Positions 1 to 64,000 of a stretch of DNA of 64,000 bases are shown here, piece by piece. The DNA is taken from contig DATMXP010000007.1 of assembly GCA_035561515.1 (NCBI GenBank), forward strand, positions 248,001 to 312,000, written 5' to 3'. Source of the DNA: Terriglobales bacterium. Lineage in GTDB: Bacteria > Acidobacteriota > Terriglobia > Terriglobales > Acidobacteriaceae. The translations under genes were made by a program, and so were the position numbers. Positions within the stretch are counted from its first letter, which is position 1. Every line of letters starts with the position of its first letter. Below the pieces are notes generated by a model. It searched no databases, was not told where the DNA came from, and was given only the letters and a program-made list of their open reading frames with translations.

Positions 1-36
1 CTCCAGCACGTACGCGAATATTTTGATGAGCATCAT
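1..36 (-). CDS. Possible 5' end of a gene leaving the window
   Basis: A minus-strand ATG at 36 opens a frame that stays open to base 1 and reads MMLIKIFAYVLE. An AGGTAGG stretch just upstream could be a ribosome binding site. It follows the kdpE-like gene on the same strand, so it may be the next gene of that operon. Twelve codons are too few to name a family, and the frame could be chance. Confidence 0.3.
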   Translation of the reverse strand, partial: MMLIKIFAYVLE

Positions 37-122
37 GCCGCGCCTACCTGAAATCAGCCTAATTGCTTTCGGCCGGCGCAGCGTAAGAGGTTTATAAGGA
101 AACCGTTAAATCATCGTAAAAT

Positions 123-821
123 TCAGAGTTCCGGATTGAACCGGTATCCCACCCACGGTTCCGTCTTGATATATCGCGGATGCGACGGATCCACCTCGAT
201 CTTCTTTCGCAACTGTCCCACGAACACTCGCAGATACTCCGGCTGCTCCTGGCTGTTTTCGCCCCACACGGCGCGCAGGATCGACCGGTGCGTGTTCACC
301 TTGCCGCGATTCGCAAGGAAGAAAATAATCAGCTCATACTCCTTCGGAGTCAGTCGAATCTCCTGCCCGCGAACCAGCACCTGCCGCTGGTCCGGATTCA
401 CCTCGAAGTCTCCCACCTTGATCGGCTCTCCACTGGGTTCTTCCTCATGCGTGCGCCGCGACAGCGCCCGTATGCGCGCCAGCAGTTCGTCCATCCCAAA
501 CGGCTTCGTCACGTAATCGTCGGCGCCGGCGTCGAGCGCTTCCACCTTCGTGGCCTCTTCTCCCTTTACCGAGAGCACCAGGATCGGCAGCTTCGAGTTC
601 TTCCGAACCTCCGTGCAGAGCTGCAATCCGTTCAGGTCCGGCATTCTCAAATCTGTGATCAGCAAGTCCACCTTTGTTGATTTCAGCGTGTCCAGCGCGG
701 CGACGCCGTCCGATGCAGTCGCCACCTCATAGCCTTTATCTTCCAGTCCCCGCCGCAGCACGCGCAGGATCTGGGGCTCGTCATCCACAACCAGTATTTT
801 CATGGGACGTTCCGCAATCAT
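123..821 (-). CDS. kdpE: KdpE-like OmpR-family response regulator
   Basis: Cytoplasmic response regulator of 232 residues. An N-terminal receiver domain opens with ILVVDDEPQILRVL and contains the phospho-acceptor Asp in LLITDLRMPDLNG and the conserved Lys in DDYVTKPFG. A C-terminal winged helix of OmpR/PhoB type follows (LTPKEYELIIFFL to VGYRF). The start at 821 is preferred because AAGGA lies about 8 bases upstream and the ATG overlaps the kinase stop in an ATGA; an internal ATG at 803 lacks a good site. The partner is the adjacent sensor kinase. KdpE normally activates the Kdp potassium ATPase genes, but none is visible here, so the target is inferred from family resemblance. Confidence 0.85.
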   Translation of the reverse strand: MIAERPMKILVVDDEPQILRVLRRGLEDKGYEVATASDGVAALDTLKSTKVDLLITDLRMPDLNGLQLCTEVRKNSKLPILVLSVKGEEATKVEALDAGADDYVTKPFGMDELLARIRALSRRTHEEEPSGEPIKVGDFEVNPDQRQVLVRGQEIRLTPKEYELIIFFLANRGKVNTHRSILRAVWGENSQEQPEYLRVFVGQLRKKIEVDPSHPRYIKTEPWVGYRFNPEL

Positions 822-1933
822 CTTTCAATCCTTACTGGCACCGTGAACCGCACCACGGTACCCCGGTTTTCAGGTGTGGCCTCCATCGTGATCCGGCCAC
901 CGTGTGCCTCCACGATTCCTCGCGCAATGGCCAGTCCTAATCCAAAACCCTTGTCTTTCTTCGAAGTTCCTGGGACGCGAAACAACTTCTCGAACACCCG
1001 TGTTCGCAGTTCTTCCGGGACCGGCATGCCGTCGTTTTCCACGGCAATCTCCACCGTCGCGTCGCGCTGCACTGCGGAAATCGCGATCCGGCGTGCTGGG
1101 CCGCAATACTTCGCCGCATTTTCCACGATCTCGTACAGCGCCTGCGAGATCGTCGCAGCGTCCACCTCCAGCATCGGCAGCGTATCCGGGACCGTGATTT
1201 GCACCTGCGCGCCTTGCAGACGTTTGTCTGCCCTCGCCACCGCGTTCGAAATCACCTCTTCCGCCGAAGTCGGTCTCGGATGCAGCAGCAGATGTCCGCC
1301 TTCGATCTGCGCCAGCGCCATCATCTCCTCGACGAAGTGATCCAGCCGGTCCGTCTCCTCGTTGATCACCTGCAAGTACTCGCGCTCCGAACTCGCCCCT
1401 TCCGCCTGCGTGCTGAGCAGCGACGTCACCGACGCCTTGATCGACGTCAGCGGCGTCTTTAAATCGTGTGTTACCGCGTCCAGCAACGCCGTCTTCAGCT
1501 TCTCGCTGCGACGCAACGTTTCCGCCTGGCTCGCCTGCTCGAACGCCTCTTGCAGCGCCTTGTAGAGTTGTTCGGCCTTGGCGCGGTGTCTCTCGGCTTC
1601 TTCCGCCCGCTCCCGCGCCGCTGACGAAAGCCATCCCACCGTGATCGCTGCAAAGAGGAAGGCGGCAAACGCAATCCAGTCTTGCGACTCATGGATACGT
1701 AGAGTATGTACCGGCGGGATAAAGAAGAAGTTGAACGAAACCAGTACCAGCAGGGAAGCGAGCAGTGCCGGGCCCCGTCCGGCCCACGTCGCGATGATGA
1801 TCACCACCACCAGCAGCAGGCTCGCGACGGTAGTGAGATCGACGTGTGGGCGTAGCCCGATCAGCAGTGCCATCGACCCCGCACAGATGACAACCGTCAG
1901 AGCGTATTTCCAGGAGGGCAGCAGCTTGCCCAT
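818..1933 (-). CDS. KdpD-like sensor histidine kinase lacking the N-terminal KdpD domain
   Basis: Membrane sensor kinase of about 371 residues. Four hydrophobic segments near the N-terminus match the DUF4118 membrane domain of KdpD. They are followed by a short coiled coil, a HisKA dimerisation helix with the phospho-His in DAVTHDLKTPLTS, and an HATPase domain with an N box (ENAAKYC) and GFGLGLAIAR. Full KdpD has about 900 residues, with an N-terminal ATP-binding/USP half and a GAF region; these are absent here. I chose the ATG at 1933 over the upstream TTG at 1996 because it sits just before the first membrane segment. Its stop overlaps the start of the response regulator, so the two are cotranslated. 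Confidence 0.8.
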   Translation of the reverse strand: MGKLLPSWKYALTVVICAGSMALLIGLRPHVDLTTVASLLLVVVIIIATWAGRGPALLASLLVLVSFNFFFIPPVHTLRIHESQDWIAFAAFLFAAITVGWLSSAARERAEEAERHRAKAEQLYKALQEAFEQASQAETLRRSEKLKTALLDAVTHDLKTPLTSIKASVTSLLSTQAEGASSEREYLQVINEETDRLDHFVEEMMALAQIEGGHLLLHPRPTSAEEVISNAVARADKRLQGAQVQITVPDTLPMLEVDAATISQALYEIVENAAKYCGPARRIAISAVQRDATVEIAVENDGMPVPEELRTRVFEKLFRVPGTSKKDKGFGLGLAIARGIVEAHGGRITMEATPENRGTVVRFTVPVRIER

Positions 1934-2273
1934 ATGGGAGCTATTGTAAGCTTCGCGCCGATGAGGATGGGAGCAGGGCGAATCTGCATCACGCAACTGA
2001 GCAAAGCAACCAAATAGTATCTTGCTGGCGTTGACCGGACAAATTCTAACTCTACTCAGTTATTTGTTCCTCGCTTTCCCATGACGGTAAAGTGTCGTCG
2101 GGGTCTTCGCCTAGGTTTTCAGCTAATCCTCATCTAACGGCACATATAGTCCACATGCAAGCTTCGGTGTAGTATTAGCGCGCCTTAATTCATTCCACTT
2201 CTGTAGCAGGGAATATGAACGCCGTACGGGTGTAGCTATCTCCCTTACACGAGAAGAACAAGGTACACGTGTC
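1934..2273. other. Intergenic region between the kinase and the 2274 gene
   Basis: No convincing gene is present; the reading frames here are short and lack start signals. It must hold the divergent promoters of the kdp-like pair and of the 2274 gene. It also carries one copy (2130-2148) of an imperfect 19-base direct repeat whose other copy lies at 3229-3247. Confidence 0.5.
2130..2148. repeat. Left copy of imperfect direct repeat flanking the 2274-3113 gene
   Basis: The motif TCAT(C/T)TAACGGCA(C/A)ATATA occurs here and again at 3229-3247, with 17 of 19 bases matching in the same orientation. The two copies bracket a single low-GC gene about 1.1 kb apart. They could be the footprint of an insertion, or chance similarity of AT-rich intergenic DNA. 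Confidence 0.45.
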
Positions 2274-3113
2274 ATGTCTGGAAGGATAAAAAAGGGGAGC
2301 AAGTCGGGTGGGCGAAACGTAACGCCACCGATCGCTCTAAGCGGAGTGAAACCTAAATTCGATATTGCTTTGGTTGTGACCTTGGTGTGTTTAACCATAA
2401 CCATAGTGTTGGGAATTGCAAACCACAAAACACCGCTTTTGTTTTTAGCTATGGTGGTTGCGGCTTATGTGACGACTTTCTATCCGGCGTCTTGGTTGAG
2501 CCATAGGTTAGGAGGCAATGGACGGATCTTTGCGCTTATTCTGGTTTTGATAGCTGGCGCTTTCGTGTTCTTTGCAGTTGACCAATGGCCCGCCCCTCCG
2601 CCACCACCCAAGATGGAAGTTCTGAACTTCGATTTAACTCTTGTCCCGCAACGCAGTGGCATATTCGTCAAGTATCGGTTCAAAAATATCGGGCAATCAA
2701 AAATAGTTGGCTATCGATATGGATCCGGATACTTGTTTAGTCCCAACGAGACGAAGCAAATGGTTGAGCATGGGATGAAGGGCGCATTTCATTACGCGGC
2801 CATAGAGCCCGAAAGTAAGACCGAGTTTGAGGCTGGTGTGGAGATGAACTCATCGCTTCCGAGGGCGGTCTTACCATCGTCAGGGTTCGACGATTTTAGA
2901 AGCGGCAGGATTCATCTTTACTTGTTTCTAGTGCTTCTCTATCGGGATTCGGAAACGGGAAAAGTGGGAGTTACAGAGCGCTGTGTCCGGTACTCGATGC
3001 TTGAACCGGGTTGGTATTCCTGCGAGAACGGACATAACCGAATCTACGAATTATCGGAAGAGATGAAGCAAGAGTATGTCGATAGCGGTGGCATCTACAA
3101 GACTGGGCAGTAG
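2274..3113 (+). CDS. Hypothetical membrane protein
   Basis: I do not recognise this 279-residue protein. A basic N-terminus is followed by two closely spaced hydrophobic segments (about residues 30-70) and a third at about 83-103. A proline-rich linker (PAPPPPPK) then leads into a soluble C-terminal domain of about 170 residues that contains two Cys near the end. It is probably anchored in the inner membrane with the C-terminal domain outside the cytoplasm. Its base composition is clearly more AT-rich than its neighbours, it stands alone, and imperfect direct repeats flank it. All of this hints at acquisition by transfer. The ATG at 2274 has an AAGG about 11 bases upstream. Confidence 0.65.
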   Translation: MSGRIKKGSKSGGRNVTPPIALSGVKPKFDIALVVTLVCLTITIVLGIANHKTPLLFLAMVVAAYVTTFYPASWLSHRLGGNGRIFALILVLIAGAFVFFAVDQWPAPPPPPKMEVLNFDLTLVPQRSGIFVKYRFKNIGQSKIVGYRYGSGYLFSPNETKQMVEHGMKGAFHYAAIEPESKTEFEAGVEMNSSLPRAVLPSSGFDDFRSGRIHLYLFLVLLYRDSETGKVGVTERCVRYSMLEPGWYSCENGHNRIYELSEEMKQEYVDSGGIYKTGQ

Positions 3114-3228
3114 ACTCGGGGTACCGGAACATTGACAGCGTATCCGCCATGGGGAGATTGGCACCGTGGTTCCATTCCGGGAAAAACGCTGTCAAGGGGG
3201 TCCAAGCCTCCGATTTCTCGTAAGTTCT

Positions 3229-3247
3229 TCATTTAACGGCAAATATA
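3229..3247. repeat. Right copy of imperfect direct repeat
   Basis: Same-orientation partner of the repeat at 2130-2148, differing at two of 19 positions. It lies downstream of the low-GC gene and upstream of the terminator. Confidence 0.45.
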
Positions 3248-3309
3248 AGTTTCGGATTTGTGGCATGGTGCCCCCGCCAGTTTTGTTAATCTGAAATCAG
3301 GATAGAAAG

Positions 3310-3343
3310 AGGGCGATCGTTAACTCGGTCGCCCTTTTTCTTT
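3310..3343 (+). terminator. Intrinsic terminator
   Basis: AGGGCGA at 3310-3316 pairs with TCGCCCT at 3329-3335 and is followed by TTTTCTTT. It ends whatever transcript crosses 3114-3310. Confidence 0.75.
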
Positions 3344-3515
3344 GCCGGGTCTGCGCAGGCCGAGGCCGCTTTAACAATTCACTGTAAGTAACTGAAGAAT
3401 AAATACATTACTCGCAACGCGTGCAGAATCACGAACTTACGCAAAAGTACCCACGTAAGTGGTTGATTCTTAAATACCCGCTGCGATTTTTTTGAGGAGA
3501 TTCAGGAAGAAGGAC

Positions 3516-4163
3516 ATGGCAGCCATCATCAATCGCTGTGAATATATTCGCGACAACAACACTCAATGCGGCAGTCCCGCTCTTCGTGGACGCCACCTCT
3601 GTTACTACCACTCGCGCGTCCGTTATGTGCCACGCAGAAACGGCAAGCCCGTTATTCAGCTCACCTCGCTTGAAACTTCGCCTTCCATGCAGATTGCCGC
3701 CCTCCACGTCGCACAGGCTGTCCTCACCGGCGATCTCGATCCCGCGCGCGCCAATGCCGCTCTTCGCGCTGTCCAGATCGCCTTTCGCACCCTCAAATCC
3801 TATGACAGCAGCGTGTCAACCAAGGAGCACGACCTTCCCGAATCGATGCTGTCAATGATCGAAGACGTCCGTCAACCCGCACAGGCGCAGGCCAGCGCAC
3901 AATCGGAAGACTCCACTTCGTCCAGCGGCCACGCACCTAACGACGAGTCCGAATACGTCGCCACCCTCAACGATTACCGCACCTATCTCAGGTACGTTTC
4001 GAATATGAAAGACGAACGCTCGAAGAAACAATATGCCGACTACTTCGGCATCACCCCCGAACTCGACGCAATCTACGCAGCGCAACTCGCTCAGGACCCC
4101 GAACCACCCGTCTCATCCCCACTAGGCGATTCAGCTAAGAGCAATGAGCCGCAGGTGAGCTAA
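3516..4163 (+). CDS. Conserved hypothetical protein with N-terminal Cys3His motif
   Basis: This 215-residue protein carries a compact motif near the N-terminus: C8, C18, C29 and H32 in INRCEYIRDNNTQCGSP and LCYYH. That spacing could bind zinc. The middle part is helical and Ala-rich, and the C-terminal part is acidic and Ser/Pro-rich, hence probably disordered. From memory, similar CGSPALRG proteins occur widely in Acidobacteriota without assigned function. The ATG at 3516 follows AAGAAGGA at ideal distance, better than the ATG at 3492. It lies 9 bases upstream of ruvC and is probably cotranscribed with it. A nucleic-acid-related role is only a guess. Confidence 0.7.
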   Translation: MAAIINRCEYIRDNNTQCGSPALRGRHLCYYHSRVRYVPRRNGKPVIQLTSLETSPSMQIAALHVAQAVLTGDLDPARANAALRAVQIAFRTLKSYDSSVSTKEHDLPESMLSMIEDVRQPAQAQASAQSEDSTSSSGHAPNDESEYVATLNDYRTYLRYVSNMKDERSKKQYADYFGITPELDAIYAAQLAQDPEPPVSSPLGDSAKSNEPQVS

Positions 4164-4172
4164 ACTGCTTTC

Positions 4173-4676
4173 GTGCGCGTACTGGGCATCGATTGCGGGA
4201 CAGAGTTTACCGGCTATGCGGTGGTGGAGCAGCCGCACGACTGCGACCTTGCCTACGTCACCTGCGGCACCATTAAGCTGTCGCCCCGGAAGCCAATGGC
4301 CGAGCGCCTGACCCAGGTCTTCGATACGCTGCGTAGCGTCATCGGCGAGTTCCATCCAGACATGGTGGCCATCGAAGAGGTCTTCTACGCAGTCAACGCC
4401 AAGTCTGCCCTGAAACTTGGGCAGGTACGCGGCGTCGCCATGCTCGCCGCGTCCTCCTGCGGATTGGCCGTGGCCGAGTACGCCCCGCTCTCCATCAAGT
4501 CGGCTGTTGTAGGATACGGAAAGGCGGAGAAGTCGCAGGTCCAGCACATGGTCACCACCTTGCTCAGGCTTTCGGCTCCTCCGGAGTCACCGGACGCGGC
4601 CGACGCGCTCGCAATTGCCATCTGTCATCTGCATACCTGGGGGACACTCCAGCGCCAGGCAGCAGCATCGAAATAG
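4173..4676 (+). CDS. ruvC: Crossover junction endodeoxyribonuclease RuvC
   Basis: RuvC resolves Holliday junctions formed during recombinational repair, working with the RuvAB branch-migration motor. The 167-residue length is typical. The four acidic catalytic residues are visible: D7 in GIDCG, E68 in AIEEVF, and D141 and D144 in PDAADALA. The start codon is GTG at 4173, placed directly before the first strand MRVLGIDCG. ruvA and ruvB are not in this window. The gene sits between the Cys3His protein and a secreted protein on the same strand with short gaps, suggesting a small operon. Confidence 0.95.
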   Translation: MRVLGIDCGTEFTGYAVVEQPHDCDLAYVTCGTIKLSPRKPMAERLTQVFDTLRSVIGEFHPDMVAIEEVFYAVNAKSALKLGQVRGVAMLAASSCGLAVAEYAPLSIKSAVVGYGKAEKSQVQHMVTTLLRLSAPPESPDAADALAIAICHLHTWGTLQRQAAASK

Positions 4677-4683
4677 TAGGTTC

Positions 4684-5376
4684 ATGCGAAAGTCACTGCT
4701 TATTCTCATCGTTGCCCTCTGTCAGGTGCTTGTCGCCCAAATGCCGGCGCCAGTGCCCGGAACCGACAATACCGATACCGCTCCGGAGATCACCTTCACC
4801 CTCAATTGGCCCCAGGCGATAACGCCCTACTACAGCATTTCCATCTCGAGTACTGGCAAGGCCTCGTATCAGTCGTCTTCCAAGCCGTCCGGTGAAGGCG
4901 ACCCGTACATGCTCAAGTTTGTCGCTTCGGAACCAACCCGGACCAAGCTCTTCGACCTCGCCAAGCAGGTCAACTACTTCAAGGGCGACTTCAACTACAA
5001 GAAGGGCAAACTTGCCTTCACGGGCGACAAGACCCTCGCTTTCAAGGACAACCACCAGCGGCAGCAGACCTCTTACGTCTGGTCCAGCAACCTCCAGATA
5101 CAGCAGATCACGTCGATCTTTCAGGGCATCTCCGAGACCATCGAGCGTGGCCGGAGCCTTGCCGAGAAGTATCGGTTCGACAAGTTGGGGGTGGACAGCG
5201 AATTGAAGAAGATGGAAGAAGCCGCCGGCGATGGCCGCCTGGAAGAGATCGGTGCTATTCAGCCCATCCTGTCCCGGATCGCCAAGGACACCAGCATGAT
5301 GAACATCACCCGCCGCCGGGCTGAGGCATTGCTAGCCAAGATCCCCAAACCAAACCAGTCGGCCGGTCAGCCTTAA
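4684..5376 (+). CDS. Hypothetical secreted protein
   Basis: A 230-residue protein with a clear signal peptide (MRKSLLILIVALCQVLVAQ, probable cleavage after AQ). The mature part has a beta-rich region (ISISSTGKASYQS) and then a helical tail rich in Lys and Glu. I do not recognise a named domain. The ATG at 4684 is chosen because it starts the signal peptide; the frame extends upstream to 4615 into ruvC. It begins a few bases after ruvC and ends in an intrinsic terminator, so it is the last gene of that operon. Confidence 0.75.
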   Translation: MRKSLLILIVALCQVLVAQMPAPVPGTDNTDTAPEITFTLNWPQAITPYYSISISSTGKASYQSSSKPSGEGDPYMLKFVASEPTRTKLFDLAKQVNYFKGDFNYKKGKLAFTGDKTLAFKDNHQRQQTSYVWSSNLQIQQITSIFQGISETIERGRSLAEKYRFDKLGVDSELKKMEEAAGDGRLEEIGAIQPILSRIAKDTSMMNITRRRAEALLAKIPKPNQSAGQP

Positions 5377-5400
5377 AAAATTAACCCGAAAAGACAAATG

Positions 5401-5431
5401 CCCCAGCCACGAGCGCTGGGGCTTTCGTTTT
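5401..5431 (+). terminator. Intrinsic terminator between convergent genes
   Basis: CCCCAGC at 5401-5407 pairs with GCTGGGG at 5415-5421, followed by CTTTCGTTTT. On the opposite strand the hairpin is followed by a T-rich stretch, so it may serve both the secreted-protein operon and the anti-sigma operon. Confidence 0.8.
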
Positions 5432-5454
5432 GGGCGCTGGGATTAGCGCCAGAA

Positions 5455-5799
5455 CTACTTGAACGACTGGATCGCGTTCGCCTCGTCGTCCTTAATATCA
5501 AAGACGGTATAAAGCTTCGTGATCTGAAGGAGGTCGTGGACCTTCTTGGTCAGGTTCAGGAGCTTCAGCTCGCCGCCGCCATTGCGGACGGTGGTGAAAG
5601 CGCTGACCAGTTCTCCGATACCAGAGCTGTCAATGTAGGTGACGTCGCCCAGGTTCAGTAGGATCTTCTTGTTCCCCTTGGCGATTATGTCGCGGACAAT
5701 GTCGCGTAGCATTGTGCTGCCTTCACCGAGCGTGATACGGCCGCTCAGGTCCACAATGGTCACGCCATCAACCTGCCGGGTGTTGGACTTCATCGTCAT
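5455..5799 (-). CDS. STAS-domain anti-sigma factor antagonist
   Basis: A 114-residue single STAS domain of the SpoIIAA/RsbV type. In this family the unphosphorylated protein binds the anti-sigma kinase and frees the sigma factor. The phosphorylatable serine site is present at S58/S59 in YIDSSGIGEL. The start overlaps the stop of the upstream HATPase gene by 4 bases (ATGA), giving a classic kinase/antagonist pair. No general-stress sigma factor gene is adjacent. The SpoIIE-like phosphatase at 53486-54646 is a possible activating partner, but that link is inferred. Confidence 0.9.
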   Translation of the reverse strand: MTMKSNTRQVDGVTIVDLSGRITLGEGSTMLRDIVRDIIAKGNKKILLNLGDVTYIDSSGIGELVSAFTTVRNGGGELKLLNLTKKVHDLLQITKLYTVFDIKDDEANAIQSFK

Positions 5800-6248
5800 T
5801 CCGATTTCTCCTTGCCGTCTGCCCCAAGGCCACCGACGTGCTTGATAAGAGTAATTTCAGTTCCAGGTTGTAACTTACGAATACGAACTTCATCCATGAA
5901 CGAACGGATCAGGAAGATGCCGCGGCCATGAGGCTTCAACAGGTTCTCCGGCGACAGCGGGTCCGGGATGTCATCCTCGGATAATCCTTTGCCTTCATCC
6001 GCCACGGTGATGATGATCGACTCGGGCGTACGCTCCAGGGCAAAGGTCATCTTCTTGTTGGGATCGTAGGCATTGCCGTGATAGACGGCATTGACTGCCG
6101 CTTCGCGGACAGCCATTTCGATGCGCTGGACCGCTTCCTCGTCCAGGCCCGACTGCGTCGCGAGTTGACTGGCTTTCTGCTCGACTTCGTTGACGCTATC
6201 GAGTGTGGAATCCAGCTTGTAGACGACCCGTTTTGCCGTCATGCTCAA
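5796..6248 (-). CDS. RsbW/SpoIIAB-like anti-sigma serine kinase
   Basis: A 150-residue GHKL ATPase domain. Visible elements are the N box (EAAVNAVYHGNAYDP), the G1 box (VADEGKGL) and the G2-like GRGIFLIRSFMD. Proteins of this family bind a sigma factor and phosphorylate the STAS antagonist. This gene lies upstream of its probable antagonist with a 4-base overlap. RsbW of Bacillus is of similar length (about 160). Whether it controls sigma or another target cannot be told here, because no cognate sigma gene adjoins. Confidence 0.88.
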   Translation of the reverse strand: MSMTAKRVVYKLDSTLDSVNEVEQKASQLATQSGLDEEAVQRIEMAVREAAVNAVYHGNAYDPNKKMTFALERTPESIIITVADEGKGLSEDDIPDPLSPENLLKPHGRGIFLIRSFMDEVRIRKLQPGTEITLIKHVGGLGADGKEKSE

Positions 6249-6409
6249 TGTTTGTCAGTCTCATTCGGCCCCGTGGCTTGCCGGCCGGATTCAGGTACTT
6301 TACCTACGAGAATGGCTAGTGTGCCTGTCCAAGTGCATTTGTGTCAATCAAGCAGATGCGTGAAAGAACCGAGAATGCGTGATAACGACGCTGGATTCCC
6401 GTCCTCCAA

Positions 6410-7675
6410 GTGAGTATTCTCGCACTGATGCCGGCCTCGAATCTCACCTTGAGCGAAGTGCTCGGTGCCCCGGTCCTGGACTCGACGGGCGCCGTGGCCG
6501 GTCGTGTACGTGAAGTCGCAATCTGTCCGCAGGAAGATCCCGCCCGCATCTCGCTGCTCCTGCTGAAGACGAAACTGGGCACGCGAGCCATCAAGCCATC
6601 CCAAATCCAGCAGATCAACAGCTATGTAAAAGCGAAGGTGCCTCTCGCGGATCTGCCGCCTTATTCGGGGCCCGAAGGCTACTTCCTGCTCGATCGCGAC
6701 CTGTTGGATCAGCAGATCATCGACGTTAACGGCCGCAAGGTCGTTCGCGTCAATGATGTCGAAATCCATGCAGATGCCTCGGCTGACCAGTTGGCGCTCA
6801 AGATCGGCGCTGTCGACGTCGGCGTAAGAGGCTTCGTCCGTCGCATCCTTAAGGGGCTTGTGCCCGGCCCGGCACTGCGCGGTCTGACCCGTCAGATTCC
6901 GCCACGGCTGATCCCCTGGGAGTTCGTGGACCTCATCGAAACCGATCCGGCGCGGCGCGTGAAGCTCAAGATTTCTCACGACAAACTCGGTCAACTGCAT
7001 CCGGCCGATATCGCCGACATCGTTGAAGACCTGTCACCGGCCGAACGCGAAGCCATCTTCGAGACGCTTGATGAAGAAGTGGCAGCCGAGGCGCTGGAAG
7101 AGGTCGAGCCCAAGTTGCAGCGGTCTATTGTCGAGTCGCTCGACGAGGATCGCGTCGCCGACATCGTTGAAGAGATGGACCCTGACGCCGCCGCCGACCT
7201 GCTGGGCGACCTGACGGAAGAGAAGTCCGACGCCATCCTGGAAGAGATGGAGCCCGAGCAGCGCGAAGAAGTGGAGGAACTGCTCGAGCACAAGGAGAAC
7301 ACCGCCGCAGGCCGAATGAACACCGAGTACGTGGCGCTGCATGAGGACGCGACCGCGCAGGATGCCATCGCTGCCTTGCGGATGTTTGAAGGCGATGTGT
7401 CGAGCGTGGTGACGGTGTACCTGGTCGACTTGGAATGGAAGCTGATGGGCGCGGTGCCGCTGCAAAACGTCGCACTCGCTGAAGCAGGCACCAAACTCGG
7501 AGACATCAAGGCCGAGCCACTGGTCTCGTGCAAGCTACATGCACGTGAAAGCGAGTTCACAGAGCTCTTCGATAAATACAATCTGATGTCGCTGCCGGTA
7601 GTAGATGACGATGGCGGACTGGCAGGCGTCATCACTGCCGACGACGTGATAGCCCTGCTGCGACAACAGCAGTAG
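6410..7675 (+). CDS. Soluble PRC-barrel / MgtE_N / CBS-pair protein
   Basis: A 421-residue protein without membrane segments. The N-terminal 160 residues look like two PRC-barrel-like units (LGAPVLDSTGAVAGRVREV and IIDVNGRKVVRVNDVEIHA). A MgtE N-terminal helical superhelix spans about residues 195-300, recognised by repeated ADIVEDLSP, ADLLGDL and EE(V/M) patterns. Two CBS domains finish the protein (about 305-420, ending VVDDDGGLAGVITADDVIALL). In MgtE these cytoplasmic parts sense Mg2+ and gate the channel, but the channel domain is missing. It may regulate another transporter or bind nucleotide or metal. The start is GTG at 6410, or ATG at 6428. Confidence 0.82.
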   Translation: MSILALMPASNLTLSEVLGAPVLDSTGAVAGRVREVAICPQEDPARISLLLLKTKLGTRAIKPSQIQQINSYVKAKVPLADLPPYSGPEGYFLLDRDLLDQQIIDVNGRKVVRVNDVEIHADASADQLALKIGAVDVGVRGFVRRILKGLVPGPALRGLTRQIPPRLIPWEFVDLIETDPARRVKLKISHDKLGQLHPADIADIVEDLSPAEREAIFETLDEEVAAEALEEVEPKLQRSIVESLDEDRVADIVEEMDPDAAADLLGDLTEEKSDAILEEMEPEQREEVEELLEHKENTAAGRMNTEYVALHEDATAQDAIAALRMFEGDVSSVVTVYLVDLEWKLMGAVPLQNVALAEAGTKLGDIKAEPLVSCKLHARESEFTELFDKYNLMSLPVVDDDGGLAGVITADDVIALLRQQQ

Positions 7676-7703
7676 CTCCTCTTTTGTTAGACTCATCTCC
7701 GGG

Positions 7704-8504
7704 ATGGCAATTCGTACGATTTTCACCATGGCAGAAGACTGCGCCGCGGGCGAGAGGCTCGGGTGGCAGGAGTTCGTTCGCGACTACGGGCGCATGACCC
7801 GAACTTTGCTTGAGCACTACTTTCCGGTGCTGAAGCCCGAACTGGACCAGCACGTGGTTGGCGTGTTTCAGCGTGCCCGCGCTGACGAGAATGCGTGGTT
7901 CAAGGGCATCAAGTTCCAGAACGAGCGCGAGTTCATGATGGCGTTCCGTGAGCTTGTGTTTGCCTATGGCCGCATCGCTGCGCGCGTGCCCGTGCCCGAA
8001 CTCTCACTCGACCAGTTCCGCGAGATCGTGAAGGACTTGAACGTGGTGGAGCGCGAGGTGATGTGGCTGTATGTGAAGGGCTACGACGCTCCGCAGATCG
8101 CGCCGATGATGATGAACGCGGAAGCGACCGCCAAAGCAGTGAAGGGAATTGCCGACCAGCGCCTGAAGGACCTGTTTCCGGCCATGACCGCGGACGCATT
8201 CAACGCGTCGGCCCGGTCGCTGATCGAAGCCGCTGAGAAGACTAAAGCCGACGATTGCCTTCCGCTGAAGACCTTCAACAATCTCGTGAATGGCCAGATC
8301 AGTTGGCGGGAACGGGACCTCGCGGAACAGCATATCCGTGACTGCTTCTACTGCGTCGATCACTTTACCGGATTCCAGGAAATGATCCGGATGCGAAAAG
8401 ACACCACTCCGCTTGCCGATGATGAAACGGAGAAGGTTTTGGAGGAGTTGAAGTTGGCTGCGGCAAAGAAGCAGGGCGTACTAGCGAAGCTATTCGGGAA
8501 GTAG
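7704..8504 (+). CDS. ECF-sigma-like protein with C-terminal zinc-binding anti-sigma domain
   Basis: A 266-residue protein of unusual architecture. Residues about 10-90 resemble a divergent sigma region 2 (GERLGWQEFVRDYGRM, then DENAWFKGIKF). Residues about 105-155 resemble region 4 (LNVVEREVMWLYVKGYDA followed by a helix-turn-helix-like MNAEATAKAVKGIADQRL). Residues about 180-225 fit a zinc-binding anti-sigma fold, with C in DDCLPLK and an H-x3-C-x2-C in EQHIRDCFYC. These assignments come from pattern reading and are moderate only. If right, a sigma and its redox- or zinc-responsive inhibitor sit in one chain. It follows the MgtE_N-CBS gene by 29 bases, so the two are probably cotranscribed. 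Confidence 0.6.
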   Translation: MAIRTIFTMAEDCAAGERLGWQEFVRDYGRMTRTLLEHYFPVLKPELDQHVVGVFQRARADENAWFKGIKFQNEREFMMAFRELVFAYGRIAARVPVPELSLDQFREIVKDLNVVEREVMWLYVKGYDAPQIAPMMMNAEATAKAVKGIADQRLKDLFPAMTADAFNASARSLIEAAEKTKADDCLPLKTFNNLVNGQISWRERDLAEQHIRDCFYCVDHFTGFQEMIRMRKDTTPLADDETEKVLEELKLAAAKKQGVLAKLFGK

Positions 8505-8544
8505 GGCGGGTTGCGCGGCTAAGGCAGTTGACTTAGAATTCTAA

Positions 8545-8636
8545 CGAACGTTCGAATTGTTCACGAACGCGTGGGGCGTTCGTGATCTGGTCCGGGTCTG
8601 GGCTGGTGAGGGTCACAGACGGACGAACGCTCGTCC
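8545..8636. promoter_or_regulatory. Three dyads upstream of the TetR gene
   Basis: Three palindromes share a CGAACG core: CGAACGTTCG at 8545-8554; CACGAACGC at 8562-8570 with GCGTTCGTG at 8576-8584; and GGACGA at 8621-8626 with TCGTCC at 8631-8636. All lie in the 110 bases before the TetR start. They are good candidates for its autoregulatory operator. A TTGACT at 8528-8533 could be the -35 element of the controlled promoter. Confidence 0.55.
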
Positions 8637-8651
8637 CAGTACCGTTCAAGT

Positions 8652-9344
8652 ATGGCTACCAGTGTCTTACGTCCGAAAAGAAACGGCGAAGCCGCGCGTC
8701 GCGAGACGGAGCGGTTTGAGCAGCGCCTTGGGGAAATTCTCGACCACGCCACCGATGTCTTTTACGAGAAAGGCTACGACGCCGCGTCGATGCGCGACCT
8801 ATCGCGCGCGACCGGAATGTCGCTGGCGGGGCTGTACTACTACTTCGAATCCAAAGAGCGACTGCTGTACCTGATTCAGAAGCACACGTTTGAAACGGTC
8901 GTCCGCAATCTTAAGCAGAAGCTGGAGCTGATCAACGACCCGGAGAAAAAGGTGGAGGTGTTCATTCATAACCACCTCGAATACTTCCTCGCGAACCGAA
9001 AGGCGATGACGGTGCTCTCGCATGAAGACGAGACGCTGAAGAACGAATTCGGCACAGAGATACAGGCCATCAAGCGGGAGTATTACCGGATCGGCACACA
9101 GATTGTGGAAGAGCTTCGCGCGGAGTATGGCGAGCGGTTTGGCGCAGTGAATACGCGCACGGCGGTGGTGACACTGTTCGGGATGATCAACTGGATTTAC
9201 ACCTGGCACAATCCGCGCGTGGATGGTGACGCAAACGCGCTGACGCAGCAAATGTCACAAATTTTTCTGCGGGGCGTGCTGAATCAAGGGACGCCGATGG
9301 GGAATTCGGAATCTAAACCAACCGGACGAAAGCGCCGGGATTAA
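8652..9344 (+). CDS. TetR-family transcriptional regulator
   Basis: A 230-residue repressor-type regulator. Its N-terminal DNA-binding domain (about residues 25-75) contains ILDHATDVFYEKGYDAASM and the recognition helix in GMSLAGLYYYFESKERL. The C-terminal part is the ligand-binding/dimer domain. Similar regulators in other bacteria (FadR, PaaR and related) respond to acyl-CoA esters and control fatty-acid or aromatic degradation genes. The genes directly downstream encode acyl-CoA enzymes, which supports such a role by context. Start ATG at 8652. Confidence 0.88.
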   Translation: MATSVLRPKRNGEAARRETERFEQRLGEILDHATDVFYEKGYDAASMRDLSRATGMSLAGLYYYFESKERLLYLIQKHTFETVVRNLKQKLELINDPEKKVEVFIHNHLEYFLANRKAMTVLSHEDETLKNEFGTEIQAIKREYYRIGTQIVEELRAEYGERFGAVNTRTAVVTLFGMINWIYTWHNPRVDGDANALTQQMSQIFLRGVLNQGTPMGNSESKPTGRKRRD

Positions 9345-9369
9345 AGAGCTACGAAAGAAGGAGTTTGTG

Positions 9370-10176
9370 ATGGCCACCACGACTGTTGAAACCAGCAAAC
9401 TGATTGACTATCGCACGGAAGCAGGCGTCGCCGTGATTACCATGACCGATCCACCGGCGAACACCTACACCTACGAGATGAATCGCCAACTGGATGACGC
9501 CATTCTGAAGGCGCGCATGGACAACGATGTCCACGTGATCGTGCTTACGGGCGCGGGCGATAAGTTCTTCTCCGCGGGCGCGAACATCAAAATGCTGGCC
9601 AGCGTGGATCCGACGTTCAAGTACTACTTCTGCCTGCACGCGAATGAGACGCTGTTGCGCCTGGAACATACGCCGAAGCTGGTGATCGCGGCCATCAACG
9701 GACATTGCGTGGGTGGCGGACTTGAAATCGCCATGGCGGCCGATCTGCGGATCGCACGCCAGGACGCGGGCAAAATCGGACTGCCGGAAGTGAACCTGGG
9801 CGTGCTGCCGGGGACCGGCGGAACGCAGCGGTTGTCGCGGTTGGTGGGAAAGTCGAAGGCGATTGAGTTGATGGTGACCGGCAACACCTACACGTTCGAG
9901 GAAGCGAAGGAGATGGGCATCGTCAACGACATCTTCGATCGCGACGGCTTCATGGAGAACGTGCTGGAGTATGCGCGCCAGTTCTGTCCGCCGAACAAAG
10001 CGGCAAAGGCCGTGGGACACATCAAGCGCTCGGTGCAGACCGGTTGGGAGTTGCCGATGGAAAGCGCCTTGGCGGTTGAGCGCGAACTTCAGGCGCTGCT
10101 GTTCAACTCACAGGACGCGAAGGAAGGCCTAAACGCGTACGTCGAGAAGAGGCCGGCGACGTTCACGGCGAAGTAG
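9370..10176 (+). CDS. Enoyl-CoA hydratase/isomerase family protein (first copy)
   Basis: A 268-residue crotonase-fold protein that adds water to, or isomerises, an enoyl-CoA in the cytoplasm. The oxyanion-hole segments FSAGANIKML and GHCVGGGLEIAMAADL are present. So are both acidic positions used for hydration, Glu in GGGLEIA and Glu in IGLPEVNLGVLPG, which suggests an active hydratase. AAGAAGGAG at 9355-9363 sits 6 bases before the ATG at 9370 and decides the start over the GTG at 9367. It is the first enzyme gene after the TetR regulator. The substrate may be an aromatic ring-derived or fatty acyl-CoA. Confidence 0.9.
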   Translation: MATTTVETSKLIDYRTEAGVAVITMTDPPANTYTYEMNRQLDDAILKARMDNDVHVIVLTGAGDKFFSAGANIKMLASVDPTFKYYFCLHANETLLRLEHTPKLVIAAINGHCVGGGLEIAMAADLRIARQDAGKIGLPEVNLGVLPGTGGTQRLSRLVGKSKAIELMVTGNTYTFEEAKEMGIVNDIFDRDGFMENVLEYARQFCPPNKAAKAVGHIKRSVQTGWELPMESALAVERELQALLFNSQDAKEGLNAYVEKRPATFTAK

Positions 10177-10182
10177 AGAACA

Positions 10183-10207
10183 GGGGATAGGGGTTAGGGG
10201 ATGGAGG
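10183..10207 (+). repeat. G-tract repeat with quadruplex potential
   Basis: Three GGGG runs spaced by ATA and TTA, then two GG pairs, lie in the gap between the hydratase and aldehyde dehydrogenase genes. The pattern could fold as a G-quadruplex in the non-template strand or mRNA. Its role is unknown. Confidence 0.4.
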
Positions 10208-10237
10208 CCAGGAAAACCTCCCCACACTTGATCGATC

Positions 10238-11707
10238 ATGCTAACTGCAAGTACGGCAAAAGTTGAACCGGGAAAACTGCTCATCAACGGCGAGTGGACG
10301 AACTCGTCGCATCACCAGACGTTTGACTCGATTAACCCGGCGACCGGTGAGGTGATCACGCAAATTGCTTCGGCTGGGCCGGAGGATGTCGATCGGGCGG
10401 TGAAGGCGGCGCGGGCTGTCTTTGACGATCCCAACTCAAAGTGGCGGCGGATGTCGGCGAGCGAGCGCGGCAAGGTGCTGTGGCGCATCGCCGAGTTGGT
10501 TGACCAGAACATCGAAGAGCTTGCCGAACTCGAAACGCTCGACAACGGCAAGCCGATTTTCGAATCGCGCTACGTGGATATGCCAATGGTGGCCGATGTG
10601 TTCCGTTACTACGCGGGGCTGGCGACCAAGATCCACGGCGAAACGGTGAACACCAATGAAAACGCGTTCACTTATACATTGCGAGAGCCCGTGGGAGTTG
10701 TGGGCGCAATCATTCCGTGGAATTTTCCGTTGCTGCTGGCGAGTTGGAAGCTGGGTCCGGCGCTGGCATGCGGGAACACGGTAGTCCTGAAACCGGCGGA
10801 GCAGACGCCGCTGACGGCGTTGCGCTTCGGACAGCTTGCGTTGGAAGCGGGGCTTCCGGCGGGAGTGCTGAACATCATCACGGGTGGCCCGGAAGCGGGC
10901 GCGGCGCTGGTGCGGCATCCGCAGGTGGACAAGATCGCGTTTACCGGATCGACGGCGGTCGGCAAGGAAATCATGAAGTCGGCCAGCGATACGCTAAAGC
11001 GGGTAACGCTGGAGTTGGGCGGCAAGTCGCCGAATATCGTGTTCGCCGATTCCGATATCGATAACGCCGTGAAGGGCGCCATCAACGGAATCTTTTACGG
11101 CAAAGGTGAAGTCTGCAATGCGGGGTCACGCCTGTTCGTGGAGCGAAGCCTGCACGATCAGTTCGTGGAAAAGCTGATTGAGCGCACAAAGAAGCTGCGG
11201 CCGGGGGATCCTTTCGATCCGAAGACGCGGCTGGGAGCGATCGTCAGCGAGAAGCAGATGCAGACGGTGATGAGCTACATCGAGGCTGGCAAGAAAGATG
11301 GAGCGCAGGTGCTGGCTGGCGGTAATCGTGTCAGCGTTGGTGACGCCAACGGCTACTTCATCGAGCCAACCATCTTTGGCGGCGTGAAGAACGACATGCG
11401 TATCGCACAGGAAGAGATATTCGGTCCGGTGCTGGCAACGCTGACCTTCGATGATGTCGATGAGGTTGCGGCGCTGGCGAACCAGAACGTGTATGGGCTG
11501 GCGGCGGCGATCTGGACGAAGGACATCAAACGGGCGCACGCGCTGAGCAAGCGTCTGCGGGCCGGGACGGTGTGGATCAATACCTACGGATTGATGGATG
11601 CCGCGCTGCCATTCGGCGGATACAAGCAGTCGGGCTTCGGGCGCGAGCTGGGTATCCATGCGGTGGAGCATTACACGGAATTGAAGACGGTGTGGTTATC
11701 GCTTTAA
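10238..11707 (+). CDS. NAD(P)-dependent aldehyde dehydrogenase
   Basis: A 489-residue enzyme of the classical ALDH superfamily that oxidises an aldehyde to the acid. The cofactor and catalytic signatures are intact: GVVGAIIPWNFPLLLASWK, FTGSTAVGKEI, the general-base Glu in VTLELGGKSPNIV, and the nucleophilic Cys in GKGEVCNAGSR. Overall it resembles betaine-aldehyde/phenylacetaldehyde type enzymes more than the shorter semialdehyde types. In this cluster it could act like BoxD or the aldehyde step of an aromatic CoA pathway, but the substrate cannot be read from sequence. It lies on the strand of the TetR-led run. Confidence 0.93.
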   Translation: MLTASTAKVEPGKLLINGEWTNSSHHQTFDSINPATGEVITQIASAGPEDVDRAVKAARAVFDDPNSKWRRMSASERGKVLWRIAELVDQNIEELAELETLDNGKPIFESRYVDMPMVADVFRYYAGLATKIHGETVNTNENAFTYTLREPVGVVGAIIPWNFPLLLASWKLGPALACGNTVVLKPAEQTPLTALRFGQLALEAGLPAGVLNIITGGPEAGAALVRHPQVDKIAFTGSTAVGKEIMKSASDTLKRVTLELGGKSPNIVFADSDIDNAVKGAINGIFYGKGEVCNAGSRLFVERSLHDQFVEKLIERTKKLRPGDPFDPKTRLGAIVSEKQMQTVMSYIEAGKKDGAQVLAGGNRVSVGDANGYFIEPTIFGGVKNDMRIAQEEIFGPVLATLTFDDVDEVAALANQNVYGLAAAIWTKDIKRAHALSKRLRAGTVWINTYGLMDAALPFGGYKQSGFGRELGIHAVEHYTELKTVWLSL

Positions 11708-11709
11708 GT

Positions 11710-11751
11710 GTGTGGGCAAGGCGCCCACACGACAGCCGGCGAGTCGCCGGC
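11710..11751. repeat. Twin palindromes after the aldehyde dehydrogenase gene
   Basis: Two adjacent stem-loops begin three bases after the stop codon: GTGTGGGC (11710-11717) with GCCCACAC (11723-11730), and GCCGGCGA (11735-11742) with TCGCCGGC (11744-11751). They resemble repetitive extragenic palindromes and lack a following T-run. They may stabilise or attenuate the upstream mRNA. Confidence 0.6.
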
Positions 11752-11797
11752 GCTACAAGTTCGAGGCCGCGTGGGGCGGCCAAGAAGTGGGGTACAT

Positions 11798-12973
11798 ATG
11801 CCGGGAAAAGTGATGCGCATTGGCACGTTCAGTGACTGGGAAGGTCTGTTCGAAGAATGGCGTAAAGACATTGGCGTGAATCGGGACGAAATTGCCGGGT
11901 TCAAGTTCGACACGCTCTTCGGCCAAATCGAGACCGACGAAATCCAGTTCGGCCACTACAAAGGCAAAAAGAAGTGGGAGAACCTGCGCCAGATCCCGAC
12001 CCAGCAGATGCGCGACGCGCTGCTGAACATGATCGTGTACCAGGGCGACACGGAATTTGCGAGCGTGGAGCAGCAGCGGTGGTTGTTCGAGACCGCGCCG
12101 ACGGACTGGGATCGCAAGGCGCTGACGCGCGTGATGATCGAGGAGATGCGTCACGGCTGGCAGATGTGCGCGCTGCTGGTGGAGTTCTTCGGTTACACCG
12201 GTAAAGTCGAAGCACAGAAGATGCTGGAGCGGCGGGCGTTTGAAAACAAGCGTCTGCTGGGCGCTTTCAACGTGGACGTGGATAACTGGATGGACTTCTA
12301 CACGTACACCGATTTCGTGGACCGCGACGGGAAGTTCCAGTTGCAGATGCTGAAGTACTCGGCGTTTGCGCCGCTGGGTCGGTCGATGTCGTACATGCTG
12401 CGGGAAGAGGCGTTCCACATGGGCGCGGGAAATGATGGGCTGCGGCGCGTGGTGGAGGCGGGGAAAATTCCGGCATGGCTGATCCAGAAGTATCTGAATA
12501 AGTGGATTTCGACTTCGTACGACCTGTTTGGGACCGACCATTCGTCGTCGGCACACTGGGCGTATGTGTGGGGCATCAAGGGACGTTATGACGAGCCGCA
12601 GAACCAGGCGGAAGCGGACCTCGATGATCTGAACGACTACAACCGAACGTTGTACCGGAACGAAGTGGCCGGGTTGATCGAGCGCTTCAATAAATGCCTG
12701 AAGCCTGGAAATGATCCACTGTACGCGCCGGACATCAAGTTCAACCGTGCGATCGGGAAGTATGCCGGGCAGAAGTTCCACGCGAAGACCGGCGGGCCGC
12801 TCGGCGACCGAGAGTACGAGCAGCACTTTCGTGAGGTCACGCCGAACGAGGAAGATAAGAAGCTGCTGCTGGAGATCATCAACAACGACAAGAACTGGAT
12901 TGTGCCGAAGGCTGGTGCTAAAGACCCGCTGGAGACGATCGCCGAACCCCGGAAGATGGCGATCAATATCTAG
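11798..12973 (+). CDS. BoxB/PaaA-family diiron oxygenase
   Basis: A 391-residue ferritin-like diiron protein. Two iron-ligand motifs are visible, EEMRH in VMIEEMRHGWQM and EEAFH in MLREEAFHMG, with further Glu residues in earlier helices. Stretches such as YQGDTEFASVEQQR and DRDGKFQLQMLKYSAF match my memory of BoxB, the benzoyl-CoA 2,3-epoxidase. BoxB is about 470 residues, so this is shorter. PaaA of the phenylacetyl-CoA epoxidase is the other relative. No reductase (BoxA or PaaE) is nearby. The start is the ATG at 11798; an upstream in-frame GTG would run through the palindromes. It probably epoxidises an aromatic acyl-CoA. Confidence 0.8.
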   Translation: MPGKVMRIGTFSDWEGLFEEWRKDIGVNRDEIAGFKFDTLFGQIETDEIQFGHYKGKKKWENLRQIPTQQMRDALLNMIVYQGDTEFASVEQQRWLFETAPTDWDRKALTRVMIEEMRHGWQMCALLVEFFGYTGKVEAQKMLERRAFENKRLLGAFNVDVDNWMDFYTYTDFVDRDGKFQLQMLKYSAFAPLGRSMSYMLREEAFHMGAGNDGLRRVVEAGKIPAWLIQKYLNKWISTSYDLFGTDHSSSAHWAYVWGIKGRYDEPQNQAEADLDDLNDYNRTLYRNEVAGLIERFNKCLKPGNDPLYAPDIKFNRAIGKYAGQKFHAKTGGPLGDREYEQHFREVTPNEEDKKLLLEIINNDKNWIVPKAGAKDPLETIAEPRKMAINI

Positions 12974-12978
12974 TTCTT

Positions 12979-13035
12979 CAGTTTGTCAGTTCATCAGTTC
13001 GTCAGATGCGACTCGCGGAACTTTTGACGAACTGA
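12979..13035. repeat. TCAG-rich short repeats and an inverted repeat
   Basis: The gap between the oxygenase and second hydratase has TCAGTT-type 8-base units repeated about three times (12979-13004). A perfect 11-base inverted repeat also occurs: TCAGTTCGTCA at 12994-13004 with TGACGAACTGA at 13025-13035. It could form a hairpin in the intercistronic mRNA. Confidence 0.5.
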
Positions 13036-13061
13036 GATACTGATGCACTGAGAAACTTGAG

Positions 13062-13838
13062 ATGGCCGACCAGAACTATTCCCGCCTTATGGTGGCGATG
13101 CAGGCGCCTGTTGCGCGCGTGATCTTCGCCAATCCACCCGTAAACGTAATCGATTTGAAAATGATGGATGAGTTGTTGTCCGTACTCGCGGAAGTGGAGC
13201 AGCGGACGGACATCGTGGCCGTGGTGTTTGGCGGCAGCGATCGAGCATTTTCGGCCGGAGTGGACGTGGCGGCGCATATGCCCGAACGGGTGCAGGAAAT
13301 GCTGACGAAGTTCCACGCGGTGATTCGGGCTGTGATCACGTCGAAGAAAGTCACCGTGGCCGCCGTGAGGGGAACCTGCCTGGGCGGAGGCGCGGAACTG
13401 GCGGCCGTCTGCGACATGGTGTTCACAACGGATTCGGCGAACTGGGGATTTCCGGAGATATCGCTGGGATGCTTTCCTCCGGCGGCGTGCGCATTGCTGG
13501 GGGCGGTCGTCGGGCAGAAGCACGCGGCGGAGTTGATTTTGACGGGACGTCAGGTATCTGGCGAAGAGGCGATGCGAATCGGACTGGCGAACGAAGCGCT
13601 CCCGGAAGACGAACTGGCTGACATCGTGGATGATACGTGCGACAGGATGGGGCAGTTGAGTCCGGCGGCGCTGGCGATCACGAAGAAGGCGCTGTACGCG
13701 TGGAATGCCGCGCATTGGGACAAAGGCCTGGATCGGGCGGAGAAGATTTACTTTGACGAACTGATGAAGACGGAAGACGCGGTGGAAGGCGTGAGGGCGT
13801 TCATGGAGAAGAGGCCGGCGAGGTGGACGGGACGGTAG
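13062..13838 (+). CDS. Enoyl-CoA hydratase/isomerase family protein (second copy)
   Basis: A 258-residue crotonase-fold enzyme, distinct from the copy at 9370. Oxyanion-hole segments are FSAGVDVAAHM and GTCLGGGAELAAVCDM. Both catalytic Glu positions are kept (GGAELAA and GFPEISLGCFPP). The N-terminus VARVIFANPPVNVIDLKMM recalls cyclic dienoyl-CoA hydratases of aromatic degradation, a tentative impression. It follows the BoxB-like gene by about 90 bases, and its stop lies two bases before the next start. A role in opening or hydrating the ring-derived CoA ester is plausible from context. Confidence 0.88.
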   Translation: MADQNYSRLMVAMQAPVARVIFANPPVNVIDLKMMDELLSVLAEVEQRTDIVAVVFGGSDRAFSAGVDVAAHMPERVQEMLTKFHAVIRAVITSKKVTVAAVRGTCLGGGAELAAVCDMVFTTDSANWGFPEISLGCFPPAACALLGAVVGQKHAAELILTGRQVSGEEAMRIGLANEALPEDELADIVDDTCDRMGQLSPAALAITKKALYAWNAAHWDKGLDRAEKIYFDELMKTEDAVEGVRAFMEKRPARWTGR

Positions 13839-13840
13839 GT

Positions 13841-14296
13841 ATGGGACTGTTCAGCCGCTTGTTCAGCCGAAAGAGGCAGATGGCGAATCCGGAAAGGGTT
13901 CTAAGACACGGCGCCACAATTCTGAAGCCTATCTTCGATCCGAGTGGCTTCAAGTTCAGGAAGGAATCGAGCGGTAGGAGTTCTGGCGGGGCCTATGCTT
14001 CGGGAGCTTTCGTGAAAGGGAATCGAAGGTTTGAATTTCATGTCCGTGATTCGCTAGGGTTGGTCACGTATCGAGTTGGGGGAACTCAGCTCAGTCACAC
14101 CGATTACATGACACAGTTAGGCGTGAAGCACCTGTATCCAACTTTCGGTGAGGAGTTTCAATCGCAGTTTGAAGCTCTTGCGCACGATGTTGTGACGTTT
14201 GCTCAGGACTTTCTGCAGGGTGACGGAGCGGAATTCAAGCGACTGGCGGAAGATCTCGCCGCACATCCGAACAAATTCAAAGGGCTACCATCATAA
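13841..14296 (+). CDS. Hypothetical protein
   Basis: A 151-residue protein that I do not recognise. The N-terminus is short and basic (MGLFSRLFSRKRQ) with no signal peptide. The rest looks like a mixed alpha/beta domain with FKFRKESSG and FEFHVRDSLGLVTYRVGG. The ATG at 13841 is nearly contiguous with the hydratase stop. Its own stop overlaps the next start (TAATG), so it belongs to the operon. No function can be assigned. Confidence 0.65.
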   Translation: MGLFSRLFSRKRQMANPERVLRHGATILKPIFDPSGFKFRKESSGRSSGGAYASGAFVKGNRRFEFHVRDSLGLVTYRVGGTQLSHTDYMTQLGVKHLYPTFGEEFQSQFEALAHDVVTFAQDFLQGDGAEFKRLAEDLAAHPNKFKGLPS

Positions 14297-14883
14297 TGGC
14301 CAACTACCTCCGCGTACTTGCTGAATCCGATGCCAAAGCGCCGCTGGCGGAATTGCGGACGGTGCTGGGGCCGGAGTTTGAGTTGATCGTGGAAGACGGC
14401 GATGAGCAGGCGTGGTCGCAGCTTTTGTTGCGGCACAAGGATGGGCCGGAGATCGCGTTGATCGAGCGCGATCCGGTGGCGCCGGATGAATTGGGTCAGC
14501 AGGAACTGGATGAACTGGTGCGCGAGATGGAGAATGCGCGTCCGCTGCGCGCGGTTGAGTGGCTGAAGCACTTCTTCACGCATGTGAAGACGGTTTACGT
14601 GCTGCATCCGATGAGCGGGACGAAGGTGCATGATGGATGGCTGGCGGTCGAGCGGGTGCAGGCGTATCTGTGGAAGAAGTTCGGTGGCGTCCTGCAGGCC
14701 GACAATGAGGGGTTTTCGAACCGCGAGGGACAGCACATCCTATGGCAGTTTCACGGCGAGCACGAAGGCGACCTCGATGTGGCGGTGATGAACGATCGCG
14801 GAGAGTGGGTCCCGTACACGTTGAAGATGTCGGATGCGGAGCAGGTGGAGGCGTTCCGTAGAGGGGACATTCCGGGCCAGTGA
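14296..14883 (+). CDS. Hypothetical protein
   Basis: A 195-residue soluble protein, rich in Glu and Asp, with no signal peptide or membrane segment. It has a central helix-rich part (ELDELVREMENARPLRAVEWL) and a C-terminal beta-rich part (ILWQFHGEHEGDLDVAVMN). I do not recognise the family. It overlaps its neighbours at both ends (TAATG upstream, TGATG downstream), which indicates translational coupling within the operon. Confidence 0.68.
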   Translation: MANYLRVLAESDAKAPLAELRTVLGPEFELIVEDGDEQAWSQLLLRHKDGPEIALIERDPVAPDELGQQELDELVREMENARPLRAVEWLKHFFTHVKTVYVLHPMSGTKVHDGWLAVERVQAYLWKKFGGVLQADNEGFSNREGQHILWQFHGEHEGDLDVAVMNDRGEWVPYTLKMSDAEQVEAFRRGDIPGQ

Positions 14884-15332
14884 TGATGCGTATAGCCGCC
14901 ATGGTCTTGTTGCTGTCGAGTGTGCCTATATTGGGGCACGCGGCATGTGCTGTTCATGATTCGAAGACGAAAGAAGGATTGCTTCGTGCTGAGAATCGCT
15001 GGGTGGCTGCGCTCGACAAGACAGATGCGAATTCGCTTGCCTGCATTCTTGCTCCGGAGTTCAAGGATTCGGGCGTTTACGGTGAGTTGCGCGACCGGCA
15101 GAAAGTCATGAGTGATCTGCCGCATCGTCGGCCGGCGAAGCAGGAATTGCGTAATGTCGAGGCGGTCCTGCTTGGCGGGACCGGCGTGGTGCGGGGAGTG
15201 AACCATCTAACAACGAGTGAGGGCAAGCCACTGGCCGATGTGCGATTCACCGATGTGTTCGTCTATCGCGACCATCGGTGGCAGGCGGTATCTGCGCAGG
15301 AAACATTGGTGAAGGAAGAGAACAGGCGCTGA
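14883..15332 (+). CDS. Secreted SnoaL/DUF4440-like protein
   Basis: A protein of about 149 residues with a signal peptide (MMRIAAMVLLLSSVPILGHA). The mature part looks like an NTF2-like fold (ENRWVAALDKTDANSLACILAPEF, then VRFTDVFVYRDHRWQAV), as in the DUF4440/SnoaL families. These often bind small hydrophobic ligands. Three in-frame starts exist at 14880 (GTG), 14883 and 14886. I took the ATG overlapping the previous stop. It overlaps the rhodanese start by one base. Its substrate is unknown. Confidence 0.72.
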   Translation: MMRIAAMVLLLSSVPILGHAACAVHDSKTKEGLLRAENRWVAALDKTDANSLACILAPEFKDSGVYGELRDRQKVMSDLPHRRPAKQELRNVEAVLLGGTGVVRGVNHLTTSEGKPLADVRFTDVFVYRDHRWQAVSAQETLVKEENRR

Positions 15333-15655
15333 TGGAATTTGAAATCACACCGGAAGAACTGAAGCAGAAGCTGGATGGCGGCGCAGAGTTGACTGTGCTC
15401 GATGTGCGCGAGCCGTGGGAATACGATGCGGCACGGATCGAGGGCTCGAAGCTGATCCCGATGGACCAGATACCGGCAAGGGTGCACCAGGAGCTTGATC
15501 CGGAGGAGCACGTGGTGGTGGTTTGTCACCATGGTGTCCGGTCGGCGAACGTGGCGGCGTGGCTGGCGCAGCAGGGGTTCGAGAAGGTGCAATCGCTGCG
15601 CGGGGGCGTCGATCGCTGGTCGCGTGTGATTGATCCGAGTGTGCCGATATACTAG
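15332..15655 (+). CDS. Single-domain rhodanese
   Basis: A 107-residue rhodanese-fold protein. The N-terminal motif (VLDVREPWEYDAARIEGS) and the active-site loop with Cys in VVCHHGVRSANVAAWL are intact, so it could carry persulfide sulfur or act as a thiosulfate sulfurtransferase. The ATG at 15332 overlaps the previous stop and is favoured over the upstream frame extension to 15278. It ends a few bases before the amidohydrolase gene. Similar small proteins often serve sulfur relay, but no partner is evident in this operon. Confidence 0.88.
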   Translation: MEFEITPEELKQKLDGGAELTVLDVREPWEYDAARIEGSKLIPMDQIPARVHQELDPEEHVVVVCHHGVRSANVAAWLAQQGFEKVQSLRGGVDRWSRVIDPSVPIY

Positions 15656-15661
15656 GCGCGC

Positions 15662-16507
15662 ATGCTCATCACCGACTGCCACGTACACATCGAGCCGTAC
15701 TGGATGATGGATCCGACGGCCGCCTCCATGATGCACAAGAAGCGGCCCAATCACGCTGAAATCGAAGAGTTCAGTCAGAATCCCAAAAAGTTTCTCGCAT
15801 ACATGGATGCCTGCGGCATTGATCGCACGGTGCTGATCAATTACGCAGCTCCCGAGACACTAGGCTTCACCATGGACGTAAACGAGTGGGTGTTGAAGTA
15901 CTGCGCCACGGATAAGGAACGGTTGCTGCCGTGTGGGGGCGTGCATCCCAAGCTTACGAGCAATCCGGAAGGCGATGTACGGCGATTGATCGACGCCGGC
16001 GTGAGATTGTTCAAAGTTCATCCGCCGCACCAGTTGCTGTATCCGAATGACTACCTGAACGGCAACAAGGCCCTGGAAGCGATCTACCGTGTGGCGGAAG
16101 AGAGCGGCGTGCCGGTGATGATCCATACGGGGACGTCGGTGTTCCCAAAGGCGCGCAGCAAGTTTGGTGATCCCATCTATGTTGACGATGTCGCGATTGA
16201 TTTCCCGAAGCTGAAGATACTTGTGGCACACGGAGGGCGTCCGATCTGGATGGATACGGCGTTCTTTCTGGTGCGGCGGCACGCGAATGTGTACCTCGAT
16301 ATCAGCGGCATTCCGCCGCGCACGCTACTGGAGTACTTCCCGCGGCTGCAGGAGATCGCGACGAAGACGCTATTCGGAACGGACTGGCCGGGACCAGGCG
16401 TGCCGGACATCAAGCGGAACCTGGAAGACTTCCGCGCGTTGGACATCAGCGAACCGGCGAAGCGGGCGATATTGTCAGAGACCGCGCTGGAGATATGGCC
16501 GGAGTAG
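15662..16507 (+). CDS. Amidohydrolase-2 family metal-dependent hydrolase
   Basis: A 281-residue TIM-barrel hydrolase. Metal ligands are visible in the N-terminal DCHVHIEP, in VMIHTGTS, in VAHGGRPIW and in the Asp of LFGTDWPGPG. This pattern fits the amidohydrolase-2 family, which includes decarboxylases such as ACMSD and gamma-resorcylate decarboxylase as well as lactone hydrolases. Its place at the end of an aromatic-CoA gene run makes a decarboxylase or ring-cleavage product hydrolase possible, but the reaction is not determined. The gene is convergent with the L,D-transpeptidase. Confidence 0.85.
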   Translation: MLITDCHVHIEPYWMMDPTAASMMHKKRPNHAEIEEFSQNPKKFLAYMDACGIDRTVLINYAAPETLGFTMDVNEWVLKYCATDKERLLPCGGVHPKLTSNPEGDVRRLIDAGVRLFKVHPPHQLLYPNDYLNGNKALEAIYRVAEESGVPVMIHTGTSVFPKARSKFGDPIYVDDVAIDFPKLKILVAHGGRPIWMDTAFFLVRRHANVYLDISGIPPRTLLEYFPRLQEIATKTLFGTDWPGPGVPDIKRNLEDFRALDISEPAKRAILSETALEIWPE

Positions 16508-16534
16508 CGATAGGTCCGGGAGGTCTCGGTTGGG

Positions 16535-17326
16535 CTACGGAAGCTGCCAGGAGTCCTTTAGCTGTTTGTACAGCGGTGCGGGGAACTGAATGAGCACCGG
16601 GCTTTTACTTGCGTCGAGCCAGCGCACAACTTCTTGAAGGTTGCGTTCTTCCATCGCCGTGCAACCGGCGGTGCCTCGGTCCGAACCTTTCCAGATATGC
16701 AGGAAGATGCATGAACCTGCACCTGCTACCTTGAGGTGGTTGTAGTCGACAGTCGCGCCTAATTTATATACGTCAATGGTGCGCATCTTTTCGGAGCTGT
16801 CCCAGTCGGTGTGGCTCATCTGCTTGACGTCGACGATCTGGTTGTACGAGCGGGAGTTCGGGTCGTCGACACACTCGATGGATTCCGTAAGCTGACGGTA
16901 GGGAAGCTTGGTTTCGGGGGTGGTGGGATCGAAGCCAAAGGCTTCTACGATGGGGAAGATACCGGCGGGTGAGCGCCCGTCCCCTTCTTTCTTGATCGGA
17001 TCGCTAATGGATGCAGGCAGTTCGATCAAGGCGTCCCAACCGAGGCCGCTCTTGCCGACGACGATCGGAACGTTTTCCCCGACCTGTCGCCACTGGTCCC
17101 CGACCTTCTCGTAACGAATGAGAGTGCCCGAAACGTTATTCCAACCGGGCGTGGTAACGACAAGAGCCTGCTTGGCGTTGCCGAGCGTTTCCTGGTAAGG
17201 CTGTGGAAGTGGCATCGCCACCGCTCTGGTTGGTGCTTTCCCGGTGGGCTTGCGGGTGCGTTTCTGAGCGGAGACGTTCACGGTAATCAGCGAAAACAGG
17301 AGCAAGAACACAAGGTAGCGGTTCAC
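16535..17326 (-). CDS. Secreted L,D-transpeptidase-like protein (YkuD fold)
   Basis: A 263-residue exported protein with a signal peptide (MNRYLVFLLLFSLITVNVSA). The catalytic region LHIWKGSDRGTAGCTAM has the His and the nucleophilic Cys of the YkuD family, with GTAGC replacing the usual S-H-G-C. Enzymes of this family cross-link peptidoglycan through a Cys thioester, or attach proteins to it. A Pro/Lys-rich linker follows the signal peptide. The start codon is GTG at 17326. It stands alone on its strand, downstream of the S46 peptidase and beyond that gene's terminator. Confidence 0.82.
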   Translation of the reverse strand: MNRYLVFLLLFSLITVNVSAQKRTRKPTGKAPTRAVAMPLPQPYQETLGNAKQALVVTTPGWNNVSGTLIRYEKVGDQWRQVGENVPIVVGKSGLGWDALIELPASISDPIKKEGDGRSPAGIFPIVEAFGFDPTTPETKLPYRQLTESIECVDDPNSRSYNQIVDVKQMSHTDWDSSEKMRTIDVYKLGATVDYNHLKVAGAGSCIFLHIWKGSDRGTAGCTAMEERNLQEVVRWLDASKSPVLIQFPAPLYKQLKDSWQLP

Positions 17327-17390
17327 GTGAGAATCTTACGAAGTCCCGGGAGTTTCGGAAAGTGGGAAGGCATTCTTTGGTTTCGCTACG

Positions 17391-17421
17391 GAAAAAGAAA
17401 GGCCGGTCGAAACGACCGGCC
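17391..17421 (-). terminator. Intrinsic terminator of the S46 peptidase gene
   Basis: A perfect 9-base stem, GGCCGGTCG at 17401-17409 with CGACCGGCC at 17413-17421, is followed on the minus strand by TTTCTTTTTC. Confidence 0.85.
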
Positions 17422-17440
17422 TACACGGAGTTTGCTGTAG

Positions 17441-19549
17441 CTACTTTCCTACGTTCGTCTGAACATCGGAGACGATCTTGCCGTTGATCAACTCTTCGGC
17501 CAGTGGTTTTGCGTTGTAGATTGCGCGCAGAGACTCCTGAATGCCGCGTGCATCCACGGCGACCGCACGACCCTGTACGCCTTCAAAGTAATAACGCCAG
17601 GGAAGTGATTGGATATTGCCGTCGAAGATAATGCCGACGACTTCGGCGTTCTTATCGACCACGGGGCTACCGGAGTTGCCACCAATGATGTCGGCAGTGG
17701 AGACGAAGTTCAGCGGAGTACGTGGATTCAACTGCCTGCGTGAAGAGTCCCACGACGCCGGAAGCACGTGGTCGGCCTTTGCCTTGTTGTTCGACGCGTA
17801 CTCGAATGCCTGACCCATGGTGGTGAAGGGGGCCACTGTCTTGCCGTTCTCCTTGTAGCTCTTCACGGAACCGTAGCTCAGGCGCAAGGTGAAGGTTGCG
17901 TCGGGCGGGTTCTTCAGACCTTCCAGCTCGAACTTCAGCTTGGCGATCTTTGCGCCTTCGCGCTTTTCCACGGCATCCACTTCGTCGTCGTAGACTTTGC
18001 GGAATTTGCGGGCTTCAGGATCGAGTTCACGCATGAAGGCGATGAGCGTGTCGTCGGAGGCGTCGATGGCGGCCTGTCCGCCTTCGTACAACTTACGGCG
18101 ATAATCGACATCATCCAGCTTCGTGCCGGCGATCAACTCCTCGGCGCGTTTGTCGGGCGACTTTCCGGCTAGCAGTTTCTCGACGAATGCTGCGTCTGCT
18201 CCCGTGACGTGCTCCTTCATCTGCTCGAGGTAGGTAGTCAGCAGTCGAACCTCGAGGGTCTCGTACACCGGTGCGGTGGTGAACAGATCCTGCTCAAGGG
18301 AGTCGAGGGCAGAGTCGCGGTACTCGCGAAGACGGTCGGCGTTCGCTTTCGGCTTCTCGGCGGCCAAGCGGACCAGGTCGCGTGCGAAGCTGCCAAGGTC
18401 ATTGCGGAGACCTCCACGCTTCTCGAAGAAGGTGTATGGCATATAAATCTTCTTGTGAGTCTCCATGGCGCGGGCGATGGCGGACCAGGGGTCGCCAATT
18501 TCGACTTCGCGTTTGGAATCCCCAAGAACCAGTTGGCGGAGCTTTTGCTCGTCGGCTGCATAGCGGGCCATTACTTCTTTGTTCTGGAGCCCGACGTTAT
18601 AGCCCTTCGTTGCCTTGAGCGAGTTTTCGAGGCCGAAGATGGGCTCGCGCGCCAGGCGCCCATTCTCCGCGGATTGCGAACCGAACGCCTTTAGCTTCTC
18701 GATGCGGCACTTGTAGGTTTCGAACTTGAAGGGATAGTCGGTGTCGCGCAGGAAGTTGCGCTGTGCTTCGGTGAGCCAGCGTCCCGTGGAACCCGGGTGT
18801 CCGGAGACGAAGATAGGATCGCCATCCTTAATGCCGTTGCGGCTCCAGACAAGGTAGTCCTTGATCACCGCGGGCTTGTTGTTCTCATAGGCGCGGAAAA
18901 AGGTGATGTCGAGGTCGTAGCGGGGAAAGGTGAAGTTGTCTTCGTCGCCGCCAAAGAAGGCCATCTGGAATTCAGGCGCGAATACCAGGCGCACGTCCGT
19001 GTACTTTTTGTAACGATAAAGGTGGTACATGCCGCCGGAGTAGAGAGACACGACGTCGCAGCGGAGGCCGGTGCTGGTGTGGCAGTCCTTCTCGATGGCA
19101 GTCATGGCGGCGCGCTGGGCCTTGCTGACATCGGCGCTGCTCATGTTCGGCTGCACAGCGGCGTTCACCTTGGCGGTGACGTCGTCGATGCTTTGCAGCA
19201 CAATCAGCTCAAGGTTCGGGCATTTCTGCTCGTCGAGTTGGGTTTTGGCGTAGAAGCCGTTCTTCATGTAATCGGCCCCACCGGACTTGGAAAGCTCCTG
19301 GACGCAGCGTGCCCCGACGTGATGGTTGGTGAATACCAGACCATCGGCCGATACAAAGGATCCCGAGCCATTGGGGAAGCGGACAGACGAGAGTCGGACG
19401 TGGTCGAGCCAAGTGTTGGAGGGCTCGAATCCATAAGCGGCCTTGATCTTGTCCTTGGGAACGGCATTAAACAGCCACATGCCTTCTTCGGCAGGCGATA
19501 TAGCGACAAATGTGACCAGCAACAGCAAGGGAAGAAGTGCTTTCTTCAT
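17441..19549 (-). CDS. Family S46 dipeptidyl peptidase (DPP7/DPP11-like)
   Basis: A 702-residue exported serine peptidase that releases dipeptides from peptides in the periplasm. It has a signal peptide (MKKALLPLLLLVTFVAISPA). The chymotrypsin-like catalytic residues are recognisable: His in LVFTNHHVGARCV, a candidate Asp in the FPRYDLDITFFRAY region, and Ser in IGGNSGSPVVD. The large helical insert expected of S46 enzymes accounts for the length of about 700. A GGAG on the minus strand precedes the ATG at 19549. It is a single-gene unit. Substrate preference (DPP7 or DPP11) is not assigned. Confidence 0.93.
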   Translation of the reverse strand: MKKALLPLLLLVTFVAISPAEEGMWLFNAVPKDKIKAAYGFEPSNTWLDHVRLSSVRFPNGSGSFVSADGLVFTNHHVGARCVQELSKSGGADYMKNGFYAKTQLDEQKCPNLELIVLQSIDDVTAKVNAAVQPNMSSADVSKAQRAAMTAIEKDCHTSTGLRCDVVSLYSGGMYHLYRYKKYTDVRLVFAPEFQMAFFGGDEDNFTFPRYDLDITFFRAYENNKPAVIKDYLVWSRNGIKDGDPIFVSGHPGSTGRWLTEAQRNFLRDTDYPFKFETYKCRIEKLKAFGSQSAENGRLAREPIFGLENSLKATKGYNVGLQNKEVMARYAADEQKLRQLVLGDSKREVEIGDPWSAIARAMETHKKIYMPYTFFEKRGGLRNDLGSFARDLVRLAAEKPKANADRLREYRDSALDSLEQDLFTTAPVYETLEVRLLTTYLEQMKEHVTGADAAFVEKLLAGKSPDKRAEELIAGTKLDDVDYRRKLYEGGQAAIDASDDTLIAFMRELDPEARKFRKVYDDEVDAVEKREGAKIAKLKFELEGLKNPPDATFTLRLSYGSVKSYKENGKTVAPFTTMGQAFEYASNNKAKADHVLPASWDSSRRQLNPRTPLNFVSTADIIGGNSGSPVVDKNAEVVGIIFDGNIQSLPWRYYFEGVQGRAVAVDARGIQESLRAIYNAKPLAEELINGKIVSDVQTNVGK

Positions 19550-19868
19550 CTAAATCTCCGAACGGGATGTCGAGACAGGTAACCGTCCGGACTATAAAGG
19601 CTGGCAGACAAAGGAGATGTGACGAGTAGCCGCCCGCACGGTGACAAGCATGGGGTAGGCTGCAAAAGAGCACAGCAGGAGCGGGGTTCGGACGGTCGTC
19701 ACACGCGGCTGTGACGTATGATGACGCATGAAACCGTTTAAGGTATAAAGATAGGTTGGCTCAAGGGCCGCGCTGTGCCTGTGGGAACGGCCGCCCAATG
19801 AGTTTTCGCTGGTGCTCCACCGGGGTCTTCAGCATCACAAAATAGGCACTTCATTTAGCGAGGCTATT
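19550..19868. other. Divergent intergenic region, peptidase / citrate synthase
   Basis: I see no gene here. It must contain two divergent promoters. A 7-base dyad and a 10-base tandem repeat lie in the middle (19697-19731, listed separately). A TATAAA-like box occurs near 19743. The in-frame extension of citrate synthase to 19812 lacks a good start and is left out. Confidence 0.5.
19697..19731. promoter_or_regulatory. Dyad and tandem repeat upstream of citrate synthase
   Basis: CGTCACA (19697-19703) and TGTGACG (19710-19716) form a perfect 7-base dyad with a 6-base centre. It overlaps a tandem of two 10-base units, TGACGTATGA (19712-19721) and TGACGCATGA (19722-19731). The arrangement looks like a regulator-binding site, about 140 bases before the start codon. 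Confidence 0.4.
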
Positions 19869-21008
19869 ATGTCCACCACCACAGCGGCGCCCAAGGGATT
19901 AGAAGGAATCGTTGCCGCAAATTCAAGCATTTGCTATATCGACGGCGATGCCGGTGTACTCGCCTATCGCGGGTACGATATTCACGACCTTGCGGTACAT
20001 TCCACGTTCGAAGAAGTCTGCTACCTGCTCTGGTTTGGCCGGATGCCGAACCGCCAGGAACTGCAGGATCTCTCGATCAGCCTTTGGCGTGAGAGCAAGC
20101 TGGATGCAGGCATTATCAGCTTGCTGCGCCAGGCGCCGGGCCACACCCTGCCAATGGACGTGCTCAGGACAGTGGTTTCCGCGCTGGCCTGGTTTGATCC
20201 CGAAGAGAAGTGCAACGATCACGGTTGCAATATCCGCAAAGCCATCCGACTGACGGCGCAGATCTCGATGATCGTGGCGTATTACGATCGAGTTCGTAAA
20301 GGCCTGCCGCTAATCGAGCCTGACCGGTACCTTTCCCACGCCGGCAACTTCCTGTACATGCTGACCGGCGAGCGTCCGTCGAAGACGGCGGAGCGCGCGT
20401 TTGATGTGGCGCTGATTCTGCACGCCGACCATGAATTGAACGCTTCGACATTCGCGGGCCGCGTGATTGCGGCAACGCTCTCGGATATGCACTCGGCTGT
20501 GACGGGCGCGATTGGCGCCTTGAAGGGCCCCTTGCACGGTGGAGCAAACGAGGCTGTGTTCCGCATTCTGGAATCGATCGACGAGTCCGGCGCGGATCCG
20601 GTGGAATACGTAAAAGGTATGCTGGCCCAAAAGAAGAAGATCCCTGGGTTCGGTCATCGCGTGTACCACACGGAAGATCCGCGTGCGACGCACCTGCGCC
20701 GTATGTCGGAAGAACTGGGCACTTCCAGTGGAGTGCCGAAATGGTTTGAGTATTCGAAGAAGATCGAGGAGTTTGTCCGTGGCGACAAGAAGTTGAATGC
20801 GAATGTGGACTTCTACTCGGCTTCCACGTACCACACGCTGGGAATCGATATCGACCTGTTCACGCCGATTTTCGCGGTGTCGCGTATTTCGGGATGGGCG
20901 GCGCACATCATCGAGCAGTTAGATGACAATCGCCTGATTCGTCCGCGTGCGGAGTACGAAGGACTGATCCCACCGCAGAAGTACGTACCGATCGAGCAGC
21001 GAGGATAG
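19869..21008 (+). CDS. gltA: Citrate synthase (citrate/2-methylcitrate synthase family)
   Basis: A 379-residue enzyme joining oxaloacetate and acetyl-CoA to give citrate at the entry of the TCA cycle. The catalytic residues sit in GPLHGGANEAVFRIL (His), FGHRVYHTEDPRA (His) and VDFYSASTYHTLGI (Asp). The short length (about 380 rather than 430) is that of the dimeric class, which includes 2-methylcitrate synthases, so propionate metabolism is a minor alternative. The ATG at 19869 follows AGCGAGGC. No prp genes are near, which favours citrate synthase. It ends in a strong terminator. Confidence 0.93.
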   Translation: MSTTTAAPKGLEGIVAANSSICYIDGDAGVLAYRGYDIHDLAVHSTFEEVCYLLWFGRMPNRQELQDLSISLWRESKLDAGIISLLRQAPGHTLPMDVLRTVVSALAWFDPEEKCNDHGCNIRKAIRLTAQISMIVAYYDRVRKGLPLIEPDRYLSHAGNFLYMLTGERPSKTAERAFDVALILHADHELNASTFAGRVIAATLSDMHSAVTGAIGALKGPLHGGANEAVFRILESIDESGADPVEYVKGMLAQKKKIPGFGHRVYHTEDPRATHLRRMSEELGTSSGVPKWFEYSKKIEEFVRGDKKLNANVDFYSASTYHTLGIDIDLFTPIFAVSRISGWAAHIIEQLDDNRLIRPRAEYEGLIPPQKYVPIEQRG

Positions 21009-21023
21009 AAGTATTTAGTCATA

Positions 21024-21052
21024 AGGCCCGGGCTTCGGCTCGGGCCTTTTTG
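21024..21052 (+). terminator. Intrinsic terminator after citrate synthase
   Basis: AGGCCCG at 21024-21030 pairs with CGGGCCT at 21041-21047 and extends inward over a TTCG tetraloop. It is followed by TTTTTG. Confidence 0.9.
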
Positions 21053-21117
21053 TTACCATCGGAGGAAACGCGGAGCGAATCCGCGACCTTAACCGGATCA
21101 TCTACGATACAGACGAC

Positions 21118-22287
21118 ATGATGCGGCGCGCCTACCTGGACAATAACGCGACTACGCCTGTGCTTCTTGAGGTTCTAGAGGTCATGCAGCCCTATTTCCT
21201 CGAGCAGTTCGGGAATGCGTCGTCTATCCATCACCATGGGCAGCAAACGCGTGCGGCCGTTGAGCGTGCACGTGAGTCGGTGGCGGACCTGGTTGGGGCG
21301 CGTCCAGCGGAGATCGTGTTTACCAGCGGCGGAACTGAAGCCGACAACCTCGCGATCTTCGGACTGGTTCAGTCCGGCGATCACGTCATCACTTCCACGA
21401 TCGAGCATCACGCGGTGCTGAACGCATGTCATCGACTGGAAGAGATAGGGTGTGAGGTCACGTATGTGCCGGTGGATGGGCAGGCTGTGGTTGATCCCGA
21501 AGCGATCAAGGGCGCGTTGCGGCCGAACACGAAGCTGATCTCCATCATGGCGGCGAACAACGAAACGGGCGTGGTGCAGCAGGTATCGGAGATCGGGAAG
21601 ATCGCTGCCGAAGCTGACGTCTACTTCCATACGGACGCCGTGCAGGCCGCAGGAAAGATCCCAATCGATGTGCTGGAGTGGCAGTGCGATCTGCTGAGCA
21701 TTTCAGGGCACAAGATTCATGCGCCACAGGGCATCGGCGCGCTGTACGTGCGAAAGGGAACGCTGCTGCAACCGCTGTTCTACGGAGGGCGGCACGAGCG
21801 CTCACGTCGTGCGGGCACCGAGAATGTGCCGGGCATTGTAGGGTTGGGAAAGGCTGCGGAGATTGCCAAACGGGGATTCGAAGACGGCAGCGTAGCGAAG
21901 ATCGCAGAGATGCGCGATCGCGTCGAGAAGACGGTGCTGAGATCGTTTGACCAAGTTGGCGTGAACAGCGGGTCGGTGCCACGCGTCCCGAATACGACGA
22001 ATGTCCATTTCGACTGTATCGAAGGTGAAGCGCTGGTGATTGCTCTTGATTTGAAGGGCGTGGCGGTTTCGACTGGAGCGGCGTGCTCGTCGGGGGCGAT
22101 CGAACCATCGCACGTACTTACCGCGATGGGGTTAAGTGCCGACCGTGCCCGGGCGAGCATACGATTCAGCCTGGGGAAGCAGAACACGCCGGAAGACGTG
22201 GATTTCCTGCTGGCGGTGCTGCCGGATACCGTGGCGAGGCTCAGGGAGTTAAGTCCGGTTTACAATAAGACAGTGGTCAGAGGTTAG
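21118..22287 (+). CDS. iscS: Cysteine desulfurase (NifS/IscS family)
   Basis: A 389-residue PLP enzyme that takes sulfur from cysteine as a persulfide for Fe-S clusters and tRNA thiolation. The PLP Lys lies in SISGHKIHAPQG, the conserved His in STIEHHAVL, and the catalytic Cys on the mobile loop in STGAACSSGAIEPSH. The length and the loop SSG-containing motif fit group I (IscS/NifS). The next gene is mnmA, the tRNA 2-thiouridylase that receives this sulfur, so the pair is functionally coherent. No iscU or iscR is nearby. ATG at 21118, or 21121 directly after. Confidence 0.94.
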   Translation: MMRRAYLDNNATTPVLLEVLEVMQPYFLEQFGNASSIHHHGQQTRAAVERARESVADLVGARPAEIVFTSGGTEADNLAIFGLVQSGDHVITSTIEHHAVLNACHRLEEIGCEVTYVPVDGQAVVDPEAIKGALRPNTKLISIMAANNETGVVQQVSEIGKIAAEADVYFHTDAVQAAGKIPIDVLEWQCDLLSISGHKIHAPQGIGALYVRKGTLLQPLFYGGRHERSRRAGTENVPGIVGLGKAAEIAKRGFEDGSVAKIAEMRDRVEKTVLRSFDQVGVNSGSVPRVPNTTNVHFDCIEGEALVIALDLKGVAVSTGAACSSGAIEPSHVLTAMGLSADRARASIRFSLGKQNTPEDVDFLLAVLPDTVARLRELSPVYNKTVVRG

Positions 22288-22301
22288 TGGACAGTGGTCA
22301 G
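22269..22301 (+). repeat. 12-base direct repeat at the iscS-mnmA junction
   Basis: GACAGTGGTCAG occurs at 22269-22280 and 22290-22301. The first copy is within the last codons of the desulfurase gene, just before its stop. It is probably a short slippage duplication. Confidence 0.5.
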
Positions 22302-22350
22302 TTTTCCTGCCTGATTCAAGCTTCCAGCCAATCTGAACTGCACTTTAAAG

Positions 22351-23460
22351 ATGAGCACAAAGACTATCGCGGTAGCCATGTCGGGCGGTGTGGATTCGTC
22401 CACCGTCGCGGCCATGCTGCGCGCAGAGGGGCATAACGTCATCGGCTTGACGATGCAGTTGTGGAACCAGCGTCGCCTGGCTGGGTCGCATGGAATGCCC
22501 GAAGCGGTGCAGGGTCGTTGCTGCTCGATCGACGACGTGTACGATGCCCGTCATGTCGCGCAGGTGCTCGGGATTCCGTATTACGTTGTGAATCACGAGA
22601 AACGGTTTGAGAAGGATGTGGTGCGTCCGTTTGTCGAGGATTACCTGAGTGGGCGCACACCGATCCCATGCAGCTTGTGCAACAACCATCTCAAGTTCGA
22701 CCAGTTGCTGATTACGGCGCGCCAGATTGGCGCCGATCTGCTTGCAACGGGGCATTACGCGCAGGTGGAGCAGGACCAGCAGAGTGGACGCTGGCTGCTG
22801 AAGCGTCCGGTGGATCGGGCGAAGGACCAGACGTACTTCCTGTTTGGGCTGACTCAGGATCAGCTTAGTCGCACGCTGTTTCCGCTCGGCGGAATGAATA
22901 AGCCGCAGGTTCGGGAGCTTGCGAAGCAGCACGGACTGGCGCTGGCAGAGAAGCCGGATTCGCAGGAGATATGCTTTGTCCCCAATGGTGACTACAAGGC
23001 TTTCATCGACGCCTACCTCGAGGAGCAGGGCGAATCGTTGCCTGATACGTCGGGTGAACTCGTCACCAGCAACGGGGAAGTCGTTGGCACGCATAGTGGG
23101 GTTCACAACTTTACCGTGGGCCAACGCAAGGGGTTAGGCGTCGCGACCGGATCACCGCTGTATGTCATTCAATTAAATTGCGAGAAGCACCAGGTTGTGG
23201 TGGGCAGCGGCGACGAACTGCTCAGCCGGACCATGAAGGCAAAGCGGCTGAACTGGGTTTCGATTCCAGAAATGACGGAACCGATTCGGGTGACTGCCAA
23301 GATACGCCACCGGCACGAAGCTGCCGCAGCAACCGTCGAAGTAGCCGGAACAGATGAGGCGCTCGTAACGTTTGATAATCCGCAGCGCGCGATCACGCCG
23401 GGACAAGCCGTGGTGTTCTACCAGGGCGATATTGTCGTCGGTGGCGGCTGGATCGCCTAG
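22351..23460 (+). CDS. mnmA: tRNA-specific 2-thiouridylase MnmA
   Basis: A 369-residue enzyme that thiolates wobble U34 of tRNA-Lys, Glu and Gln, adenylating the base with ATP. The N-terminal PP-loop [16 protein letters not shown] is intact. The catalytic Cys pair is visible in IPCSLCN and [11 protein letters not shown]. The central and C-terminal beta-barrel domains are present ([10 protein letters not shown] to the end). Its sulfur comes from a cysteine desulfurase, encoded immediately upstream. Full family length, no defects. Confidence 0.96.
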
Positions 23461-23495
23461 GCAAACCACGATGCCGGAGCGGCATCTCCCAATAT

Positions 23496-24422
23496 GTGAA
23501 ATCTTGTATCCGGTTATTCATTGCCCTTCTACTTAGCATTTTGGCCGGTTGCGGTGGCGGGAGTCCCGGCGAGAATCTGCCGAATACACCGCAAGGAAAA
23601 GTGTCGGCGCAGCATGTCATCATCGTCGTGTTCGAGAACCAGAATTTCGACGACATGATTGGCAGTCCCGACATGCCTTACTTCAACACACTGGCCCAGC
23701 AGAAGGCGCTGGCGACGCAGTATTACGCCAGTACGCATCCGTCGATCGGCAACTATTTCATGCTGACTGCCGGAACCGTGCTGACGAATGACGGCACATT
23801 CCCTGGCACGTTCAATGCGGACAATGTTGCGAGCCGCATTGCGGCGGCAGGCAAGACGTGGAAGATGTATGCGCAATCGTTGCCCGCGGTGGGGTATGTG
23901 GGTGGCGATCAGTATCCGTATGTAAAGCATCACAATCCGTTTGCGTACTACGACAACGTGATCAACGATCCGGCGCAGAAGAGACGCATCGTACCGTTTT
24001 CGCAATTCCGCGCGGACGTGGACGCAGGCACCTTGCCGAACTATTCGTTCGTGATTCCGAATGAGGTAAACAACGGCCACGATTGCCCGGATGGAACGGA
24101 CCACATGAACTGTTCGCTTTCGGCGCGGGTGGGAGAGATCGACAACTGGCTGAAGAACAACTTCCAGAGCCTGATCGAGGATGCAAACTTCATGAAAGAC
24201 ACGATTGTGATCCTGACGCTGGATGAGTCAGCGACCGATGATACGCGTGGCGGCGGCAGAATTCCGACGATCTTAATGGGCGCGGGGATCAAGACCAACT
24301 TCCAGTCTTCTAATGTGTACCAGCACGACAGCCTGCTTCGGTTCAGCCTGGAGGCGATCGGCGTGAACGGCGCGCCGGGGCAGGGAGCGAATGCACCGGG
24401 TATGGGTGAGTTCCTTCAGTAA
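23496..24422 (+). CDS. Phosphoesterase-family lipoprotein (AcpA/PLC-like)
   Basis: A 308-residue lipoprotein. The signal peptide ends in a lipobox, SILAGCGGG, so Cys19 is the lipidated residue. The domain is the phosphoesterase family of bacterial acid phosphatases and phospholipase C. Motifs are VVFENQNFDDMIG near the N-terminus, THPSIGNYFMLTAG, and a metal-binding LTLDESATDD near the C-terminus. It probably hydrolyses phosphate esters at the cell surface. The start is GTG at 23496 with no clear ribosome binding site. It is convergent with the 24480 gene across a bidirectional terminator. A larger relative is encoded at 34253-36640. Confidence 0.85.
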   Translation: MKSCIRLFIALLLSILAGCGGGSPGENLPNTPQGKVSAQHVIIVVFENQNFDDMIGSPDMPYFNTLAQQKALATQYYASTHPSIGNYFMLTAGTVLTNDGTFPGTFNADNVASRIAAAGKTWKMYAQSLPAVGYVGGDQYPYVKHHNPFAYYDNVINDPAQKRRIVPFSQFRADVDAGTLPNYSFVIPNEVNNGHDCPDGTDHMNCSLSARVGEIDNWLKNNFQSLIEDANFMKDTIVILTLDESATDDTRGGGRIPTILMGAGIKTNFQSSNVYQHDSLLRFSLEAIGVNGAPGQGANAPGMGEFLQ

Positions 24423-24440
24423 ACGGTTTGCGGAAAGCAA

Positions 24441-24464
24441 AAGGCAGCGCCTCGGCGCTGCCTT
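24441..24464. terminator. Bidirectional intrinsic terminator
   Basis: AAGGCAGCGCC at 24441-24451 and GGCGCTGCCTT at 24454-24464 form an 11-base stem with a TC loop. A T-rich stretch follows in the plus direction (TTTCT), and in the minus direction (TTTTGC). Confidence 0.85.
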
Positions 24465-24479
24465 TCTGCATAAGAGGTG

Positions 24480-24989
24480 CTAGATGAACATCTCGTCGCG
24501 CGCTCCGGCGCCGTTTCCGGGCTGACGGCCACGACGTCCGCCGAAGAGCACGTTAATGCCGGTGGAAAATCCGGAGAGCAATCCGGCGAGTTGGCGTACC
24601 GGTGATATGACGGTGTGTTGCACGATTTCGGTGGTGGTTTCGACGCGGTCCATCGTACGGCTGACGAGTTCGTCGGCACGGACGACCTGGAGGCGCGTCC
24701 GATCCACGATATCGGTGATGGTGCTGTCGAGCTTATCGGCCTGGCTCTTCAACGTGACGCTGGTGTCGGCCAGGTTGCTGATGATGGTTTCCACCTGCGG
24801 TTTCGTAGTCTGCAGCAGGGCATTGGTGGCGTCGAGGATCGGCGTGGTGCGCTGATGGAGTTGTTCCGCCAGCGACGTCATCTTATCGCTGGTACGCCGG
24901 GCGACCATGAGGATGCCGATCAGCACCGCCGCTTGTACTGCGACAAGAATACCGATCTCGATTAGCAATATCGTGAACCGAGTTTCCAT
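24480..24989 (-). CDS. DUF948-like membrane protein
   Basis: A 169-residue protein with one N-terminal membrane helix (ILLIEIGILVAVQAAVLIGILMV). A long helical segment follows with the heptad-like pattern of DUF948 proteins (DATNALLQTTKPQVETIISNLADT). The C-terminal tail is Gly/Arg-rich. It follows the YtxH-domain gene on the same strand within 40 bases, a pairing also seen in Firmicutes where both proteins are stress-linked. Function unknown; probably a membrane-tethered coiled coil. Confidence 0.75.
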   Translation of the reverse strand: METRFTILLIEIGILVAVQAAVLIGILMVARRTSDKMTSLAEQLHQRTTPILDATNALLQTTKPQVETIISNLADTSVTLKSQADKLDSTITDIVDRTRLQVVRADELVSRTMDRVETTTEIVQHTVISPVRQLAGLLSGFSTGINVLFGGRRGRQPGNGAGARDEMFI

Positions 24990-25027
24990 ACCGGGTCCTT
25001 CCGCCGGAGGCTAAATCCGGCAGTGCG

Positions 25028-25336
25028 CTATGTAGTGGACTTTCCGGCTTCGCGGGCGGTAGCGTCCTTGTAAGCCTGGCGTCCGGCCTCGACGGCAGAA
25101 CGGAACTGGTCCTTCTGCGTCTCGATGGCGTGCTTGCCCTTCTCGACGAACTGGTTAGCTTGCTCCCGGGCCTCGCGGGCGCGGTTCTTTACATAGTCGC
25201 GGCCTTCCTCGGCACGGCGGAGGAGATCTTCGCGTGTTTCACGTCCGGCCTTGGGCGCGTAGAGCATACCGATCGCGGCGCCAATTCCGAGCCCAGCAAG
25301 AAACCAACCGAATCCACTGCCATTATGTTCCGACAT
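25028..25336 (-). CDS. YtxH-domain protein
   Basis: A 102-residue protein with the YtxH hallmark: a glycine-rich membrane helix (FGWFLAGLGIGAAIGMLYAPKAGRETRE) is the N-terminal third, followed by a charged amphipathic helix. YtxH proteins are general-stress proteins of unknown mechanism in Bacillus. It lies upstream of the DUF948-like gene and is probably cotranscribed. A strong GGAGGA lies just upstream of the ATG on the minus strand. Confidence 0.85.
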   Translation of the reverse strand: MSEHNGSGFGWFLAGLGIGAAIGMLYAPKAGRETREDLLRRAEEGRDYVKNRAREAREQANQFVEKGKHAIETQKDQFRSAVEAGRQAYKDATAREAGKSTT

Positions 25337-25471
25337 AAAAATCCTCCTAAGCCAAGTGTGGCGATGTTAACAAACAAAATTACCCGTTGCTAGTGCGCAG
25401 GCGACCGTGAACTATGGGTTAATGGAAATACGGCATAAATGGCGGGTTTCTTGTGATACAGGAAGGTTGAG

Positions 25472-25547
25472 TGGTGAGCCAGGAAGGATTCGAACCTTCG
25501 ACCCACGCCTTAAAAGGGCGTTGCTCTGCCAACTGAGCTACTGGCCC
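25472..25547 (-). tRNA. tRNA-Lys (anticodon TTT)
   Basis: A 76-base cloverleaf is readable on the minus strand. It has a 7-base acceptor stem (GGGCCAG with CTGGCTC), a GCTC/GAGC D stem, an anticodon stem ACGCC/GGCGT with loop CTTTTAA, and a T arm GAAGG-TTCGAAT-CCTTC. The CCA end is encoded. The anticodon TTT decodes AAA/AAG and is a substrate of MnmA. Confidence 0.97.
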
Positions 25548-25668
25548 ACTCGGAGGGGTGAATTCAGTATAGCAAATCATGTATTGAGGTCTTCGGATCG
25601 AAGGGATCATGGTTTGGTGAGTGCTTTCTTAACGTGTCGCATTCATTCAGATATCAGAGTTGTCGACG

Positions 25669-26211
25669 CTAATAGGGCGAATTGATATCGAGACCGCACC
25701 ATTCCTTGCTGCGGCCTTGTTTTATTCCACCGTTCTTTATACCGTCGTACAGCTCATCAGCGGAAAAGTACTTCGAACTAAGAAGTTCAAGGAGCTTCCC
25801 ATAAGGGTATTCGCGACAACGAGTATGCTTTTCATAGAAGCTTGTAAGCACGGTCGTGTAGATGCTCACGTCTAGACGTCCATGCTGGTCAAATTTCCTT
25901 TCTGAAAACAGTCTCGAGAATTCACCACGATGAGCAAGGCAACGAGTGGATGGCATGTCGGTGCTGTGATCACCATCTCCAAGGGTGTGTGATTTGCCGG
26001 TCTCAAATAGAGTGTCAGCTAGGTTGCATGATGTCAGGGTGCCTCCGAGCCATCCGTCGATAAAACCGTAGACATAGCTGTTGCGCTGTTCTGAAGTCCA
26101 TCCAAGCCACTCATCTCCTCGCCCAACCTTAGATTCCCTATACTGTGCTGAAAAATTGCAGATGGCCAGGAATAGCGTTATGCCGACTAGACTGAGTGTG
26201 CGTGGGGTCAT
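25669..26211 (-). CDS. Hypothetical secreted protein
   Basis: A 180-residue protein with a signal peptide (MTPRTLSLVGITLFLAICNFSA). The mature region contains Cys residues that may pair (SCNLAD, TRCLAH, TRCREYP, EWCGLD) and a C-terminal helical part. A YGFIDGWLGGT segment recalls small periplasmic proteins of the Rap1a/Tai type, a weak impression only. The ATG at 26211 is chosen because it starts the signal peptide. Base composition is less GC-rich than its neighbours. It stands alone, so there is no context for function. Confidence 0.6.
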   Translation of the reverse strand: MTPRTLSLVGITLFLAICNFSAQYRESKVGRGDEWLGWTSEQRNSYVYGFIDGWLGGTLTSCNLADTLFETGKSHTLGDGDHSTDMPSTRCLAHRGEFSRLFSERKFDQHGRLDVSIYTTVLTSFYEKHTRCREYPYGKLLELLSSKYFSADELYDGIKNGGIKQGRSKEWCGLDINSPY

Positions 26212-26472
26212 GGTGGGATTGTACGGCGATCTGATTAGGGTTGAAATGTCTGTTTGCCACAAGTGCTTGTTCGAAATCGCCCGCTAATAGCGTATTCACA
26301 GAACTAGCGTCTCCCCAACTAGAACCGTCTTTTAGGGATCCTCAGGTCGTTCTAGTCGAAATCAACCATACACATGTGAGCGGCGTCACTTCCTTCGTGT
26401 GCTTTCACGACGAACATGTCTCAACCTCGCGGCCTGATGTGGGCCGCACAAATTTCCACTAGTGGGTGAGTC

Positions 26473-26922
26473 ATGAGATTGGCAGACACGATCGGGTCAG
26501 TTTTGGCGCAAAAGGGTTTCGGCGCATTTCAGACTACGCCGGAAGAGACCGTTTACGACGCCGTGAAGAAGATGGCCGAGCACCAGGTAGGAGGACTGGT
26601 GGTCACGTCAAAAGGGAAGTTGGTGGGGATGGTGACGGAACGCGACTACGCGCGCAAGGTCGCGCTGCTGGGCCGGCGTTCGCACGAGGTCCACGTGCGG
26701 GACATCATGGTGAGTCCGGCATGGTACGTTGGCCCGGATAACACCGTGGACGAATGCATGGCTCTGATGACGGAGAAACGAATCCGGCACCTGCCGGTAC
26801 TGCAGAACGATACGATCATGGGCGTGGTATCGATCGGCGATCTGGTGAAGTGGATCATTTCGGCACAAGATGGCGCGATCCGGCATCTGGAGAACTACGT
26901 TTCGAGCAGCTATCCGGGGTAA
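26473..26922 (+). CDS. CBS-pair domain protein
   Basis: A 149-residue protein made of two CBS domains: about residues 10-70, with VYDAVKKMAEHQVGGLVVTSKGKLVGMVTERDY, and about 75-140, with HLPVLQNDTIMGVVSIGDLV. CBS pairs bind adenine nucleotides and regulate other proteins. Stand-alone versions in bacteria have varied, mostly unknown, partners. The ATG at 26473 follows GGTGAG. No neighbour shares the strand closely. Confidence 0.9.
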   Translation: MRLADTIGSVLAQKGFGAFQTTPEETVYDAVKKMAEHQVGGLVVTSKGKLVGMVTERDYARKVALLGRRSHEVHVRDIMVSPAWYVGPDNTVDECMALMTEKRIRHLPVLQNDTIMGVVSIGDLVKWIISAQDGAIRHLENYVSSSYPG

Positions 26923-27122
26923 GTCAGCCATCAGCAAGTGAATCAACGCCGCGGCCGATCCTAGGATGATCGCTATGCCTTAGTGTTCTTGAACGCTGCT
27001 GCGGGGCTAGTCCCAGAGGAACCTCTTTATAAAACGCTTTGCCATTGACCTTCCACAGGTTTGTTCATCATTATTCAACAAGAACGCGAGTACGACACCA
27101 ATTGGAAGTTTGGCGGAGTGCT

Positions 27123-27551
27123 ATGCGCAACATCATTCGCTGGTCCCTGACTACCGCAGTACGGGATGCAGATGTCTGGCATCTTTCCGATTCATTGACC
27201 TTCCAGCAAGCTTTGGCCGAAGCCCAGCGGGAAAACTTCCCGTATCTTGTGCAGCGGCGGCTTTTAGTTACGCGCGACGGAAGAGTTGCGCGGATTTCAC
27301 GGAAGTCGATACTGCGCGTGCCGGGCGTGCCATTGCGTGCGCCTTTGAATTACCGCTGGCATGCGGAGTGCCTGCGGTGCGAGTGCCGAGCGCAGTTCCA
27401 GAGCCAGATGGACGCGGAGTGGTGGCGAGACATCCACGAGTTCGAGAACTACTCGGACGGACACCTGGTGCGGGTTTTGCTGGAAACGGACAAGTCGCTG
27501 ATCGACATGGCCGACGTTGCGGACGTGGAGATCGTGAATCGGAAGAGATAG
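27123..27551 (+). CDS. Hypothetical protein
   Basis: A 142-residue soluble protein that I do not recognise. It has a basic N-terminal half (PYLVQRRLLVTRDGRVARISRKS) and two close Cys (CLRCECR) in the middle. The C-terminal half is acidic (DGHLVRVLLETDKSLIDMADVADVEIVN). The ATG at 27123 is more likely than the far upstream start at 27039. It is convergent with the CPBP protease gene, with the stops almost touching. Confidence 0.55.
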   Translation: MRNIIRWSLTTAVRDADVWHLSDSLTFQQALAEAQRENFPYLVQRRLLVTRDGRVARISRKSILRVPGVPLRAPLNYRWHAECLRCECRAQFQSQMDAEWWRDIHEFENYSDGHLVRVLLETDKSLIDMADVADVEIVNRKR

Positions 27552-27552
27552 G

Positions 27553-28248
27553 CTAATCGCAGCCGGCAGGCTGTTCGATTGGCTCCAAGAGGATTTTCTT
27601 GTGCTCTTCGCGGTAAAGGATAGTGAAGAGCGCCACGTCGTAAACGGCGTGGATCAGGATAGGGCCGAGCAGGCTTCCGCTCAGCACATACACGATGTGG
27701 AAGAGGATGGCGAGGGCTCCCACGCCGATCGCACCGCGCAACCCTTGCGGCAGGTGCGCCAGTACGAATAGCACAACACAAAGAACGAGAGAAGGCCCGT
27801 AGCCGATCCACCGCGCAAGCAGTTCGTAGAGGACGGCGCGGTAGGCAATCTCTTCCGCAATGCCGGCGCTGATGCCGCCTACCACTGACCATCCGTATTC
27901 TGATGGCGTCGCCGGAGCGTACAGAAGACGGACACGCTCACGTAATTCGGGCGCTGGATTTCGGCGGCGTCCCCGGACGATTCCCGCAATCAGTCCGATG
28001 AGGATGGAGACGGCGAGTAGAAGTCCGATGAAGTCGGGATGGAATGAGATCCCGATGGACTGAACGGAAGCGGCCTCGAGCGAGATGAGTGCGGTCACGA
28101 CGAGCAGGGCAACGGAGATCTGGAAGCGCTCGGTCTTTGGTCCCAGAGTTCGGCCAGCCTTGAGCCTGCGGTAGGAGGTCCACGCCATAAAAGGCATGAA
28201 CACGACGACCCAGTAAAGGAAAAGTATGGTGGCCGAAGACTCTCGCAT
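27553..28248 (-). CDS. CPBP-family intramembrane metalloprotease
   Basis: A 231-residue integral membrane protein with about six to seven hydrophobic segments. The family motifs are present: EExxxR in GIAEEIAYRAVLYEL, a His in VLAHLPQG, and a C-terminal His in ILIHAVYDVALF. These correspond to the glutamate and histidine ligands of CAAX-processing/bacteriocin self-immunity proteases (Abi family). Substrates in bacteria are usually unknown. It starts about 40 bases before the end of the deacetylase gene, on the same strand and downstream of it. Confidence 0.88.
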   Translation of the reverse strand: MRESSATILFLYWVVVFMPFMAWTSYRRLKAGRTLGPKTERFQISVALLVVTALISLEAASVQSIGISFHPDFIGLLLAVSILIGLIAGIVRGRRRNPAPELRERVRLLYAPATPSEYGWSVVGGISAGIAEEIAYRAVLYELLARWIGYGPSLVLCVVLFVLAHLPQGLRGAIGVGALAILFHIVYVLSGSLLGPILIHAVYDVALFTILYREEHKKILLEPIEQPAGCD

Positions 28249-28286
28249 CGACAGCAGTGTAAGGTGCGTCGAAACTGTCGAAAAGG

Positions 28287-29105
28287 TTACTTACGTACGT
28301 TCATGGCCACGTGCGTTGGTGACCGCTCGTTGATGGCGCGCATGTATTCCGTGACGGTCACGAAACGGTATCCGCGTGCCTTTAACGCCTTGAGCAGTTC
28401 GGGCATGGCCGCCGTGGTGGAAGTAAGCTCGTGGAATGCAAGGATGTGCGTGAACACACCTTTCTTCTCACGGGCGTCGATCTGGCGGAGAACAGACTGG
28501 GACAGCGAGGGCGTTGGGCAGTTTTTCGGGTTGCGTCCGGCGCAAAGATAGTCGAGCGAGTTGACGTCCCGCAAAGGAAGCGGATTCAGGTTGGAGATGG
28601 TAAGGACCTTGTATCCGCGGCTTTCGAGTTCGCGGCGGGCATCGTCGGGGAGGATCCAGTCGGGCGGACGGATGTAACGAGAGGGCGATCCGGTGACGCT
28701 CTGGATGACCTTGGAACCCTGCTCGACGTCGGACACGACCCAGCTCAGTCCTTTTTTTCGTTCGGCGGAACGAAGCTCCACGTGGCTATAGGTGTGATCC
28801 TCGAGCTGGTGTCCGCGCTTGAGCATCTCCCGGGCGGCATCGATACAGGTAATGCCGATGTTGGTTTCATAACGTCGGTCGCCCCAGGTCTTGGGGGTCA
28901 GACGCCATCCCATTACGAAGAATGTGGCTTTCACTTTGTGCTGATCGAGGACATCGAGCAGTCCCGGCGCGGACGGAGTTTTCGTCCCAAAGAGGACGTA
29001 GGGGCGGGGACCGTCGTCGAACGTGAGCGCGATCAGTTTGTCAGAAGAAAAAACAGGAATGCTCAGAAGGAGAAGCAAGCAGAGAACAGCAAATCGGCGG
29101 CCCAT
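28287..29105 (-). CDS. Secreted polysaccharide deacetylase
   Basis: A 272-residue exported enzyme with a signal peptide (MGRRFAVLCLLLLLSIPVFS) and a NodB-homology domain. The catalytic motifs are visible: the Asp pair in LTFDDGPRP (motif 1) and the His pair in LEDHTYSHVEL (motif 2, H-x3-H type). It probably removes acetyl groups from peptidoglycan or another cell-surface glycan. Its length is typical. It lies in a minus-strand run with secG upstream and the CPBP protease downstream. Confidence 0.92.
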   Translation of the reverse strand: MGRRFAVLCLLLLLSIPVFSSDKLIALTFDDGPRPYVLFGTKTPSAPGLLDVLDQHKVKATFFVMGWRLTPKTWGDRRYETNIGITCIDAAREMLKRGHQLEDHTYSHVELRSAERKKGLSWVVSDVEQGSKVIQSVTGSPSRYIRPPDWILPDDARRELESRGYKVLTISNLNPLPLRDVNSLDYLCAGRNPKNCPTPSLSQSVLRQIDAREKKGVFTHILAFHELTSTTAAMPELLKALKARGYRFVTVTEYMRAINERSPTHVAMNVRK

Positions 29106-29140
29106 ATGATGTAAGCAGAGTTCCTGGATTCATCATATGC

Positions 29141-29172
29141 AGAAAACGCGTCCGAACAAGATCGGACGCGTT
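29141..29172 (-). terminator. Intrinsic terminator of secG
   Basis: An 11-base perfect stem, AACGCGTCCGA at 29145-29155 with TCGGACGCGTT at 29162-29172, is followed on the minus strand by TTCT. Confidence 0.8.
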
Positions 29173-29204
29173 ACGAAGGTATCAGCAAGGTCAATGCCTG
29201 CCGC

Positions 29205-29549
29205 TTACTTCTGCTGCGGAGTAGGCGTGGTCGGGTTCGGCGAAGGCTGATTCGTCGGAGCCGTCTGCTGCTGCGTGGTGCCTTTGTAGTCGTTCAGAAC
29301 GGAGCCGGAACGCGCGGTCGTGCGCGACGCGAAGATCGACAGGGTGATGGACGTAATCATGAAGATGACGGCCGCCCAGGTGGTCAGCTTGGTCAAGAAG
29401 GTCGCGGCGCCGCGAGGGCCGAAAGCTGTCTGGCTGCCCATGCCGCCGAAGGCAGCGGCGATGTCGGCGCTTTTGCCGCTCTGAAGAAGAACTACCAGGA
29501 TGACAATCAGACAAACCAGAATGTGAATTGCGGTGATGAGATAAATCAT
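29205..29549 (-). CDS. secG: Preprotein translocase subunit SecG
   Basis: A 114-residue SecG with two membrane helices (residues about 3-21 and 55-75) separated by the conserved cytoplasmic loop VVLLQSGKSADIAAAFGG. SecG joins SecYE in the inner-membrane translocon and assists SecA. A Gln/Thr/Pro-rich C-terminal tail extends beyond the usual length of about 75. A tRNA-Leu gene lies just upstream on the same strand, a linkage often seen for secG. Confidence 0.95.
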   Translation of the reverse strand: MIYLITAIHILVCLIVILVVLLQSGKSADIAAAFGGMGSQTAFGPRGAATFLTKLTTWAAVIFMITSITLSIFASRTTARSGSVLNDYKGTTQQQTAPTNQPSPNPTTPTPQQK

Positions 29550-29617
29550 TGCCAGCCGATCGGGCGCAAGATTGCGCTAAATTTCGTATGTATTCCTGAG
29601 TTTTTCGGGGAAATTTA

Positions 29618-29703
29618 TGGTGCGGAAGGGGGGATTTGAACCCCCACGCCTTTTGGGCGCCACCCCCTCAAGATGGTGTGTCTGCCAGTTCCACCACTTC
29701 CGC
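29618..29703 (-). tRNA. tRNA-Leu (anticodon GAG)
   Basis: An 86-base class II tRNA on the minus strand. The acceptor stem is GCGGAAG with CTTCCGC, the anticodon stem CCATC/GGTGG with loop TTGAGGG. A variable arm precedes the GGGGG-TTCAAAT-CCCCC T arm, and CCA is encoded. GAG decodes CUC/CUU. Confidence 0.96.
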
Positions 29704-29799
29704 AAAGCCCGAACTTCAGGTGCATGAAGATTATAGCAAACGGCAGCTCGGATACCCCGCATGGGAACGGCTTCAGAACGAAAAAGTTGGGGAAAACGG

Positions 29800-30744
29800 T
29801 TATCTAACCAGGAACTCAGTAAATTCGTGAATGCCGGCGAGCAGCGAGGGGTAGAGGACGGCGAAGCTTGCGAGAGCGGTTATTAGCAGTCCGAGGCGGG
29901 CTTCCATGGCACGCCGGGGTTTATCGGCGGCAGGAATACGCCACGAGAGCAAGCGTTCGATGCGATTGTGCAGGACCTCGGATGGATCAGCGGCGAAGTT
30001 CATGGCGAGATCCGGCGTGGGAATGGTGAGCTTTGATGCCTTCACGATGGCAGAGGCGAGGTCGATGGCTTCGCGCTCACTGCGAACGGCGCTGGTATCA
30101 GCTGCGACCTCAACCGAGGCGAGCCATGTGCGCTCGATGGTTGAAGAAGGAATACTGCACAGGCGCAGCAAGAGCTTCTTTATGTTGTCGCGGCGGCGAA
30201 CGTGCTCGCTTTCGTGCGCAATAGCGAGACGCAATTCCTCGGCAGTGAGAACTTGGGCGGCCCTGGCCGATACGAACAGTTGCGGACGAAGCAATCCGGC
30301 AACGACTAGCGGCGGGGAATTGGGGCCGGTGCTGATGACGGGAAGTCCTTCGCAGTGTCGATGAGCAACGGCGTTGCGCTGCCACTCGCGAATCAACGTC
30401 GAACTTCGCCAGAGTGAACGTATGGCGCGGATCGTGCCAACGCCGAGCAAGGCGATGGTGACTGAACTGAAGATGAAGAGAGGAGCTCCGAGGCCCTCAT
30501 CGGCATGCATCGGTTCAAAGGCAAGGAACGCCGGAAGGGTTAACACCGTAACCACGCAAGTGGCGGCAACGAAGGGAGCCAACTGAAGCGCGTACAGTGT
30601 CGACGGAGAAAGTGACGAGAGGCGACTGGGCATCCGGCGGGACTGAATTGACCAATATGCTGCCACGAGCAGGCGTGTGCCGAGATACACGATCGCAAAC
30701 TGCGCCAGTGAGACCATGATGGCTCGCAGCAGGTAAAGGGTCAT
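29800..30744 (-). CDS. BlaR1-like M56 membrane metalloprotease
   Basis: A 314-residue membrane protein with about four hydrophobic segments and a zinc-protease motif HESEH in AIAHESEHVRRRDN. This is the M56 domain of BlaR1/MecR1, which on a signal triggers cleavage of the BlaI repressor. The extracellular penicillin-binding sensor domain of true BlaR1 is missing, so the signal is probably not a beta-lactam. The gene overlaps the end of the BlaI-type gene by 4 bases, so both are made together. Confidence 0.87.
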   Translation of the reverse strand: MTLYLLRAIMVSLAQFAIVYLGTRLLVAAYWSIQSRRMPSRLSSLSPSTLYALQLAPFVAATCVVTVLTLPAFLAFEPMHADEGLGAPLFIFSSVTIALLGVGTIRAIRSLWRSSTLIREWQRNAVAHRHCEGLPVISTGPNSPPLVVAGLLRPQLFVSARAAQVLTAEELRLAIAHESEHVRRRDNIKKLLLRLCSIPSSTIERTWLASVEVAADTSAVRSEREAIDLASAIVKASKLTIPTPDLAMNFAADPSEVLHNRIERLLSWRIPAADKPRRAMEARLGLLITALASFAVLYPSLLAGIHEFTEFLVR

Positions 30745-31166
30745 TCGGAGTGGTCTCCGTCGAGGTCGCGACGCTTGCGGTCGATTTCACGCTGAAGTTC
30801 GTCGAGGAGATCGCGGTTCTGTTCGGAAAGGGCATCGACAAGATGCGACATTGTGGCGGAGTCGGGTGAACTGAACATCCTCTGAACAGCGTTGCGCACA
30901 ATGGCGCTGTTGAATTCGTCACGCGTCTGCGCGGGCGAATAGCGGAACGCGCGTCCTTCGGGAATGCGGTTCAGCAACCCCTTTTTGTGAAGGCGGTCGA
31001 GGGTGGTCATTAGGGTGGTATAAGCCCCTGCAACATTGCCGGCTTCCAGCAGTTCCCGAACGGTTGCGGTACCGCGCGTCCAGATCAGATTGAGAAGGCG
31101 GTTCTCGAGCGGTCCAAGCCCTGGGGCAGATTGCTTCGAAACTTGATCCTGCGGGCGCTGTTTCAT
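30741..31166 (-). CDS. BlaI/MecI-type transcriptional repressor
   Basis: A 141-residue regulator. The winged-helix DNA-binding domain spans LGPLENRLLNLIWTRGTATV to DRLHKKGLLNRIPEGRAFRYSP. A helical C-terminal dimerisation part follows. In this family the protein is a dimeric repressor inactivated by proteolysis after signalling by the M56 partner, encoded directly downstream. The start is the ATG at 31166; the long frame to 31529 runs through the receptor gene on another reading and is not used. Palindromes at 31215-31234 and 34201-34225 are candidate operators. Confidence 0.9.
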   Translation of the reverse strand: MKQRPQDQVSKQSAPGLGPLENRLLNLIWTRGTATVRELLEAGNVAGAYTTLMTTLDRLHKKGLLNRIPEGRAFRYSPAQTRDEFNSAIVRNAVQRMFSSPDSATMSHLVDALSEQNRDLLDELQREIDRKRRDLDGDHSE

Positions 31167-31214
31167 CGTGTTAGCCAACCATGGAGACGTGAAAGCATAG
31201 CAAAGACCTCCGCC

Positions 31215-31234
31215 GCTGTCTTTAGAAAGACAGC
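31215..31234. promoter_or_regulatory. Palindrome at the receptor stop, upstream of blaI
   Basis: GCTGTCTTT (31215-31223) and AAAGACAGC (31226-31234) form a 9-base dyad with a 2-base centre. It contains the receptor stop codon and lies about 50 bases upstream of the blaI start. It could be an operator for autoregulation or a weak terminator hairpin. The tiny loop makes an operator more likely. Confidence 0.45.
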
Positions 31235-34149
31235 CGCGCCGAAAACTGGAACGAGCGTGCAGGCAGTTGTGCCGTGAATCCCGTCGCTGGGGTACCGAAA
31301 CTTGCGGGCGGCGCAGCACCGTTGCCGTACACCGAGTTGTATCCGACGAAGTTCGGGTGGTTGGTGATGTTGAACGCCTCCGCGCGGAGCTTGAGCTCCA
31401 GATTTTCAGTGAAGCGGATGGGGCGCTCGACGAACGGCGATAGTTCGAAAATTGCGTCGCCGCGCCCTGAATTGCGACGAAGCACTGAGCCATCGACGAT
31501 GGGACGATCGGCGGTTGCGCCCGTGTCACCGCTGTTGTTCGTTCCGGTAGTGATGTTGTAGGGCAGGCCGCTGCCGAGCGTCATCACGCCGCCCAAGTTG
31601 AACTTAAAAGGTGTTGCGAACACACCACTCAGGACGAAGCGATGGCGCTGGTCGAAGATGGCGTCGGCGTATTCCTCGGAGTCGGTGAAGTTGGGATCGT
31701 TGGGATTCTGGCCCGGAATGTCGGGATCAACGTTATCGAGCGCATGCGACCAGGTGTAGGAAGCGAGCACTTCCAGTCGTGTGCTGAAGCGGTGTTTGAG
31801 ATTCGCCTGAAGTGCGTTGTAGTTCGCGTAGCCGTTGTTTACGTCGGAGGTGATAACGGAATACGGCGGCTGTGGATTCGTGCCGCAGGTGGTGCCGTGC
31901 TCGGCATACCAGAGCCTCCATGTTGGACGGGTGCAGTTGGCCGCGGCAGCGGAGCGGGATTGCCCCTGTGCAGTGCGAAGAAAACTTGTGGGTGGATTCA
32001 CGTCGAGTGGGCGGTTGATGTGCAAAGTGCGCGAGCCGACGTAATCGACGCTCAGGACCCAGTGCTGCACGAGTTCTCGCTCCACACCCAAGGTCCACTG
32101 CTGAGAGTAGGGGTTCAGCAGGGAGTCCTGATAGCCCTTCAGCGCAGAAACGGGGATGAACTGGTTGTAATACGCGGCCATGCCGGGGCGGATGTAGAGC
32201 GACCGCACCGGTACGGCAGCACCCGAGGGCAATGATGCGTAGGGGACCACATCGACATTCGACGGAAATCCAACCTGGCCTGCGGTTGCCGTGAAGGTAA
32301 AGACGCCTTCGGGAGCTGAGAGTACGTGGTTGGCGGCGAGGTTATCGGGAATAGTTGAGTAGTAGATTCCGTATCCGCCACGAAGGGCGGTTTTGCCGTC
32401 GCCGAAGAGGTCAGCGGCGAAGCCCACTCGGGGAGCGAAATTCTTTGTCGCGTCGGTGAAGGTCTGGCGCTCGTAACGCAGACCAGCGTTCAGCGTGAGG
32501 CGGTTGGTGACGCGAATGTCGTCCTGCGTGAACAACGACCAGAGAGTGTCGTCTACGGTGTAAACGGCGTTGCCGAAGCTCTGGCTGTAGCTCTGAACGT
32601 TGGCGATGCTGTTCAGATACGTCGTCTCGCAGGTGACGGTGTCGAGCGTGCACTGCTTGTATACGAGAGTGCCGAGGTAATTGGGGCCGCCGAATTCCTT
32701 GCTGTTGCCTCCGTTGTGGGCATGGATGATGTCGGCGCCGAACTTCAGAGTGTGGCGGCCGTTGGTAAGCGAAAGGGTATTTGCTAATTCGAATTGGCGG
32801 TTCTGGAGTTTCGCCGCCTGTGACGTGCCGCTGGTAAAGGTTCCGCTTACCGAACTGTTGCTGATCGGAACCTGCACCTGAGTGCTGTAGACGATGGGCT
32901 CAAACTCGGTGATCGGCGATCCGAGCGCGAACGACGCCCGGAAGTTGTTGATGAGATTGCTGCTGAGAACGGCGGTTTCACCGATTTCGGCGGTGTAGGT
33001 GCGACGTCGGAAAATTCGTCCCGTGGCGGGAAGAGAATTACCTCCCACAGCTCCGCCGGGATTGGTGTCGCGGAAGGAATCGGCGGATAGACGGACAAAC
33101 GCAGTATTGCTTGAGTTGATCTGGTGATCGAAACGAGCGAAGCCGAGCCATCCGCGATAGTGGCCGACGAAGTTGCCGGGAGCGACCGGCGCCGTGACAG
33201 GCGAGGTGCGGTTCTGCCACGTGTACTCGCCGTTGAGCAAAAAATGGGTCTTGCCGCTGGAGCCGATGGGACCGCCGATGTTCGCGGCAAACTGCTTCAT
33301 GTCGTCAGACCGAACCTGCACTCCGGACGCCGCATTGTTTCCACGCCATAATTGAGCTCCCCAGGCAGCTGGACGATACAGTCCAAGCAGGCTGCCGTGA
33401 TAACTGTTCCCTCCGGTCCGGGTGACGATGTTCACCACGCTTCCGACGCCTGCTCCGTATTCCGCGGAGAACGCGTTATTCAGGATTGTCATGTCTTGGA
33501 GGGAGTCGGCGGGGATGTTCGTCATGATGGTCTGGCGTCCCCAAAGGTCGATTCCGGAGCCGCCATCCACGACGAAGTTGGTCTGCCGACGCCCTGCGCC
33601 GTTGGTGGTGTAGAGGTTCTGGTTTGCAAAGGCGTCGCCGGTGTTGATGGCGGGTCGATTGGCGGAATTCAGGAGCGGCAGATAGGTGATGCGCCGGTTG
33701 AGGAGCGGCGTTTCGTGGATCTGGAGCGTGCTCAGGTTGGTGCCGATTTGCGGTTGGTCATCGCGAACCTCGCCGGAGGTGCCCCTCACCGTGATCTCAG
33801 TCTTCCCGCCAGACGGTCGAAGCTGTATGGCGATGGTGGCGGTCGCGCCTCCGAGAAGGGACACGTGTTCCATCTCAGCGGAAGCAAATCCCGGATGTTC
33901 GGCGTGGATGCGGTAGCTTCCAGTCACCGGAAGCCCGGAGAGCGAAAATTCGCCACGGCTGGTGCTGGTAACGAAGCGCTGGAGTCCGGTCAACTGGTTC
34001 GAGGCTGTGACGGTCACTCCTGCCACCGCAGCGCCGGAGAAGTCAGTAATGGTTCCCCGTACCGTAGCGGTATCGGGTGTTTGTGCGAAGGCCTGCGCGG
34101 AAAATGTGAGCAGGCAGATAGCAGTAAAGGCCAGAAACAGCTTTTGCAT
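31222..34149 (-). CDS. Oar-like TonB-dependent outer-membrane receptor
   Basis: A protein of about 975 residues with a signal peptide (MQKLFLAFTAICLLTFSAQA). A carboxypeptidase-regulatory-like beta domain spans about residues 28-105 (VRGTITDFSGAAVAGVTVTA). A plug domain and a long beta-barrel end in the aromatic FQFSARLSF, the typical outer-membrane C-terminus. This architecture is highly expanded in Acidobacteriota; the substrates are generally unknown and may be complex glycans or peptides. Possible starts are GTG at 34164 and ATG at 34149; the latter begins the signal peptide. The blaI/blaR1-like pair lies directly downstream on the same strand. Confidence 0.9.
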   Translation of the reverse strand: MQKLFLAFTAICLLTFSAQAFAQTPDTATVRGTITDFSGAAVAGVTVTASNQLTGLQRFVTSTSRGEFSLSGLPVTGSYRIHAEHPGFASAEMEHVSLLGGATATIAIQLRPSGGKTEITVRGTSGEVRDDQPQIGTNLSTLQIHETPLLNRRITYLPLLNSANRPAINTGDAFANQNLYTTNGAGRRQTNFVVDGGSGIDLWGRQTIMTNIPADSLQDMTILNNAFSAEYGAGVGSVVNIVTRTGGNSYHGSLLGLYRPAAWGAQLWRGNNAASGVQVRSDDMKQFAANIGGPIGSSGKTHFLLNGEYTWQNRTSPVTAPVAPGNFVGHYRGWLGFARFDHQINSSNTAFVRLSADSFRDTNPGGAVGGNSLPATGRIFRRRTYTAEIGETAVLSSNLINNFRASFALGSPITEFEPIVYSTQVQVPISNSSVSGTFTSGTSQAAKLQNRQFELANTLSLTNGRHTLKFGADIIHAHNGGNSKEFGGPNYLGTLVYKQCTLDTVTCETTYLNSIANVQSYSQSFGNAVYTVDDTLWSLFTQDDIRVTNRLTLNAGLRYERQTFTDATKNFAPRVGFAADLFGDGKTALRGGYGIYYSTIPDNLAANHVLSAPEGVFTFTATAGQVGFPSNVDVVPYASLPSGAAVPVRSLYIRPGMAAYYNQFIPVSALKGYQDSLLNPYSQQWTLGVERELVQHWVLSVDYVGSRTLHINRPLDVNPPTSFLRTAQGQSRSAAAANCTRPTWRLWYAEHGTTCGTNPQPPYSVITSDVNNGYANYNALQANLKHRFSTRLEVLASYTWSHALDNVDPDIPGQNPNDPNFTDSEEYADAIFDQRHRFVLSGVFATPFKFNLGGVMTLGSGLPYNITTGTNNSGDTGATADRPIVDGSVLRRNSGRGDAIFELSPFVERPIRFTENLELKLRAEAFNITNHPNFVGYNSVYGNGAAPPASFGTPATGFTAQLPARSFQFSARLSF

Positions 34150-34200
34150 TCGTGACGTCCCCACGTCCCGTGTAGGAGCACGAACTTATCGTTAACTCCG

Positions 34201-34225
34201 CCGCTACTACCAGAGATAGTAGCGG
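34201..34225. promoter_or_regulatory. Palindrome upstream of the TonB-dependent receptor
   Basis: CCGCTACTA (34201-34209) and TAGTAGCGG (34217-34225) form a perfect 9-base dyad with a 7-base centre, about 60 bases before the receptor start. Its inner CTACTA/TAGTAG core recalls the TAC/GTA-type dyads bound by BlaI/MecI proteins (from memory). It may instead be a 5' leader hairpin. Confidence 0.5.
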
Positions 34226-34252
34226 TTCTTTACAGGCCGGGGACGCCGATGC

Positions 34253-36640
34253 TTAGGGGAGATGATCGTAATAGCAAGGGCCATCGGTTGGTTGCGCCGG
34301 CGGTGCAGGCGGCGTGGCCCAGGGCTTATTTACGAAGTCGAAGAATTCTGTCATATCAATCTGTGCGGCGTCGCGTGCTGTCAGGTTCGGCAGGTTATAG
34401 CGTTTCTCAATGAATTTGAGAATGGCCGTGAAGTCGGCTGCCGTGTGCGAGACGTAGTGAGCCTTCGCATATGGCGACACGACGATGAGGGGCACACGGA
34501 ATCCAGTGACGGTGAAGTCGCCCTGAATATCGGTGGAGGCGAGGTCGATCGGCTTAATGCCATCCGGGCTGACGGTCGGTTGTAGTCCGATGTGGTCGTA
34601 CAGTCCACCGGCTTCGTCGTAGGTGAGGAAGAAGGCAGAGTCGTTCCAATACTGGCTCTGCATCAGTGCGTCGACAACGCGCTTTACGTATGCGGAGCCG
34701 GTCTGGATATTGTTGGCCGGATGCTCGTTAAGGTCGCTGGTTTCCAAGGTCACGACCTGTGGCAGCGTTCCGTTCTGGACGTCGGTGAAGTACTGATCGA
34801 TCGGGACGATGTTGTTCGGATATTTGTTCACCAGCGACGAGAACTGGTTGAAGACGGATTCCTGGAAGCTGGCGGAATATATGCGCCAGGTGATGCCGGC
34901 CTCGGACAACAGGTCGAAGATGGTCTTGTGGTCGGAAATTGGGCCGCTCCACGGATATGCATGACCCTCCGAAGTACCCGCGTACAGATAGTGGCGATTC
35001 GGATTGGTGGCCGTGGGCGCTGCGCTAAAGAATCGATCAGAGGTCCCGAATTGCGACGCCATGTAGTAGTAGTACGGCAGGTGCGTCCAGTCGTAATAAC
35101 CCATGGCGCGTAGTCCCTGCGTGTCGTAGTAGCCGCGATCGATCGCAAGCTTCGCGGCGGTGAAGACATAGCCGTCGTTCAAAGATGTTGTCGAACCGGG
35201 GTTGAACCGGTTGGCCTGTACGTGAGTCTCGTTCCATGACGGACTCACGTTTTCTGTGCACACTGATGTCATCTTGAACGCGCGCACGGTTCCTGTGTTG
35301 GCGTAATTCGGATTGGTGTTCGTAGGCAGGCCGTTAGCGTCCAGGGTGAAGCCGTCGACGTCTTGCGGCAATCCCACCATCGCCCGGTAGGGATTCAGCA
35401 TTCCGAAGTAGTTATCGAAGCTGCGGTTCTCCTGGAGCATGAAGACGATATGGTTGATCTTGACGAGATCGCCGGGGGATCCGCTGACGGTGACCGTCAC
35501 GCTCGAGGTCTGAGTGCCACCGTTGCCCGTGGCGGTGAGCGTGTAGGTGGTGGTAGTTGTCGGCGCAACGGTTACGCTTCCGGAGAGCGGGACCGCGCCG
35601 ATCCCGTTGTCGATGCTGACTTGCGTCGCGCCCGAGGTGGTCCAGCTCAGGGTTGAGCTCTGCGGGTAACTGATAGTCGTCGGGTTCGCCGAGAAGGTGA
35701 CCGTCGGCAACGAGCCTTGGACGCTGAAACTCACAGACGACTTCACGACCGCGCCGGTGCTATCCCAATACTGCACGACCATATAGTGCTGGCCGGCGGC
35801 GATGTTGAGCGTGGTGTCGATGGAGCTGACGTTCTGCTTCCACGCGAGGGTGTTGTCCACGTAGATCGCCATGGCAACGACAGGATTCGTGCTGGCCGGA
35901 GTGGCTTGTACTCGGACAGGCGATGTGACTGAGGTTCCCTGCGTCGGCGAACAGATATGGATGGATGGCGCGGTTCCGGCACTGCAGCCGCCACTGCTTG
36001 TGCCGACGCTGAAATTCAAACTCGCCTTCGTCACACGACCGAGCGAATCCCATGACTGAACGACGAGGTAATGTGGCCCGTTCGGCAGAGCGATGTTCGT
36101 GTTGACTGAGGTGACGTAGTCCTTGTACGCCAACTGGTTATCCACATAAACAGCCATGGCGACAACACCGGCGGAGTTGTTAGATCCGGCAACGACGTTG
36201 ACAGGCGACGGGACGGTGGAGCCCGCAGTCGGAGAACAGATGCGGACGGCCGGATCTCCGCTGGCGACGCACGTCGACGAACTGGTGCTTACAGTGATGT
36301 TGATGGGCGTTTTGAAAACGCGTCCACCTGAATCCCATGCCTGGACCACGACGTAATGCGATCCGGCCGACATGGTGATGGTGGTGTTGACTTCGGAAAC
36401 GTTCTGCTTCCAGGCGAGATTGTTGTCCACGTAGATCGCCATAGCGATGACGGGATACTCGCGGTCGGTGGTGCCGGCTTCAATAGTGACAGGCGAAGTG
36501 ACCGTAGCACCGTTCTTCGGATTGCACACGGTAACCGACGGACTGGTGGAACTGAGGGTGCACGAAACGGCTGCTTCGGCAGGCGAGGCGAAGGCGCAGA
36601 GAACCAGCAGACCCGAAATCCAGAGAAGCAGCCTAGACAT
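34253..36640 (-). CDS. Secreted phosphoesterase with three N-terminal beta repeats
   Basis: A 795-residue exported protein with a signal peptide (MSRLLLWISGLLVLCAFASPAEA). Three repeats of about 100 residues follow, each with VAMAIYVDN, a KQNV or KDYV, and a W-D-S motif; they are Ig-like beta domains. A further Ig-like domain (SANPTTISYPQSSTLSWTT) precedes the catalytic domain at about residue 400. That domain is a phosphoesterase/phospholipase C type with IVFMLQENRSFDNYFG and TYDEAGGLYDHI. It probably hydrolyses phospholipids or phosphate esters outside the cell. It resembles the smaller lipoprotein at 23496. Confidence 0.87.
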   Translation of the reverse strand: MSRLLLWISGLLVLCAFASPAEAAVSCTLSSTSPSVTVCNPKNGATVTSPVTIEAGTTDREYPVIAMAIYVDNNLAWKQNVSEVNTTITMSAGSHYVVVQAWDSGGRVFKTPINITVSTSSSTCVASGDPAVRICSPTAGSTVPSPVNVVAGSNNSAGVVAMAVYVDNQLAYKDYVTSVNTNIALPNGPHYLVVQSWDSLGRVTKASLNFSVGTSSGGCSAGTAPSIHICSPTQGTSVTSPVRVQATPASTNPVVAMAIYVDNTLAWKQNVSSIDTTLNIAAGQHYMVVQYWDSTGAVVKSSVSFSVQGSLPTVTFSANPTTISYPQSSTLSWTTSGATQVSIDNGIGAVPLSGSVTVAPTTTTTYTLTATGNGGTQTSSVTVTVSGSPGDLVKINHIVFMLQENRSFDNYFGMLNPYRAMVGLPQDVDGFTLDANGLPTNTNPNYANTGTVRAFKMTSVCTENVSPSWNETHVQANRFNPGSTTSLNDGYVFTAAKLAIDRGYYDTQGLRAMGYYDWTHLPYYYYMASQFGTSDRFFSAAPTATNPNRHYLYAGTSEGHAYPWSGPISDHKTIFDLLSEAGITWRIYSASFQESVFNQFSSLVNKYPNNIVPIDQYFTDVQNGTLPQVVTLETSDLNEHPANNIQTGSAYVKRVVDALMQSQYWNDSAFFLTYDEAGGLYDHIGLQPTVSPDGIKPIDLASTDIQGDFTVTGFRVPLIVVSPYAKAHYVSHTAADFTAILKFIEKRYNLPNLTARDAAQIDMTEFFDFVNKPWATPPAPPAQPTDGPCYYDHLP

Positions 36641-36745
36641 AGGAACCCGAAGCGCGCAACCACTTAGGATGTAGGAAAGCAGTTCCGGGCTGTGCTGGTT
36701 GCCGGCTTGGTGAAGAAAAATTAAGGGGTGACTGGACGGGGCTTG

Positions 36746-36821
36746 TGGTGGGCCCGCAGGGATTTGAACCCCGAACCAAAGGATTATGAGTCCTCTGCTC
36801 TAACCGTTGAGCTACGGGCCC
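36746..36821 (-). tRNA. tRNA with anticodon CAT, probably tRNA-Ile2
   Basis: A 76-base cloverleaf on the minus strand: acceptor GGGCCCG/CGGGCCC, D arm GCTC/GAGC, anticodon stem GAGGA/TCCTT with loop CTCATAA, T arm CGGGG-TTCAAAT-CCCTG and an encoded CCA. The GGTTAGAGCAG and TCATAATC context resembles tRNA-Ile2, whose C34 becomes lysidine by TilS and reads AUA. Elongator tRNA-Met is the alternative. Confidence 0.9.
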
Positions 36822-36850
36822 GTTCTGAATCTCGTATTAGTGTACCGGAA

Positions 36851-37558
36851 CTATCGCCTGCCCGATGCCTTAGCTTTTGCGCGAGCTACTGACTTCTGTG
36901 GCTTCGCCTTCGGTTTCGCTGGCGCCTGGGTAGCAGGCTTAACCGTGACTGACTTCAGACACAGCGCGAAGAGCTTCGGATAGTCGTCGAGCGAGTAGTT
37001 GGCAGGGAACTCGCGGCGACGGGCGAGAACCTGGTCGCGCATCATTCCTTCTGCCATTCCCATGATTGCCGAGCGCACGGCTTCCGGAGCGAGGCCCGGG
37101 CGAAGGGTGCCGCTGTCGGCCATCTTCTTGAGGATGTCGTCCACCATCTGCACGAAGCGCACATAGCCGGGGCTGAGGATGACCATGCGTCCCTCGCGGC
37201 GGATACGGCGTCCTTCGAGCAGGAGGAGTTCCTTCAGGTCCGGATCTTCGTGGAGCGTGTTCAAAACAACATCCAACATGGCTAGCAGCTTTTCCGGTCC
37301 GGGGATCATGGACTGCAGGGCAGCAAGCGCGGGTTCCATACTCTTCCAGCCGACATCGAGGATGGCTTCGAGCAGGCCTTCCTTGCTTCCGAAGTGCTTC
37401 ATCATCTGCGATTCGCTGGTGCCCGCAAGGCGGGCAATGGCCATTGTGCTGGTGGCCTCGTAGCCCTGGCTCGCGAACAAGCGCTTGGCGGCCGCAAGAA
37501 TGCGGTCGTGGGAAGACGTGACGGGAAGAATTGGCTCGGTGACGGTAAAGTTGCTCAT
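36851..37558 (-). CDS. TetR-family transcriptional regulator
   Basis: A 235-residue regulator. The N-terminal helix-turn-helix domain includes ILAAAKRLFASQGYEATSTMAIARLAG and SESQMMKHFGSKEGLLEAIL. The C-terminal ligand domain spans about residues 75-205. A Lys/Ala/Pro-rich tail of about 25 residues follows (PAKPKAKPQKSVARAKAKA), which could bind nucleic acid non-specifically. The ATG at 37558 begins just before the DNA-binding domain; the long upstream extension is ignored. It is divergent from the AhpD-like/hydrolase pair, which it may regulate. Confidence 0.85.
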   Translation of the reverse strand: MSNFTVTEPILPVTSSHDRILAAAKRLFASQGYEATSTMAIARLAGTSESQMMKHFGSKEGLLEAILDVGWKSMEPALAALQSMIPGPEKLLAMLDVVLNTLHEDPDLKELLLLEGRRIRREGRMVILSPGYVRFVQMVDDILKKMADSGTLRPGLAPEAVRSAIMGMAEGMMRDQVLARRREFPANYSLDDYPKLFALCLKSVTVKPATQAPAKPKAKPQKSVARAKAKASGRR

Positions 37559-37650
37559 AATTGCGGAATGATGCGCAGATTCTACACCGAATTGACAGTG
37601 GTGTGACTGCTGACCGTGATTCGAAATTCCCATTCTGGTAGGCTTCCGTT

Positions 37651-38049
37651 ATGCCGGCAGATCGCAGCGAACCCACCTACGTGCACTCGGAAGAGGAAGT
37701 CGCCGCCCGGAGCGCCATCGCGCGGCAGTTCCTGGAAACGCGTTCGCGACTGAACACGATTGTGAACGGCGCTGACAATTATCTGGTAAAGCGCTTTTAC
37801 AACATCGACCACAACACGTACCTGGAAGGCGCGATTCCGGCGAAGTACAAGGAACTCATGGGCCTGGTGGTGTCGGCTGGTTTGCGGTGCGATGACTGCA
37901 TCAACTACCACATCATCCAGTCATACAGGCTGGGTGCGAGCCGGGCTGAGCAGGAAGAATCGCTGAATGTGGCGCTGGTGGTCGGCGGAAGCATTGTGAT
38001 TCCGCATTTGCGGCGGGCATACGCGTTGCTGGCTGAGCTGTACTCCTAA
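37651..38049 (+). CDS. AhpD-like carboxymuconolactone decarboxylase-family protein
   Basis: A 132-residue protein of the CMD/AhpD fold. The redox-active motif is present with C80, C83 and H87 in RCDDCINYH, as in AhpD peroxidase partners. True muconolactone decarboxylases lack this CxxC, so a peroxide- or thiol-related function is more likely. It lies 4 bases upstream of an alpha/beta hydrolase and divergent from a TetR gene. These may form a small operon controlled by it. Confidence 0.87.
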   Translation: MPADRSEPTYVHSEEEVAARSAIARQFLETRSRLNTIVNGADNYLVKRFYNIDHNTYLEGAIPAKYKELMGLVVSAGLRCDDCINYHIIQSYRLGASRAEQEESLNVALVVGGSIVIPHLRRAYALLAELYS

Positions 38050-38052
38050 ACC

Positions 38053-38910
38053 ATGCTGAAAGAAAAGTCGTTTCAGACGGGCGCAGTCACTCTCAACTAC
38101 ATGGAAGGTCCAGACGCCGGACCTCCGCTACTGCTGCTGCACGGAATCACGCAGCGCTGGCAGGAATTCGTTCAGGTTATACCGTCGCTGACCCAGAGCT
38201 ACCACCTGTTCGCAATGGACTTCCGCGGACACGGGAGGTCGGGTCGGGCGAAAGGCGGCTACCGTGGCGAGGATTACGCCCAGGACGTAATCGAGTTCAT
38301 CGATACAGTCATCGGACAAGCGCCTCTCATCTTTGGACATTCGCTCGGCGGGATGGTGTCGCTTTATCTTTCGGCGTTGTACCCGAGCATGGTTCGCGCA
38401 CAGGCGATAGGGGACAGCATCATCTTCGGGGCCGACTTCGCAGGCACCGTACTGCCGAGCATGTTCACCCAGGTACGCGACTTCGTGAGGGCCAATTCGG
38501 ACTACGAGGTGCTGCGGCGGAAGTTGCCGGAGATGTGCCTGGAGTCGCCCGTATTCGGGAGCGTCCCAATGAAGATGTTTCCGGGCTGCGACGACGCATA
38601 TCTCTCGGCATGGGCAAAAAGCTTGTCGCAAATGGATGAGGACGTCCTGAACATGTGCCTGGATGGCCGGGCATTCAGGGGATGGGAACCAGCAGAGTTC
38701 ATCAAGAAGATTCACTGTCCCACGTTGCTGATCCAGGCCGATCCTAAGATGGCGGGACTAATGACTGACGAAGATGTCCGGCGAATCAAGGAGGCCTGCC
38801 CCGGGGTGCAGCACGCGAAATTGCTGGGCTTGGGACACTCGCTGCACATGCTTGAAGCGGCGCCGGTCGTCCGAGCACTTACGAATTTTCTTTGTACTGT
38901 GGACATGTAG
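38053..38910 (+). CDS. Alpha/beta hydrolase
   Basis: A 285-residue alpha/beta-fold hydrolase. The nucleophile elbow is FGHSLGG, the N-terminal oxyanion region is LLLLHGITQRW, and a C-terminal His lies in LGLGHSLHM. The acid is probably the Asp in IQADPKMAG. It probably hydrolyses an ester or lactone. The gene starts directly after the AhpD-like gene. The substrate cannot be read from sequence. Confidence 0.88.
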   Translation: MLKEKSFQTGAVTLNYMEGPDAGPPLLLLHGITQRWQEFVQVIPSLTQSYHLFAMDFRGHGRSGRAKGGYRGEDYAQDVIEFIDTVIGQAPLIFGHSLGGMVSLYLSALYPSMVRAQAIGDSIIFGADFAGTVLPSMFTQVRDFVRANSDYEVLRRKLPEMCLESPVFGSVPMKMFPGCDDAYLSAWAKSLSQMDEDVLNMCLDGRAFRGWEPAEFIKKIHCPTLLIQADPKMAGLMTDEDVRRIKEACPGVQHAKLLGLGHSLHMLEAAPVVRALTNFLCTVDM

Positions 38911-38970
38911 TTTTGCCGCCTTCAGCAAGTGTTTTGAATCAAACAGTTAGACCATTTAGAATGGATTCCA

Positions 38971-39543
<573 letters not shown>

Positions 39544-39561
39544 TAGCTGAATGCTTTTTGA

Positions 39562-39590
39562 CCCCGGCTGACGGCCGGGGTTTTCGTTTT
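39562..39590 (+). terminator. Intrinsic terminator after nuoB
   Basis: CCCCGGC at 39562-39568 pairs with GCCGGGG at 39574-39580, followed by TTTTCGTTTT. Confidence 0.88.
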
Positions 39591-39656
39591 GGTGCCAAAT
39601 CCAACACCTCTGCTTCGGTTCGCATCCCAAATGACGTGAAGAGGAACTCAGGTCCC

Positions 39657-40658
39657 GTGCGTCTGTTCAGACTTGCTCTGCTGTGCCTTGTCTTCGCTGC
39701 GCCGCTGTACGCAGCCCGTTTGCGACAGGTTGCGATGATTGACCTTCCCGGGCAGCCCGGGTTTAGCGCCGTCGCGATTGCCAATGGGCATCTGCTGATT
39801 GCACACTCCGGTGCGGACTCCGTCGATATCTTCAACCTGGCAAAACGCCGCGTGGTCGCGACCGTGAAGCATGTGCAGGGCGCGTCGGGCATCGCCGTCG
39901 ACGAGCAGGGCGGACGCGTTTTCCTGAGCAGTCCGGATCGTCGAAGCATTGTGACTTTGTCGACCGAGACCTGGGATGTGCAGGGCATGATGCCGGTGCA
40001 AAACGAAGTTGAGCACGTTCTATATGTGCCCGGTACGAACAGGTTGTACATGTCCAACGCACGCGATCATTCGGTGGCGTATCTGGATCTGGCGGATCAA
40101 AAGACGGTCCACAAGATGGAGGCCGGCGGCATGCCCGATCGACTGGTCTACGATCCAACGAAGAAGTTGATCTACACGACGCTGCAAGACCAACGCGCGG
40201 TTGCGGCCTATGACCTGGAACTGAAACCCGTCAGCAAATGGACGCTGAAAGCTTCGCAGCCAACCGGCCTTGTCCTGGACGCGAATGCGCGTCGTTTGTA
40301 CGTTGCTGTTAGGTATGCGGTCGTAACGCTCGATGCCGATTCGGGGACCGAACTGAGCCGTGTGGGCGCGCCCGCAGGTGTGGACACGCTGTGGCTAGAT
40401 CAAACGAGCGGAACGCTGTTCGCCACTTCAGGCGGTACCGTTTCTATTTTCAAGACGCGCAGTGGCGGACTGACCCGCGAAGCCGAACTAAACATGGACG
40501 TACGAAGTAACTCTCTGGCTTACGATCCGGAGTCGAAGCTGATCTACGTTCCCGGCGCGAGGGAAGGACGCTCGAAATTGCTCATCCTGAAACCGCTGGA
40601 AGGAAACGCCGTCGCGTTTACCAGCAGGCATGGAAAAGGCGCTGCAGAAGGGCAATAG
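39657..40658 (+). CDS. Secreted beta-propeller protein (YncE/NHL-like)
   Basis: A 333-residue exported protein with a signal peptide (MRLFRLALLCLVFAAPLYA). It has about seven repeated blade-like units with V-x-IFNLA, LDLADQK, DPTKKLIYTT and YDPESKLIYVP motifs, fitting a beta-propeller. Such proteins often bind partners or metal in the periplasm; no catalytic motif is visible. The start is GTG at 39657, preceded by AAGAGGAAC; the ATG at 39631 is followed by an early stop. It is followed by the PLP decarboxylase gene within 21 bases. Confidence 0.8.
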   Translation: MRLFRLALLCLVFAAPLYAARLRQVAMIDLPGQPGFSAVAIANGHLLIAHSGADSVDIFNLAKRRVVATVKHVQGASGIAVDEQGGRVFLSSPDRRSIVTLSTETWDVQGMMPVQNEVEHVLYVPGTNRLYMSNARDHSVAYLDLADQKTVHKMEAGGMPDRLVYDPTKKLIYTTLQDQRAVAAYDLELKPVSKWTLKASQPTGLVLDANARRLYVAVRYAVVTLDADSGTELSRVGAPAGVDTLWLDQTSGTLFATSGGTVSIFKTRSGGLTREAELNMDVRSNSLAYDPESKLIYVPGAREGRSKLLILKPLEGNAVAFTSRHGKGAAEGQ

Positions 40659-40678
40659 CAACGTCGTAAAATACCGGT

Positions 40679-42070
40679 GTGAACATCACGCCGAAAGAAT
40701 TTCAATCACTCGCTAACCGCACTACTGAGATCCTTACGCAATTTCTTCGGGAGCTCGATAGCATCCCAGCCTTCCCCAAGACCAGCGGAGAACAATCTGC
40801 ACAGATGTTCGGCGGACCAGTGCCCGAGCAGGGCATAGGCGCACAGGCGCTCGATGCCATTCCGGACGTGTTTGCTCACTCTCGTCCGCCCAGCCCAAGG
40901 TTCTTCGGATACGTACTGGGGTCGGGTGACCCGGTGGCGGCCACCGGCGATTTCATCGCATCCGTCTTGAACCAGAACGTGACCGCTTGGCGATCGGGCC
41001 CGGCCGCGATCTCAATCGAACGCACCGTGATTCGGTGGATCGCAGAAGCGATGGGCTGCGGCGGTTTCACGGGGAGCCTCACCGGAGGCGGATCGTCAGC
41101 GAACCTGATGGGTTTGGCCATGGCGCGAGAGGCCAAGATGCCTTCGAACGAGGAAGGCGCCAAACCGGCGGTGGTATATGCCTCGACGGAGGTTCACATG
41201 TCGATCCCCAAGGCTGTGGCACTGCTCGGACTCGGACGCAACCATGTCCGTTATATTCCGGTGTTGTCGGATTTCCGCATGGACGTGGATGCCCTTAAGA
41301 AAGCAGTAGAGGAAGATCGCAAGACCGGCAAGCGCGCCATCGCTGTTGTGGCTAATGGTGGAACCGTTAATGCCGGCTCTATTGACGACTTACAAGCAAT
41401 AGCTAAAGTAACACATGAGAATGGTTTGTGGTTCCACATTGATGGGGCGTATGGATTACTTGCGGCACTGGCTGCCCCGGAGAAATTCCGGGGCATAGAG
41501 CTGGCGGATTCGTTTTCTCTGGATCCTCACAAGTGGCTTTACCAGCCTCTCGACTGCGGCATGTTGTTGTATCGGGATTCCGAAATTGCCCGCAAGACGT
41601 TCGCATATTCGGGTGACTACACGAAGGTCCTCAACACTGAGCCGCTTGAGGGTTATGCCTTCTTCGAGGAGTCGATCGAGCTGTCGCGCCGATTCAGGGC
41701 GCTGAAGCTGTGGCTATCGTTGCGCTATCACGGTCTAGCGGCATTCCGGAAGGCGATCCAGAAGGACCTTGACCATGCCCAAATGCTTGCCGGACTCGTG
41801 GACGATGAACCCAGGCTGGAACGCATGGCATCGGTGACGCTTAGCGCTGTCTGCTTCCGGTGGAAAAACGCGTCGGATGATTTCAACCAAAAATTGATGA
41901 AGCGGATTGTGCACCGAGGACGGGTATTCCTGTCGAACGCGACGATCAACGGGCAGTTTGCGCTGCGGTGCTGCTTCGTCAATCACCGAACGACGGAAGC
42001 TGACGTCAGGGCGATCATCGAGGAGACGGTTGCAGCCGCCAACGATCTGTTGACGTCCGACCGCACTTGA
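40679..42070 (+). CDS. Group II PLP-dependent amino-acid decarboxylase
   Basis: A 463-residue PLP enzyme of the aromatic-L-amino-acid/glutamate decarboxylase family. The PLP Lys sits in SFSLDPHKWLYQPLDC and the conserved Asp in WFHIDGAYGLLAAL; GGGSSANLMGL binds the phosphate. Overall it looks like the aromatic amino-acid decarboxylase branch (Tyr, Trp or DOPA), but substrate choice cannot be told. The start is GTG at 40679. The stretch near 41350-41450 is locally more AT-rich. It is convergent with dinB. Confidence 0.88.
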   Translation: MNITPKEFQSLANRTTEILTQFLRELDSIPAFPKTSGEQSAQMFGGPVPEQGIGAQALDAIPDVFAHSRPPSPRFFGYVLGSGDPVAATGDFIASVLNQNVTAWRSGPAAISIERTVIRWIAEAMGCGGFTGSLTGGGSSANLMGLAMAREAKMPSNEEGAKPAVVYASTEVHMSIPKAVALLGLGRNHVRYIPVLSDFRMDVDALKKAVEEDRKTGKRAIAVVANGGTVNAGSIDDLQAIAKVTHENGLWFHIDGAYGLLAALAAPEKFRGIELADSFSLDPHKWLYQPLDCGMLLYRDSEIARKTFAYSGDYTKVLNTEPLEGYAFFEESIELSRRFRALKLWLSLRYHGLAAFRKAIQKDLDHAQMLAGLVDDEPRLERMASVTLSAVCFRWKNASDDFNQKLMKRIVHRGRVFLSNATINGQFALRCCFVNHRTTEADVRAIIEETVAAANDLLTSDRT

Positions 42071-42077
42071 GGACGGG

Positions 42078-43310
42078 TTACTTCTTTTTGTCCGGCAGCG
42101 CCTCGTGAGTCTTTTCGCGGATATGAGCTTTGAGTCCGGTTCCGAGTGATACGGCGGATTCTCCGAATTTATCTCGCAGTTTATCGGCTGCGGAAAGAGC
42201 ATCTTTCCAGCGCTTTTGGCGATCGCCATCCAGGAGGTCGAGTTGTCCGGGGTCGTTGGAGAGCGACCCGGCATGCACGCCCAACAGCCGAATCTTCTCG
42301 TTTTTCTTCCAGTTGCGGCGGAAGAGTGAGCGCACGGTCTCGAAGATCTCCGTGTCAAGCTGCGTCAGTGTACTCAGCGACTGGGCGCGGGTGATGGTTG
42401 TGAAATCGCTGTAGCGCAGCTTCAGTTGGATGGTATGCGCATGAAGCTGATGCTCGCGCAGGCGACGGCCGACCATCTCGGACAGTCGGGCGAGCGTGGA
42501 TTCGAGGACCTGGCTATCGGCGGTATCGTCGTTGAACGTGTGCTCATGACTGATGGATTTCGGGTCGGAGTCGGTCCCGATTTCTTCGTCGAACCAGCCG
42601 CCGGCATCGAGTCCATGCGACTTACCGGCCAGAGCAAGTCCCCACTTCCCAAACCGCTCTTCGAGAAAGTTCTCGTCAAGCTTGGCCAGATCACCCACTT
42701 TGCGGATCCCCAAGTCGTGCAGGTTCTTTTCCGTAACCTTGCCGACGCCGGGAATCTTCCGGACCTGTAGCGGCGCTAGAAATCGCGCTTCTTCAGTCGC
42801 GGGGATCCAGAGGACGCCATTGGGCTTGGCCTGATCGGAAGCAACTTTGGCGATCAACCGTGAGGTACCGATTCCGATGGAACAGTTGAGTCGTGTTTCG
42901 GACTTTACCTGCTGGTGCAGAGCATGCGCGGCCGCGAGCGGAGGCCCGTGAAGGCGCTCGGTGCCGGTCATCTCGAGATAGGCTTCGTCAATGGAAGCCA
43001 TCTCAACCTGTGGCGAGAACTTCTGGAGAACGCTGCGGACCTTGTGCGACTGCTCGCGGTAGCGCTCCGGATGCCCGTACACGAATACAGCGTGAGGACA
43101 CAGCTTGTGCGCGGTGCGCAGCGGCATAGCCGAGTGCACACCGAACTTGCGGGCTTCGTAGGATGCGGCCGCCACCACGCCGCGCTCGTCGGCCTTTCCG
43201 CCTACGACGACGGCTTTGCCCTTCAGCGACGGATCAAAGAGCTCTTCAACGGAAACGAAGAAGGCGTCCATGTCCACGTGGAAGACCGTACGATGGGCGG
43301 CAGTGGACAT
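42078..43310 (-). CDS. dinB: DNA polymerase IV (DinB, Y-family)
   Basis: A 410-residue translesion DNA polymerase. The palm motifs are visible: VFHVDMDAFFVSVEE with the first catalytic Asp, and SIDEAYLEMTG with the second acidic pair. The C-terminal little-finger region follows at about residue 240. A short Lys-rich C-terminus is present (EALPDKKK), but no clear beta-clamp motif was identified. It copies damaged DNA with low fidelity, usually under SOS control; I did not find a certain LexA box. It follows the peptidase M19 gene on the same strand by 40 bases. Confidence 0.95.
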   Translation of the reverse strand: MSTAAHRTVFHVDMDAFFVSVEELFDPSLKGKAVVVGGKADERGVVAAASYEARKFGVHSAMPLRTAHKLCPHAVFVYGHPERYREQSHKVRSVLQKFSPQVEMASIDEAYLEMTGTERLHGPPLAAAHALHQQVKSETRLNCSIGIGTSRLIAKVASDQAKPNGVLWIPATEEARFLAPLQVRKIPGVGKVTEKNLHDLGIRKVGDLAKLDENFLEERFGKWGLALAGKSHGLDAGGWFDEEIGTDSDPKSISHEHTFNDDTADSQVLESTLARLSEMVGRRLREHQLHAHTIQLKLRYSDFTTITRAQSLSTLTQLDTEIFETVRSLFRRNWKKNEKIRLLGVHAGSLSNDPGQLDLLDGDRQKRWKDALSAADKLRDKFGESAVSLGTGLKAHIREKTHEALPDKKK

Positions 43311-43349
43311 AGGCCAATTCTAAGGCCACACCCTGTTAAAAACTAAAAC

Positions 43350-44591
43350 TCAGAGAGACTTCGATTCTTTCGCCACTTTCTCTACTTCCCGGAAAACCCG
43401 CAGCAGGTTTCCGCCAAGAATCTTCTTGATCTGCTCCTCAGTGTAGCCTCGCTCCACTAGCGCTTCGGTGATTTTTGGCAGATCGGCTACTGAATCAATA
43501 CCTTGCGGCAGGGAAGTGATGCCGTCGAAGTCGGAGCCGAGGCCGACATGGTCGATGCCTGCGACCTTTGCCACGTGATCAATCTGGTTGATCAGCGAGT
43601 CGAATGGCGGGCGCGGAATACGAGCGGCCATTTCTTTTTCGACGTCAAACTGGCCGACTTTGTCCGGATCCTGACCCTGAGCACGCAGGTGATCCTTCAT
43701 TTCCTGTACGGCCTTCTCACGCTCGGGCTTCTGCGCTTCATAGGCCTTGCGATAGTCCTCATCAATGAAGCCGGAGTAGAAGTTGACCATGACGACGCCA
43801 TTGTTCTTCGCTACGGCGCGAAGCATGTCGTCGGTCATGTTTCGGAGATGGCTGTTGAGCGCACGAGCCGACGAGTGCGAGGCGATCACAGGGGCTTTCG
43901 TCGTTTCAATCACGTCCCAGAATGTCTTATCGGAGACGTGGGAGACGTCCACCATCATGCCGAGCCGGTTCATTTCGCGCACAACTTCGCGGCCAAAGTC
44001 GGTGAGGCCGTTGTGGTGCTGGACTTCGGGTTTATCGAGGTCGCCGGAAGAGTCGGCCCATTCGTTCGTATTCGCCCAGGTGAGCGTCATGTAGCGGACG
44101 CCGAGTCGATAGAAATTGCGCAGGATGCGAATGTCGTTTTCGATGGCGTGCCCGCCCTCAACGCCCATCAATGACGCGAGGCGCTTGTGAGGGCCGGTGC
44201 GTGCCTTCACGATGTCTTCCGCCGAGTATGCCATCACCATCTTGTCCGGATGTAAACGCGCCTGCTCGTAAACGGAGTCGATCATGTCGAGCGCGCGCTT
44301 GGCGTAGCCAGTTTTAATCTGCGGGCTTACCCAGATAGAGAAGAACTCAGCGCCGAGATTGCCCTGCTGAACCTTGCCAAAATCGAAGTGCCCCTGGGTG
44401 ACGGGGGTGTCGGTGGCGAGATCGAAGTTTTCGTCCACGAAGCGCCCGGGAGTGTCCGCGTGCGTGTCAATGACGATGGCGGAGTCGTGGATCGCCCGCG
44501 CGTTGGGTTTCCTGGAAGTCTTGGTTTGCGCCGAAGCCAGCGCGCATGCCATGAAAACAGTGAGTAGCAGGTAAGTTTTAATCGGTAGCAT
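43350..44591 (-). CDS. Exported dipeptidase, peptidase family M19
   Basis: A 413-residue metallodipeptidase with a signal peptide (MLPIKTYLLLTVFMACALASA). The membrane-dipeptidase domain has the zinc ligands of M19: His and Asp in VIDTHADTP, Glu in GVEGGHAI, and His in VDVSHVSDK and IASHSSARAL. The substrate-loop GLGSDFDGI is near the C-terminus. It cleaves dipeptides outside the cytoplasm. The ATG at 44591 overlaps the end of the DUF5715-like gene and is chosen because it begins the signal peptide; the frame upstream overlaps that gene further. Confidence 0.92.
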   Translation of the reverse strand: MLPIKTYLLLTVFMACALASAQTKTSRKPNARAIHDSAIVIDTHADTPGRFVDENFDLATDTPVTQGHFDFGKVQQGNLGAEFFSIWVSPQIKTGYAKRALDMIDSVYEQARLHPDKMVMAYSAEDIVKARTGPHKRLASLMGVEGGHAIENDIRILRNFYRLGVRYMTLTWANTNEWADSSGDLDKPEVQHHNGLTDFGREVVREMNRLGMMVDVSHVSDKTFWDVIETTKAPVIASHSSARALNSHLRNMTDDMLRAVAKNNGVVMVNFYSGFIDEDYRKAYEAQKPEREKAVQEMKDHLRAQGQDPDKVGQFDVEKEMAARIPRPPFDSLINQIDHVAKVAGIDHVGLGSDFDGITSLPQGIDSVADLPKITEALVERGYTEEQIKKILGGNLLRVFREVEKVAKESKSL

Positions 44592-45270
44592 CCGTAGCCA
44601 CTTGTTGTGATTCGCGCCATTCAGTATAGCGGTCGAACACGACAACGTGGAATACGGGTTGACGACGTTCCTCAATCGGGTCGATGAGGCCGAGGTTCTT
44701 CAGTGGGAGGAAGTATTCCTCGATCCACTTGTGCTGCTTGCGGCTTAGACCGCGCTTTGAGATATCGAGCGCGATTCCCGTGAGGTGGGTGGAAGCCGTG
44801 TCTCCGTCGATCGGGCCGGCATTGCGGTTACGGCGCCGGAGTTTCTTCTGCTGTTCCACCGTGCGGATAGCCGAGTTCACCTGGATGGGCTTCTTAAACT
44901 CGTCATAAAAAGCCTGGCTGAAATCTTCGATGAACTTCTTGGTCCAGGGCCGGCAGTAGCGGCGATTTTCCAGAAGGTTCGGAGCGATCCGCAGGGCCGG
45001 GCTTTCGTCCAACTGCACGAGTTCTTCGTTGTAAATGATCTGTTCAAGTTCCTCGTCGTCAACGATGCGAGGTAGTTCGAGTTCGTTGATGATCAGGTTC
45101 TGCTTGACCAGCATGTCGTGCGAGCCGCGGAACATGGGGTTCCAGCGGAGATGGCGAACGCGGCGGTGTTTGTGACTCGAACGTGTGTTGCGCTTTGCGG
45201 CGAACGCATCAGCCGCGAAGACGACGAGCATCAGACAAATGATCCCAGTAGCACGTTTACAACGAGTCAC
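44578..45270 (-). CDS. Secreted DUF5715/M15-like protein
   Basis: A 230-residue exported protein with a signal peptide (MTRCKRATGIICLMLVVFAADAFA). The basic N-terminal stretch (RSSHKHRRVRHLRW) is followed by a domain with SAIRTVEQQ, STHLTGIALDI and FHVVVF. These match the H-x3-G-x3-D and second His of M15/VanY-type D-Ala-D-Ala carboxypeptidases, seen also in DUF5715. It may act on peptidoglycan, although activity is not certain. It leads the operon with the M19 dipeptidase and dinB. Confidence 0.78.
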   Translation of the reverse strand: MTRCKRATGIICLMLVVFAADAFAAKRNTRSSHKHRRVRHLRWNPMFRGSHDMLVKQNLIINELELPRIVDDEELEQIIYNEELVQLDESPALRIAPNLLENRRYCRPWTKKFIEDFSQAFYDEFKKPIQVNSAIRTVEQQKKLRRRNRNAGPIDGDTASTHLTGIALDISKRGLSRKQHKWIEEYFLPLKNLGLIDPIEERRQPVFHVVVFDRYTEWRESQQVATDATD

Positions 45271-45515
45271 GAATAGCCCTCTGAAGCAACCATTGAATGT
45301 GGAACTAAGGCTTGTAGTGTAGCCCAGAGATGCTGAAAACGTACCCCAGAAATTGGCTCATTCGGCGTTTTTGACCGTCTCGAAAGTGATAGGTCCATGG
45401 TTACGTACGTTCCGGTCTTTCACCGTCATCCAGAGTAGTTCCGCAGGTAAATACGATGCGGATCAGCGCGTTTCAGTAGCCAGAGATATTGCTGCCAATG
45501 GTGTCAGGTGGGGCT

Positions 45516-45521
45516 TATAAT
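45516..45521 (+). promoter_or_regulatory. -10 promoter element for the TPR gene
   Basis: A consensus TATAAT at 45516-45521 predicts transcription from about 45528. This makes the upstream start codons at 45508 and 45520 unlikely and supports the ATG at 45562. No good -35 is visible at the standard distance. Confidence 0.5.
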
Positions 45522-45561
45522 GTGCGGCACTTGTGGGGGTTACCTTCGTACCGGAGGCCGT

Positions 45562-47211
45562 ATGCGTTCGTTGTGTCGAATCCTGCCTGTACTGTGTCTT
45601 TTCTGTTCCTTTGCCTTTGCTCAACATGATCAGCATGATCACCCAGCCGGCGATGCTTCAAAGCTCGGAAAAGTGACCTTTGCGAATTCCTGCGCGCCTG
45701 CGGTCCAGGAGCAGTTCAATCGTGCCGTCGCGATGCTGCATTCGTTCTGGTACGACGAGGCGAACCGGCAGTTCCGTGCCGTTGCGGATCAAGATCCGAA
45801 ATGCGCGATCGCGTGGTGGGGCGCTGCGATGACCAACTGGCATCCGCTGTGGGAACCACGTGGACCGAATCCGGCGGACATGAGAACCGGAAGTGAGGCC
45901 ATCGCGAAGGCGTCGTCAATCGCAGCGTCATCGAAGGTGACACCGCGGGAGAAGCAGTTCATCAAGGCGCTATCCGCGTTCTACGACAACTACGGTACAG
46001 TCGATCATCTGGAACGCGTAGTTGCATACGAACGCGAGATGGAGACGTTGCACAAAGACAATCCCAAGGATACGGAATCCACTGTCTTTTACGCCCTCGC
46101 TCTCTTGGGAAGCACCAGTTCGCTGCCACCGGACAAGACTCATGCTCGTCCTAGAAAGGCTGGCGCTCTTGTCGAGCCGCTACTAAAGACCGATCCGTCG
46201 CATCCCGGTGTGGCACACATGGTGATCCACGCGTATGACTATCCGGATCTTGCGCCGAAGGCGCTGGACGCCGCTCGCCTCTATGCCAAGATCGCGCCGG
46301 AGGCTCCACATGCTCTTCATATGCCGTCGCACATCTTTACGCGGCTGGGACTGTGGCAGGAATCAATTTCGTCGAACTTGGATTCAGCGGCGGCGGCTCG
46401 CAAGCATGATCTCCCGAAAGACGAGTATCACGCGCTGGACTACCTTGAATTCGCCTACCTGCAAACAGGACAGGACCAGAAAGCGCATGATGTTTTCCAG
46501 GGAAAGGGACTCTCGGCAGGAGTGGACGCCCTGTCCTTCCAGGGAATCTTCTCTGTAGCCAGCATGCCCGCTCGGTACGTACTCGAGCGTCGGCAGTGGG
46601 GCGAAGCTGCCGCGTTGCCTGATCCGAGCGGCTTCCCAGGCGGACGCTACGCGTGGGCTGACGCATCGATCTATTACGCTCGTGCGCTTGGCGCAGCAAG
46701 GACCGGCAAGCTTGACCAGGCTCGGCGCGATATCGAAAGACTTGCTGCCGCGTACCAAACCTTGAAGGGCGTAAAGGAAGACTACTGGGCCGGACAGGTG
46801 GACATTCAGAAGACCGCCGCGTCCGCGTGGTTGGCATTTGGGGAGGGCAAGAAAGCTGAGGGCCTCGAACTCATGCGCAAGGCTGTCGCCCTCGATGACG
46901 CTGCCGACAAGCATCCGGTGACGCCGGGTTCGATCGTTCCGACCCGTGATCTGCTCGGGCAAATGCTGATCGAGATGAACAAGCCCGAAGAGGCGTTGGC
47001 GCAATACGAGCAACTGCTCTCGACCGAACCAAACCGCTTCGCTGCCTTGTACGGTATCGGACACGCGGCTGAATTGGCGGGGAATTCCGAGAAGGCGCGT
47101 GAAGCCTACACGAAGCTGTTGGCTATGACGCAAGGTAGTGACCGCGCAGAAGTGCGTGCAGCTAAAAAGTTCGTGGACGAAGGCGGCAAGAAGATGGCTA
47201 GCGGGAACTAA
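45562..47211 (+). CDS. Secreted tetratricopeptide-repeat protein
   Basis: A 549-residue exported protein with a signal peptide (MRSLCRILPVLCLFCSFAFA). A His-rich stretch (QHDQHDHPAGD) follows the cleavage site and could bind metal. The remainder is helical with several TPR units, clearest near the N-terminus (FNRAVAMLHSFWYDEANRQFR) and C-terminus (EEALAQYEQLLSTEP, then AREAYTKLLAM). The ATG at 45562 has GGAGG upstream, and a TATAAT box supports it. Role unknown. It is convergent with sdhB. Confidence 0.82.
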   Translation: MRSLCRILPVLCLFCSFAFAQHDQHDHPAGDASKLGKVTFANSCAPAVQEQFNRAVAMLHSFWYDEANRQFRAVADQDPKCAIAWWGAAMTNWHPLWEPRGPNPADMRTGSEAIAKASSIAASSKVTPREKQFIKALSAFYDNYGTVDHLERVVAYEREMETLHKDNPKDTESTVFYALALLGSTSSLPPDKTHARPRKAGALVEPLLKTDPSHPGVAHMVIHAYDYPDLAPKALDAARLYAKIAPEAPHALHMPSHIFTRLGLWQESISSNLDSAAAARKHDLPKDEYHALDYLEFAYLQTGQDQKAHDVFQGKGLSAGVDALSFQGIFSVASMPARYVLERRQWGEAAALPDPSGFPGGRYAWADASIYYARALGAARTGKLDQARRDIERLAAAYQTLKGVKEDYWAGQVDIQKTAASAWLAFGEGKKAEGLELMRKAVALDDAADKHPVTPGSIVPTRDLLGQMLIEMNKPEEALAQYEQLLSTEPNRFAALYGIGHAAELAGNSEKAREAYTKLLAMTQGSDRAEVRAAKKFVDEGGKKMASGN

Positions 47212-47213
47212 CG

Positions 47214-47241
47214 CAAAAAAAAGGCGGCCACTTCGGCCGCC
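47214..47241 (-). terminator. Intrinsic terminator of the sdh operon
   Basis: GGCGGCC at 47223-47229 pairs with GGCCGCC at 47235-47241. On the minus strand the hairpin is followed by nine T residues. Confidence 0.92.
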
Positions 47242-47264
47242 ACTCTCTCAACTTCGCTCTCTGG

Positions 47265-48038
47265 TTATGCCGAGTCGCCCTTCAGCGAGGTCGGGCGATT
47301 GGTAAGTGCGCCCTTGATGTAATCGCGGTTCATGCGGACGATTACCTCAAGCTGAATTTCCTTCGGGCAAGCCGCCACACATTCGCCGATATTCGTGCAG
47401 TTCGCGAAATCTTCAATTCGCATCTGCTCGACCATCGCCATTGAACGACGATCGCGTTCAGGCTGGCCTTGCGGTAGGTGTCCGAGGTGGGAAATCTTCG
47501 CGCCTGTGAAGAGTGCCGCGGCTGCATTCGGGCATGCCGCCACGCACGCTCCGCAACCGATACACGCGGCGGCGTCCATGGCGAGGTCAGATTCCTGCTT
47601 CTGTACCGGGATGGCGTTGCCGTCGGGCGCACTGCCGGTAGGGACGGAAATAAATCCCCCGGCTGCGATGATGCGGTCCAACGCTCCGCGGTTCACGGCG
47701 AGATCCTTCACGATAGGGAAGGCCTTGGCGCGCCACGGCTCCAGGTAGAGCTCGTCGCCGTCTTTGAAGTGGCGCATGTGAAGCTGGCAGATGGTGGTGC
47801 CCTTGTGTCCGCCGTGCGCCTTGCCGTTGACCATCATGCCGCACATGCCGCAGATACCCTCGCGGCAATCGTGGTCGAAAGCAATCGGATCTTCGCCCTT
47901 CTCAATCAGGCTTTCATTCAGGACGTCGAGCATTTCCAAAAACGACATATGCTCATTGACGTTGGGCACTTCGTAGCGCACCAAGCGTCCCTTGTCCTGC
48001 GCGTTTTTCTGTCTCCAAACATGAAGTGTAAGTTTCAT
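47265..48038 (-). CDS. sdhB: Succinate dehydrogenase iron-sulfur subunit
   Basis: A 257-residue SdhB carrying electrons from the flavoprotein to quinone. The [2Fe-2S] motif is [15 protein letters not shown], the [4Fe-4S] motif [13 protein letters not shown], and the [3Fe-4S] region [13 protein letters not shown]. The ATG at 48038 matches the start of the domain ([11 protein letters not shown]) and begins two bases after the sdhA stop. It is the last gene of sdhCAB and is followed by a strong terminator. The type fits the Bacillus/Bacteroidetes-like class with one cytochrome b subunit. Confidence 0.96.
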
Positions 48039-48040
48039 TT

Positions 48041-49954
48041 TTACTTGTAGCTCCGTTGAGAAGGATGCACGTACTTGAATTCCAAAGGCTCCTTGTTCAG
48101 CGCCGGGGACTGGCCGGGGCCCTTGTATTCCCATGCCGCAACGTACGTGTATTTGTCGTCATCGCGCATGGCCTCGCCTTCGGGTGTTTGATATTCCTCG
48201 CGGAAGTGGCCGCCGCACGATTCATTGCGGTTTAACGCATCCAGGCACATCAGTTCGGCGAGTTCGAAGAAGTCAGCCACACGGCCCGCTTTCTCGAGCG
48301 ACTGATTGAATTCCTCGTTCGAGCCGAGCACGCGGACATTCTTCCAGTACTCTTCGCGCAGCGCAGGGATCAATCCCAGCGCCTTCTGGAGTCCGGTTGC
48401 GTTACGGCCCATGCCGCAGTATTCCCACACGATCTTGCCCAGCTCGCGGTGGAACGAATCCACGCTGCGCGTTCCCTTGGTGCCGAGAAGACGGTTGGTG
48501 ATATTGGTGACGTTCGCCAAGGCCTCGCGGACTTCAGGGGCATCGGCGGAAACCGGACCGGGCTTGGCGGTCGCCAGGTAGTTGCCGATGGTGTAGGGAA
48601 GAATGAAATATCCGTCTGCCAGGCCTTGCATCAGCGCGCTGGCGCCGAGGCGGTTTGCGCCGTGATCGGAAAAGTTCGCTTCGCCACCCACGAACATCCC
48701 CGGGATGGTAGACATCAGGTTGTAATCCACCCAGAGGCCGCCCATGGTGTAGTGACTCGCCGGGTAGATGCGCATCGGAACTTCATACGGATTCTCGCCG
48801 GTGATGCGCTCGTACATTTCGAACAGGTTGCCGTAGCGCTCCTCGATCTTGTGCTTGCCGAGACGCTTAATCGCATCGGCGAAGTCGAGGTAAACGCCGA
48901 GTCCCGACGGGCCAACGCCACGTCCGGCGTCGCATTCGGCCTTTGCAGCACGCGACGCGATATCGCGCGGCACAAGGTTGCCGAAGCTGGGGTAGCGACG
49001 TTCGAGGTAGTAATCACGCTCGTTTTCCGGAATTGAATTCGGTACACGTTTGTCGCCCGCATTCTTCGGAACCCAGATGCGTCCGTCATTACGAAGCGAT
49101 TCCGACATCAGCGTCAGCTTCGACTGGTATTCACCCGCTACCGGAATGCACGTAGGGTGGATCTGCGTGAAGCACGGATTCGCAAACAGGGCTCCACGCT
49201 TATACGCGCGCCAGATCGCTGTTGCATTGCAGCCCTTGGCGTTCGTCGAAAGATAGAAGACGTTCCCATAGCCGCCCGTCGCAAGAATCACGGCGTCAGC
49301 AAGGTGAACCTCGATCTTTCCGTCCAGCAGGTTGCGCGTGACAATGCCGCGTGCCTGGCCGTTGATGACGATCAGGTCGAGCATGTCGCGGCGCGAGTAC
49401 ATCTTCACGGTGCCGAGCCCGACCTGGCGCTCAAGCGCCTGGTAGGCGCCAAGCAGAAGCTGTTGGCCGGTCTGTCCGCGTGCGTAGAAGGTACGGGACA
49501 CCTGCGCGCCGCCGAAGGAGCGGTTGTCGAGATTGCCGCCGTATTCGCGCGCGAACGGAACGCCCTGCGCCACGCACTGGTCGATGATGTTCACGCTGAC
49601 CTGCGCGAGCCGATAAACGTTGTATTCACGAGCGCGGAAGTCACCGCCCTTTACCGTGTCGTAGAAGAGGCGGTAGATGCTGTCGCCGTCGTTGTGATAG
49701 TTCTTGGCGGCGTTGATACCACCCTGCGCAGCGATGGAGTGCGCCCTGCGTGGGCTGTCCTGATAGCAGAAGCACTGGACGTTATAGCCAAGCTCTCCGA
49801 GACTGGCGGCCGCAGCGCCACCCGCAAGACCTGAACCCACAACAATGATGTTGTACTTGCGTTTGTTTGCGGGATTGATGAGCTTGAGGTCGAATCTATG
49901 TTTGTCCCATGCCTGCTCAATCGGGCCGGTTGGGACATTGGATTTCAATTCCAT
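48041..49954 (-). CDS. sdhA: Succinate dehydrogenase flavoprotein subunit
   Basis: A 637-residue SdhA that oxidises succinate to fumarate. The Rossmann FAD motif is [19 protein letters not shown], and the covalent FAD His is in [15 protein letters not shown]. Substrate-site segments are in [10 protein letters not shown] and in [14 protein letters not shown]. It lies between sdhC and sdhB with short gaps, in one operon. The long form (over 600 residues) fits the non-proteobacterial class of succinate:quinone oxidoreductase. Confidence 0.96.
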
Positions 49955-49977
49955 ATTTCAGCGCTCCCTAAACAGGC

Positions 49978-50664
49978 TCACTTAATAAAGCCGGCCATCA
50001 CAGCGACCGGGATCGAAATATTGCCGACAGCAATCAGAATGGCGATAACCTTGGCCAGGTTCTGGATCACCGGCGAGTACACCGGATGGCTGAACCCGAG
50101 CGTTTGGAACATGCTCCACAATCCGTGGTACAGGTGGTAACAGAGCATGATCATCGCAATGATGTAGAAGACCGATACCGGCCACACCTGGAATCCGGTC
50201 ACAACATTCTGGTACACCTTGCCGTGCTCGAACGGTCCGCCAGGATGAACCACCCCGAAGGTGAAGTGCAGCAGGTGATAGATGACAAACGCGAGGATGA
50301 TCGGACCGCTCCAGTACATCGTGCGTGACGCGTAAGTCGAATGCAGGTTTGCTTTCTTTACGTACTGAACGGGGCGGGCTTCCCGATGCAGCAGCCACAA
50401 CTGGAACGATGACCAGATGTGCAGGATCACCGAGAGAAGCAGCACGATGCGCGTCGCCCAAAGCAGCGGGCCAAGCTTTCGCAGGGTGACGGCATATTGA
50501 TCGAGCTTCTCTGGTCCCTGGAAGACCTGGAGGTTTCCAAGAAGGTGGCCGACGACGAAGCCGAACAAGATAATGCCGGTGACGGCCATAATGGCTTTCT
50601 TTCCGACAGTCGTCTGCCAGAATCGAAAGCTGCCGGGCTGGGCGATGATCGCGCTAGCACTCAT
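49978..50664 (-). CDS. sdhC: Succinate dehydrogenase cytochrome b558 subunit
   Basis: A 228-residue membrane anchor with five hydrophobic helices (for example IMAVTGIILFGFVVGHLLGN and VFYIIAMIMLCYHLYHGLW). His residues within these helices (GHLLGN, ILHIWS, IYHLLHF, CYHLYHG) can ligate two hemes b. It anchors SdhAB and reduces quinone. There is no sdhD, as expected for this single-subunit class. It is the first gene of the operon. Confidence 0.93.
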   Translation of the reverse strand: MSASAIIAQPGSFRFWQTTVGKKAIMAVTGIILFGFVVGHLLGNLQVFQGPEKLDQYAVTLRKLGPLLWATRIVLLLSVILHIWSSFQLWLLHREARPVQYVKKANLHSTYASRTMYWSGPIILAFVIYHLLHFTFGVVHPGGPFEHGKVYQNVVTGFQVWPVSVFYIIAMIMLCYHLYHGLWSMFQTLGFSHPVYSPVIQNLAKVIAILIAVGNISIPVAVMAGFIK

Positions 50665-50991
50665 GGATCGTTGTCCTTTTTGTCTGCTGTGACAGATCTA
50701 AATGGAGGGTCGCATGCAAATGGGCATACGAATAATCGATCGTCAGCAGGCTGGAGACCGATGTTGCGCCTGCCTGGATCGTCTCAAATCTTGCCGTTGT
50801 AGCTACGGATGATTCCATAAAGATGGAAGTGTATGAGCAGAACCCTTCATTATTCGCGGCAGTAACGATCGAAGTCAAGAAAGGAAGCGAACTTTCAAGA
50901 CATGCCGACCTTATCATGACAACACGAACGCTGTGATTTGCCCTGCATTCGCCATCACCGGGAAAGGTGACACGGAACACATTGTCGCTGG
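50665..50991. other. Intergenic region between rdgB and sdhC
   Basis: I see no gene here. A 193-residue reading frame on the minus strand (50654-51235) overlaps rdgB, has atypical composition and is rejected. The sdhCAB promoter should lie in this stretch; I could not fix its elements. Confidence 0.55.
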
Positions 50992-51609
50992 TTATCTCGT
51001 CTGGTAGAAACGCTCGGCCCAGTCGAGCATTGCGAGCAGCGCGCGTCCGCGATGGCTTACGGTCGCTTTTTCTTCGGGCGTGAGTTCCGCAAAAGTCTTG
51101 CCCAATTCGGAGAAGTAGAAGAGCGGATCGTAGCCGAATCCGCCGCTGCCGCGTGGGGAATGTAGCATCACGCCTTCCGCTTCGCCACGGAATGTAGCCA
51201 ATGTCTTTCCATGTTGCGCAACGGCGATCACGCACACGAAGTGTGCGGTCCGCTTCTCATCAGGGACTCCGGCGAGTTCTTTCAGCAGTTTGGCGTTATT
51301 GTCTGTGTCGGTGGCGTTCGGGTGTGCCGGACTGGACGCGAATCGCGCCGAATGGACTCCCGGTGCTCCATTGAGTGCGTCCACTGCAAGGCCTGAATCG
51401 TCAGCCAGAACGATTTCACCATCGGAGTATTGGCTGTAGAACTCGGCCTTCTTGCGTGCGTTGCCTTCGAAGGTCGGCTCATCCTCCACTACCGCGGGCA
51501 GAGTTGAGAACTCGGGAATGCCGCCAATCTCGATGCCGTGTACGCACGCGGCACCTGCGAAGTCGCGAAGTTTGCCTGGATTCGATGTCGCCACAAGAAC
51601 TCGACGCAT
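50992..51609 (-). CDS. rdgB: XTP/dITP diphosphatase (RdgB/HAM1)
   Basis: A 205-residue enzyme that removes non-canonical purine nucleotides (XTP, ITP, dITP) by hydrolysing them to monophosphates. Motifs are VLVATSNPGKLRDF near the N-terminus, LADDSGLAVDALNGAPGVHSARFA in the centre with the catalytic Asp, and GGFGYDPLF near the C-terminus. Length is normal. It is downstream of the MscS gene on the same strand by 28 bases. Confidence 0.95.
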   Translation of the reverse strand: MRRVLVATSNPGKLRDFAGAACVHGIEIGGIPEFSTLPAVVEDEPTFEGNARKKAEFYSQYSDGEIVLADDSGLAVDALNGAPGVHSARFASSPAHPNATDTDNNAKLLKELAGVPDEKRTAHFVCVIAVAQHGKTLATFRGEAEGVMLHSPRGSGGFGYDPLFYFSELGKTFAELTPEEKATVSHRGRALLAMLDWAERFYQTR

Positions 51610-51637
51610 GCTCTCAGTGTAATTGACGTAGTCTCAC

Positions 51638-52531
51638 TCAAGCTGCTCGATCGAGGTTGGTATCTTTCTGGCTTTGATCGAGGCTTCCATGGATGGTCAA
51701 GTCCTGGGTAGTCGATCCATACGTGATGTCGTCGCGCTCACGCGTCTCTCTCAGGATGTGTTCCAGCAGGAAGCTTTTCGCGGCGCGGCGCTTCTTCGGA
51801 TCGACGATATAGCGCATGGTGAGCGTCACGAAATTGCTGTCGAATGAGACGTAGACGTGTGGCTTTAGTTCCACGCTCGGCACCAGGAAGTAATGGTCCA
51901 TCTGCTTCAACTCGCCTTCGGCTTTGTTCAGGAACTCACGGGTGTACTCTTCGCCGCTGGAAAGCATGATCCGAGTCGCCGTATCGATGTTGCTGCGGTA
52001 GGTCATCGGCAACTGAATTTCATCCCATATGTAGCTGAAGTTCTGGGTGTAGTTGTAGACGGGCGTACCAAAGATTTGCGAGTTGCTGAATTGCACAATG
52101 CGTCCGGTGGCCTGGTCAGCGGAAATCCAATTTCCGATCTCAAGCATGCGTGTGTAGAAGAACCCGACGTCGATCACATCACCGCCGATCTTGTTGATTT
52201 CAATTCGGTCACCCACGGAGTAAATGTGGCCGACGAAGATCGCAACACGTGCAGCAATGCTCAGCAAAGGCTCACGCAGGGCAACCGCAAGCCCGGCGCC
52301 AAGGATTCCGAAGAAGGTGCTCTTGTTCTCTATCAGTCGCGCCCAGAGCACCGCAATCGCCGCAGCCCCTAGAACGAGAACAGCCGTATTCAGGTACTGG
52401 TGACGGCGGTACCGTTCCTTCCGGTCCTCAATCCTGTCGATCATCTGATCCCCGGCGTACTTCGCTACAAACGCGAGTACCACGACGGCGACCGAGCCCA
52501 GGATTGCATACGGATACGGTAGATGACCCAT
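51638..52531 (-). CDS. Small-conductance mechanosensitive channel (MscS family)
   Basis: A 297-residue MscS-type channel that releases solutes under osmotic downshock. Three hydrophobic helices are visible: ILGSVAVVVLAFVAKYAG, YLNTAVLVLGAAAIAVLW, and the pore-lining ILGAGLAVALREPLLSIAARVAIF. The beta domain follows with YSVGDRIEINKIGG. The start is the ATG at 52531, 47 bases after pfkB; upstream extension is unsupported. A membrane-repair or osmotic role in the operon is not indicated by the neighbours. Confidence 0.9.
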   Translation of the reverse strand: MGHLPYPYAILGSVAVVVLAFVAKYAGDQMIDRIEDRKERYRRHQYLNTAVLVLGAAAIAVLWARLIENKSTFFGILGAGLAVALREPLLSIAARVAIFVGHIYSVGDRIEINKIGGDVIDVGFFYTRMLEIGNWISADQATGRIVQFSNSQIFGTPVYNYTQNFSYIWDEIQLPMTYRSNIDTATRIMLSSGEEYTREFLNKAEGELKQMDHYFLVPSVELKPHVYVSFDSNFVTLTMRYIVDPKKRRAAKSFLLEHILRETRERDDITYGSTTQDLTIHGSLDQSQKDTNLDRAA

Positions 52532-52578
52532 GCAATGTGGGATGCGCCGCACCAGCGCAAGGAAGTAGGGGTATCGGG

Positions 52579-53499
52579 TCAGAACGATGCAGCGAAGTGC
52601 AAAAGATCGTGTTCCGATGGAACTGGAGTCGCTCCGGGCCGGGAAGCGACCCACGATGCTACCCGGTTTGCGAACTCGTTGATAACGTCGAGAGATGCAC
52701 CCTTTCGAAGCTGGTGCGCCATGGCGGCGGCGAAAGCATCCCCGGACCCGACGGTATCTATAACACCAACCCGGAATCCAGGATGTTCCGATGCACCATC
52801 CCTTGTCACCAGCCAACTGCCATGAGCCCCGCGAGTCAAGCAAACGAGTTCCAGTCCGAACTGTTCCAGCAGCAGTCGGCAGTCAGTCACCGGATCGTCA
52901 GTCGCAGGTAACCCGAGTGTCTGAAGTACGACAGGTAGCTCATTGTTGTTCAGCTTGGCGACGGTCGCGAGGGCAAAGCCGGTCTTGAGGACGGTCGGAC
53001 TGAAGAACGCCTGGCGGAGATTGGTGTCGAAGATGCGGAGACAGCCTTCCCGTGACGCACGCAAAAACCGTTCCGTCGTATCCCGGGATACCTGGTTCCT
53101 TTGTGCCAAGGAGCCAAAACAAATTACGTCAACCTGTCGTGCGAGTTGTTCCAGGTCTTTATTCCACGTAAGGAAGTCCCACGCGATCTGTTTTGCAATT
53201 TCGAAGCTTGGCTGCCCGTGCTCATCGAGCGAGACTTGCACCGTCGAGGAGGGATGGTCGTCGTCAACTTGAATGTAATTGGTATCCAGGCCCAGTTGAT
53301 CGCAGTACGCGATGGCCTCGCGCCCAAGTTCGTCATCACCCACGGCGCTGACGATAATTCCACGATTTCCAAACAGGCTGCTGATATAGGCAAAATTGCT
53401 CGGGGCGCCACCGAGTTGCTTGCCTCCGGGCAGGAGATCCCAGGTCAACTCTCCGATTCCAACCACCAGCGGCGCTCGTTCGGTTTTACCGCTGGACAC
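52579..53499 (-). CDS. PfkB-family carbohydrate kinase
   Basis: A kinase of about 306 residues that phosphorylates a sugar or nucleoside using ATP. The substrate motif is GGKQLGGAPSNFAY near the N-terminus, and the ATP/anion-hole signature with catalytic Asp is DTVGSGDAFAAAM near the C-terminus. Fructokinase or a similar sugar kinase is most likely. The start is placed at GTG 53499, since the ATG at 53559 adds a sequence unlike the family and overlaps the phosphatase gene by more; the overlap is then 14 bases. Confidence 0.87.
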   Translation of the reverse strand: MSSGKTERAPLVVGIGELTWDLLPGGKQLGGAPSNFAYISSLFGNRGIIVSAVGDDELGREAIAYCDQLGLDTNYIQVDDDHPSSTVQVSLDEHGQPSFEIAKQIAWDFLTWNKDLEQLARQVDVICFGSLAQRNQVSRDTTERFLRASREGCLRIFDTNLRQAFFSPTVLKTGFALATVAKLNNNELPVVLQTLGLPATDDPVTDCRLLLEQFGLELVCLTRGAHGSWLVTRDGASEHPGFRVGVIDTVGSGDAFAAAMAHQLRKGASLDVINEFANRVASWVASRPGATPVPSEHDLLHFAASF

Positions 53500-54646
53500 A
53501 CCGCACCACCATACAGGTAATGTCGTCGTGCTGAGGAGCCGTGGCAACGAAGGCCTCAATGTTCGTCATCAGGTGTCGAATTGCTTCCTGGGCGCTGGTA
53601 TTGGGAACCATCTGGAGTACTTTAATCAGGAGTTCTTCACCAAATTCCTGCCCGGCGACGTTCTGTGCCTCTACCACTCCATCGGTATAGATCGCTAGCG
53701 TGTCATTTGGTTCGAGGTGAATGCGCCCGGACTGGTACTGCGCATCCGCAAGTATTCCAAGCGGAACGCCTCCTTCGTTGAGTTGCTCCACCCTTGATCC
53801 GCGCAACAGCAGGGGAGGGTTGTGTCCCGCGTTCACATACGAGAGAGAGCACGTCGCTGAGTCGTATTCAGCCAGGAACGCAGTTGTGAAGCGCGTGCCC
53901 TGGATGCTGTGATCGCAAGCGTAACGGTTCAGTCCCGTGACGAGATCGAGCAGCGACGGAGAAGCAGCAGAGAGTGTTTTCAAACTGGCCTGAAATGTCG
54001 CCATCAGCAGCGCGGCGGGCATACTTTTTCCGGCAACGTCGGCGATAGCGATCAAGTATTTGCCGGATTCTGATCGCGGAACCACGTCATAGTAATCCCC
54101 GGCAACTGTGTTCGCAGGTCGCGTGAAGAAAGCGATGTCCAGTCCGGGAACGTCCGGCGGCGTGTCGGGCACCAGCCAGTGCTGAATCTCGCGTGCGATC
54201 TCCAGATCGCGTTTCATCGTTACGCGATCGGCGGTCTCCAGAATCAGAATCATCAGGATGATCAATCCCCCAATCACCCGAATCCCTTCATTGGAACCGC
54301 TCACTCCGCCGTCGGTATTCACCTGCACCACGGGCACGATCAGAAGCAGAAGGCCGATCAGTAGTAGCACCCGCTTCGCCGGGGATAGTTTCATCAGGAT
54401 GGCCCAGAAGAATTCCCGCGCCGTGTACCACCAGTTGTTGCGGGGAATCACATCGGGCCGTCGTGCGTCCACCTCTTTCGAGTAGAGGCGGTAGCCGGTT
54501 CGCGCTTCCGTTTGGAACTGGGACCATAGTTGCTGCAGTTCCAGTCCTTCGGTTACACGGTGCCAGAATCCACGCACGCGCTGAAACAAATCTTTGCGCG
54601 GGGGCGGTGGGGAAGGCTGCGCGAAGCCGGGTTGCGTTGTTGCCAT
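53486..54646 (-). CDS. SpoIIE/RsbU-type PP2C protein phosphatase
   Basis: A 386-residue membrane-anchored phosphatase. A Pro-rich N-terminus and two hydrophobic helices (VLLLIGLLLLIVPVV and VIGGLIILMILIL) precede a coiled linker (MKRDLEIAREIQHWLVP). The PP2C domain has GDYYDVV, IADVAGKSMPAALLMA, YVNAGHNPPLLL, YTDGVVEA and DDITCMVV, with the metal Asp residues intact. Such enzymes dephosphorylate STAS antagonists in partner-switching systems. The STAS protein at 5455 is a candidate substrate. Start ATG 54646. Confidence 0.9.
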   Translation of the reverse strand: MATTQPGFAQPSPPPPRKDLFQRVRGFWHRVTEGLELQQLWSQFQTEARTGYRLYSKEVDARRPDVIPRNNWWYTAREFFWAILMKLSPAKRVLLLIGLLLLIVPVVQVNTDGGVSGSNEGIRVIGGLIILMILILETADRVTMKRDLEIAREIQHWLVPDTPPDVPGLDIAFFTRPANTVAGDYYDVVPRSESGKYLIAIADVAGKSMPAALLMATFQASLKTLSAASPSLLDLVTGLNRYACDHSIQGTRFTTAFLAEYDSATCSLSYVNAGHNPPLLLRGSRVEQLNEGGVPLGILADAQYQSGRIHLEPNDTLAIYTDGVVEAQNVAGQEFGEELLIKVLQMVPNTSAQEAIRHLMTNIEAFVATAPQHDDITCMVVRCVQR

Positions 54647-54771
54647 CGACCAATTATAGGCACGGGAATTACACAAGTAACAAAGAAGAAATCAGAAACA
54701 ATCGAAACTCGCCACAATAGAGCGGGTTCAAACCGTCAGCACAGATGGGTTAAGTGCTGAGGGTTTCCAAC

Positions 54772-55125
54772 ATGAAGAAGCTTTTCACTGGAGCATTGCT
54801 TTCTGCCTTTCTGCTGTCTGGTGTGGCGGCATTTGCTGAACATCGAAACGTACGCGAGGTGCGGCATGACCGCCGTGAAATCCGCCGCGATGTTCGCGAC
54901 TTGCGTGGCGACCGACGCGACTTCCGCCGTGACGCTCGCGATCTGAGAGCCGACCGCTTTGAGTATGCGCGCGACCGCCGGACGGGCAACTACGGCGACC
55001 TGCGACATGATCGCCGCGAGATTCGCCAGGACAAGCGTGAACTTCGTGGAGATCGCCGTGACATTCGGCAGGATCGGCGAGAGATACGCGGCGACCGCCG
55101 CGAGCTGTGGCGTGACCGGCAATAG
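54772..55125 (+). CDS. Secreted Arg/Asp heptad-repeat protein
   Basis: A 117-residue exported protein with a signal peptide (MKKLFTGALLSAFLLSGVAAFA). The mature part is built of about eleven 7-residue units of the form R-x-D-R-(R/D)-(E/D)-(I/L), such as RHDRREI and RGDRRDI. It would be an extremely charged helix. I do not recognise the family and cannot assign a function. The ATG at 54772 has GAGGG upstream. The opposite strand is open over the same span because of the 21-base periodicity, but that frame has no start signals. A strong terminator follows. Confidence 0.72.
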   Translation: MKKLFTGALLSAFLLSGVAAFAEHRNVREVRHDRREIRRDVRDLRGDRRDFRRDARDLRADRFEYARDRRTGNYGDLRHDRREIRQDKRELRGDRRDIRQDRREIRGDRRELWRDRQ

Positions 55126-55140
55126 TGGAGTCAAGAAGAA

Positions 55141-55174
55141 AGGCCTCCGGCGAACCGGAGGCCTTCGTGTTTTA
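55141..55174. terminator. Bidirectional intrinsic terminator
   Basis: AGGCCTCCGG at 55141-55150 pairs with CCGGAGGCCT at 55155-55164 across a CGAA loop, followed by TCGTGTTTT. On the minus strand TTTCTTCTT follows, so it serves both the repeat-protein gene and the DUF4382 gene. Confidence 0.88.
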
Positions 55175-55179
55175 CACGC

Positions 55180-56595
55180 TTACTGGCAGCCCGTGAAGCC
55201 GAGCACAGGAGCGTTGGTGGTAGTGCCTGCGGTAACCGCCAGCGGCGCCGCACTCTTCTGCTCAGAGGGAGTGCAGTTCACCGTGTTACCCGAGTTCGGA
55301 ACGAAGGCAAGCGCATCCAGCAGGTAGGTGGTTGCGCCTGCTGCCTGCGTATAGGTAGTGCCGGCTGTCGCGAACGCACCGATATTCGGATTCAGCGCTG
55401 GTACCTGGATGGTGTACGAAACACACTGAGTATTCGCGGGGCACGCGGCATCGGTCTTCGTGGCGAGGCTCAACGTCGCCGATGAAGTGGCCGCCTGCGG
55501 TATGGTCACGCTCACGTTGCTTCCGCCGACCGAAACCGTCTGCAATGCAGCCAGGCTGATGTCAGCCGACGTTCCGGCATTGGCAGCGTTCTGCGTGGTT
55601 ACCTGGCCGGTGATGGTCGCCGGACCAGTACTCGTTCCGGTTTGCGCAATCAGCGGCATGTTGCCAACATTGTTTCCAGGCTGTACGCCGGTGGTTACTG
55701 TCGCTGCATAAGCGACACCCTGTCCGTCGATCGCTGTTGCAACCACGTAATAGGTACCGGCCGCAACAGGACAGAAGACGAATCCACCTGTGCCGTCGGG
55801 AACGGTTTCCATGATCACTCGTGCGATTCCGTCCGTGCCAACCTGTTCGAGTGCGACCACAACCTTGCCGCCAGAGATCGCCGCCTGGCTGGTTGCGTTG
55901 ATGATCTTACCTTTAATGCTGGATGCGTCCAGGCTGACCTGTCCCGCATGGAGCACCGGTTTCAAACGATATTGTCCATTGCCCTGAATAACGATCGAGG
56001 CGCAGGCATTGAAGTCGATATTCAGGTCACGCGAGGACCCGCCTTCCACCGTGAATTGCCCACCTGCGATTTGGCCAGCAGGAATCTTGATGCCGGTCTG
56101 AGATTCACTGGAAAGGTTGAGAGTGTGTTTGCTGCCGTCGCTGCCGAGCACTACGCAGTTCGCAGCATTGTTGTTGCACTTGTTATTAGGGACCTGGTTC
56201 GCTTTGCTGTTATCCAGCAGGATCACGCGGATTTGCTGGTAAGAACCGGCTTGAATCTGAATATTGGAGCCGAGGCTGGCCAGCAGGCATGAGGTATTCG
56301 CCGTTCCCAGCAAGTCGATTTGCGTTGGAGTCAGGTTCGGCGTTAGGTCGATCCAGCCAGAATCGTTGGCGCCGGCTGTTGAGCTCTGGTGGATTTTAAC
56401 GTCGGCAATCGTGACATACACATTGCTGTACGGACCCTGCGGTGCCATACAGGTTGCCGGATCGCTGATTGAGAGACTGACTGTTCCCGTAGTTGCGTTG
56501 CGCGATGAACTTCCACCACCACTACATGCTGTGAAGATGCTTAAACCCAGGAGAGCAAGGACTGCCGCGAGCACAAAGGCTGTCCGAAAACGCAT
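55180..56595 (-). CDS. DUF4382 lipoprotein
   Basis: A 471-residue lipoprotein. The signal peptide ends in lipobox IFTACSGGG. The first domain (about residues 35-215) is DUF4382, with GTVSLSISDPATC and VTIADVKIHQS. A carboxypeptidase-regulatory-like beta domain follows (IKGKIINATSQAAISGGKVVVAL, then FVFCPVAAGTYYVVATA). The C-terminal half is Thr/Ala-rich with Cys pairs. Function is unknown; it is probably a surface adhesin-like or binding protein. It is convergent with the repeat-protein gene across a terminator. Confidence 0.85.
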   Translation of the reverse strand: MRFRTAFVLAAVLALLGLSIFTACSGGGSSSRNATTGTVSLSISDPATCMAPQGPYSNVYVTIADVKIHQSSTAGANDSGWIDLTPNLTPTQIDLLGTANTSCLLASLGSNIQIQAGSYQQIRVILLDNSKANQVPNNKCNNNAANCVVLGSDGSKHTLNLSSESQTGIKIPAGQIAGGQFTVEGGSSRDLNIDFNACASIVIQGNGQYRLKPVLHAGQVSLDASSIKGKIINATSQAAISGGKVVVALEQVGTDGIARVIMETVPDGTGGFVFCPVAAGTYYVVATAIDGQGVAYAATVTTGVQPGNNVGNMPLIAQTGTSTGPATITGQVTTQNAANAGTSADISLAALQTVSVGGSNVSVTIPQAATSSATLSLATKTDAACPANTQCVSYTIQVPALNPNIGAFATAGTTYTQAAGATTYLLDALAFVPNSGNTVNCTPSEQKSAAPLAVTAGTTTNAPVLGFTGCQ

Positions 56596-56816
56596 GAAAT
56601 ACCTCCAAAAACTAACATTGGATTACCGTGCTGTTCGGACGAGGGGGCGCATATTGCGGTAAGAGAATTCTAGCAGCTTCTACTCTGAACGGCAGTTACA
56701 CAAGTGCATGTCATAGCTATGGAGTGAACATTCAATAGCGCCGATTTCTGCCTTTTCGAGGGAACTTGTAAGAAATATATGGGGAAGAACCGTGTCGCCT
56801 AAGGAGGGCAAAATTA

Positions 56817-56893
56817 TGGCGCGCCCTGAGAGATTCGAACTCCCGACCTTCTGATTCGTAGTCAGACGCTCTATCCAGCTGAGCTAAGGGCGC
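56817..56893 (-). tRNA. tRNA-Arg (anticodon ACG)
   Basis: A 77-base cloverleaf on the minus strand: acceptor GCGCCCT/AGGGCGC, D arm GCTC/GAGC, anticodon stem TCTGA/TCAGA with loop CTACGAA, T arm GGGAG-TTCGAAT-CTCTC and an encoded CCA after discriminator G. ACG (read as ICG after TadA deamination) decodes CGU/CGC/CGA. Confidence 0.97.
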
Positions 56894-56976
56894 GCTGTGT
56901 TTCGATTATAGCAAAGCACCTTTTGAGGAAAGCGTTGTTGGACAACATCACTGAGGAAAACCGCCGCAAATGCAAT

Positions 56977-57026
56977 CGGGGCGCCCCTTAAACTCTCTGG
57001 CCGAAAGTCTTCTGGGGAGCGCCCCG
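56977..57026. other. Strong hairpin downstream of the HMA-like gene
   Basis: CGGGGCGC (56977-56984) and GCGCCCCG (57019-57026) form an 8-base stem, continued by CCC/GGG past a bulged A. There is no T-run, so it is not a standard terminator. It lies between tRNA-Arg and the small minus-strand gene. Confidence 0.4.
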
Positions 57027-57173
57027 TTTGCGCGCCACTTCGTCTGCGGTTATCTATTGCATCCCCTATGCCAACTCGTAGCCGTTGAAAATAAAGGACA
57101 TTCACCCGATGCAGGTAAAAAATGGCAGGTAGGAAATTCCATGCCCGGGAAATACTTACGAGCGACTGCCGAA

Positions 57174-57401
57174 TCAGGCGAGTTGAAGGCGCTCTTTCAG
57201 GTCGACACCGGCACGGCGCAACAAAGCGGCCACCGTATCTTCCTTCATTCGCGAAGCGTCGAATTCCACGCGGACGGTGTTCTCCTTTTCGTTGAACTTC
57301 ACACTCCGGATACCGTAAACCTCGCGCATTGTATCGATTGCACGCAACTCATCGGCTCCAGGCTGCTGCCCATATCGGAAAACCACGTCTAATGAGGTCA
57401 T
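57174..57401 (-). CDS. Small HMA-like ferredoxin-fold protein without CxxC
   Basis: A 75-residue protein whose pattern suggests a beta-alpha-beta-beta-alpha-beta fold: MTSLDVVFRYG, a helix DELRAIDTMREVYGI, RSVKFNEKENTVRVEF, and a helix MKEDTVAALLRRAGV. The order and length match heavy-metal-associated (HMA) domains, but the usual CxxC metal site is missing. It is divergent from the copper-type ATPase, which lacks its own HMA domain. Whether it assists that pump is a guess; it may use another site or regulate. Confidence 0.6.
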   Translation of the reverse strand: MTSLDVVFRYGQQPGADELRAIDTMREVYGIRSVKFNEKENTVRVEFDASRMKEDTVAALLRRAGVDLKERLQLA

Positions 57402-57493
57402 TGCTAGCTCCCGCTCAGTTTCCTGTAATAGTTCGCTCGTCTAAGAATCTAATATAGCTTGAGCGACATCAGCAACTTAGAGGCACTGTAAGG

Positions 57494-57525
57494 TTTCACA
57501 TCCTGCTACGTCAGCAGGTGTGAAA
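57494..57525 (+). promoter_or_regulatory. Hairpin next to the P-type ATPase start
   Basis: TTTCACA (57494-57500) and CCTGCT (57502-57507) pair with AGCAGG (57513-57518) and TGTGAAA (57519-57525), a 13-base stem with one bulged T and loop ACGTC. It ends 10 bases before the ATG. The last AAA joins GG to make the probable ribosome-binding AAAGG, so folding could limit translation. It could equally be an operator dyad for a metal-responsive repressor. Confidence 0.5.
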
Positions 57526-57535
57526 GGCAGACTCG

Positions 57536-60163
57536 ATGGAACACAATCACACAAACCTACCGATTCTCACTCCCAAGGCGACAGGCGAAATCGACCCCGT
57601 ATGCGGGATGACCGTAGACCCCGCCAAGGCTCGCGGTACGGCCGAATACAAAGGGAAGACCTACTACTTCTGTTGCCCCGGATGCGTAACAAAGTTCAAC
57701 GCTGACCCCGAGAAGTACTTGAAAGGTGCTTCAGCTCCCGCAATGGTCATGCTGGGGTCCATCGGAGCTGCACAGACGAAAACCGTCACCGATCCCGTTT
57801 GCGGCATGAAGATCGACCCGGCGAAAGCGGCGGGGAAGTACACCTACAAGGACCAGACCTATCACTTCTGCAATCCGAGTTGCGAGACGAAGTTCAAGGC
57901 CGATCCTGAACGTTACCTGAATCCTCAGAAAGCGACGCCTGCTCCTCCTGCTCCGAATGGGACAAAGTACATCTGCCCGATGGACCCGGAAGTGATCTCC
58001 GATAAGCCAGGCGCATGTCCCAAGTGCGGCATGGCTCTTGAGCCTGAGCTCTCGTTCGCTCCGGCGCAGACGAAGTGGACATGCCCGATGCATCCCGAGA
58101 TTATCCGCGACGAACCCGGCGCCTGTCCGAAGTGCGGCATGGCTCTCGAGCCGATGACGGTTTCCGCCGAGGAAGAGAACCCCGAGTTGCGCGACATGAG
58201 TCGGCGCTTCTGGATTGGGCTGGTACTTTCTCTTCCGCTCGCCCTCATGATGTTCCCTGGTGTCTGGCATCGGATTCCACACCAGGTCATGCCCTGGATT
58301 GAGTTTGCGCTTGCCAGCCCTGTCGTCCTCTGGGCGGGATTGCCATTCTTCCACCGCTTCTGGTCGTCGCTGGTGAATCGCAGTCCGAACATGTTCACCC
58401 TGATCGGACTCGGTGTCGGTGCAGCCTATGGCTACAGTGTGGTAGCGACGGTTGCGCCGGGTATTTTTCCTGAGTCACTGCGAGTTGCGCACGGACATCC
58501 CGCGGTCTATTACGAATCGGCCGCCGTCATCGTTGTTCTTGTGCTACTCGGGCAGGTGCTTGAACTGAAAGCGCGCAGTCGCACCAGCGCGGCGATTAAA
58601 GCTCTACTTGACCTCTCGCCAAAGATGGCGCGTCGCATCGAAGCCGACGGAACGGAGAAAGACGTCGCGCTCGACCAGGTGCATCCCGGAGACCGTCTTC
58701 GCATTCGACCTGGCGAGAAGGTTCCCGTCGATGGCGTTGTAGAAGACGGCACCAGTTCGATCGACGAATCCATGATCACCGGCGAATCGTTTCCGGTCGA
58801 AAAGAAGAAAGGCGACCGCGTGATTGGCGCGACGGTGAACAGCACCGGGTCGTTGATCATGAAAGCCGAACGCGTCGGCGCGGAAACCATGTTGGCGCAG
58901 ATCGTAAAAATGGTCGCCGAAGCGCAACGCAGTCGTGCGCCAATCCAGAGACTCGCCGACAAAGTCTCTGCCGTATTCGTTCCGACCGTAGTTACCATCT
59001 CGATCGTCACGTTCTTTGTCTGGCTGTTCGTCGGCCCTGAGCCTCGCCTTGCGCACGCAATCGTCAACGCCGTCGCTGTGCTCATCATCGCCTGCCCATG
59101 TGCCTTGGGACTCGCCACCCCGATCGCGATCATGGTCGGGAGCGGACGCGGCGCTCAAGCCGGCGTACTCATCAAGAACGCCGAAGCCCTCGAAATCATG
59201 CAGAAGGTCGACACCATCGTCGTCGACAAGACCGGTACGCTCACAGAAGGGAAGCCTTCGCTGGAGAGCGTTGTCGCTTCCGGCATCTCTGAAACCGACC
59301 TCGTACGGCTGGCGGCAAGCGTCGAGCGCGGAAGCGAACACCCTCTGGCAGCGGCGATAGTCCGCGCGGCGGAAGCAAACGGCATCGCTCTCGCCAATGC
59401 CGACAAATTCCGTTATGCCACGGGCATGGGTGTTGCCGGACAGGTTGATGGCCGCAATGTCGCCGTCGGAACGCCTGCTCTCTTAAATCAGTCGGGAATT
59501 CAAATCGAGAACGCAAGCATGAACCGTGCCGACCAACTTCGGGCCGAAGGCCAAACGGTGGTATTCGTTGCCGTCGACGGACGCTTTGCCGGCCTGCTCG
59601 GTATCGCCGATCCGGTTAAACAATCGACCGCCGAAGCGATCCGCGGACTGCACAGTGAAGGCATTCGAGTGGTAATGCTCACCGGTGACAACCGCACCAC
59701 AGCCAGCACAGTCGCAAAGAGGTTGGGTATCGACCAGTTCGAAGCCGAAGTTCTCCCGAATCAGAAAGCTGAACTTGTGAAGAAACTTCAGCAACAGGGA
59801 CACGTGGTCGCGATGGCTGGAGACGGCATCAACGACGCGCCTGCACTCGCGCAGGCAAATGTCGGCGTCGCCATGGGTACTGGCACCGACGTTGCCATGG
59901 AAAGCGGCGGCATCACCCTCGTCAAAGGTGACCTCCGCGGCATCTTGCGCGCCCGCCGCCTCTCGCAGGCCACCATGCGCAACATCAAGCAGAACCTGTT
60001 CTTCGCGTTTATCTATAACTCGCTGGGTGTGCCGATCGCGGCGGGCATCTTGTATCCGTTCTTCGGATGGCTGCTCAGTCCGATCCTCGCGGCAGCGGCC
60101 ATGAGCTTCAGTTCGGTCTCGGTGATTACAAATTCACTGCGATTGAGGAAAGTAGAACTCTAG
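57536..60163 (+). CDS. copA: Copper-type P1B ATPase with YHS and heavy-metal-binding modules
   Basis: An 875-residue metal-exporting ATPase. Two YHS domains come first ([17 protein letters not shown] at about 19-62; [17 protein letters not shown] at about 84-127). Two heavy-metal-binding domains follow ([20 protein letters not shown] and [20 protein letters not shown], about 137-207). Eight or so membrane helices carry the CPC motif in [12 protein letters not shown]. The soluble motifs [17 protein letters not shown] and [10 protein letters not shown] are intact. There is no N-terminal HMA domain. CPC pumps usually export Cu(I). It is convergent with the TlpA-like gene. Confidence 0.93.
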
Positions 60164-60171
60164 GAAGGATC

Positions 60172-60197
60172 TGGCTCCTGGTAAAGGCCAGGAGCCA
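60172..60197. terminator. Hairpin between convergent genes, possible terminator
   Basis: TGGCTCCTGG at 60172-60181 pairs perfectly with CCAGGAGCCA at 60188-60197. Neither strand has a clear T-run after it. It lies between copA and the TlpA-like gene, so it may block read-through or stabilise mRNA ends. Confidence 0.45.
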
Positions 60198-60203
60198 AGG
60201 TCT

Positions 60204-60689
60204 CTACAGACTCGTCAGATACTGCACAATCTCCGGACTCGTCCAGTCCACCGCGCCGATAAACTTCCGCCGCAAAATGCCTTTGCGGTCGATTACGAAC
60301 GTCTCGGGAAACTTATAGGTCCCGTAGAGCGCATTCGATTTGCCGTCCGGATCCCGGACCGTCAGTAGGTCGACGTTGTGATCCTTGAGGAACTTCTTGT
60401 AGGCCGCTCCGTCCACGTCGGTGCTCACGGCCAGAACAACAACGTCCTTGTCCTTTACGCGTCGCTGCAATTCCACCAGCGACGGCATCTCTTCCACGCA
60501 AGGCGGGCACCAGGTCGCCCAGAAGTTCAGTACGACAATCTTCCCCTGCAAGTCGTGCAAAGCGACTTTTCGGTCAGAATCCTGGACAACGAAATCGGGC
60601 GCGGGGTTACCAATACGCGTTGGTTTGGTGCCGCTGTAACAACCGAACAGGCTTAACAGCAAGGTAATCGTTAGGATTGAGCGGATCAC
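60204..60689 (-). CDS. TlpA/ResA-like thioredoxin lipoprotein
   Basis: A 161-residue exported thiol-disulfide protein. The N-terminus (MIRSILTITLLLSLFGCYSG) has a lipobox LFGC, so it is probably lipid-anchored. The thioredoxin fold carries the redox site CPPC in FWATWCPPCVEEMPSL and the cis-Pro loop in FPETFVID. TlpA/ResA proteins reduce disulfides of apocytochromes or metal proteins outside the cytoplasm. The start is GTG at 60689. It is divergent from the glycosyltransferase, sharing a short promoter region. Confidence 0.9.
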   Translation of the reverse strand: MIRSILTITLLLSLFGCYSGTKPTRIGNPAPDFVVQDSDRKVALHDLQGKIVVLNFWATWCPPCVEEMPSLVELQRRVKDKDVVVLAVSTDVDGAAYKKFLKDHNVDLLTVRDPDGKSNALYGTYKFPETFVIDRKGILRRKFIGAVDWTSPEIVQYLTSL

Positions 60690-60694
60690 GCTTT

Positions 60695-60700
60695 TATAAT
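60695..60700 (+). promoter_or_regulatory. TATAAT box before the glycosyltransferase/pterin operon
   Basis: A perfect -10 sequence at 60695-60700 lies only 2 bases before the first ATG (60702) and 14 before the second (60714). Transcription would start near 60707, giving an almost leaderless mRNA if the second ATG is used. I see no good -35. Confidence 0.4.
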
Positions 60701-60701
60701 A

Positions 60702-61793
60702 ATGCTACTCACCATGGCCGCCAACTCACTTGGGGACAAGGAGCGACCAAAGCCGATCGTTTCGGTCATCGTGCCCGCACGAAACGAGGAAGTGTGTCTC
60801 GGCGAGTGCCTCACCTCGCTGCTCTACCAGCACGGCATTGATTTCGAGATCATCGTGGTGGACGACCACTCCACCGACAAAACCAGACAGATAGCCGAGT
60901 CGTACGTCGGAGTGCAGGTCATTCAAGCTGATCCTCTCCCCACTGGATGGACGGGGAAGAACAACGCCGCCCACTGTGGCGCGAAAGTCGCAAAGGGAGA
61001 CTGGCTTCTATTTACCGATGCGGATACCGTCCACCGCCGTGGGTCCTTGCGGCACGCCGTGAGGGAAGCCGAGGAGCATGATGCCGACCTGCTCTCCTAT
61101 TCGCCGAAGCAGGACGTGGTGACGTTCTGGGAACGCGCTCTGATGCCGGTCGTCTTCGCCGAACTTCGTAATCAATACCCGCCGGAGAAAGTTCGCGACC
61201 CCATGTCCCCCATCGTGGCCGCCAATGGGCAGTACCTGCTCATAAGTCGCGAGGCCTACAACGCCGTTGGAGGTCACGCCGGTGTTGCTGATCGTTTGCT
61301 GGAAGATGTGGAACTCGCGCGCAAGGTGAAGGAAGCCGGTGCGATCGTGCGCTTCCGTTACGGCCGCGATGCGGTAAAGACCCGGATGTATCGCAGCCGT
61401 CGGCAGATGTTTGAAGGGTGGACGAAGAATCTTGCTTTATTGTTTCCCGCCACGCTCAAGCTTGCGTTGCTTCGGGCCGGTGAATTTCTCGTTTTCCTGA
61501 CGGGAGTCGGTGTCACGGTCTTCAGCTTCTACCGTTACTCGCTACACCTCTTCCTCATCGGCCTTGCTATCGGAGTGCCTTCGGCATTGAACTTCTTCCT
61601 TCGGATTCGTCGGGCGCACTTCGGTTGGATCAATTCCATCCTGGCAACCGCCGGGCTGCCCATGTTTGTGTTACTTTTGCTGCGGTCGCGGAATCAGTAC
61701 ATGCAGAACGATGTAGTCTGGAAGGGACGCCATTACGCTCCCGTGCCGCGGGCCAAAACCCCGCCACGTGAAGAGCCTGTCACTGCGAAATGA
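60702..61793 (+). CDS. Membrane glycosyltransferase family 2 (HpnB/CrtQ-like)
   Basis: A 363-residue GT2 enzyme. The GT-A fold begins with VSVIVPARNEEVCLGECL and has VVDDHSTD, the metal-binding FTDADT, and GQYLLISREAY. LLEDVELARKVKEAG and RSRRQMFEGWTKN resemble the later catalytic motifs. Three or four C-terminal hydrophobic helices anchor it. It resembles hopanoid-linked HpnB and carotenoid-linked CrtQ types. It overlaps the first PTPS gene by 4 bases (ATGA) and so heads a pterin operon. The start may be ATG 60702 or 60714; the promoter box favours 60714. Confidence 0.88.
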   Translation: MLLTMAANSLGDKERPKPIVSVIVPARNEEVCLGECLTSLLYQHGIDFEIIVVDDHSTDKTRQIAESYVGVQVIQADPLPTGWTGKNNAAHCGAKVAKGDWLLFTDADTVHRRGSLRHAVREAEEHDADLLSYSPKQDVVTFWERALMPVVFAELRNQYPPEKVRDPMSPIVAANGQYLLISREAYNAVGGHAGVADRLLEDVELARKVKEAGAIVRFRYGRDAVKTRMYRSRRQMFEGWTKNLALLFPATLKLALLRAGEFLVFLTGVGVTVFSFYRYSLHLFLIGLAIGVPSALNFFLRIRRAHFGWINSILATAGLPMFVLLLLRSRNQYMQNDVVWKGRHYAPVPRAKTPPREEPVTAK

Positions 61794-62215
61794 GCCAATA
61801 CGTCTATCTCACGCGGAAATGTGAGTTTTCCGCCTCGCATTACTATCACAACCCGGAATTTTCAGCCGAAGAGAACCGCCGCATCTTTGGCAAGTGCAGC
61901 AACCTGAATGGCCATGGCCATAACTACACCCTGGAACTGACCGTGAAAGGGGAAGTCGATCCGAAATCCGGATTCGTCATCAACCTCGTGGACTTAAAGG
62001 AAATCTTGAACCGTGAGGTTCTGGATGTCTTTGATCACCGTCACCTGAATAGAGAAGTCTCCGAGTTTGCCACCCGGATTCCCACATCGGAAAATATCGC
62101 CATCTCCATTTGGAATCGCGTTGAGCCGAAGTTAAAAAGTCTGAGTGCAACGATCTATCGCGTCCGCCTGTACGAGACGCCCGACCTGTTTGTCGACTTC
62201 TACGGTGAACCATGA
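61790..62215 (+). CDS. 6-pyruvoyltetrahydropterin synthase (PTPS-II type), first copy
   Basis: A 141-residue pterin enzyme that converts 7,8-dihydroneopterin triphosphate to 6-pyruvoyltetrahydropterin. Zinc ligands are H17 (FSASH), H42 and H44 (GHGHNY). The catalytic C36 sits in GKCSNLNGHGH with C-x5-HGH spacing, D82-H83 in FDHRHLN, and E129 in LYET. This matches the animal PTPS pattern, not QueD (C-x3-HGH) or the folate-linked PTPS-III (Glu for Cys). Its start overlaps the glycosyltransferase stop by 4 bases, and its stop overlaps the second copy the same way. Confidence 0.92.
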   Translation: MSQYVYLTRKCEFSASHYYHNPEFSAEENRRIFGKCSNLNGHGHNYTLELTVKGEVDPKSGFVINLVDLKEILNREVLDVFDHRHLNREVSEFATRIPTSENIAISIWNRVEPKLKSLSATIYRVRLYETPDLFVDFYGEP

Positions 62216-62634
62216 AGGTGTACTTGAACCGCCGTTACATGTTCTCCGCTTCGCACCGGTTGCATAGCCATACGTTCTCCGAGGCACAGAACCGTGACCT
62301 CTACGGCAAATGCAATAATCCGCACGGACACGGGCATAACTACACCATCGAGGTCTCCGTGAGTGGGCAGGTGGATCCGAAAACAGGTATGGTCTGCAAT
62401 CTGGTCGACATCGACGAATGTGTGAAAGCGCAGGTTTTGGAACGCTACGACCACATGAACCTGAACCTTTTACCGGAGTTCAAGGAACTGGTGCCCACAA
62501 CCGAGAATCTCTGCGTAAAGATCTACGAAATTTTGAAACGTGAATTCCATGCCGCTCATCTTGAAAAAGTAAGAATCGAAGAAACCATGATGAATTCCTT
62601 CGAATACGCGGGCGGCACAGAACCGCGTGGCTGA
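62212..62634 (+). CDS. 6-pyruvoyltetrahydropterin synthase (PTPS-II type), second copy
   Basis: A 140-residue paralogue of the preceding protein. Zinc ligands H15 (FSASHRL), H40 and H42 are kept. So are C34 in [12 protein letters not shown]80-H81 in YDHMNLN, and E124 in [22 protein letters not shown] looks closest to the animal enzyme. PTPS works as a hexamer, so the two products might form mixed hexamers or have split roles. It begins inside the stop of the first copy (ATGA) and lies 14 bases before folE. Confidence 0.92.
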
Positions 62635-62648
62635 TCGGAAGGGAACTG

Positions 62649-63254
62649 ATGTCCAAGAATATCGTTGAACCTGTGGCGCTGACCGACGCCTCCTTCTCAG
62701 AACTCGTACATGAAATGATTGCCCGCCTGGGCGAAGATCCCTCGCGGGAAGGGCTGCGCCGGACTCCCGAACGAGTCGAGAAGGCGTACCAGCACCTTAC
62801 CAAAGGGTATGGCGAAGATCCTGAGCACCTCTTGAAGAGCGCCCTGTTCACCGTAAATTACGACGAAATGGTGATCGTGAAGGACATCGAGATGTTCTCA
62901 TTGTGCGAACACCATATGTTGCCGTTCTTCGGCAAAGTGCACGTGGCGTACATCCCGAACGGGAAGGTGATCGGCCTCAGCAAATTGCCACGCCTGGTTG
63001 AAATCTTCGCCCGCCGCCTGCAGGTTCAGGAGCGTTTGACGACGCAGATCGCAGAAACCCTGATGAAAGTCGTCCAACCGCAGGGAGTTGGAGTAGTGGT
63101 TGAAGCGCGCCATCTCTGCATGATGATGCGGGGAATCGAAAAACAGCACTCTGCAACCGTTACTTCCGCGATGTTCGGCTGCTTCCGCGATGAGAAAGAG
63201 ACTCGGGAAGAGTTCTTGTCGCTCATTCGAAACCGTATTGGCAATGGCAGCTAG
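62649..63254 (+). CDS. folE: GTP cyclohydrolase I
   Basis: A 201-residue enzyme that converts GTP to 7,8-dihydroneopterin triphosphate, the substrate of PTPS. Zinc ligands are C86 and H89 in LCEHHMLPF and C157 in [25 protein letters not shown] and [12 protein letters not shown] are typical. The enzyme feeds folate and, with PTPS, tetrahydrobiopterin. It is third in the overlapping pterin operon and is closed by a terminator. The close linkage makes a dedicated pterin pathway likely. Confidence 0.96.
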
Positions 63255-63271
63255 ATTTCAACTGGAACTTT

Positions 63272-63300
63272 AACCCGGTTTGCGGACCGGGTTTTTCTTT
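63272..63300 (+). terminator. Intrinsic terminator after folE
   Basis: AACCCGGT at 63272-63279 pairs with ACCGGGTT at 63286-63293, followed by TTTCTTT. It separates the pterin operon from the SDR gene. Confidence 0.9.
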
Positions 63301-63305
63301 GCTTG

Positions 63306-63311
63306 TATACT
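63306..63311 (+). promoter_or_regulatory. Possible -10 element of the SDR gene
   Basis: TATACT at 63306-63311 lies right after the folE terminator and 13 bases before the ATG at 63325. This suggests an own promoter with a very short leader. No -35 consensus is seen. Confidence 0.35.
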
Positions 63312-63324
63312 TTGGGCCGTGACA

Positions 63325-64000
63325 ATGAACGGCAAAGTTGCAGTCATCACGGGTGGATCGCGCGGCATTGGTTTTGCCATCGCGCAGGCGCTCGTCGGTG
63401 AACACTGTTCGGTAGTGATCACTTCGCGCTCGGCCGCGCAGCTCCAGGTAATCGCTAAAACTTTTCAGGCAAGCGATACGACGGTTCTGCCGTGTGAGTG
63501 CGACGTTCGGAACGAGAGTCACGTCAAGCGATTGTTTGCGCTCGTCCGTAAGAAATTCGGTGCTCTCGATTTTCTGGTGAACAATGCGGCGATTTACGGA
63601 CCCGCCAAGCCGCTGGCTGAAGTATCACTTGAAGGTTGGCGCGAGACCCTGGATATCAATCTCACTGGAATGTTCCTCTGCACCAAATACGCGCTGCCGC
63701 TCATGAAGGCAGGCTCAGTCATCGTCAACAACCTGTCCGTCGCAGCCTATCAAGTTTTTCAAAACTCAGCGGCCTATATCGCCAGCAAGCAAGGAGCGCT
63801 CGGGCTGACGAATGCCACCCGCGAGGAAGTTCGCGAACGCGGCATCCGCGTTGTAGCGCTTGTGCCCGGCGCAACCGACACCGATATGTGGAACCAGTTC
63901 TGGCCGGGCGCACCGCGCGAGAAGATGATGTCGCCCGATGATGTGGCAAACGTCGTCGTCAACGCCCTCAAAATGCCGAAAGGCACTTCCGTCGACGAAA
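63325..64000 (+). CDS. Short-chain dehydrogenase/reductase, cut by the window end
   Basis: An SDR oxidoreductase of which 225 codons are visible; the frame is open to base 64000. The cofactor motif is TGGSRGIG, the structural motif NNAA, and the catalytic Tyr and Lys lie in AAYIASKQGAL, with a Ser upstream in NNLSVAA. VPGATDTDMW follows as in classical SDRs. Starts at GTG 63319 or ATG 63325 are possible. Its place after a pterin operon makes a sepiapterin-reductase-like role conceivable, but it resembles general SDRs such as FabG and has its own transcription unit. Confidence 0.85.
   Translation, partial: MNGKVAVITGGSRGIGFAIAQALVGEHCSVVITSRSAAQLQVIAKTFQASDTTVLPCECDVRNESHVKRLFALVRKKFGALDFLVNNAAIYGPAKPLAEVSLEGWRETLDINLTGMFLCTKYALPLMKAGSVIVNNLSVAAYQVFQNSAAYIASKQGALGLTNATREEVRERGIRVVALVPGATDTDMWNQFWPGAPREKMMSPDDVANVVVNALKMPKGTSVDE

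Follow-up and report, generated by a model that had tools for sequence, protein, structure and literature searches.

A conserved soluble protein of Acidobacteriota with a degenerate sigma-like half and a zinc anti-sigma-type domain

Described systems and the canonical fusion of the same genome

Fusions of a sigma factor to a zinc anti-sigma (ZAS) domain have already been published for the groups ECF48, ECF52 and ECF53, of which SCO4117 is an example; their single chain runs from sigma2 and sigma4 into a ZAS-type domain (PMC8999054). These proteins are described as actinobacterial, transmembrane and functional sigma factors with long extensions. ZAS domains are recognised by H-x3-C-x2-C with an upstream Cys or His ligand, and in many of them zinc is merely structural (PMC4598750). 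The ZAS proteins RsrA, ChrR and RsiW are separate from the functional sigma factors that they target. A degenerate ECF fold is known from PhyR of the alphaproteobacterial general stress response, in which promoter- and core-binding regions are degenerate and which titrates an anti-sigma (PMC8103513); there the gate is a phosphorylated receiver and the partner is NepR.

The protein described here, from a soil bacterium, has 266 aa and is encoded on the plus strand at 7704–8504 (stop codon included) of the window, by which we mean the whole stretch of 64,000 nucleotides that was analysed; the host genome comprises 5.4 Mb in 60 contigs. With ECF48/52/53 it shares a sigma2–sigma4 order followed by a ZAS-type domain, but it has no membrane segment and its sigma motifs are degenerate. 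With PhyR, which is in its structural match list at Z 3.3–4.4 (VIA-align), it shares a degenerate ECF fold within a regulatory protein, whereas its gate would be the putative ZAS domain; a Pfam/NCBIfam search found no receiver domain, and the C-terminal part is of ZAS type. The zinc pattern is that of RsrA, ChrR and RsiW, but here the ZAS domain is fused to its own degenerate sigma-like partner.

Elsewhere in the host genome, a 282-aa protein, L041 (L041:1186-2031, minus strand, equal to G000:C35:138858-139703), is a canonical soluble ECF sigma–ZAS fusion that passes the Pfam cut-offs of Sigma70_r2, Sigma70_r4_2 and zf-HC2. Full-length or nearly full-length relatives of L041 (E 1e-57 or better) occur in about 40 of 100 genomes of the taxonomic family, so that soluble sigma–ZAS fusions are common in this group. 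Fifteen aligned relatives retain DAEDT-Q, WLY..RNRC, GTVRVRLHRARL and the zinc ligands with few exceptions, and hydropathy found a membrane segment in none of the 15. L041 and the window protein are alike in domain order, in length (similar), in C/H-x3-C-x2-C and in having no membrane segment; they differ in that L041 passes those cut-offs and keeps the canonical sigma motifs. Descent of the window family from the L041 fusion was considered and is weakly supported, the match between the two family profiles being weak (P 0.013), and L041 is not a recent parent. As judged by sequence, the window protein represents a degenerate type distinct from the L041 fusion.

Hence, a sigma–ZAS fusion as such belongs to a known type and is even common here, and an earlier note on this DNA went too far in calling such domains normally separate proteins, given the published ECF48/52/53 and the canonical soluble fusion of the host. 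What stands out is a conserved soluble sigma–ZAS chain with a sigma half seemingly unsuited to transcription. For the self-inhibited sigma factor that the earlier note had in mind, L041 is a better candidate than the window protein.

Fold, domains and conservation

The predicted gene is real and under selection, as indicated by dN/dS of 0.13–0.22 in the pairs compared. Its place in the open reading frame list agrees with the homologues, those at 53–68% identity having the common start M1-A2; 20 homologues align from residue 1, with similar lengths except in one that carries inserts. The copy of genome G003 (L007:1504-2472, minus strand, also L013:92-1060, plus strand) has two in-frame inserts, one in the sigma2 helix-3 extension and one in the linker between sigma4 and ZAS. 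Both contain the interspersed palindrome CGAAGCAAAACCGGCTTCG, which is present in 10 copies in G003 (at most one mismatch) and in none in four other genomes searched. As a single protein, the window protein reached no Pfam or NCBIfam family cut-off, matches to PolyG_pol and Terminase_5 being taken as chance, and a PDB sequence search returned no match.

An AlphaFold2 model built with 17 homologues, which replaced a weaker model from five sequences, reached pLDDT 87.9 and pTM 0.86, with pLDDT >90 for residues 11–90. The sigma2-like domain, assigned by this model, VIA-align and residue counts, spans residues 1–95 (7704–7988, plus strand). In VIA-align, sigma2 of E. coli sigmaE, AlgU and SigW match the model at Z 9.0–9.9, a range in which helical models can match by chance, and AlgU and SigW superpose at 2.3–2.6 Å across 85–87 residues; sigmaE aligns with model residues 4–162. 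We keep the sigma call because ranks 1–23 are nearly all sigma factors (sigmaE region 2, AlgU–MucA, SigW–RsiW, SigC and others) and because it agrees with the sequence evidence. Every Foldseek match had E >0.1. The structural case rests on VIA-align ranks and profiles, and the comparison barely bears on the ZAS part.

The sigma4-like helix-turn-helix, assigned by hhalign, model helices and charge and residue counts, spans residues 102–158 (8007–8177, plus strand), with AlphaFold2 helices at 102–109, 114–124, 129–135 and 140–157, the last being the recognition helix. Against own-genome ECFs, hhalign aligned residues 10–165 collinearly across regions 2 and 4 (P 1.7e-5). With an own-genome ECF model, homologues scored up to 17.8 bits and shuffled sequences no more than 11.2, eight of 17 homologues lying above the best shuffle. 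At the Pfam cut-offs of Sigma70_r2 and Sigma70_r4_2 the window protein had no match; below threshold, Sigma70_r4_2 was seen in 7 of 20 members, with a best family E of 0.0029 covering region 4 only. The sigma resemblance is weaker by sequence than by structure, but consistent. An origin from a LuxR-type helix-turn-helix was also considered and set aside: own-genome response regulators match 41 columns only (hhalign, P 0.0039), an HMM control failed to separate members from shuffles, and sigma4 fits better.

The ZAS domain covers residues 185–233 (8256–8402, plus strand), as assigned by invariant ligands, zf-HC2, a profile tested with shuffles and conservation. The Cys and H-x3-C-x2-C pattern pointed out previously is exact (C185-x24-H210-x3-C214-x2-C217), with none of its four ligands varying among 20 homologues, and the C-x24-H-x3-C-x2-C spacing is that of ZAS domains (PMC4598750, PMC7406223). 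A further invariant thiol beyond this motif, Cys13 (7740–7742, plus strand), lies in the first sigma2 helix and is kept in 20/20 and 17/17 homologues; C13, C185, C214 and C217 are the only cysteines of the window protein. A ZAS model built from nine own-genome ZAS proteins gave 12.4–20.6 bits for all 17 homologues, compared with 9.5 for the best of 4,750 shuffled sequences. Pfam zf-HC2 appeared below threshold in 13 of 20 members (best E 0.0073), and none of the 20 passed its cut-off. Comparisons with own-genome ECF and ZAS profiles are significant, and the Pfam sigma and zf-HC2 cut-offs were missed. Read from the whole-protein model, helices of the ZAS region at 188–196, 201–213, 215–233 and 239–248 follow the order of a class I ASD, in which a fourth helix accompanies a three-helix bundle. 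The C-terminal tail (residues 234–266; 8403–8501, plus strand), delimited by predicted secondary structure and conservation, holds two helices, one at 239–248, by order ASD helix 4, and a short one near the terminus at 259–264.

No transmembrane segment was found in the window protein, whose peak 19-residue hydropathy is 0.97 (at most 1.60 in the family); 8 of 9 own-genome ZAS proteins, taken as controls, gave 1.69–2.50. The window protein is soluble as judged by hydropathy. In total, the union of sigma fold and zinc anti-sigma domain that was anticipated from the sequence, here in a soluble chain, finds support in the invariant zinc ligands, AlphaFold2, VIA-align, hhalign, HMMs and hydropathy.

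Mean conservation is 84% in the ZAS domain, 78% in sigma2, 68% in the recognition helix and 57% in the tail, so that ZAS stands first among the domains and the recognition helix ranks with the least conserved parts. This high conservation of ZAS would suit an anti-sigma whose ZAS domain acts in trans on a true sigma factor from another locus, with the sigma-like half as a decoy that masks the ZAS domain and holds it inactive until required; the genome is rich in ECF sigma factors as possible targets. However, no conserved adjoining sigma or anti-sigma gene was seen across the relatives' neighbourhoods, and the tail, with its low conservation, contains ASD helix 4, the determinant of specificity for sigma2 (PMC7406223). 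We regard a trans-acting anti-sigma as distinctly unlikely.

Sigma motifs and the upstream region

Canonical ECF sigma factors carry D, Q and E in region 2.2, Trp and Asn in region 2.3–2.4, and basic residues in the recognition helix, and own-genome sequences served as a further reference for these motifs. Residues at the motif positions were counted in 17 aligned homologues. In region 2.2, the D, Q and E are replaced mostly by T/Q/A/N, A/L/T and A/G, and in region 2.3–2.4 the Trp by A/S/T and the Asn mostly by A. The recognition helix retains T142 and A150, and its basic positions are mostly E/Q, V/T and I/V, with V/T at R(+4) and I/V at R(+7). Its net charge is −2 to +1, compared with +3 to +6 in own-genome sigma factors, for which only true helices were counted and non-helix windows picked up by the regular expression were disregarded. 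The family has an invariant signature of its own, W65-F66, F71-x-N-E-R75-x-F77, R82, F86 and R90.

Motif positions were set by hand in these strongly diverged regions, guided by model helix boundaries, lengths and the structural alignment; a MAFFT alignment of the family together with canonical ECFs put helix 4 in the wrong place and did not enter residue assignment. Helix 3 appears 6–7 residues longer than in canonical sigma factors. Because hhalign places the region 2 stretch differently, with W65 opposite the canonical Trp, the exact region 2 positions are uncertain, and among the motif losses that of the Trp carries the most doubt. Subject to these positions, the motifs that contact core RNA polymerase and promoter DNA appear to have been replaced by family-specific conserved residues. 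Moreover, some own-genome ECFs also lack simple motifs, so that divergence is no proof of lost function. The region 2- and region 4-like segments reported previously hold for the fold, but not for the functional motifs: a sigma fold is predicted with both sigma helices present, whereas the −10/−35 contact residues are not conserved.

Upstream of the gene, an extended −10-like element, TGTTAGACT, lies at 7685–7693 (plus strand) and ends 10 nt 5′ of the ATG. The pattern TGNTANNNT occurs within 45 nt upstream in 11 of 16 homologues, most at −15 to −24, compared with a mean of 0.3 (maximum 3) in shuffles and with 2 of 40 long ORFs of the window. The element is probably the gene's own housekeeping-type promoter, with a near-leaderless start or very short leader. 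One simple ECF-type promoter pattern was tried, and 15 of the 16 upstream regions lacked it. Where the preceding gene ends, a consensus scan gave a terminator-like hairpin followed by CTCCTCTTTT (7655–7675, plus strand), which is weak evidence, with 2 found and 1.2 expected by chance.

These data bear on whether the window protein may be a true ECF sigma factor that inhibits itself and makes unusual contacts with promoter and core, in which zinc loss or oxidation frees sigma2 and sigma4 for RNA polymerase. The sigma2–sigma4 order is complete and the fold follows sigmaE over residues 4–162, sigma2 is under strong purifying selection, and the intact-motif soluble fusion of the same genome and its relatives indicates that this type of regulation is used in the group. 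However, region 2.2 D/Q/E, region 2.3–2.4 W/N and the recognition-helix basic residues are missing family-wide, sigma4 is neutral to acidic, and the gene's own upstream sequence is without the ECF-type pattern. Hence, although a self-inhibited arrangement of the window protein is plausible, the switched sigma regulator proposed earlier is weakened, as core-binding, −10 melting and −35 residues are not conserved and the recognition helix (68%) falls behind ZAS (84%). A genuine sigma factor is possible but rather unlikely, and a protein-binding decoy or switch is more likely than a working sigma factor.

Distribution, neighbourhood and possible mode of action

The protein family is patchily distributed: among 398 genomes sampled from the host's taxonomic family, homologues occur in 19, which belong to 13 of 79 genera and carry one locus each, with extra fragments in a few. 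The relatives with names are metagenome-assembled genomes of Acidobacteriota/Terriglobia. In a sample of the phylum, clear matches were confined to the host's taxonomic family and one distant protein, L019 (258 aa; L019:1147-1920, plus strand), from a genome of another taxonomic family. This very diverged protein aligns with the window family across 225 columns (P 1.9e-8); the four zinc ligands all fall into register, and basic residues are likewise missing from the segment of its recognition helix. A second very diverged protein, L093 (231 aa; L093:1432-2124, plus strand), also from another taxonomic family of the phylum, matches L019 (P 7.5e-9) and keeps the domain order, and zinc ligands are absent from its aligned positions. 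From these two sequences, a wider group seems to be drifting from sigma function and one branch of it also from zinc; L093 argues against zinc being essential across the wider group.

In most relatives the gene lies after a beta-lactamase+NamZ gene, often with a TrbI/Gly-zipper-type gene; some have a SIS-domain (MurQ-like) gene and a MurA-like gene (named by eye) further upstream, and in four a SIMPL gene lies downstream. Only in the window and L085 does the fusion gene instead follow a PRC/MgtE_N/CBS gene. In the window this upstream gene (6410–7675) lacks the membrane part of MgtE and combines a PRC-barrel with MgtE_N and CBS domains. The ORF at 8652–9344 encodes a FadR/FasR-like TetR regulator and is followed by enoyl-CoA hydratase-like, aldehyde dehydrogenase-like and PaaA-like ORFs, three named by eye from sequence; the regulator and these ORFs are probably a separate phenylacetate or fatty-acid cluster.

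Proximity to peptidoglycan-recycling genes in most relatives (beta-lactamase+NamZ, SIS-domain MurQ-like, TrbI/Gly-zipper, SIMPL) may instead indicate a former sigma/anti-sigma fusion that now serves a function apart from RNA polymerase, such as that of a zinc or envelope-linked adaptor, and the further degenerate L093, with its zinc ligands lost, points the same way. However, the neighbourhood differs in the window and in L085, and the strongly conserved ZAS core suggests that an anti-sigma type of contact persists, which leaves a role of this kind improbable.

The explanation that we prefer, tentatively and at somewhat less than an even chance, is a single pseudo-sigma/ZAS chain that serves as a zinc- or thiol-held switch and acts by protein binding, in analogy to PhyR. 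In such a chain, the ZAS domain would bind zinc and, when closed, pack against its own sigma-like domains, as RsrA, ChrR and RsiW do in trans and as in known ECF/ASD complexes (PMC7406223). The chain may open when zinc is lost or when the thiols C185, C214 and C217, perhaps also C13, are oxidised, a step modelled on RsrA (PMC4598750). Either half of the opened chain could then bind a partner in trans, most likely with the sigma-like half titrating a cellular anti-sigma in the way that PhyR titrates NepR (PMC8103513). The outcome would be altered activity of a true sigma factor without promoter recognition by the protein itself. A more specific version, a zinc/thiol-gated sigma mimic acting as a PhyR-like anti-anti-sigma of Acidobacteriota, in which the ZAS domain hides a non-transcribing decoy that titrates an anti-sigma, is speculative and, on present data, unlikely.

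If such a gated mimic does exist, sigma-mimic partner switching would occur outside Alphaproteobacteria, with a redox or zinc gate replacing phosphorylation. In addition, working and non-working (regulatory) sigma–ZAS fusions would coexist in one genome, and the two forms would offer a built-in comparison for testing the effect of an anti-sigma domain on the chain that carries it.
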